A stretch of DNA of 24,612 bases, from the IMG/VR virus record IMGVR_UViG_3300044624_001099, positions 1 to 24,612 of that record; one strand, given 5' to 3'. Position 1 is the stretch's first letter. Each line of letters begins with the position of its first letter. This DNA comes from a virus. Shown in pieces: positions 1-24,612 of this stretch. A program made the translations under genes and the position numbers. Below the pieces are notes generated by a model. It made no database searches, was not told the origin of the DNA, and saw only the letters and a program-made list of their open reading frames with translations.

Positions 1-13
1 CAGGGCTAGGACT

Positions 14-1918
14 ATGAGTGCCGTCAGAGGCTTAGACGCAGAAGCCATGTCACGCGAAATCTCTCAGAAGGCTTATACCTATGATGAGGTATCCAACCAA
101 TGGATTTATGATGAGGAACTCGCTCACGATTTAGAGCAGGACTTCCAAGCGCATGTGACAAAGTTAAATAGCGTAGCCGTAGTATATACAAGGGCTGACT
201 CTATTATCACAGGCGAAAATATAAGCGTTGGTGTAGAAACAAATCCTGACATGGATACGACCGCCTACAATGACGGTAAGCAGATTATGTTCAACGCTTC
301 CCTATTAGAAAACACAGACGACATAGGTATTACGAGCCTTCACGGGTTCAACTACCATGAGGTCGCGCATGTCATGTATTCTCCACGCGCAGGTAGCGAA
401 CTAGGCAAGTGGATTATGGCGAACAAGGTTAAGCGAGCCTACAATATCCTAGAGGACTCTCGTATCGAACGCTTGATTATCGCCAAGTACCCTAGCACTA
501 GGTTATTCCTAGAAACCTGCATGACCGACTATGCACTCAAAGGTGACTCAAAAGAGTGGGGGGATATGTTTATCCTAACCACAGGTCGCAAGTACCTAGA
601 TATTGAAATGCGCCAAATAATTGCAGACCGATTTATAGAGCGACATGGGTTAGGACTAGCAGAGGAAATTGCTACCGTCACTCATAGTTATCGTTCGCTA
701 GTCCTTCCAACCGATACTGATAAGGCTAAGGAACTCATTACTCGCCTAGCAAAAATTGTGGGTACAGATGATGAGGACTCACCGTTCGCAACTCCCGAAG
801 GTTCGCATGACGATAGAGGTGTGCAACAAAAGGGTCGCGCAGAAGGTATTAAAGAGCAGGGCGAACTACAAAAGAAAGCGGACGGCATGGAACAAGGTGT
901 CCTTGCTGAAACCCTTACCGAACAAGAAGCCAACAAAGAAGGTGGCAACGATAGCGGTGACGGTAGTAGCGATACTGACAACCATACTAACGGCGAAAAT
1001 GCAGAATACACTCCAACAAATGAGGATAAGGCATTACGCGACAAGTTAAACAAGAAGTTAGATGAGTTATCGAACAACCAACAGGTGAAGTCAGCGACCT
1101 CAGAGGTTCGTAAGGCTATCAACAACAATAGCGAACAAAACCCGAACGCAAAGAAAGCACTTTACACAAACGCTAGTGTTAAGCCTAACAACCGTGAAAT
1201 TGCTGAACGCTTCGGGCATGAGTTAGAGCGACTACGCATAGAAAACGACCCTATGTGGCGATTAGAAGTGCCTATGGGTCGTCTCAATGTAGCGCGTTCA
1301 ATGCACTCAAATATAAATGACATAGACCGACTATTCGACCGTTGGGATATAGGCAACGATAACCGCGATATAGAAGCGGTAGTCCTAGTAGATAACTCAG
1401 GGTCAATGATGTTTCAGATGAACTCAACCCTAGAGGCTATGTGGGCTATCAAGCGTGGTGTCGAACAAATTGACGGTCGTGTCACCGTGTTCAGGTTCAA
1501 TGACAATACGCGAGTCGTATATGGCGCAGACGAGAAGGCTAGTCCTACCGAGTATCGCTCACTCAATTCAAGCGGTGGCACTAACCCTTACGAAGCATTA
1601 CTAGAGGCAGACCGTATCCTCTCTAATAGCGATAGGGCTATCAAACTACTATTCATTATCTCTGACGGCGAGTGGCATAACTCAGAGCGTTGTAACGAGA
1701 TTATCTCTCGCATGAACGAAGTAGAAGGCATGCTGACCGTAGCAGTATTCTTAGGCGACCTAGAAGGGTGGCGTAAGCATTACTCAGAGGAATATATTGC
1801 AGAGTCTTTAATCCGCTACCAACACGGCGCAGACATGCTTCATGTCGTGGCAGAGCCTAAAGACTTAGTAGATGTGGCGATTAAAGTAGTCAAAGAAACT
1901 ATGACGGTCGCTCACTAG
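14..1918 (+). CDS. CobT-like VWA domain protein with HExxH metallopeptidase-like motif
   Basis: 634 aa. The N-terminal part has HEVAH at residues 115-119, followed by an ILEDSRIE segment (145-152) that could give a third metal ligand. This is the arrangement seen in CobT/VWA-type putative metallopeptidases. Residues 255-385 are hydrophilic, charged and probably disordered. The C-terminal VWA domain has a complete MIDAS: DNSGSM (460-465), Thr523 and Asp551 in ISDGE. Such proteins usually work with a MoxR-type AAA+ ATPase in metal insertion or protein remodelling. None is visible here, but the gene begins only 13 nt inside the window, so a partner may lie just upstream. AGGACT precedes the ATG. 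The frame is open to the window edge, so a start further upstream cannot be excluded. The domain call is firm; the substrate is unknown. Confidence 0.8.
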   Translation: MSAVRGLDAEAMSREISQKAYTYDEVSNQWIYDEELAHDLEQDFQAHVTKLNSVAVVYTRADSIITGENISVGVETNPDMDTTAYNDGKQIMFNASLLENTDDIGITSLHGFNYHEVAHVMYSPRAGSELGKWIMANKVKRAYNILEDSRIERLIIAKYPSTRLFLETCMTDYALKGDSKEWGDMFILTTGRKYLDIEMRQIIADRFIERHGLGLAEEIATVTHSYRSLVLPTDTDKAKELITRLAKIVGTDDEDSPFATPEGSHDDRGVQQKGRAEGIKEQGELQKKADGMEQGVLAETLTEQEANKEGGNDSGDGSSDTDNHTNGENAEYTPTNEDKALRDKLNKKLDELSNNQQVKSATSEVRKAINNNSEQNPNAKKALYTNASVKPNNREIAERFGHELERLRIENDPMWRLEVPMGRLNVARSMHSNINDIDRLFDRWDIGNDNRDIEAVVLVDNSGSMMFQMNSTLEAMWAIKRGVEQIDGRVTVFRFNDNTRVVYGADEKASPTEYRSLNSSGGTNPYEALLEADRILSNSDRAIKLLFIISDGEWHNSERCNEIISRMNEVEGMLTVAVFLGDLEGWRKHYSEEYIAESLIRYQHGADMLHVVAEPKDLVDVAIKVVKETMTVAH

Positions 1919-1924
1919 GGGAGA

Positions 1925-1958
1925 TGTCGGTTAGGGGTAGCAATATCTCTAACCGACA
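1925..1958 (+). promoter_or_regulatory. Perfect 10-bp stem-loop just after the VWA gene stop codon
   Basis: TGTCGGTTAG (1925-1934) and CTAACCGACA (1949-1958) are perfect inverted repeats around a 14-nt loop. The stem starts 6 nt after the TAG stop at 1916-1918. No T-run follows, so it is a poor intrinsic terminator. It may be an mRNA-stabilising or processing hairpin, or a stop-codon readthrough stimulator (see findings). The rest of 1959-2043 has a GGTGGCGG-type G-rich tract and the ribosome-binding site of the next gene. Confidence 0.55.
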
Positions 1959-2043
1959 CAAACCTTGCAGGTGGCGGTGGTGGCGGAACTACCAAGATGT
2001 CTAGTGCAGGAAACCGTAACTCAACTATCAAAGGAAAACAAAT

Positions 2044-2217
2044 ATGGAAATCGTATCTTTAATTGGTATATCAGCAATTACCCTTATGACAATTTATTAC
2101 CTAACGAAACTACGCCAAAGAACTTTACAAGAGCGTGAGCGATATGTTAGATTTTTACAAACCAAAGCGGTTCGACAATACATGAGCGACCAAGAGGGCA
2201 AGATTAAATGGAATTAA
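2044..2217 (+). CDS. Small single-pass membrane protein, unknown function
   Basis: 57 aa. ATG with an AAAGGAAAA Shine-Dalgarno about 8 nt upstream. Residues 3-20 are an uninterrupted hydrophobic segment (one transmembrane helix or signal anchor), followed by a strongly basic, amphipathic tail rich in Arg, Gln and Lys. The end overlaps the next gene by 10 nt, suggesting translational coupling. The topology resembles small phage inner-membrane proteins, but no family is recognised. It heads the run of small plus-strand genes ending at 4483. Confidence 0.6.
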   Translation: MEIVSLIGISAITLMTIYYLTKLRQRTLQERERYVRFLQTKAVRQYMSDQEGKIKWN

Positions 2218-2408
2218 CCAACTATAAAGAGATGTTGAGGGATAACCTTATCTCTCTCAAAGACGGTTTAGAAGTGCTAGGTGACTTCAACCTAATCAAC
2301 AAAGTCAATGTGTGTATTGACTATTTATTTTATTTAGAGGATACTTCACTACCTACAACCGAAGGGAACGACCATGCCAAATTGGGTGGAGAACACGCTA
2401 GAGATTAG
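2208..2408 (+). CDS. Hypothetical small phage protein
   Basis: 66 aa, ATG start inside the end of the preceding gene with a GAGGG-type ribosome-binding site about 10 nt upstream. The first 45 residues look like two amphipathic helices with regular Leu/Ile spacing. The C-terminal 20 residues are encoded in the 35-nt overlap with the next gene and look unstructured. No family is recognised. The position within a chain of coupled genes supports it being real. The long overlap leaves some doubt about the functional C-terminus. Confidence 0.5.
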   Translation: MELTNYKEMLRDNLISLKDGLEVLGDFNLINKVNVCIDYLFYLEDTSLPTTEGNDHAKLGGEHARD

Positions 2409-2970
2409 CGCAGACAAAGAAACTATTGCTAAGATTAAGAAACAACTCAATGCTTCCTTTACCATAATGATAGATAACTCTATGACTACCTACAACAACC
2501 CAATAATCGCGTTGTGGAATATGGTGAAGCCTACTGACCTAGAAGCGTATGGAAAACAACCTGACTTTACAAACAAAGATGAACTATTTATAGGCAAAGA
2601 TTGGTATTCATGGAACAATTTTAATTGGGGTACGAAGTGGGATATAGCCGTACCCGACAATGATGGTGATAGTGGCACTCACTTGATAGTAAATGATGAA
2701 ACCCTATTAGCCTACGGCTTCCAAACCGCGTGGTCGCCACCACTACCTGCAATTAAAGAGTTATCGCTTCAATTCCCACAAGCAACTATCACCATAGAGT
2801 ATGAAGAAGAACAAGGTTGGGGTGGAGAGATAGAGTTTAAGAACGGAGAGCATACTTTAATAAAGGAATACGATATTCCTAGTAGTCATGCAGAGATGAT
2901 TGAACGCCGTGGAGAGTGCTATTGTTCGCCACCCGACTTTCCCTTCAGCGATTGCGTGGTGAAAGCATGA
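2374..2970 (+). CDS. Api92-like protein with ferredoxin-like domain (DUF1281 type)
   Basis: 198 aa, ATG with GAAGGGA upstream. The N-terminus (MPNWVENTLEIS) matches the characteristic start of the Api92-like/DUF1281 family, widespread in phages and plasmids, usually written MPNWxxNxLxIxG. The centre contains WSPPLPAI and the C-terminal half an EYEEEQGWGGE segment, both typical of the family's ferredoxin-like fold. Trp, acidic and aromatic residues are abundant. Biochemical function of the family is unknown; roles in phage-host or plasmid biology are only inferred. The last bases overlap the next start by 4 nt (ATGA). Confidence 0.7.
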   Translation: MPNWVENTLEISADKETIAKIKKQLNASFTIMIDNSMTTYNNPIIALWNMVKPTDLEAYGKQPDFTNKDELFIGKDWYSWNNFNWGTKWDIAVPDNDGDSGTHLIVNDETLLAYGFQTAWSPPLPAIKELSLQFPQATITIEYEEEQGWGGEIEFKNGEHTLIKEYDIPSSHAEMIERRGECYCSPPDFPFSDCVVKA

Positions 2971-3179
2971 GCCAGCACCACTTCATAGTAGTTTATGACA
3001 CCGAACTCGGTTGGTCGTGGGATACCGAAGTAGAGGAAGCGCGGTTTAGCGGTACTATCTACCTACCTGAAAGTAATGAGTGGGTAAGCAGTAGCCACAC
3101 AGAAGGCATAAGCGAGAGAGATAACGAAGCCAGCGACCAACTATGCCAAGCGATACGAGTAATGAACGGAGAGATGTAA
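2967..3179 (+). CDS. Hypothetical small acidic protein
   Basis: 70 aa. The ATG at 2967 overlaps the preceding stop as ATGA and is preferred over an in-frame ATG 51 nt upstream, because the latter lies deep inside the Api92-like gene. The protein starts with a hydrophobic strand after MSQHH, has two Trp residues in a GWSWDTE segment and an acidic, Ser/Glu-rich second half. No family is recognised. Its stop shares one base with the next start (TAATG), so it is probably translated with its neighbours. Confidence 0.5.
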   Translation: MSQHHFIVVYDTELGWSWDTEVEEARFSGTIYLPESNEWVSSSHTEGISERDNEASDQLCQAIRVMNGEM

Positions 3180-3265
3180 TGTCTATGTGTAATTGGTGCG
3201 GTGATGAGGATAAGAGTAATGTATGGACTACTCATAGATGTATAGAGGAAAGAGAGGAAATGTAA
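3179..3265 (+). CDS. 28-aa zinc-knuckle-like microprotein
   Basis: A 28-codon reading frame with TAATG junctions at both ends, which suggests a real coupled gene rather than a spacer. The peptide has CNWC at residues 4-7 and HRC at 19-21, a CxxC...HxC arrangement that could bind one zinc ion, then an acidic tail rich in Glu. Too short for family assignment. Reality is supported only by the seamless packing between neighbours and the paired Cys/His. Confidence 0.45.
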   Translation: MSMCNWCGDEDKSNVWTTHRCIEEREEM

Positions 3266-3441
3266 TGAGTGACCCAAATGAGATTGTCCTAATTACAAGA
3301 GATGAGATAAACCAACTAACTACTATCCCTATCTCTGACTATGATTGGGAGAGAGTACGCGAGTATATTATCTCTGACGACAATATGTGGGAAGTAATAG
3401 ACGAGTGTATTAAAACAACTCTAGATGATGTAATGGACTAA
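3265..3441 (+). CDS. Hypothetical small acidic protein
   Basis: 58 aa. The ATG at 3265 overlaps the previous stop (TAATG), with GAGAGGAAA upstream as a good ribosome-binding site. An in-frame ATG 27 nt upstream is poorer. The protein is very acidic (many Asp/Glu, including a DDVMD C-terminus), with a predicted helix around YDWERVREYII. No domain is recognised. Small acidic early proteins of phages sometimes act as inhibitors or DNA mimics, but nothing in this sequence shows that. Confidence 0.5.
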   Translation: MSDPNEIVLITRDEINQLTTIPISDYDWERVREYIISDDNMWEVIDECIKTTLDDVMD

Positions 3442-3444
3442 CCA

Positions 3445-3852
3445 ATGCAGACCTTCCTACCCTTAGCAGACTTTAGAGAGACCGCAAAGGTGCTAGACAA
3501 CAAGCGATTAGGTAAGCAGAGAGTAGAGGCTTATCAGATTACCAGAGTCCTAGCAGGCTTGACCAAAGGTTGGCGTAACCACCCCGCAGTAAAAATGTGG
3601 GAAGGGTACGAGCCAGCCTTATTTGAGTATGGGAGAGAGATTTGCCGTGAGTGGATTGAGAGAGGATTTAATGATAGTCTTTACGAGAAGTTCCCTACGG
3701 CTAGGCTTATACTTCCCGATTGGTTAGGTGACATGCGTATTCATACCTCGCACCAAGCCAATTTAGTAAGGAAAGACCCCGACCACTATCGTAGATATTT
3801 CCCCGAAGTAGATGAAACAATGCCGTATTTTTGGATAACGAAAGAGAGATAA
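3445..3852 (+). CDS. MSMEG_6728-family / T4 endonuclease V-like pyrimidine-dimer glycosylase-like protein
   Basis: 135 aa, close to the 138 aa of T4 endonuclease V. The N-terminus MQTFLP with LDNKRLGKQRVEA (17-29), a central NHPAVKMWEGYEPAL and the C-terminal SHQANLVRKDPDHYRRYFP are the hallmark blocks of the actinobacterial MSMEG_6728 family. The order (Arg-rich first helix, a ...CREWIERGF helix, a C-terminal SHQ...YYRxYFP block) parallels T4 endonuclease V (DenV), which excises UV-induced pyrimidine dimers. Family membership is fairly sure. Glycosylase activity is inference: the Thr2 nucleophile of DenV is not at the same place (Gln2-Thr3 here). UV repair would suit a phage of sunlit water. 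Confidence 0.65.
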   Translation: MQTFLPLADFRETAKVLDNKRLGKQRVEAYQITRVLAGLTKGWRNHPAVKMWEGYEPALFEYGREICREWIERGFNDSLYEKFPTARLILPDWLGDMRIHTSHQANLVRKDPDHYRRYFPEVDETMPYFWITKER

Positions 3853-3853
3853 C

Positions 3854-4141
3854 ATGGTAAAGAAAGTCAATGTAACATTTGAGGCAGACTTAGTTAAGAA
3901 CACGCAGAAGGGTGGGGCGTGGCTTGCAGAGTATTCAGTAATAGACACAGGTATGGAGAAGGCGCATATTGCAGGTATCAACGCATTTTCTAATCCGTCC
4001 GCAGGTAAGCGTTGGTTAAAAGAGCAAGTGATTGCACACACCAATAAAAAGAGTATTAAAATGGTTGCCACAGAGGATAAAGATGAAAAGGGTAAGCCTA
4101 TTCACTTTACAGGTGTGGTGGCGTTTAAGAGAGAAGCATAA
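3854..4141 (+). CDS. Hypothetical protein, beta-rich
   Basis: 95 aa, ATG 1 nt after the preceding stop with GAGAGA about 5 nt upstream. The sequence alternates short beta-type stretches (VNVTFEADL, AWLAEYSVID, FTGVVAFK) with a central helix around SAGKRWLKEQVI. It is basic overall. It resembles small single-domain phage proteins of unknown function; I recognise no family. The next gene follows after 1 nt, so the two may be co-translated. Confidence 0.55.
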   Translation: MVKKVNVTFEADLVKNTQKGGAWLAEYSVIDTGMEKAHIAGINAFSNPSAGKRWLKEQVIAHTNKKSIKMVATEDKDEKGKPIHFTGVVAFKREA

Positions 4142-4142
4142 A

Positions 4143-4385
4143 ATGGAGAAGTTTGTAGTAGAAATGATAAAGACCGTAAAAGGTACTAAAGTAATTGAGT
4201 TAGAAAGCAAGAGAGATTTATTTAAGTACGGCGTTGCTGAGGACTTAGAGACCTTCGGTGAGGGCGTTGTGTGGAGTGAGATAGAGACTTACACCATTGA
4301 CAAGGTTAGAGACGAAGAAGGGCTTGCCTTTGCTTGGGGCGAAACTGATGATGAAGGCAAGAGACATATTGCAGGGTTTAACTAA
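4143..4385 (+). CDS. Hypothetical small acidic protein
   Basis: 80 aa. The ATG at 4143 lies 1 nt after the previous stop, with GAGAGAAG upstream. An in-frame ATG over 100 nt upstream is rejected because it would run through the preceding gene. The protein opens with a beta strand and a Lys/Glu-rich helix, with a GEGVVWSEIETY segment and an acidic C-terminal third ending in HIAGFN. No family is recognised. Its stop overlaps the next start (TAATG). Confidence 0.5.
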   Translation: MEKFVVEMIKTVKGTKVIELESKRDLFKYGVAEDLETFGEGVVWSEIETYTIDKVRDEEGLAFAWGETDDEGKRHIAGFN

Positions 4386-4483
4386 TGTCTTTCATAGACC
4401 CGATTGTTCCTGAACCTGATTGGGGTACGCAATTCCCTAGCATTGACCCTGATGAGTGGATTGAAGAAGAAGAAGAAGATTAA
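4385..4483 (+). CDS. 32-aa highly acidic microprotein
   Basis: Starts at the TAATG junction with the preceding gene and ends in an uninterrupted run of acidic residues (WIEEEEEED) just before the convergent terminator. Pro- and Asp-rich, no hydrophobic core. It is the last plus-strand gene. The only support for coding is the coupling junction and the plausible composition; it may be a short translated tail. Confidence 0.35.
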   Translation: MSFIDPIVPEPDWGTQFPSIDPDEWIEEEEED

Positions 4484-4581
4484 AGTTTAGTAGCGTCAAA
4501 GTAGGTTTTTGGTTTTTCCCCTACTAAGGCTATCCATGACCCAACCCTTCGGAGAGATAGACCTGCGCGATAGAAAGAGTA

Positions 4582-4610
4582 AAGCCCCCGCGTTCCTCAC
4601 GCGGGGGCTT
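4582..4610. terminator. Bidirectional intrinsic terminator between converging operons
   Basis: A 12-bp perfect GC-rich stem (AAGCCCCCGCGT, 4582-4593, with ACGCGGGGGCTT, 4599-4610) and a 5-nt loop. It is followed by T-rich sequence on the plus strand (ACTTGTTTATTTATTTT) and by TTTACTCTTTC on the minus strand. It lies between the last plus-strand gene (ends 4483) and the 3' end of the RNR gene (4621), so it can stop both. The 4484-4581 spacer also holds a weak 6-bp inverted repeat (AGTAGG/CCTACT, 4500-4525) and no gene. Confidence 0.85.
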
Positions 4611-4620
4611 ACTTGTTTAT

Positions 4621-6660
4621 TTATTTTATATTATCCTTAATTAACTTAACCTCGCAAGCGTCAGTTGTGCAATACGCTTCACCGATAGCATCGGATGCCA
4701 TCCCGGCGTACACTCCTGAGAAGTCAATAGGAAAGAGAGATAATGTGGATTCCTCGTATTCCTCGGCAGTTATTTGCGTATAAGGCATTTGAGGATACAC
4801 GGCATTACCCATTGGTAAGAAAGAGATAGTTTTGAGCTGTCCGTCAAACATGTGAAGCACAGTTCCAACAGAGTCTTTTTCGGTTTCACTATTAAAACTC
4901 ACAGTAACAGACACAGAGTTATCACTCCAATGCCTTTGTGCAGCGGCGGCAAGAGCAGTCTTTTCGAAGATAGAGACATCCTTTTCTGAACGCTTCGCAT
5001 GTGATTTAATAGGGAAAAACACTACTGAGGTTGTGTTGGGAGACTCACTAGCAGGTTCTACGCGATAGTTCGCCAGTGTGAATAGTGGAAGCATAGGGTC
5101 TTCATTTGCAAAGCGGATTGCTCGTAGGAAGTATTCCCCACCCGGAGTCCAATGTACCCCGGGAGATTCTCCAGCCAAGATAGAGACAGTTCCACTAGGT
5201 TTAATTGTGGTTGTCTTAATAGATTCCCGAATACCTAGCCACTCTGAGTATGACTTGTCGTAGGATTGAATTACCTTGTAGCCCTCGTCCATCCACTCGC
5301 GCAACACAGGCATGCCCTTGCGGTCAGCAAAGTTAGCCACACCAGACATCGAAGTTCCGATACGGCGATTGCGTTGCATAATGGCGTTGGTTTCTTCCCA
5401 ATGTGTAGGCAAGAGAGTTACAGTCTTAGCGTAGAGGTAAGCAAACTTTAGAGTTCGCTTGAAGTCATCGAGAGAGTCGTGGCGGTTGAGATAGGTCTCT
5501 ACCAATGTGCAACACTCAAAGGATTCAAGAGATTGCTCGGCGCAAGGGTTGTACCCAGCGGCTCGCCAGTCCTTGTTGTTAGCAGGGTCAATGAGTCGCC
5601 CATACTTGCGGGTAACATCCATCCAGATAACCCCGGGCTCACCATTAAGAGCGATACCCTCAACGATTTCAGACAGGTCATCTCCAACACAAACCTCGAC
5701 CGAGTTATTGGACATCCAGGCCCATCCCGGTGCTTTAGGGTCGTAAGAGTTGCGTTCAGGATACACTTCCGCATTTTTCAAATTGAGGAAGTCCTTGTCA
5801 TCAAGGCGACCCATGAGAAGTTCCGCAGAGCGTCTAACATTTCCAGAGACCACGCAGACTCCGATGAGATTGCCAATATCAGCAATGTCCTTACGAGTTA
5901 GTTTCTCACCAGCGCGGTTGCCAAAGAGAGTTCTAATGTAGTTATGCAATTTGATAAGGGGTTCAGCACCCGCAGCAGTACCGCCAAAGGTCTTGATGGG
6001 TTCGCCAGCTGGGCGGATTAAGCTGTAGTCAAACTCCTGTATGTTCTGTTCAGACTTTAGGTAGGAGTTAATTAGGGAAGTAGTAGATTCCACCCATCCC
6101 TCGCGGGTGTCAGGGATAACAGTTATGATCGAAGGAAGTTTAGGCTCATAGATTGCAAAGTCCTTGTCTGCACCCTTGTCGTCAAAGCCCACTCCAACTC
6201 CAAGCATGGACGCTTCCATAAGGAAAGCAAACGGCTTGGCAGGATTAACCTTAGTCATAGACTCGGTAGAGACGAAGGCGCAGTTCTGCAAAGCGGCTGA
6301 GTTCCGTTGCTCATTGACCAGCGGAGTTCCCATTACCCAGAGACCGCGCCCCGGTGGAGTCCACTTCAGGTTGAACAAACGGTCAAACGCTTCCTTTGCT
6401 GAGGATTGAGCCTTAGCATCGTTCCACGGTAGGCGGTTAGATTTAGCGTGGTCTTTCTGTAGAGAGTACATGCCGTTGATTACGCGCTCGCATACATCCA
6501 CCCAAGTCTCTTTAGTTCCATCTTCCTTTAATCGAGAGTAGGTGCGTAAGAAGGTAATCTCACCGACAGAGTTTCCTGCCGCATCTTTATACCCCCACGG
6601 TACTTGCTTATCTCTATATCCAGCCAAAAAATCTTCCGCTAATCGGAACGACAACGCCAT
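4621..6660 (-). CDS. nrdJ: Adenosylcobalamin-dependent ribonucleoside-triphosphate reductase (class II, monomeric)
   Basis: 679 aa, a little shorter than the 739-aa Lactobacillus leichmannii RTPR. It reduces ribonucleotides to deoxyribonucleotides using a B12-generated thiyl radical. Conserved residues are in order: Cys127 (first active-site thiol), NPCAE at 371-375 with radical Cys373, Asn371 and Glu375, and Cys384 exactly 11 residues later, as for Cys408/Cys419 of RTPR. The C-terminal redox pair is Cys664/Cys669, with the RTPR spacing of 5. A KPSGTVS block (487-493) is also present. GAGAGG lies about 11 nt before the ATG. The enzyme works with or without oxygen but needs host or environmental cobalamin. 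No cobalamin riboswitch is visible upstream; a terminator-like hairpin sits 24 nt before the start. It is the last gene of the minus-strand block. Confidence 0.93.
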   Translation of the reverse strand: MALSFRLAEDFLAGYRDKQVPWGYKDAAGNSVGEITFLRTYSRLKEDGTKETWVDVCERVINGMYSLQKDHAKSNRLPWNDAKAQSSAKEAFDRLFNLKWTPPGRGLWVMGTPLVNEQRNSAALQNCAFVSTESMTKVNPAKPFAFLMEASMLGVGVGFDDKGADKDFAIYEPKLPSIITVIPDTREGWVESTTSLINSYLKSEQNIQEFDYSLIRPAGEPIKTFGGTAAGAEPLIKLHNYIRTLFGNRAGEKLTRKDIADIGNLIGVCVVSGNVRRSAELLMGRLDDKDFLNLKNAEVYPERNSYDPKAPGWAWMSNNSVEVCVGDDLSEIVEGIALNGEPGVIWMDVTRKYGRLIDPANNKDWRAAGYNPCAEQSLESFECCTLVETYLNRHDSLDDFKRTLKFAYLYAKTVTLLPTHWEETNAIMQRNRRIGTSMSGVANFADRKGMPVLREWMDEGYKVIQSYDKSYSEWLGIRESIKTTTIKPSGTVSILAGESPGVHWTPGGEYFLRAIRFANEDPMLPLFTLANYRVEPASESPNTTSVVFFPIKSHAKRSEKDVSIFEKTALAAAAQRHWSDNSVSVTVSFNSETEKDSVGTVLHMFDGQLKTISFLPMGNAVYPQMPYTQITAEEYEESTLSLFPIDFSGVYAGMASDAIGEAYCTTDACEVKLIKDNIK

Positions 6661-6683
6661 GTATTTACCAACCTCTCGTAACC

Positions 6684-6706
6684 AAAAATCCTGCCGATGG
6701 GCAGGA
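6684..6706 (-). terminator. Intrinsic terminator or attenuator immediately upstream of the RNR gene
   Basis: Minus strand: TCCTGCC, tetraloop CATC, GGCAGGA, then TTTTT. The 7-bp stem is 6689-6706 and the T5 run is 6684-6688. It ends the cassette mRNA (last stop codon at 6793), but it sits only 24 nt before the RNR ATG and directly before its ribosome-binding site. It may therefore act as an attenuator in the RNR leader. The 6707-6772 stretch between the two hairpins holds no gene, tRNA or convincing promoter. Confidence 0.7.
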
Positions 6707-6772
6707 CATGTAACTTTACTGTATCCCGTACCAGCACTTCATGGTGACAACCAATCCATGCCTTGTTAGACC

Positions 6773-6794
6773 CTCTTATATGATAAGAGTTTTT
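6773..6794 (+). terminator. Hairpin with plus-strand T-run, overlapping the end of the TGT-like gene
   Basis: CTCTTAT (6773-6779), loop ATG, ATAAGAG (6783-6789), followed on the plus strand by TTTTT (6790-6794). It has the form of a plus-strand terminator, but no plus-strand gene lies upstream. On the minus strand the hairpin follows the TAA of the 6793-8262 gene by 3 nt without a T-run, so it may simply protect that mRNA's 3' end. The stem is AT-rich and weak. Confidence 0.4.
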
Positions 6795-8262
6795 ATTTAT
6801 CTTCCAAAGATTCTTTAATAATCTTGGTAGTTTGTTGCTCGTTGAGACCATCATTTGGGAGTTCTTTTAAGGCTTGTGCCTTGTCTCCAAAGATGGAACT
6901 TAGCACACCAGAGGAGCCTTGTCGCTCCACGGTCATGCGGATAAACTCCCGAGAGTCATCCAATTCTTTGACAGTTTTTATCAATTTGAATAGGCGGTCT
7001 ATCTCCTGAGAAACGTTCGGGTCAGCGTATCCACCGTTCATTTCTTCAGCAAAACGCATGAAAGCAACGCGTTGTCCCTGCATTTCGATGATTGCGTTGA
7101 TGAGGGATTTGAGTTGTTCTTTGGTCTTTACCTCTACAGGTAACTTAAAAGCGCACACACTTTGGGGCTTGAAAGCAGGGCAGTTAGAAGCAACAAAGCA
7201 GGTGTCACATGCTCGTAAAGAGGTGCTTTGTGAGGTGACAGTAGTGACATCTTTGATGACGCCTTCTTCATCTACTTCGCTCTTTGTATCGAATCCAAAG
7301 ACGGGTAAATTGCCCATTTCCTCTGGATTTCGGGGCTCAAGTTTCCGCATCTGTACCCCCTTGTTATCATATACGGGAAGGGTACTTTCCCCACTTTGCT
7401 CCACTTCACTCCACTCGCTCTTATCATATAACTCATCTTCATTTGAGTTGTGGTGCATGGTGTTTAGCCTCATTTCAAACTGTTCGTAAGACCAAACGGC
7501 CAAACGACAAACCTCTTGTGGGTCATCTTCCATAATCTTATCGAAGTCTATGCCCGCCTTCAAATACACATGGCGGTAGCGAGCGCGAGCCTGTTCCTTC
7601 ATCTTCTTTGGGTATCGTGCTAAACGAGTGCCATCCCAAATAATAGTTTCGCCGTGGAGCATAGGGGAAAGCCATGACAGGGAACTAGCGGTTTCGGCTT
7701 GCACCGAACGTAGGTTGTCAGGCTTAGCGCATCCTATAGCATGAAATCGTGTGCCGTTGCGCTTGGTGTAAGCGCGGGTAGCTGAAGCTAGTTGTGACTC
7801 GTACTCAATAGCCTCCCCGGGGATACCGATGTCTAAATAGGTATCAACCATTTTTTGAAGCCCTCTTAGACCTGTTTGCTGCTGCCATACCGGCTGGAAC
7901 TTACCAGGCGGCACTTGGGCCCAGGCCGTGCGCCTCTGCTCCTCTACAAATAGGGGATCTACATTTGCTCCGCTTATTTCGTTAAATACTGTGAGCCTGT
8001 CCACGTTATCAACTACGAACTCCTCGTAGTCAGCCGCAAACTGAGCTAGCTCGTCAGATCCTAGCTTTACGTTATGAGGTATTCCGGGGTGCACATAAAT
8101 ATAGAAGTCATCAGAAAAGTAGTTTTCTAATAGGTATTTCTTGGTCTTAGGCAGCCCGCGCTTCATAAGCCGGTAGTAGCTCACACCAACGTGGTTAGCT
8201 GTGGTGGTCTCTAACAGGGTTCTATTGCTGGGTACTTCTGCACCTAAATAGATAATCTTCAT
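6793..8262 (-). CDS. TGT/DpdA-like TIM-barrel protein fused to a cysteine-cluster domain (putative)
   Basis: 489 aa. The first 260 residues read like the tRNA-guanine transglycosylase/DpdA superfamily: GAEVPSNRTLL (7-17), a barrel strand at 53-60, a DYEEFV helix (79-84), PVWQQQTG (124-131) and FHAIGCAKPDNL (173-184), which matches the family's HxxG strand. The usual catalytic DSGA motif appears replaced by HPGI (58-61), and the later VDSxSW-type motif by ASSLSW (192-197), so base exchange is doubtful. The C-terminal part has CxxC-x5-C-x8-C (Cys352, 355, 361, 370), possibly binding zinc or an Fe-S cluster, then a helical region. The start overlaps the HAD-like gene's stop (ATGA). The superfamily call is from memory of motifs and tentative. 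Related to DNA or RNA 7-deazaguanine systems only if the fold is confirmed; no preQ0 synthesis genes are in the window. Confidence 0.4.
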   Translation of the reverse strand: MKIIYLGAEVPSNRTLLETTTANHVGVSYYRLMKRGLPKTKKYLLENYFSDDFYIYVHPGIPHNVKLGSDELAQFAADYEEFVVDNVDRLTVFNEISGANVDPLFVEEQRRTAWAQVPPGKFQPVWQQQTGLRGLQKMVDTYLDIGIPGEAIEYESQLASATRAYTKRNGTRFHAIGCAKPDNLRSVQAETASSLSWLSPMLHGETIIWDGTRLARYPKKMKEQARARYRHVYLKAGIDFDKIMEDDPQEVCRLAVWSYEQFEMRLNTMHHNSNEDELYDKSEWSEVEQSGESTLPVYDNKGVQMRKLEPRNPEEMGNLPVFGFDTKSEVDEEGVIKDVTTVTSQSTSLRACDTCFVASNCPAFKPQSVCAFKLPVEVKTKEQLKSLINAIIEMQGQRVAFMRFAEEMNGGYADPNVSQEIDRLFKLIKTVKELDDSREFIRMTVERQGSSGVLSSIFGDKAQALKELPNDGLNEQQTTKIIKESLEDK

Positions 8263-8723
8263 TGAACTCTAGGGTCTTCTAAAAATGCGTCTTGCTGGCT
8301 TTCAAGTTCTTCCTTAATCATCTGCCAACTTCTTACGCCTTTACGACCATCAGGGCGGAACTTCTCGTTCATGTAAATTGGTTGAAGGAACATCAGCGTA
8401 GTTACGCCTACCTTTAATAGATTTGCCGCTAACTCTGGGTCTGAGGTAATTGCCATTTCAAACCCACCGCCAAGTCCTCGGATATGCTGGATTTGATAAA
8501 ACGCTAATTCGTCTTTAGGAGCGGGAACTTCTGGGCCGATAATGTCATCAACAACATATAACTTTTGCTCACGAAGCCAACGCTCGTCATTCTTCTTATC
8601 ACTAGAAACAACGTACACCTTGTTATCCATGTTAAGCATTTTGTAAAGTGCTAAGCCTTGATATATAGGCGCGTTAGTGTGGCTTCGGAGTACTCCGTCT
8701 ATAAATATTGCAAAGGTTGCCAT
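8259..8723 (-). CDS. HAD-like protein lacking the nucleophilic aspartate (putative)
   Basis: 154 aa. It opens with a beta strand and FIDGVL (7-12), resembling HAD motif I (DxDGTL), but with Phe7 where the nucleophilic Asp should be. Asp9, the general acid position, is kept. VVSSDKK (38-44) fits motif II and AITSDPE (91-97) fits motif IV. A conserved-looking RPDGRKGVRSW follows at 123-133. If the fold is right it is probably not a phosphatase and may bind a nucleotide or partner. It overlaps the downstream TGT-like gene by 4 nt. Upstream are both AGGA at Shine-Dalgarno spacing and a TAGGAT box exactly 6 nt from the ATG. Confidence 0.45.
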   Translation of the reverse strand: MATFAIFIDGVLRSHTNAPIYQGLALYKMLNMDNKVYVVSSDKKNDERWLREQKLYVVDDIIGPEVPAPKDELAFYQIQHIRGLGGGFEMAITSDPELAANLLKVGVTTLMFLQPIYMNEKFRPDGRKGVRSWQMIKEELESQQDAFLEDPRVQ

Positions 8724-8729
8724 GTCTGA

Positions 8730-8735
8730 ATCCTA
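8730..8735 (-). promoter_or_regulatory. Possible -10 box for a leaderless HAD-like transcript
   Basis: TAGGAT (minus strand, fits the actinobacterial TANNNT -10 pattern) followed by 6 nt and the ATG, which would place +1 at the A of ATG. AGGA within it could equally be a Shine-Dalgarno, so this is weaker than the box at 9731-9736. The gap 8724-8788 also has an AT-rich inverted repeat (ATATATT/AATATAT) near 8773-8789 and no gene. Confidence 0.3.
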
Positions 8736-8788
8736 TATCTTCTGTGAAGTCTATGTGGTCGTCTATTGTTCTATATATTGGAAATATA

Positions 8789-9724
8789 TCAGTTGTTATA
8801 GTATCCAAGCGCTCTCCTAACTAAAGTATCAGCGTCTGGCAACTCCATTCCATAGGTCTGCGACTCAAACTCTTTACGGCTTTTTGTCGATACATCTTTT
8901 AACTTTTTAAGTGCCTGAACAATACCAGCAGACTTGCCCGATTGCCATCGATAGTTATGAATATCTGCATAACCTTGCCCGCCCGGGCTAAATGCATAGG
9001 TTCTTCCGTGGTGCATATCATCAAACAGAGCAGCGCCTTGTTGTACTGCCAACTGTAATGCAGATTCCGCATTTCTTCGCGCTACATCTGTAGTAGCAGC
9101 GCCAATTGACGACAGCGCTGTGGAGTATCTATTTAATATATCCAAAGCCATAGACTTATCTTTTGAAACCTTTGCTTCCCAACCTTTGTTAGAGGGAGGG
9201 GCCTTGATTTCAGGCTGAACTGTCCAGTCATCATTTGTAAGTGAGTAAGCAGCGTAAGGTTTTATGGATTTAATATTTGATTGCACATTTACGTAAAATG
9301 TTAATTCATAAACCCCAAGGAAGTTGGTAGTCATAGGCTGCACATGCTCTCGCAGATGCTCGTTGATCGTAGCCGCTATCTCCTTGTCACTGAACCCTTT
9401 GTACTTTGGGTTCACCTGACGGAACATCTGATAGTCAATACCAATCAAACAATCTAAATCCGCAGGGTTTCGCGCAGCAGTCCATTGGTACGAGACTCCA
9501 GAGCCGGCCAACCAAACGTGACTGTAAGCCTCAGGGTTAGCAAAATAAATGCGTAATTGGTCAAATAAAATGCGCAAAATGCTAGAACGAACGGCTGGTA
9601 TCAGCTTTCCGCTTCTGAATAAACGCGGGTCTAAACCTGTACCTGGAGCACTGAAGTAGGAAGTCTCAGAGGGCTCTACGACAACGGGCTTGGCTTGTGC
9701 CACTAACGCATCGTAGAAGTTCAT
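8789..9724 (-). CDS. Nucleotidyltransferase-like phage protein (Pol beta superfamily, putative)
   Basis: 311 aa. VWLAGSG (70-76) followed by NPADLDCLIGID (86-97) gives the GS...DxD signature of the nucleotidyltransferase fold, with Asp89 and Asp91 as metal ligands. Glu140 in YELTFYVN sits where a third acidic residue would be expected. The remainder is helical, with a Gly/Tyr-rich FSPGGQGYADIHNYRW segment (245-260) that looks conserved. The substrate could be a nucleotide, RNA end or protein; unknown. No Shine-Dalgarno precedes the ATG. Instead a perfect TATAAT lies 6 nt upstream, suggesting a leaderless mRNA. It is the first gene of the three-gene cassette. Confidence 0.55.
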   Translation of the reverse strand: MNFYDALVAQAKPVVVEPSETSYFSAPGTGLDPRLFRSGKLIPAVRSSILRILFDQLRIYFANPEAYSHVWLAGSGVSYQWTAARNPADLDCLIGIDYQMFRQVNPKYKGFSDKEIAATINEHLREHVQPMTTNFLGVYELTFYVNVQSNIKSIKPYAAYSLTNDDWTVQPEIKAPPSNKGWEAKVSKDKSMALDILNRYSTALSSIGAATTDVARRNAESALQLAVQQGAALFDDMHHGRTYAFSPGGQGYADIHNYRWQSGKSAGIVQALKKLKDVSTKSRKEFESQTYGMELPDADTLVRRALGYYNN

Positions 9725-9730
9725 CTAAGT

Positions 9731-9736
9731 ATTATA
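9731..9736 (-). promoter_or_regulatory. Consensus -10 box placed for leaderless transcription of the NTase-like gene
   Basis: The minus strand reads TATAAT, then ACTTAG, then ATG. A -10 hexamer ending 7 nt before +1 puts transcription start on the A of the start codon. The gene lacks a ribosome-binding site at normal spacing, and leaderless mRNAs are common in Actinobacteria. No good -35 is visible. The box overlaps the stop codon of the 9732-9938 gene. Confidence 0.6.
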
Positions 9737-9938
9737 GTTCTTTTTCCTTACGTTCTACGTACATAATATCTGTACCACGATACTTTTCAGTTTCGTTGGT
9801 TTTTACTGGTTCCATAAATCCGCATACGCGATGTGATTCAACAAATGATTGCGCCCATAATAAAGCTAACGTATCGTTATCCTCTAACTCAACCTGGAAT
9901 GATGCATCGCATTTGCAGGTCATTTCGATAAAGGCCAT
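9732..9938 (-). CDS. Small Cys/His protein, probable zinc-binding
   Basis: 68 aa, ATG with AGGTTAGG about 7 nt upstream. Cys8, Cys10, His36 and Cys39 form a CxC...HxxC set around a strand (SFQVELED) and a helix (LALLWAQSFVESH), like small phage zinc ribbons. The C-terminus is charged (ERKEKEL). The specific function is unknown. The end of the gene carries the -10 box of the next transcription unit. Confidence 0.5.
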   Translation of the reverse strand: MAFIEMTCKCDASFQVELEDNDTLALLWAQSFVESHRVCGFMEPVKTNETEKYRGTDIMYVERKEKEL

Positions 9939-9963
9939 GGGTGCCTAACCTTTCATTGTGTAT

Positions 9964-10242
9964 TTACAGTATATCGCGTTCCTCTAGGGCTTCACGGATT
10001 GAAGTAGCAACAGGTTCTGCTGGCTTTTGGACATAATTGTCCAAAAGTGACCGAATTCCGACTAAAATGTCATTACGATCGATGGCGCTGAGGATTTCAC
10101 GGCAGGCAACCTTCATATCAAATAGGGAAGCCGCCTTTGCCTCACTGGTATCCATCTCAGTAGACAAATCGGTTACAGCCTTAAAAACACCGTTCTCACG
10201 AATGATAAGAAACGCTAAATCTGGCTTCATCTGCTCGCTCAT
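9964..10242 (-). CDS. Hypothetical small protein
   Basis: 92 aa. The start overlaps the upstream stop (TAATG). The first 25 residues look like two beta strands (LAFLIIRENGVFKAV), followed by helices with conserved-looking CREILSAIDRNDIL and an acidic C-terminus. It resembles a small alpha/beta phage protein, but no family is recognised. Followed by a 25-nt gap before the Cys/His protein. Confidence 0.5.
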   Translation of the reverse strand: MSEQMKPDLAFLIIRENGVFKAVTDLSTEMDTSEAKAASLFDMKVACREILSAIDRNDILVGIRSLLDNYVQKPAEPVATSIREALEERDIL

Positions 10243-10802
10243 TAGTTGTATAGACCTCTTTCTGTATAGGCTCTCTTTTGGTTGTACATCTTAACTGGGC
10301 AAAAATCACATAGGTGAATCTTTGTTTTACCTGCCTCTAACCCTGCAGCTAAACGTTCCTTAGCGGTATCGGGCTTTAATATCTTCTTATCAGACTTATA
10401 GTCTGAACATTGACCTTGTGGGCGCAAGTGAAGGTTATAACAATTCATGGCATCTTCTGTGTAACTTGCTTTTACATTGTAGAAGTTAGTGCCAAACACG
10501 TCTAATCCTGACGAACCGCCACCAAGAATCTGTGTCTTGATTTGCTCTAAAATCTCTTCTTTTAGCTTTGGATTGCCCATCCATGCAACAGTAAGGCAGT
10601 CGCTTAGTACGCCAAAATGACCTTCACGCTCGCATGAGCCAATAGCGCCCTCTAGCCAAGGATTATCAGATTGGTCGTATCGACCTGCTTCTGGCAGCTT
10701 TTTGCCACCCTTCCAATACGGAACCTCTTTAATCGTTTTGCATTGCTTACAAACGAGCAGGTTTATATAGTCGGGCTCTAGTTCATCAATTGGATTTGCC
10801 AT
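10242..10802 (-). CDS. Cysteine-rich phage protein with several metal-binding pairs
   Basis: 186 aa. The Cys residues are paired and spread along the protein: CKQC (18-21), Cys57 and Cys69 flanking a GHFG segment, Cys121 and Cys132, and CDFC (165-168). At least two zinc or Fe-S sites are likely. The middle carries a long helix (KEEILEQIKTQIL) and a Gly-rich turn. The ribosome-binding site is weak (AGGCTTCGG before the ATG). The family looks phage-specific; function unknown. The final CDFCPVKMY resembles the cysteine block of the 6793-8262 protein, so both may bind the same cofactor type. Confidence 0.55.
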   Translation of the reverse strand: MANPIDELEPDYINLLVCKQCKTIKEVPYWKGGKKLPEAGRYDQSDNPWLEGAIGSCEREGHFGVLSDCLTVAWMGNPKLKEEILEQIKTQILGGGSSGLDVFGTNFYNVKASYTEDAMNCYNLHLRPQGQCSDYKSDKKILKPDTAKERLAAGLEAGKTKIHLCDFCPVKMYNQKRAYTERGLYN

Positions 10803-10820
10803 AGGCCGAAGCCTAGCACA

Positions 10821-11264
10821 TTATCTTTTAAGATCTCCACGCTTACGTGCTGCATCCTCTGCTGCGCGAGCGGCGGCTAATGCTCCGCCCTTCTTAGGTG
10901 CAGATGTAGGAGCAGCGGTTTTTGGTGCTGAAGCTGCAGCCTTCTTAGTGGTCTTCTTTGTATAAGTGCGCTTCTCGGCTACTGCTTTTGTAGGCTTCTC
11001 TTTACCTTCAGTTTTTGCAGGGGCCTCGTCTTTTGCGGTTGAGAAATACCCGCCAGAATGAAGCATGACGTTCTCACCCTTCATTGTGTTAGCAGAGTGA
11101 GGCGCACTGTCTCCCAGACTTCGGATTAACTCCATGTGGACTGGGTTTTTCTTATCAAACTTGACCATGTTGCGCTTGCTTGTATCAACAGGCTCAACTG
11201 GGGTTACGCTAAAACTACCATCGGTGTTTTTAGTACCTTGAAATTGACGAGGCATATCGGCCAT
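10821..11264 (-). CDS. Basic protein with Ala/Lys-rich histone H1-like tail
   Basis: 147 aa, GGAG 6 nt before the ATG. The first 75 residues are polar with no clear domain. From about residue 80 the sequence is almost wholly Lys, Ala, Thr and Pro (KRTYTKKTTKKAAA, then PKKGGALAAARAAEDAARKR), like histone H1 or actinobacterial Hup/Lsr2-type basic tails. Such a tail would bind nucleic acid or be disordered. It could be a nucleoid-type or packaging-associated protein. Function is inferred only from composition. Confidence 0.5.
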   Translation of the reverse strand: MADMPRQFQGTKNTDGSFSVTPVEPVDTSKRNMVKFDKKNPVHMELIRSLGDSAPHSANTMKGENVMLHSGGYFSTAKDEAPAKTEGKEKPTKAVAEKRTYTKKTTKKAAASAPKTAAPTSAPKKGGALAAARAAEDAARKRGDLKR

Positions 11265-11266
11265 GA

Positions 11267-11539
11267 TTACTCCGACTTCCTCTTCTTTGAAACTCCTGCA
11301 ACACCTTGACTAACTGGTTTTTCATATCCTTGAACATCTACATGGCCTTTGCCTGGATCGAAACGCTCACCCTTAGGGCCCATAACAGTTCTATGAACAG
11401 TAGGGGTTTCACTTGGATTAGCGCCAGAAAATAACTGTACTGCTCCTAAGCCAGAGTCATAGGAATGAAAACCTAAGGCCTTGCCCATCTTTTGAAAATC
11501 GATGGTGCGTTTTGGATCGTTCTCTCTACGCTTTGGCAT
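11267..11539 (-). CDS. Hypothetical small protein, RxND-motif family member
   Basis: 90 aa, with a strong AAGGAGAG site before the ATG. The N-terminus MPKRRENDPKR matches the starts of the next two upstream genes (11549-11701 and 11694-11978), giving M[AP]KxRxND[PS][KR]R. After the shared tag it is Gly-rich with basic ends (SKKRKSE). No known domain. It probably belongs to a small paralogous set peculiar to this phage group. Confidence 0.5.
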   Translation of the reverse strand: MPKRRENDPKRTIDFQKMGKALGFHSYDSGLGAVQLFSGANPSETPTVHRTVMGPKGERFDPGKGHVDVQGYEKPVSQGVAGVSKKRKSE

Positions 11540-11548
11540 TTTCTCTCC

Positions 11549-11701
11549 TTATAGGTGACGGTTAGCGTCTTCGTATTCAGCCTCATGTGTATCAGGCTGT
11601 GGGTGAGCTAACTCGTAACCAAATTTACGTTCCATGTATTCTTGGCGTGACTCTTGGTAATCGGAAACGCGCTTAGGATCATTTGCTCTATCTTTAGGCA
11701 T
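11549..11701 (-). CDS. 50-aa protein, RxND-motif family member
   Basis: The ATG at 11701 has GGAAGGAAAA upstream and overlaps the end of the preceding gene by 8 nt. The N-terminus MPKDRANDPKR is almost identical to those of the two flanking genes. The remainder is charged, with many Tyr/Glu/Arg residues and a likely single helix (YQESRQEYMERKFGYEL). Function unknown; the shared start and ribosome-binding site make the gene credible. Confidence 0.5.
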   Translation of the reverse strand: MPKDRANDPKRVSDYQESRQEYMERKFGYELAHPQPDTHEAEYEDANRHL

Positions 11702-11978
11702 TTTTTTCCTTCCCCTTCATAAACTTATTAGAAGCCGCATTGTAGGCTTCTCTGTGAGTCTTGCCAACACCGCTTGCTACTGGCACACCATGGCGAAAGA
11801 AACCCGCTGGCTTATCAAATACATGCCCAGTCTTGGTGTCGCTATTTCGTAGATTGTCAGTAACAATACGGGGGTTGAGCTTACCGGTGATTGGTTCATC
11901 GGCTTTAATCACATTGACATGGCTAATTGGCGATGCCAATGGCACTCGCCTTGAATCATTAGCCCTATCTTTTGCCAT
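11694..11978 (-). CDS. Hypothetical small protein, RxND-motif family member
   Basis: 94 aa, CAGGAGAG before the ATG, and the start overlaps the upstream stop (TAATG). The N-terminus MAKDRANDSRR is the third copy of the shared motif. The rest has polar turns, a GFFRHGVPVASGVGKTHREAY segment in which GVGKT is not a full P-loop (GxxxxGK[TS] is not satisfied), and a Lys-rich end. No family recognised. Confidence 0.5.
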   Translation of the reverse strand: MAKDRANDSRRVPLASPISHVNVIKADEPITGKLNPRIVTDNLRNSDTKTGHVFDKPAGFFRHGVPVASGVGKTHREAYNAASNKFMKGKEKNA

Positions 11979-12184
11979 TACTCTCCTGGATTTACTTTTG
12001 CTGGTTCCTCGGAGTTAATAAAACCATAGTTCATGTAAGGATGCAAGCCTGCGCGGTTCTTTACAACCTGCTGGTCTCCCATGCCCGCTGCCACAGTAGT
12101 GTTTGGGCGGCGCTTACGGTACTTGCCATCTGTTGCTCCCTCGAGCATATCTGCATTTTGGGAACGTAGCTTATTTACTGTCAT
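11978..12184 (-). CDS. Hypothetical small basic protein
   Basis: 68 aa. The ATG at 12184 overlaps the upstream stop as ATGA and has GAAAGG about 10 nt upstream. I prefer it to an in-frame ATG 45 nt further upstream. Basic in the middle (KYRKRRPN), Gly/Asn-rich after, acidic at the end. Possibly disordered. No family recognised. Confidence 0.45.
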   Translation of the reverse strand: MTVNKLRSQNADMLEGATDGKYRKRRPNTTVAAGMGDQQVVKNRAGLHPYMNYGFINSEEPAKVNPGE

Positions 12185-12414
12185 GCCATGCGGCCTTTCA
12201 CTAGTCTGTTCATCTTGCGACGGTTGCAAGTTGGGCAGAGTTCCATGTTACGTAATGATTGTACAGGGTCGATACCTGCGCCACACGCCTTACAAGCGCG
12301 TGTGCCGTTATAAATAGTCTCTTTTAACTCTTTTTGGGTTTCAAGACTGACGTCTGTAGCACCGGTCATACCGTCACCAGTAGAGTCGGTAAATAGACCT
12401 GGGTCATTCTTCAT
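12181..12414 (-). CDS. Zinc-ribbon protein
   Basis: 77 aa. The ATG at 12414 shares a base with the preceding stop (TAATG) and has GGAAGGC upstream. Residues 41-63 contain CKAC and CPTC (Cys41, 44, 60, 63), a CxxC-x15-CxxC zinc ribbon similar to the DksA/TraR C4 finger, followed by a basic tail (RRKMNRLVKGR). DksA-like proteins modulate RNA polymerase, but the long coiled coil with the DxxDxA tip is missing. A role in transcription is therefore only a possibility. Confidence 0.6.
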   Translation of the reverse strand: MKNDPGLFTDSTGDGMTGATDVSLETQKELKETIYNGTRACKACGAGIDPVQSLRNMELCPTCNRRKMNRLVKGRMA

Positions 12415-12665
12415 TAGTCTTTTGCCTTCCACTTTACTTTAGTGCCTTTGGCTGGACCTTCAAGTACGGCACCATCCGCAGCTGTCCATCTAGGACTACG
12501 AGTGTTTGCATACATGGCAAGATGCTTTCCAACAGCTTTTTGTGGGTCTACGCCTTCTGCAAGCTTAGAGGTTGGGAATTCTTGCTCGTAAGTATCTCCG
12601 CTTTTACCTGTCCAGGTAACGATATGATCTTTACCTTCTTGAAAATCTTTATTATTGCGACCCAT
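12414..12665 (-). CDS. Hypothetical small protein, RNNxDF-motif pair
   Basis: 83 aa, ATG at a TAATG junction with AAAGG upstream. The start MGRNNKDFQEG matches that of its upstream neighbour (12665-12844), MPRNNADFKAG. A Trp/Gly-rich beta segment follows (VTWTGKSGDTYEQEF), and the C-terminus is Lys-rich. Both proteins look like short beta-sandwich or barrel units, and the pair may be a tandem duplication. Function unknown. Confidence 0.5.
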   Translation of the reverse strand: MGRNNKDFQEGKDHIVTWTGKSGDTYEQEFPTSKLAEGVDPQKAVGKHLAMYANTRSPRWTAADGAVLEGPAKGTKVKWKAKD

Positions 12666-12844
12666 TAGTTGCCAACCTTTCCTTCGTCTTCTACTTTATA
12701 CCCGGTTGCTGTGGCTTGAGCCTTTGCGTGCTCAGGGCTTTTAGACATGAAGGTATGTGACCCAGACCAGCTGCCATCTTTTGCTGACATCTGAAATGTT
12801 ACAGGAACCTGCCCTGCTTTAAAATCTGCATTATTGCGTGGCAT
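12665..12844 (-). CDS. 59-aa protein, RNNxDF-motif pair
   Basis: The ATG at 12844 overlaps the upstream stop (TAATG), with TAGGAG about 9 nt upstream, and the stop overlaps the next start the same way. The N-terminus MPRNNADFKAG is shared with the following gene. Then come short beta-type stretches (VPVTFQMS, WSGSHTF) and a helix SPEHAKAQA, an arrangement typical of dsRBD-like or small alpha/beta domains, but no assignment is possible. Confidence 0.5.
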   Translation of the reverse strand: MPRNNADFKAGQVPVTFQMSAKDGSWSGSHTFMSKSPEHAKAQATATGYKVEDEGKVGN

Positions 12845-13191
12845 TAAATGTCTCCTAATGTGTTTCTGCTAGTAGATTCTGAAACCCCAGGAGTCTTTGT
12901 GTAATCAACACGTGGAGCAGGGCGTCCAGGCATATCAATAATATCCGCAATACTAATCTCTGTAGTCACATAGCCATAACGGGCTGGGAATAGCTCAATC
13001 TGAGGAAGCTCTGGTCGTACAAATTCTTGGATCTCTGCTGCAGACATGCTCCATGCAGCTAATGATTGAGTTAGCAAACGCTCTTGATTAGAGGCAAATG
13101 GCCCGATATATTCTTGAGGTGGGTACGCAGCCTCTGGTGCTGCAATCCATGGTCGGCGTCCGTAAACGCCATCTGCAAAATGTCCGGCCAT
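12844..13191 (-). CDS. Hypothetical protein
   Basis: 115 aa, GGAAG upstream of the ATG and 1 nt after the previous stop. Rich in Pro, Ala and aromatic residues (RRPWIAAPEAAYPPQEYIGPF at the N-terminus), with a likely helix around NQERLLTQSLAAWSMSAAEIQ and a strand-rich middle. No signal peptide or membrane segment. It could be a minor virion or scaffold-like component, but nothing proves that. Confidence 0.45.
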   Translation of the reverse strand: MAGHFADGVYGRRPWIAAPEAAYPPQEYIGPFASNQERLLTQSLAAWSMSAAEIQEFVRPELPQIELFPARYGYVTTEISIADIIDMPGRPAPRVDYTKTPGVSESTSRNTLGDI

Positions 13192-13192
13192 G

Positions 13193-13726
13193 TTACTTCC
13201 AAGGGGTGCGCATACGTGAGAACTGCTGCACGCGACGCTGATCGATTTCTAATGGGGAAGTGCTGCGCATGTTTGCTTTTCCATCATTTGGTAAATGAGG
13301 AGCCGGTGCAATTGTTGAATTTTCTACATTGCGCTTACTCATAATAACACTGCCAACTTTTTGTCCGCGCATCTGTCGTTTGATGCCACGTTGGTTATCT
13401 AAACCCGCTGGGTAATAATAATCGGATGCGTCAATGCGCTCACCGCGGTGAACACCGCGCTGGTATGAACGTTGACCTACACGAGCCTTAAGACTATCTA
13501 AAACTCTATCTGAAGTACCTGACGCACGACCACGATCATCTCTACGTGAACGAAGTGTTCCTAAATAACCGTCTGGATACTCTGCTTGCGGAGCGCGTCC
13601 AACACCCATACGGGCAAAGTCAAGCTCAGAACGCGCAATTGGAACACCGCCACCACCATAGTTAGTGTTCGTTCCATACATGCCACCTGCGCCCAGGTTC
13701 TGTATGTTTTGATGAGTGTTAGCCAT
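13193..13726 (-). CDS. Hypothetical Arg/Gly/Tyr-rich protein
   Basis: 177 aa from the ATG at 13726, 4 nt after the upstream stop. A TTG 30 nt earlier in frame is less likely. The ribosome-binding site is weak, so translation probably depends on coupling to the phosphoesterase gene. The protein is low-complexity: Gly/Asn/Tyr-rich at the start, then Arg/Asp-rich repeats (LRSRRDDRGRASG, RSYQRGVHRGERID). This composition is common in nucleic-acid-binding or disordered proteins. No domain recognised. Confidence 0.5.
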   Translation of the reverse strand: MANTHQNIQNLGAGGMYGTNTNYGGGGVPIARSELDFARMGVGRAPQAEYPDGYLGTLRSRRDDRGRASGTSDRVLDSLKARVGQRSYQRGVHRGERIDASDYYYPAGLDNQRGIKRQMRGQKVGSVIMSKRNVENSTIAPAPHLPNDGKANMRSTSPLEIDQRRVQQFSRMRTPWK

Positions 13727-13730
13727 ACCA

Positions 13731-14936
13731 CTATGGTAAGCGATTTTCTCCTGCAAGTACCGCTAAATCTCGACGTGGGTCGTAGCCCTCACCTACTACA
13801 AGTGAAACAATACCTGTCGGTGACTCTAGGCCACTCTTGTCACGGAACCACGCGCTTCCGCCATCCATAGCAGGTACTTGAATCCACAAACGTGGGCCAA
13901 TCTGGTCAGCGCGAAAATGGTGGAAATGGCCAGTCATTAGTACATCAGCTGAGCCTACAGGTGTTCGACCAGTAGCCTGTCCAGCTATCCATTTACCCAT
14001 ATCTTTTGCTTGATGTCCGTGTGCCAGACCTACAATTGTTCCACCTAAATCAATTGCTAACGTAGCATGATCTGCTGCTGGGTATCTAAACACAACATGA
14101 GACAACGCTGGATTCTCTGCGCAAGCATCTTGAACAGCGGACGCTACTTCAATCTGCCATGAATCAGTCGGGTCAGTCATCGTAATTCTATGTGGCTCGT
14201 CATGATTACCTGGAACAACAGGAATTATTAACTCATCGCACAATGGGGCAAATGCTTTAATCCATGCCATAAGAACACGACGGCCAATACGAACCTGTTG
14301 AGTTACTCCGAGGTCACTACGACCTAGTACCATGCCTTTTTGTGAAGTGCTTCCTTCAATACAATCACCTAATTGTGGGAGGACAACAGTCCCGATCTTT
14401 CTCCCTAGCTTCAACAGCTCCTTGTGACGGTTCACTGCTTCGTCGATACCCTTCAGAACTCTCTGAACCGTAGCTTCCGTTCCACCGCCCGCGTCCTTGC
14501 CGTACTGGGTGTCTCCTATCGCGTAGATAGCGTACAAGGGCCCCGTGTGAGTCTCCGTTTTTCCTGGTTTCCATTTGCTTACCTCTTTTACTAACTCATC
14601 GTAATCCGTGTCATGTCCATGTGATACCTCGGCAGGTTTAATACTTACTCTTGCTGCCTCTAACCATTCTCCATCAAATCTTTGCCAGCGGCTTTTTCTA
14701 ACGCTCACTACTATCCAACGAGTTGGGTCTAAATCAAAATCTTTAAATAGGTCTTCCGCGTCTGGGATTTCTCCTGCGGTTCTTGGTACAGAAACAAAGT
14801 ACCCGCCCTGCTCATCAATATCTAATCTTGCACGCCATTCATTTGGCACGTTTGCTTTTTTATAGTCTGACCCAGTGTTGTCTAAATCAGCATTAATCAA
14901 TGCTTTTGAAACTATATCTGCTATGCGGTTCGACAT
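13731..14936 (-). CDS. Calcineurin-like metallophosphoesterase
   Basis: 401 aa from the ATG at 14936. The site GAGAGGG fits this ATG, while the TTG 6 nt upstream is too close. From residue 137 the metal-binding blocks appear in order: GDTQYG (Asp142, with Gln144 replacing the usual His of DxH), LGDCIEG (Asp191), GNHDE (Asn244, His245), HGH (306-308) and GHFHH (His337, His339). The first 130 residues form an extra domain without clear homology. Related phage enzymes are often annotated as SbcD-like DNA exonucleases or phosphoesterases. With no SbcC partner here, the substrate is unknown. Confidence 0.8.
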   Translation of the reverse strand: MSNRIADIVSKALINADLDNTGSDYKKANVPNEWRARLDIDEQGGYFVSVPRTAGEIPDAEDLFKDFDLDPTRWIVVSVRKSRWQRFDGEWLEAARVSIKPAEVSHGHDTDYDELVKEVSKWKPGKTETHTGPLYAIYAIGDTQYGKDAGGGTEATVQRVLKGIDEAVNRHKELLKLGRKIGTVVLPQLGDCIEGSTSQKGMVLGRSDLGVTQQVRIGRRVLMAWIKAFAPLCDELIIPVVPGNHDEPHRITMTDPTDSWQIEVASAVQDACAENPALSHVVFRYPAADHATLAIDLGGTIVGLAHGHQAKDMGKWIAGQATGRTPVGSADVLMTGHFHHFRADQIGPRLWIQVPAMDGGSAWFRDKSGLESPTGIVSLVVGEGYDPRRDLAVLAGENRLP

Positions 14937-15178
14937 GAACAATACCCTCTCATATGTGACCTAAATGTAGTTAGTTTCCCTGGCAGATCAACTCCTGATT
15001 TAATTAAATCTCCATAAAGTGCAGCAACTACAATGTTTTTCCTTGTTTTTAGCTCTTCAAATACAGACTTGCTTTCATCATCTAAATCGTTAATCCACTG
15101 ACCAATCAAACAACGGCTGTTTAAATTTGGTTCGTTAAGATGCTTATTGAGTACATCGATCACTTGTTGTTCTCCCAT
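14921..15178 (-). CDS. Small phage protein, possibly DNA-binding
   Basis: 85 aa. The C-terminal LTTFRSHMRGYCSC resembles the TxxRHxRxxCxC ending of small helix-turn-helix-like proteins common in actinophages. The N-terminal two thirds are helical (VIDVLNKHL, SVFEELKTRKNIVVAALYGDLI). It is the first gene after the 15221-15251 terminator, so it may begin its own transcript, but I see no clear promoter in 15179-15220. It overlaps the phosphoesterase gene by 16 nt. Confidence 0.45.
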   Translation of the reverse strand: MGEQQVIDVLNKHLNEPNLNSRCLIGQWINDLDDESKSVFEELKTRKNIVVAALYGDLIKSGVDLPGKLTTFRSHMRGYCSCRTA

Positions 15179-15220
15179 CAGATATCCATCAATAGTGCAT
15201 CAAAGCGTAGCACAAAGAAA

Positions 15221-15251
15221 ACAAAAAGGCCCCGTGTGAACACGGGGCCTT
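15221..15251 (-). terminator. Intrinsic terminator after the SpoVS-side operon
   Basis: Minus strand: AAGGCCCCGTG, loop TTCA, CACGGGGCCTT, then TTT running into a T-rich stretch (GTTTTCTTTG). The 11-bp GC-rich stem spans 15226-15251. It lies 15 nt after the stop of the 15267-15614 gene and separates the replication operon from the small-gene block. Confidence 0.88.
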
Positions 15252-15266
15252 AATAGTTTAGAAATA

Positions 15267-15614
15267 TTATTCTAGGTCTGTTGAACCAGCCTTAAAGTTA
15301 GGGCGCTGACGATTTACAGCGGAAGCAAACATGCGTCCGTTGCTCTGTGTAGCTCCTGCTTCTGGTGCAACTGACTTTTGGAACTTAACGCGCACGCCGT
15401 AACGAGCGCCCCCGCGTGCTAATTGACCTAACACGTTAGAGCGAGAAGGCTTTGCTTGCTTATAAGGATCAGTTCCGCCTTTGGCGTTTCCTGTCTTCTT
15501 TACGAGCGTGCCTTTTTCTGGCATTGCAACGCGTGGCTTTGAACCTGTAGCGTTTGAAGGCTCCGCAGATGTCGGAGCGATCGGTGCTGGGTTCTTCTTA
15601 TTGTCTTTATTCAT
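15267..15614 (-). CDS. Hypothetical basic, disordered-looking protein
   Basis: 115 aa, AAAGGAAA site before the ATG. Rich in Pro, Ala, Ser, Lys and Asn, with no hydrophobic core until a short GGARYGVRVKFQ stretch near residue 70. Basic overall. It is the last gene before the strong terminator. Composition suggests a disordered or nucleic-acid-binding protein; no family recognised. Confidence 0.5.
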   Translation of the reverse strand: MNKDNKKNPAPIAPTSAEPSNATGSKPRVAMPEKGTLVKKTGNAKGGTDPYKQAKPSRSNVLGQLARGGARYGVRVKFQKSVAPEAGATQSNGRMFASAVNRQRPNFKAGSTDLE

Positions 15615-15677
15615 TTAGTTTCCTTTGGCCTAAAGGGTGTCTCTCAAATGTAGATTATCTATTAAAGAAAAACTGCC

Positions 15678-15956
15678 TTAACGAGGCTCAATCGTGTAGA
15701 CAATTGCCGAAATCTGGCCATCATGGCTTTCAATACTGGCAAATCCTGGAATACAGACTAGGTCTAAACCTCTTGGGGCCGCGTAACCACGGGCAATAGC
15801 GATTGCTTTTGTGGCCTGATTTACGGCTCCAGCCCCTACAGCGCGAAGCTTGCAGGTACGGTTTTCGTAGATTGAGTGGGCAATCGCTGATGCGACCGCT
15901 TGGGGGTTGCTTCCTGCGCTAACGCGTAGGATGTTCTCTTCTTTGTGCTCGGACAT
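15678..15956 (-). CDS. spoVS: SpoVS-family protein
   Basis: 92 aa, GAGGT site before the ATG. From residue 10 onward it follows stage V sporulation protein S closely: LRVSAGSNPQAVASAIAHS, then AVGAGAVNQATKAIAIARGY and LVCIPGFASI, ending in IEPR. SpoVS is a small Alba-like dimeric nucleic-acid-binding protein that affects septation and spore coat assembly in Bacillus and Thermus/Deinococcus relatives. In a phage it may act on nucleic acid or on host development. The identification is firm; the function here is unknown. It sits in the replication operon downstream of RuvC and FmdB. Confidence 0.9.
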   Translation of the reverse strand: MSEHKEENILRVSAGSNPQAVASAIAHSIYENRTCKLRAVGAGAVNQATKAIAIARGYAAPRGLDLVCIPGFASIESHDGQISAIVYTIEPR

Positions 15957-16006
15957 TTATACCTCGGTTTACGAATAGTGGATCCCCGTGGTTACAATTA
16001 TGCAGA

Positions 16007-16225
16007 TTAAAGCAGGTCTGGTCTGTCTAAAGGGGTGGGGGCCTTAGCATAGGTACCGCAGCTAGAGCACTCCATGTCTAAAAAGTACTGGGATATCTCA
16101 TAGTCCTCGAATGAGACCTTTAAATTCCACAACATACTCTCACAAACGGGACAGACATGATGAACCTCTTGAGCATGGTCCATTGTGCCTGTGTAATCAG
16201 GCTTTAGTTCCCGGATTTGCTTCAC
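16007..16225 (-). CDS. Small zinc-ribbon protein
   Basis: 72 aa with a GTG start, preceded by AAGG at normal spacing. It overlaps the upstream gene by 29 nt. CPVC (25-28) and CSSC (53-56) make a CxxC-x24-CxxC zinc ribbon around two strands. Acidic between the knuckles. No enzymatic motif; possibly a protein or nucleic-acid adaptor. Confidence 0.55.
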   Translation of the reverse strand: MKQIRELKPDYTGTMDHAQEVHHVCPVCESMLWNLKVSFEDYEISQYFLDMECSSCGTYAKAPTPLDRPDLL

Positions 16226-16439
16226 GCTCTACCTTTTCCAGCAACTCGCGGTTCTTCTTAATCTCTTCTTCAACCAGCGCAATTTCTTCTGGTGACATCT
16301 TGTCTTTATTAGCCTCATACAGTTGCATGCCAACATCAAAATTAGCCTTAAAGAGGGCTAACTGCATCTTACGCCGTTCAGCAATAAAAGCCTGCTGTTC
16401 TTCTTTGCGCTGTGCTCTCTTGTCTTGTGTCTTGCTCAT
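16197..16439 (-). CDS. Coiled-coil protein
   Basis: 80 aa from the ATG at 16439, which overlaps the FmdB gene stop (ATGA). Nearly all residues are helix-forming and charged, with heptad-like spacing (EEQQAFIAERRKMQLALF, ALVEEEIKKNRELLEKVE). Probably a dimeric coiled coil. No family recognised. An in-frame ATG 12 nt upstream is possible but less well placed. Confidence 0.5.
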   Translation of the reverse strand: MSKTQDKRAQRKEEQQAFIAERRKMQLALFKANFDVGMQLYEANKDKMSPEEIALVEEEIKKNRELLEKVEREANPGTKA

Positions 16440-16606
16440 TGACCGCCCCATCCGCCGCCTTTTAGTTGAATACCAAAGTCAGAGAACTGACGAAACGCCT
16501 CACCACCGCACTTACATACTATTGCGGGTGCAGGCCCGTCTGCTATAGGAAAAAAGCTTTCGCTAACCTCTTGGCAAACAGCGCATTTGTATTCGTAGTT
16601 TGGCAT
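16436..16606 (-). CDS. FmdB-family zinc-ribbon protein
   Basis: 56 aa. The start MPNYEYKCAVC and the end GIQLKGGGWGG are the classic bookends of FmdB-type zinc ribbons (usual form MPxYEYxCxxCG...GIxFKGxGW). Cys8, Cys11, Cys31 and Cys33 are the ligands; the second pair is CxC rather than CxxC. FmdB proteins are thought to be small regulators, with unclear targets. TAATG joins it to the RuvC-like gene and ATGA to the next gene. Confidence 0.75.
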   Translation of the reverse strand: MPNYEYKCAVCQEVSESFFPIADGPAPAIVCKCGGEAFRQFSDFGIQLKGGGWGGQ

Positions 16607-17154
16607 TACTTCTCCCGATACTTTGGGTCTTGAATTTTTTGATAAATCTCTTTTTCGTAGGAAAGGGTAGCATACCCAGCCGCAATATGTGCGAGCGCAT
16701 AGGAGTCAGCAGCGTTGTCATCTGAAAATTCAGCGCCCCACTTTTTGTAAACGTTGAGCATGATCTGGCTCTTAGATACGCCTTGTCCCTTGCCCGTAAC
16801 ATACTTCTTTAATACGGTTGGCGGAATAATAACTGGGTAGTGCCCCATTTTGTACAAAGCAAGCTTTACCATGCCGCCCAGTTCTCCAAGCATATTAGCC
16901 ATCTGTGAACCGAAGGCATAGCCCTCCATCGCAACGTCGTTTATCTCGTATACGCTTAAAGACTTAATAAGATGGTCGTGGATATCGTCTAGCCTCTGTA
17001 CTCCGCGTAAATCAGATTTGTATACAGTGGTCTTGTATCCAGACTCATTTAACAGGGTTATAGCAAATCCGCTATACGACTGGTCTATACCAACAAAAAC
17101 AGGGCTACTGCTTTTGGGGTCAAAGCCTTCCTCAAATTTTTTAAGAGGGGTCAT
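16606..17154 (-). CDS. RuvC-like Holliday junction resolvase
   Basis: 182 aa, close to the ~170 aa of bacterial RuvC. The RNase H-fold carboxylates are in place: Asp24 in VGIDQSYSGFAI, Glu77 in AMEGYAFG, and Asp146/Asp150 in FSDDNAADSYALA. The PPTVLKKYVTGKGQGVSKSQ block (111-130) is the family's substrate-binding strand/helix. It should cut four-way junctions made during recombination-dependent replication or before packaging. The ATG overlaps the preceding stop (ATGA). Confidence 0.85.
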   Translation of the reverse strand: MTPLKKFEEGFDPKSSSPVFVGIDQSYSGFAITLLNESGYKTTVYKSDLRGVQRLDDIHDHLIKSLSVYEINDVAMEGYAFGSQMANMLGELGGMVKLALYKMGHYPVIIPPTVLKKYVTGKGQGVSKSQIMLNVYKKWGAEFSDDNAADSYALAHIAAGYATLSYEKEIYQKIQDPKYREK

Positions 17155-17642
17155 GGCGTGTACTTATTAAATCTCATCTTCTCGCCATGGGTGCGTCGTG
17201 TTAACTCTCGGCTGACTAGGTAATAGTAACGCTCTAGGCTATCTTGCATAGTCTCTAGCATCTTACGATAGGCGTATGCATGGGTCTTATCCTGAATCAA
17301 TTTGATTGTATCTGGATCGGATAACACCGCAGCTTTTAACATGATTGACTTCTCTGTTGTCTTGCCCGTGGTCTTTAACATTAGTCCGCGTGCATGAGAC
17401 ATCTCGTACGCGTTCTCTGCCTCTAGCTCTGCAATTGCTGCGCATGCTACCTGAGTACTAACAAAGTTGTAGTTCTCCATGTACTTGGCAGCTAAAATCA
17501 TTAGTTCCTGGTCATCAACCATTGTGATGTCATTAGGAAAGGCTGGGATGTCCAGCTTAAGGTTACGTCGTACTGTTAGCCCCTGTGATTCCATCAAACT
17601 AATGACGGCTTCGCTGGCGCCTGTTGCAATTAGCTCACTCAT
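17151..17642 (-). CDS. Conserved-looking helical phage protein in recombination operon
   Basis: 163 aa from the ATG at 17642, which has AAGGGG 7 nt upstream; two alternative starts further upstream fit worse. It is mostly helical, with long Met/Leu-rich amphipathic stretches (EKSIMLKAAVLSD, YRKMLETMQDSLERYYYLV) and an Arg-rich end (SRELTRRTHGEKMR). It lies between the Cas4-like and RuvC-like nucleases and overlaps both neighbours, so a helper role in DNA metabolism is likely by context. No family recognised. Confidence 0.5.
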   Translation of the reverse strand: MSELIATGASEAVISLMESQGLTVRRNLKLDIPAFPNDITMVDDQELMILAAKYMENYNFVSTQVACAAIAELEAENAYEMSHARGLMLKTTGKTTEKSIMLKAAVLSDPDTIKLIQDKTHAYAYRKMLETMQDSLERYYYLVSRELTRRTHGEKMRFNKYTP

Positions 17643-18480
17643 TCTCATACCCCTTACATTTGCTACATCCTGTTGGCGAAATATTACATGACAGTGGCGT
17701 CTTGTTGTCAACCGCATCTACGATCAACTTAGCTGCTTCGAACAGGTGTTCGATGCCAAAGTCGCTCTTAGGTATGACAAACTCTTTTATCTCTTGAGTA
17801 GCTTTGTTCTCATAAATAATGACGGCTTCTTGTGGGTGGTTCTCTAACTCCAATAGCTCCGCTAACTTCATGTAAATCTGCACCTGTGTTATGTGCTTCA
17901 TAAATGGTGCTTTTAAAGCACGCCAAATTTTATCAAAATCTCCATCATGCTCAGCCAACATCTCTGGGGCTTCCCAGCGAATAGTGCCCATACCTACAGA
18001 CTTAATCTCTAACATCAGTGGTTCACCTAGGTTGACTAACCAACCATCAGAGTGACCTGAAATGCGTAAGGGGGCATAGAACAACGGTACTTCTCTATAT
18101 GTTAAAGGGCCTTCGTGACAATCTGAACCGCCCCAAAACATCTCGCCGCACTCTTCGCAGTGCCATTTGCCGTATAAAGTACCCATTTCTTGCAGCCACT
18201 TTTGCCACTTAGCGTGGATGTAATGTCCCTCTTCAAATACAGAGTACAAGCGCAGGCTCATGTTGCGCTTAGCAACAGGATTGTGACCTAGTAGTTGGAA
18301 GTATGAAGCACGGTAGCACCAGTCTGGACCAGCCATCTCTGAAGGGTGTAGAACATCTGTTCGACGACTCTGGTCAGTTGGCTTTGCTAATACGTGACGC
18401 TCTACTGACCCGATAACTCGGGTGGGTTTCTTAGCCACGTCTACAAACTTCTTTAGCGTACCGCTTGGTTTGTACTCCAC
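17635..18480 (-). CDS. Cas4/RecB-like PD-(D/E)XK exonuclease
   Basis: 281 aa, GTG start 3 nt after the WhiB stop. Nuclease motifs: GHYIH (85-89), SGHSDG (Asp145), LEIKS (Glu158, Lys160) and QVQIYM (199-204). Cys55 plus Cys265, Cys272 and Cys275 give the four-cysteine Fe-S site of Cas4/AddB-type nucleases. An extra CEEC...CH group (108-122) looks like an inserted zinc finger. It probably resects DNA ends for RecA-driven recombination, as expected beside RecA. No CRISPR array or cas1/2 is in the window, so a CRISPR role is unlikely here. Confidence 0.8.
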   Translation of the reverse strand: MEYKPSGTLKKFVDVAKKPTRVIGSVERHVLAKPTDQSRRTDVLHPSEMAGPDWCYRASYFQLLGHNPVAKRNMSLRLYSVFEEGHYIHAKWQKWLQEMGTLYGKWHCEECGEMFWGGSDCHEGPLTYREVPLFYAPLRISGHSDGWLVNLGEPLMLEIKSVGMGTIRWEAPEMLAEHDGDFDKIWRALKAPFMKHITQVQIYMKLAELLELENHPQEAVIIYENKATQEIKEFVIPKSDFGIEHLFEAAKLIVDAVDNKTPLSCNISPTGCSKCKGYENE

Positions 18481-18483
18481 TGG

Positions 18484-18804
18484 TTACCAATCTTTCTTCG
18501 TCTCTGTCCATTGTTTTAGGTCTAGACCTTCACGCTTTGCTTTTCGTTTTAAAGCGTTACGTTCTCTATGACTCATGCCACCCCAGATACCGTGCTGCTC
18601 ATCCATAGTGTCCGAATAAAGCAGACACTGCTTACGAACAGGGCACTCAGGCAACCCGTCACGGCCATAGCATACGGCTTTTGAAACCGATGCTATAGAT
18701 TTATATTTAGTTTTATCTCTCGGTGGATACCAAAGCTCTGTGTCTAGTCCCCTACATTTTGCTTCATAACGCCACTCTTCTGCACTTCCTGTGGGTTCGT
18801 ACAA
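18484..18804 (-). CDS. WhiB-family iron-sulfur transcription regulator (variant cysteine spacing)
   Basis: 106 aa if started at TTG 18804, which has AGGAG 5 nt upstream; a GTG 6 nt earlier overlaps that site. WhiB proteins bind a [4Fe-4S] cluster and sigma factor to control transcription in Actinobacteria. Cys17, Cys45, Cys54 and Cys60 are present, with CPVRKQC typical of the family. The second and third cysteines are 8 residues apart instead of the usual CxxC. The GIWGG turn (72-76) and a basic C-terminal helix-tail (RERNALKRKAKRE) complete the family pattern. It overlaps the Hjc-like nuclease gene by 61 nt. Phage WhiBs are known to alter host septation or gene expression; the target here is unknown. 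Confidence 0.88.
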   Translation of the reverse strand: MYEPTGSAEEWRYEAKCRGLDTELWYPPRDKTKYKSIASVSKAVCYGRDGLPECPVRKQCLLYSDTMDEQHGIWGGMSHRERNALKRKAKREGLDLKQWTETKKDW

Positions 18805-19121
18805 GTACACTCCTGAAGGTTCTGGCGCAGTTCAAGAAAGTCATCTTCAGTTAATACAACATAGTTCTCGTTGTTAAGACTAAAGCCTAGGACGGGTGTC
18901 CGACTATCAAGGATTGCTTCCTTAATAATCTTTTCCAGAACTGCCGCTTTGACAGTAAAGGAGGCTTTGCCAGTCCACTTATGTTCAATTAACAAATCGG
19001 TGGACCGCACATCGCCTTTACGACTCCAGAAGGCGCCACTTGCAGCTGTTCGCTGACCGTCGACCTTCTTTGCGAGCCTGTCCTCATGCTTCCTTGATTG
19101 ACGCTGACCTTCACTCTTCAT
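18744..19121 (-). CDS. Hjc-like PD-(D/E)XK Holliday junction resolvase/endonuclease
   Basis: 125 aa. Glu13, Asp37, Asp42, Glu46 and Lys48 lie in EDRLAKK, RKGDVRSTDLL and LIEHKWTG, with positions matching archaeal Hjc (Glu9, Asp33, Glu46, Lys48). The RTAASGAFWSRKGDV run is the signature of phage Hjc-like nucleases. The last 20 residues overlap the WhiB gene and are Cys/Asn-rich, probably not part of the fold. No clear Shine-Dalgarno, so it is likely coupled to recA, whose end it overlaps by 11 nt. It gives this phage a second junction-type nuclease besides the RuvC-like one. Confidence 0.75.
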   Translation of the reverse strand: MKSEGQRQSRKHEDRLAKKVDGQRTAASGAFWSRKGDVRSTDLLIEHKWTGKASFTVKAAVLEKIIKEAILDSRTPVLGFSLNNENYVVLTEDDFLELRQNLQECTCTNPQEVQKSGVMKQNVGD

Positions 19122-20157
19122 TTATATATTTAGAGCCGGCCTTTATGGAGTCTAGAACATCGCGTTCTAGCGTCTCCTTTAAGTCAACCTCTTCCCGAAT
19201 AGAGTTAAGCATAGCATCACTGCCCTGCCACTGGCGACCCGCATAGCGGTAGTACGCACCAGCCCTGACAATTACCTTATTAATAATGCCCATTGCCACA
19301 ATCTCTTTAGCAAAATCAAACTCGCCTGCTGAGATATCTCCACCAGGGGCAAAATAGAAGTCAACTACTGCTGTCTGTGAGGGCGGGGCTGACTTGTTCT
19401 TAATTACCCGTACCTTGATTGACTGACCAATACGGCGCTTTTCTTGGCCTGTACCCGCCTCAATCCACTCATCACGACGTACTTCCATGCGGGTAAAGAA
19501 TGCGTAGTCCTTACCAAGACCGCCTGGGGTAGTGCGTGGATCGCCGTACATAACGCCAATCTTTGAACGCCACTGGTTAATAACAATTCCAATGAATGAG
19601 CGCTCTGGCGCTGTAAGCGAACGCTTAGAAGCCTTACCTACCTTGCGGAAAAACTTGTTAGTTAAAAGCGCAGAACGCCCTACGGTTGATTCTTCCATTT
19701 GTTTTTCATCTTCAGATGAAGGGACAAGTGCAGGAAGGGAATCGATAACGATACAATCCACAGCTTTACTTTCAGCAAATTCAATAACCGCCTCATACGC
19801 CATCTCCATAATGTTAGTTGAAACTACATAGACTCTTGATGTATCAACGCCACACATCTCTGCGTAAGCAGGGACCCACTCCTCTGCTGCAACCCATACA
19901 GTTGTAAACTCTGGGTCGCGCTTCTGGTTTGCTGCAATAGTCTTTAAGGCAAGTGCTGTCTTGCCGTTGCTAGCCTCACCAATGATCTCATGCCACTGGT
20001 TTGCTGGCCAACCTCCACCAAGGGAAACGTCAACAGCAACTGACCCTGTAGTAAAACGGTCAGCGACCTCAATAATTTCTGAGCCTAGTACAACAGTGTC
20101 AGCGCCCATTTTTTTATTGATTGCGTTAAGTACCTTTAGTAGTTCTGCTGTTGCCAT
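19111..20157 (-). CDS. recA: RecA recombinase
   Basis: 348 aa, the usual RecA length. Walker A GEASNGKT (60-67), Walker B IVIDS (Asp139), and the L2-adjacent block INQWRSKIGVMYGDPRTTPGG (193-213) is close to the RecA NQxRxKIGxxxGxPxxTPGG. The C-terminal part carries the basic DNA-gateway-like region. The ATG overlaps the preceding stop (TAATG). It forms the strand-exchange filament for recombination-dependent replication and repair, working with the Cas4-like nuclease and junction resolvases downstream. Divergent from bacterial RecA in Walker A (SSGKT is usual). Confidence 0.92.
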   Translation of the reverse strand: MATAELLKVLNAINKKMGADTVVLGSEIIEVADRFTTGSVAVDVSLGGGWPANQWHEIIGEASNGKTALALKTIAANQKRDPEFTTVWVAAEEWVPAYAEMCGVDTSRVYVVSTNIMEMAYEAVIEFAESKAVDCIVIDSLPALVPSSEDEKQMEESTVGRSALLTNKFFRKVGKASKRSLTAPERSFIGIVINQWRSKIGVMYGDPRTTPGGLGKDYAFFTRMEVRRDEWIEAGTGQEKRRIGQSIKVRVIKNKSAPPSQTAVVDFYFAPGGDISAGEFDFAKEIVAMGIINKVIVRAGAYYRYAGRQWQGSDAMLNSIREEVDLKETLERDVLDSIKAGSKYINEE

Positions 20158-20519
20158 TAAATGTGTCCAATGATTGTGGTTGGATTAAAGCCACCAGTTG
20201 CAACTTGTCGCGCTGGTGCTGCAGGCCCTCCAGATGGCTGACCGCTTTGTATACCTCTACCTACTCCACTACCTGACTGCTGTATCGGATAACCGCAATC
20301 GTAACACCGTGCCCTAGCTTCGGGAGTCATTGCAGATGTTCCATAGTTACCACTTCCACATCCTGGACAACGAGGCGAGGGAGCATAAGTCTGTTGTACA
20401 GGGGGTGTACCTTGCTGCCCAACGTTTATCGTTGGGGGTACATACGGTTGCTGTTGGGGCTGTTGTTGTTGTGGTGCTGGAGTAGTACCAAGTTTATTTG
20501 CCCACCAATTACTGCTCAT
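20157..20519 (-). CDS. Pro/Gln-rich protein with zinc ribbon
   Basis: 120 aa from the ATG at 20519 (GGAGAA 8 nt upstream). The N-terminal 45 residues are a poly-Gln/Pro tract (APQQQQPQQQPYVPP). CPGC (51-54) and CYDC (72-75) make a zinc ribbon, and the C-terminal part is Gly/Ser/Pro-rich. The layout (disordered tail, ribbon, disordered tail) suits a flexible recruitment factor. It lies between the polymerase and recA and could assist replication or transcription; function unknown. Confidence 0.55.
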   Translation of the reverse strand: MSSNWWANKLGTTPAPQQQQPQQQPYVPPTINVGQQGTPPVQQTYAPSPRCPGCGSGNYGTSAMTPEARARCYDCGYPIQQSGSGVGRGIQSGQPSGGPAAPARQVATGGFNPTTIIGHI

Positions 20520-20988
20520 CAAAATTCTCCATCTCTTTAAAATCTGCAGAAATAACTTCCTTAGTTATCAACCCCAACTTCAAGGCGGATGAAAACGCAC
20601 TTACTAAAGTAGCAACTGCTACAAACTTATACATAGAAATCATTGATTCCATGTCTTCTTTAAGCTCTTCTGCTGCCTCTGGTCTATCTTCTGCTATGTC
20701 TTGCAATTGTATCGTAGTAAGTACCGAGGCACTAATCTCAGCCATTGCTGCGATATATGGCATCAATTCGGTCATCTCGTCTAAACGATCGGCGCTCTCT
20801 TCAACCTCTTTTTCGTCACCTTCAGCGCTTACAGGGTTGAGGCCTACCAAAGATGCTACTTTGTTTGGCTCCATTAGGTCGGTATCGTACAAGAACCATC
20901 TAATCAATGTAGATACGGGCACATCGTTAACTATAGTTTCATACTCAACGTAGTAACCTTTTTTCTTTCTCTTCTTAAACCAACTCAC
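20509..20988 (-). CDS. Conserved actinophage protein next to DNA polymerase
   Basis: 159 aa with a GTG start overlapping the polymerase stop (GTGA) and GAGG upstream. Starts with a basic cluster (MSWFKKRKKKGYY), then VEYETIVNDVPVSTLIRWFLYD, a pattern I associate with a conserved but uncharacterised actinophage family. The C-terminal half is helical with a hydrophobic stretch (FVAVATLVSAFSSAL) that is amphipathic rather than clearly membrane-spanning. Coupling to polA suggests a replication-related role. Confidence 0.55.
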   Translation of the reverse strand: MSWFKKRKKKGYYVEYETIVNDVPVSTLIRWFLYDTDLMEPNKVASLVGLNPVSAEGDEKEVEESADRLDEMTELMPYIAAMAEISASVLTTIQLQDIAEDRPEAAEELKEDMESMISMYKFVAVATLVSAFSSALKLGLITKEVISADFKEMENFDEQ

Positions 20989-22958
20989 TTCGCCTCACCC
21001 CATCTCTGTACAATCTTTACGTCAGCAATTAACGGGACATCCAACAAGTTAATGCCTTCCATAGCTTCTCTAATTGCTTTCTCAGTTTCATCTTGGAGAT
21101 GCTCGGGAGTAAGTGTCACTAACTCATCGTGCACAGTTAGTAGCAACTTAGCCTCCTTAGGAATCATAGCGTGTGCCCGAATCATAGCAAGTTTCATAAT
21201 GTCTGCAGCCGAGCCTTGGATACGTGTGTTGAAAGCTTGGCGCTCAGCACCTGCTCGCAATCCGAAGTCTGAAGAAGCTATATCAGGCAAGTAGCGCTTA
21301 CGTCCCATAAGGGTTGTGACGTACTTCTTAGCCCTAGTAGCAGCTATTACTCTAACCCTATAGGTGTTAACCGAAGGAAATTTAGCCGCAAATCGACCCA
21401 ACAGGTCTTTAGCATCAGTGATAGTACAACCAATTTGTCTAGCAATTTTGTCCGGGCCTACGCCGTAAGCCATAGCCAATACCAAAACCTTGCCCGCTTT
21501 GCGGTCTACGCCCATAGTGTCACCCACGGTTGTATAGATGTCGCCACCGTCTAGATAGTTCTTAATCATAATCGGGTCACGAGACATGGACGCAATAATG
21601 CGTGGCTCAATCTGTGAGTAGTCTGCTACGACTAACTTATACCCCGGTGGGGCATAAAAAAGATTACGAATCTCTTTACCGTGCACGGTGTGCGGAGCGG
21701 GAACGTTCTGCAAGTTAGGATTACGGCTAGAGAACCGGCCAGTCTCAGCACCATGCTGGATAAAATCACAGTGGATTCTGTCGTTAATTAACAGGCTCTC
21801 TTTGTACTCAACCTTTGACTTACCACCAACTGTGCGCACTACATCACCGCCTAGGTAAGGAACAACATAAGTAGTCATCAACTTATTTAAGTCAGCATAC
21901 TCAAGTAAAGCTTTAACTAGTGGGTCTTTCTCTCGATAAGGCTCTAACGCCTCTGAGGATACTGAAAAGTCTGTGTACTCTAAATCCTTACCGGCCTCTT
22001 CGTTCTTACCTCCCTTGCCTGTAAGGATCTTAGGCTTAAGGCCTCTGCCCCCGTCACCCTTAGATGAATAGAGTAAGTACTGCTTCTCTTGGTTGGAGTT
22101 AATGTTAAACACGCGACCAGCCACGCGGTAGATATCGGCACGAGCTTTCTCTACGTCCTCTTCTAACCGTGCGTGTAAAGCGGTGAGCTGTCCTCTGTCA
22201 ATAGGTGCTCCAGTTAACTTCATGCTAACAAGAACCTCAAGGACATCCATCTCGAGCTTCATAATGTTATTAAGGTCGGCTGCATCAAGCTTTGGTATCA
22301 ATGCCTTCCAAAGAAGGAATGTGTAACGAGCGTCAAGGTATGCGTACTTAGCAACTTCTTCAAAGGAGTACTTCTCTACCTCATAGCCTATGCCTTTAAT
22401 CATCTCATAGCCTAGTTCGCGCTTAAGACAATCATCTAAACCGCACTTGTTCTTGTTGCGGTTGTCATAGATAAACGAGGCAATCATCGTGTCAAAGTAA
22501 GGTTGGCATGGAGTCTCTTTGAAGTACTTGGTTACTGACGATAAATCAAAGACTAAGTTGTGCCCGATCTTTAAGATGTCGGGGTTGAACATCAACGGCT
22601 TTAAGGCTTCGAAAACTTCCGCAGGGTATAGCTGTTGAGGTGGTGGCCCAAATGTTTTAACAGCCTTCTTCTTGTCCCTAGAATAATCCGACTCTCTAGC
22701 CGGTAGCCCAGCGAGGACACGTTTCTCCCCTTGTCCAGTAAGCGGAAATGTCTCTTCATTAAATGTGCCATTAGGATGGCCAAGCGGAATGACATCGCCT
22801 CGACCATGCGTAGCCATAGAAATCCAAAGAACTTCATTTACTACTGGTACTCCTCTTCGGTCTCCTACAGTTTCCACGTCAAAAGCAAACGCGTCTTGCT
22901 TCGAGTAATACTCGACTAAATCTTTTAGTTGTTCAGGTGTTGTAATTATATTCATCAT
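20985..22958 (-). CDS. polA: Family A DNA polymerase with 3'-5' exonuclease
   Basis: 657 aa, lacking the 5'-3' exonuclease domain. Exonuclease motifs: DVET (Asp27, Glu29), GHNLVFD (132-138) and YAYLDARYT (Asp209). Polymerase motif A is VVADYSQIEPR (Asp446), motif B (O helix) is RKAGKVLVLAMAYG (486-499, with Arg486, Lys490 and Tyr498), and motif C is TVHDEL (608-613). The position equivalent to E. coli Phe762 is Leu494. Two ATGs in tandem; the second (22955) is better spaced from GGGGAT. A long hairpin that may sequester this ribosome-binding site lies just upstream. It is the main replicative polymerase of this phage. Confidence 0.95.
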   Translation of the reverse strand: MMNIITTPEQLKDLVEYYSKQDAFAFDVETVGDRRGVPVVNEVLWISMATHGRGDVIPLGHPNGTFNEETFPLTGQGEKRVLAGLPARESDYSRDKKKAVKTFGPPPQQLYPAEVFEALKPLMFNPDILKIGHNLVFDLSSVTKYFKETPCQPYFDTMIASFIYDNRNKNKCGLDDCLKRELGYEMIKGIGYEVEKYSFEEVAKYAYLDARYTFLLWKALIPKLDAADLNNIMKLEMDVLEVLVSMKLTGAPIDRGQLTALHARLEEDVEKARADIYRVAGRVFNINSNQEKQYLLYSSKGDGGRGLKPKILTGKGGKNEEAGKDLEYTDFSVSSEALEPYREKDPLVKALLEYADLNKLMTTYVVPYLGGDVVRTVGGKSKVEYKESLLINDRIHCDFIQHGAETGRFSSRNPNLQNVPAPHTVHGKEIRNLFYAPPGYKLVVADYSQIEPRIIASMSRDPIMIKNYLDGGDIYTTVGDTMGVDRKAGKVLVLAMAYGVGPDKIARQIGCTITDAKDLLGRFAAKFPSVNTYRVRVIAATRAKKYVTTLMGRKRYLPDIASSDFGLRAGAERQAFNTRIQGSAADIMKLAMIRAHAMIPKEAKLLLTVHDELVTLTPEHLQDETEKAIREAMEGINLLDVPLIADVKIVQRWGEAK

Positions 22959-22959
22959 T

Positions 22960-23015
22960 ATCCCCGGTTAGGACCGTAGAGCCTAGCAGAGGGGATGGCG
23001 GCTAGGCCCTACGGT
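22960..23015 (-). promoter_or_regulatory. 15-bp hairpin whose loop complements the polymerase ribosome-binding site
   Basis: On the minus strand ACCGTAGGGCCTAGC (23015-23001) pairs with GCTAGGCTCTACGGT (22987-22973), 15 continuous pairs including one G-U. On the plus strand that pair would be an A-C mismatch, so the structure belongs to the transcribed strand. The 13-nt loop CGCCATCCCCTCT contains ATCCCC, perfectly complementary to the GGGGAT Shine-Dalgarno (22965-22960). No T-run follows, so it is not a terminator. Likely a translational control element of polA. Confidence 0.65.
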
Positions 23016-23024
23016 GTTCTGAGT

Positions 23025-23699
23025 TTAGCCTAGTAGTGAGTTTGCAATTTCATCAAGTTCAGCCCAAGTGTGCTCTTTGATTACAGAGCGTTCGTAAGGC
23101 TTCATGTCTGCAATTACTTTCTCAACTTCAGCTTCATCAATCTGCCAGTCCTCCATGAGGTCACGGCCTTTGATTGGGGTTAAGTGATAAACAGTTTGCT
23201 GCATCTTTCCTGTGCGACTTACTGCCCAGTAGTTTTTTGTTAGTGGGCCTGCAGGTGAAAAGTGCGCTGCGTGTAGTGTCTTATAAAGACGTGGAGATGC
23301 AATAAGCATCTGGCGTTGTGGACCACCTGGAGCACTGAGGTTAGCGATTGTAAACGCACGCTTGTCTTCAGGCTTGCTACCAAGCTTTACACATAGAGGA
23401 TCATTAGCGCCAAGCGAAACATATGAACGCTTGCCAACAGTCTTCTGTTGTAGGAAGTGTTGCTTATAGATTGCGAATGGTCCGTTAGGATCGAGGAATT
23501 TAATTACTGAGAATTCACCCTCATTGAACTTGAACTCAGTTGGGAAATCGCCAGAGGCAGCTACTAACTTCTCCGCTGCATCCCAACCTGATTGTACTGC
23601 TGTGCTTGAAGCCTGTGCTGGACGGGCTTCGATTGATGAATCCATGGTGAAGTCATCTGACTCTGGCATGTATTCCATTGTTGTTTTGTCTGTTGACAT
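23025..23699 (-). CDS. Putative single-stranded DNA-binding protein (gp32-like OB fold)
   Basis: 224 aa, AAAGGAT site before the ATG. Residues 1-50 are acidic and Ser/Ala-rich. From residue 57 (FKFNEGEFSVIKFLD...FAIYKQHF) the strand pattern, and the later YWAVSRTGKMQQTVYHLTPIKGRDL block (158-181), resemble gp32-type ssDNA-binding proteins. Those proteins coat DNA and stimulate polymerase. A short C-terminal acidic/hydrophobic end is present but not strongly acidic. The position directly upstream of polA supports the role. The match is by pattern only. Confidence 0.55.
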   Translation of the reverse strand: MSTDKTTMEYMPESDDFTMDSSIEARPAQASSTAVQSGWDAAEKLVAASGDFPTEFKFNEGEFSVIKFLDPNGPFAIYKQHFLQQKTVGKRSYVSLGANDPLCVKLGSKPEDKRAFTIANLSAPGGPQRQMLIASPRLYKTLHAAHFSPAGPLTKNYWAVSRTGKMQQTVYHLTPIKGRDLMEDWQIDEAEVEKVIADMKPYERSVIKEHTWAELDEIANSLLG

Positions 23700-23703
23700 T
23701 TAT

Positions 23704-24183
23704 CTATCCTTTAGTTTCAGTTGTTTTAGTTTCTTGTGCACGGATGTTACTCCATGCCTCAGCTATGTCGGCAGACAGTTGCTGGTGGTTAGACCATTCT
23801 ATACGTTTTACGTTTAACAGTCCATATTTACCAAACAGCTCCACTGCTGCTTCAATCATTGGGCGGGTATATAAACGCCGTCCAAGGTGGTCATCTCCCT
23901 TGACGTTCTTCTTTGTGGGAAGTCGGTAGGGGGAAGCGGGAAGGTAACCCTCTTTAATCCAGGCACGTACTGTAATAAGAGGGCGCCCTAATGCGTTAGC
24001 AATCGCACCTATGGTAAACATATCAACATCTTTACCATTTGGCAAAGTCTTTTTGTAAGGCTTTGCATCCCAGTCAAGGTTAGGTTCTACCTCTGGCTTG
24101 GCTGGTTCGCGACGCTTTCTCTTACTGCCTGGATAGTAACCATCCAAGTCAGCAAAAGAATTCTCAATGTAATCGCTTGTCAT
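23704..24183 (-). CDS. MerR-like helix-turn-helix DNA-binding protein
   Basis: 159 aa. After a charged N-terminal arm (KRKRREPAKPEVEP), residues 56-82 form a MerR-type winged helix (FTIGAIANALGRPLITVRAWIKEGYLP) and GRRLYTRPMIEAAVEL (101-116) the wing and following helix. There is no effector-binding domain beyond residue 125. It overlaps the upstream gene by 4 nt (ATGA). It may regulate the early operon or bind DNA for replication. Confidence 0.65.
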   Translation of the reverse strand: MTSDYIENSFADLDGYYPGSKRKRREPAKPEVEPNLDWDAKPYKKTLPNGKDVDMFTIGAIANALGRPLITVRAWIKEGYLPASPYRLPTKKNVKGDDHLGRRLYTRPMIEAAVELFGKYGLLNVKRIEWSNHQQLSADIAEAWSNIRAQETKTTETKG

Positions 24184-24581
24184 TTTACGATGAATGCGTA
24201 ACTAACTTTTTCAGGGAACATTGCATCGATATCTGCTTCAGTTAAATGTCCGCTATAAAACGCAGCCATAATGGCAGACTCATCAAGTGTTGGAACCATC
24301 TTTACACAGGTGTCTTTAATTCCACGCTTTGTAAGAATGTCTTCAGCAACATCCATGTCAAGTGTTTTGCTTACTCTTCGTTGCTTAGCAATAGTTGCGA
24401 CATTAATAGAGTCATCACCTAATGCAAGTACTTTATGACCTCGGTCATCAAATTCGCCAAGCTCATCAACAGCTTCAACTAAACGCTTTTTGATTTCAGA
24501 TTGACGTGTAGAAATAAGATCGATTTGATCTTTTAATGCGACGTACTGGCGTACCTCGTCTTTTACGGATTGAATATCCAT
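24180..24581 (-). CDS. Coiled-coil hypothetical protein
   Basis: 133 aa from the ATG at 24581, with GGGGG 5 nt upstream; a TTG 12 nt earlier is in frame but lies over that site. The first 45 residues are a long charged helix (QSVKDEVRQYVALKDQIDLIS...), followed by small alpha/beta segments and a C-terminal DAMFPEKVSYAFIVK. It resembles small phage proteins that accompany replication genes, but no family is recognised. It is the most upstream gene of the minus-strand operon visible here. Confidence 0.5.
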   Translation of the reverse strand: MDIQSVKDEVRQYVALKDQIDLISTRQSEIKKRLVEAVDELGEFDDRGHKVLALGDDSINVATIAKQRRVSKTLDMDVAEDILTKRGIKDTCVKMVPTLDESAIMAAFYSGHLTEADIDAMFPEKVSYAFIVK

Positions 24582-24612
24582 AACCACCCCCAAAGTGTTA
24601 GGGGCAACATTA

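Follow-up and report, generated by a model that had tools for sequence, protein, structure and literature searches.

A hairpin kept behind ssb in hundreds of related phage contigs probably limits DNA polymerase output by covering its ribosome landing site

The levels of phage polymerase and single-stranded DNA-binding protein (SSB) are classic cases of translational feedback, and the well-studied RNA examples come from T4-like phages. The operator of T4 gene 43 is an 18-base hairpin with a conserved loop that is bound by gp43, with no evidence of a pseudoknot, and the gene 32 pseudoknot lies ~67 nt ahead of its gene's start, where it nucleates gp32 binding over an A+U-rich ribosome-binding site (RBS) (PMC3014915). 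A 2010 review described the latter as possibly the only viral pseudoknot in translational autoregulation (PMC3014915). Translational H-type pseudoknots that sequester the Shine-Dalgarno (SD) sequence are also described for the preQ1-I (PMC10622847) and SAM/SAH (PMC7367207) riboswitches, in which a hairpin loop pairs with the downstream RBS and coaxial stacking of the stem on the pseudoknot helix is possible.

Here we describe a phage contig (a virus record, 24,612 bases long, called the window below) in which an ssb-like gene and then polA are encoded on the minus strand, with a long hairpin between them. Like the T4/RB69 gene 43 operator, this hairpin sits just upstream of the RBS of a phage DNA polymerase; unlike it, the element has a 15-bp stem, a loop that is an anti-SD, and a polymerase of family A. 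With the T4/T2 gene 32 element it shares an RNA pseudoknot (proposed here), a bearing on the translation of a phage replication gene and the involvement of an SSB gene, but its place is behind ssb, and the SD that it would directly mask belongs to the following gene. The first-pass annotation had drawn a parallel to gp43 and gp32, which we retain as an analogy of role and not of mechanism, since neither is described as loop/SD pairing (PMC3014915). We likewise set aside a gp43-type operator, i.e., a short hairpin without a pseudoknot whose specific conserved loop is bound by the polymerase, because the stem has 15 bp and the loop varies by clade and is mostly anti-SD, and a gene 32-type operator, because the element follows the ssb stop and its SD is GGGG rather than A+U-rich.

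Three features of SD-sequestering pseudoknots were found at this locus, namely loop-SD complementarity, a covarying stem S1 and a linker that reaches across S1 (as an ideal-helix lower bound). Unlike the preQ1-I and SAM/SAH pseudoknots, the phage stem is ~15-16 bp rather than short and free in sequence, there is no conserved ligand pocket, and the element is intergenic between ssb and polA. Neither the element in the window nor that of five other loci matched an Rfam family above the gathering score, the best sub-threshold match being a microRNA model (E 0.11), and we found no description of an ssb-polA hairpin element in the open-access literature. Judged from sequence, the element would be an unreported variant of SD-sequestering pseudoknots.

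The ssb-polA junction in the window

The features of the junction are as follows.

23025..23699, minus strand: ssb-like gene, 224 aa, directly upstream of the hairpin, with its stop TAA at 23027-23025
23016..23024, minus strand: gap ACTCAGAAC of 9 nt from the ssb stop to the stem (median 10 in CCC-loop relatives)
23001..23015, minus strand: 5' arm ACCGTAGGGCCTAGC of the 15-bp stem, from sequence and compensatory change
22988..23000, minus strand: 13-nt loop CGCCATCCCCTCT, from sequence
22991..22996, minus strand: ATCCCC, cis anti-SD and proposed 5' strand of pseudoknot helix S2, exact complement of 22960-22965, with complementarity kept in the family
22973..22987, minus strand: 3' arm GCTAGGCTCTACGGT of the stem, from sequence and compensatory change
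22966..22972, minus strand: linker CCTAACC, 7 nt, proposed loop L3 of an H-type pseudoknot, from sequence and ideal-helix geometry
22960..22965, minus strand: polA SD GGGGAT, proposed 3' strand of S2, with GGGG before polA in relatives
20985..22958, minus strand: polA, family A DNA polymerase with a 3'-5' exonuclease domain (Pfam DNA_pol_A 7e-91, DNA_pol_A_exo1 5e-19)

The anatomy drawn in the first-pass annotation was correct in its coordinates: a 15-bp stem including one G-U pair, a 13-nt loop with ATCCCC, and 7 nt from the stem to GGGGAT, the loop/SD match being exactly 6 nt. Minimum-energy folding, in which the pseudoknot is not scored, gave -28.6 kcal/mol for the 69-nt ssb-polA spacer, and 1 of 200 shuffles was as good (z -3.3). 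The hairpin stem is the longest perfect stem (allowing up to one G-U) on the minus strand of the window, and no second copy of the hairpin occurs elsewhere in the record. Three other strong hairpins lie in the window at 15226-15251, 4582-4610 and 1925-1958; the first, read on the minus strand (15251-15226), is followed by TTTGTTTT and resembles an ordinary terminator.

The polA gene opens with a tandem ATGATG from 22958 (window 22950-22958), and the ORF caller takes 22958. The second ATG (22955-22953) is likely the true start, because relatives begin there and a 94% identical relative (L082) reads CTGATG at the polA start.

The ssb-like protein matched no Pfam or PHROG family; its family gave a profile-profile match of 99.6% to one whose member in Streptomyces phage Alone3 carries the annotation SSB protein. 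Its AlphaFold model was of moderate quality (pLDDT 72.5) and had no PDB match below E 0.001, the weak matches including some ssDNA-binding proteins. A WhiB-like transcription factor encoded at 18484-18810, together with the kinship to Streptomyces phages, suggests that the host is an actinobacterium. A search for prophages or host genomes carrying a close PolA yielded no host, the best genome matches being only 28-36% identical.

Evolution of the stem and its attachment to ssb

IMG/VR was scanned with individual PolA or SSB sequences six times and with an alignment of PolA once, which recovered 460 relative loci with 194 distinct ssb-downstream sequences. These comprise 171 spacers of the window's family with polA adjacent, 1 in which polA has moved, and 22 from a distant group, kin of Streptomyces phages Alone3 and BRock, whose PolA is ~39% identical to that of the window. 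The relatives appear to be mostly freshwater phages. Every ssb-polA spacer read contains a hairpin, also where loop and SD do not match.

The first-pass annotation had proposed to align the spacer of related phages for compensatory changes in the stem, and these proved massive. In 34 diverged sequences all 15 of the 15 stem pairs have changed on both sides, a result with which a 14-sequence subset agrees; 94.7% of stem cells are paired, versus 75.1% in shuffles, and 116 cells changed on both sides, versus 35.6. Stem covariation was 0.739 versus 0.334, and 0 of 500 shuffles reached the observed value. Slid controls are somewhat biased, as the alignments were made by MAFFT with the structure taken from the window, yet the margin is very large (0.739 versus at most 0.251).

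When stems were found per sequence, G-U cells outnumbered A-C cells by 172:2 in the window's family and by 35:1 in the distant group; the stem finder prefers G-U over A-C, so the ratio is too high, although that preference alone would not be expected to produce a difference so large. Because G-U pairs far outnumber A-C, the structure is taken to act as RNA of the coding sense and not as DNA, and the pattern of substitutions argues for a genuine RNA stem on the polA-sense strand. A structure acting as DNA, such as a replication origin or a protein-binding palindrome, would suit a site among replication genes, but it is largely refuted by the 172:2 ratio on the mRNA strand and gives the loop/SD complementarity no obvious role in duplex DNA, so that we regard it as highly improbable.

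The distribution of the hairpin ties it to ssb. It lies directly after the ssb stop in 17 distinct Streptomyces-phage-like sequences in which other genes part ssb from polA; where one or more genes intervene in this group, polA itself has no hairpin. The same holds within the window's own family, where in the L543 group the hairpin stays at ssb and a 276-aa ORF (L543, 1166-1996) separates it from polA. The SSB families of the two groups are connected by profile comparison (99.6%). Because the hairpin stays behind ssb when polA moves, it most simply began as an ssb 3'-end element that was later adopted for polA, the direction of change being taken from the outgroup. The hairpin had previously been presented as tied to polA; its ancestral tie appears instead to be to the ssb stop. 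Many loci (among them L008, L054, L230 and L241) also share a CTAG/CTAGAC-like motif in the 5' flank of the hairpin, downstream of the ssb stop, and it is seen in the Streptomyces-phage-like group as well as in the window's family.

The hairpin might have remained nothing but such a 3'-end element, one that would stabilise the mRNA, mark it for processing or weakly terminate transcription and thereby yield more ssb than downstream product, with the loop/SD match secondary or incidental. Its position after the ssb stop in the 17 sequences and the L543 group agrees with this, as do the U-rich 3' flanks (UUUACUU) of several Streptomyces-phage-like members and the presence of the hairpin in adjacent spacers irrespective of the fit between loop and SD. 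Like intrinsic terminators, it is a GC-rich hairpin soon after a stop codon. It would nevertheless make a poor terminator: at least 5 T in the 8 nt past the stem occur in only 0-13% of representatives, the 8 nt past the window's stem read CCTAACCG with no U-tract, loops are long (median 10-19 nt in pairing clades), and loop/RBS complementarity is conserved in many clades. We therefore rejected an intrinsic terminator, with its U-tract directly after the hairpin and its short loop, for the window, where CCTAACC follows the stem. The broader reading as an ssb 3'-end element alone, which also leaves unexplained the polA-specific SD and the RBS-specific complementarity described below, seems to us rather unlikely.

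Complementarity between the loop and the polA SD

Loop/RBS statistics were computed on 105 representatives that share less than 93% PolA identity. In 67% of them, an uninterrupted run of 5 or more Watson-Crick pairs joins the loop to the 20 nt preceding polA; the corresponding share is 31% for the ssb RBS and 3-10% for segments of the polA coding sequence. The longest Watson-Crick run between loop and polA RBS averaged 4.98, and the loop duplex was -8.1 kcal/mol with the polA RBS, versus -4.0 with the ssb RBS and -1.1/-3.0 with polA coding segments. The loop/SD duplex of the window reached about -11 kcal/mol (RNAduplex, before any pseudoknot penalty).

The partner of the loop is likewise particular to polA. 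GGGG precedes polA in 68% of 72 unique upstreams and is near zero before other conserved genes, barring one (20509) whose upstream is the end of the polA coding sequence, and the ssb SD is AGGA throughout the upstream comparison. Across the window's family the loop mostly contains CCCC and the polA SD is mostly GGGG. In clusters of 80-90% identity, own loop/SD pairs beat swapped pairs (z -3.0 to -5.1), a test in which kinship remains.

A sister clade (L449/L505) departs from CCCC/GGGG on both sides, with a CCUCC loop and a GGAG-type SD, which is the matched change expected if loop and SD pair. The loops of the clade of L449, L478 and L505, 10 of the 105 representatives, contain ACCTCCTTTCT, which we take to be the 3' end of bacterial 16S rRNA; since the letters are the same, the loop of this clade would be a literal cis anti-SD.

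The match is not universal. Clades with ACGUGC, UUGAC and other loops keep the hairpin and have no SD complementarity, and such non-pairing clades often have an AGGA or GGAG SD, i.e., both sides were lost together; the L211/L200-L203 clade retains a C-rich loop with no GGGG SD. In the Streptomyces-phage-like group own loop/SD pairs were no better than swapped or shuffled ones, and among CCC-loop sequences there was no finer covariation, own pairs again being no better than swapped. Loop and SD each change ~10-12 times on the PolA tree, and independent tree pairs gave ~2 same-way changes versus 0.5, which is not significant. The loop/SD pairing put forward in the first-pass annotation is thus supported in part: complementarity is kept in most relatives and is specific to the polA RBS, but several clades are without it and the co-change of independent pairs falls short of significance.

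Pseudoknot geometry and proposed mode of action

In an ideal A-form helix at 6 A per step, with sterics and electrostatics ignored, a linker needs ~7 nt to cross 11-16 bp, because the helix comes round again. The 15-bp stem of the window needs ~7 nt and its linker has 7; about half of the family (median) needs ~2 bp of fraying. The caution that 7 nt are short for a full 15-bp stem, raised in the first-pass annotation, is reduced by this ideal estimate and not removed, and an H-type pseudoknot over the polA SD is possible on this model.

We propose that the ssb-polA mRNA would fold into a long hairpin whose loop serves as a cis-encoded anti-SD. Pairing of ATCCCC with GGGGAT would give an H-type pseudoknot with the 7-nt linker running along the 15-bp stem; once it had formed, the 30S subunit could not use the SD, and the loop would compete with 16S rRNA for it. 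From a hairpin, compensatory changes, RNA strand and RBS-specific complementarity that can be read in the sequences, we infer the pseudoknot, the repression, co-transcription of the two genes and a regulator, such that polA would be translated less than ssb from their shared message. Melting, or binding of a phage protein, would release the polA SD. Sensing of the polymerase, SSB or a ligand, as suggested in the first-pass annotation, is conceivable. The element could be a fixed dosage setting or a switch, with SSB, the polymerase, temperature or the ribosome terminating 10 nt away as possible melters. We judge it fairly likely that a pseudoknot between the hairpin loop and the SD lowers polA translation relative to ssb and that the hairpin is older than this use.

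In a fuller account, the loop of the hairpin downstream of ssb would have come to mimic the anti-SD of 16S rRNA and would trap the polymerase SD in a pseudoknot with a long stem; release by the phage SSB or polymerase would match polymerase output to replication, making the element an unreported RNA switch of a large group of mostly freshwater phages. This whole chain we consider unlikely.

The hundreds of environmental contigs offer a simple, testable element with natural variants in which the loop is matched, mismatched, or parted from polA. Such a series lends itself to tests of dosage control of a replicative polymerase by an RNA loop, and the L543 group is a natural experiment in which hairpin and polA have been separated.

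By analogy with T4 gp43 and gp32 (PMC3014915), the hairpin might instead be a protein operator, where SSB or polymerase binds the stem and a clade-specific loop and represses polA (or ssb), the SD pairing not being the switch itself. Two replication proteins flank the hairpin, and loops are constant within clades whose stems have changed fully (the ACGUGC hexaloop; UAGAUUA-type loops in the Streptomyces-phage-like group). In most relatives, though, the conserved part of the loop is precisely the SD complement, and the SSB model has no confident fold match; an operator of this kind appears quite improbable to us next to sequestration of the SD by the loop.

The hexaloop ACGUGC occurs on very different stems in separate PolA clades (L034, L035, L124, L558, L577 and kin). 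A GCACGT partner is not consistently placed nearby, the SDs of these loci are mostly AGGA-type, and the loop may be bound by a protein.
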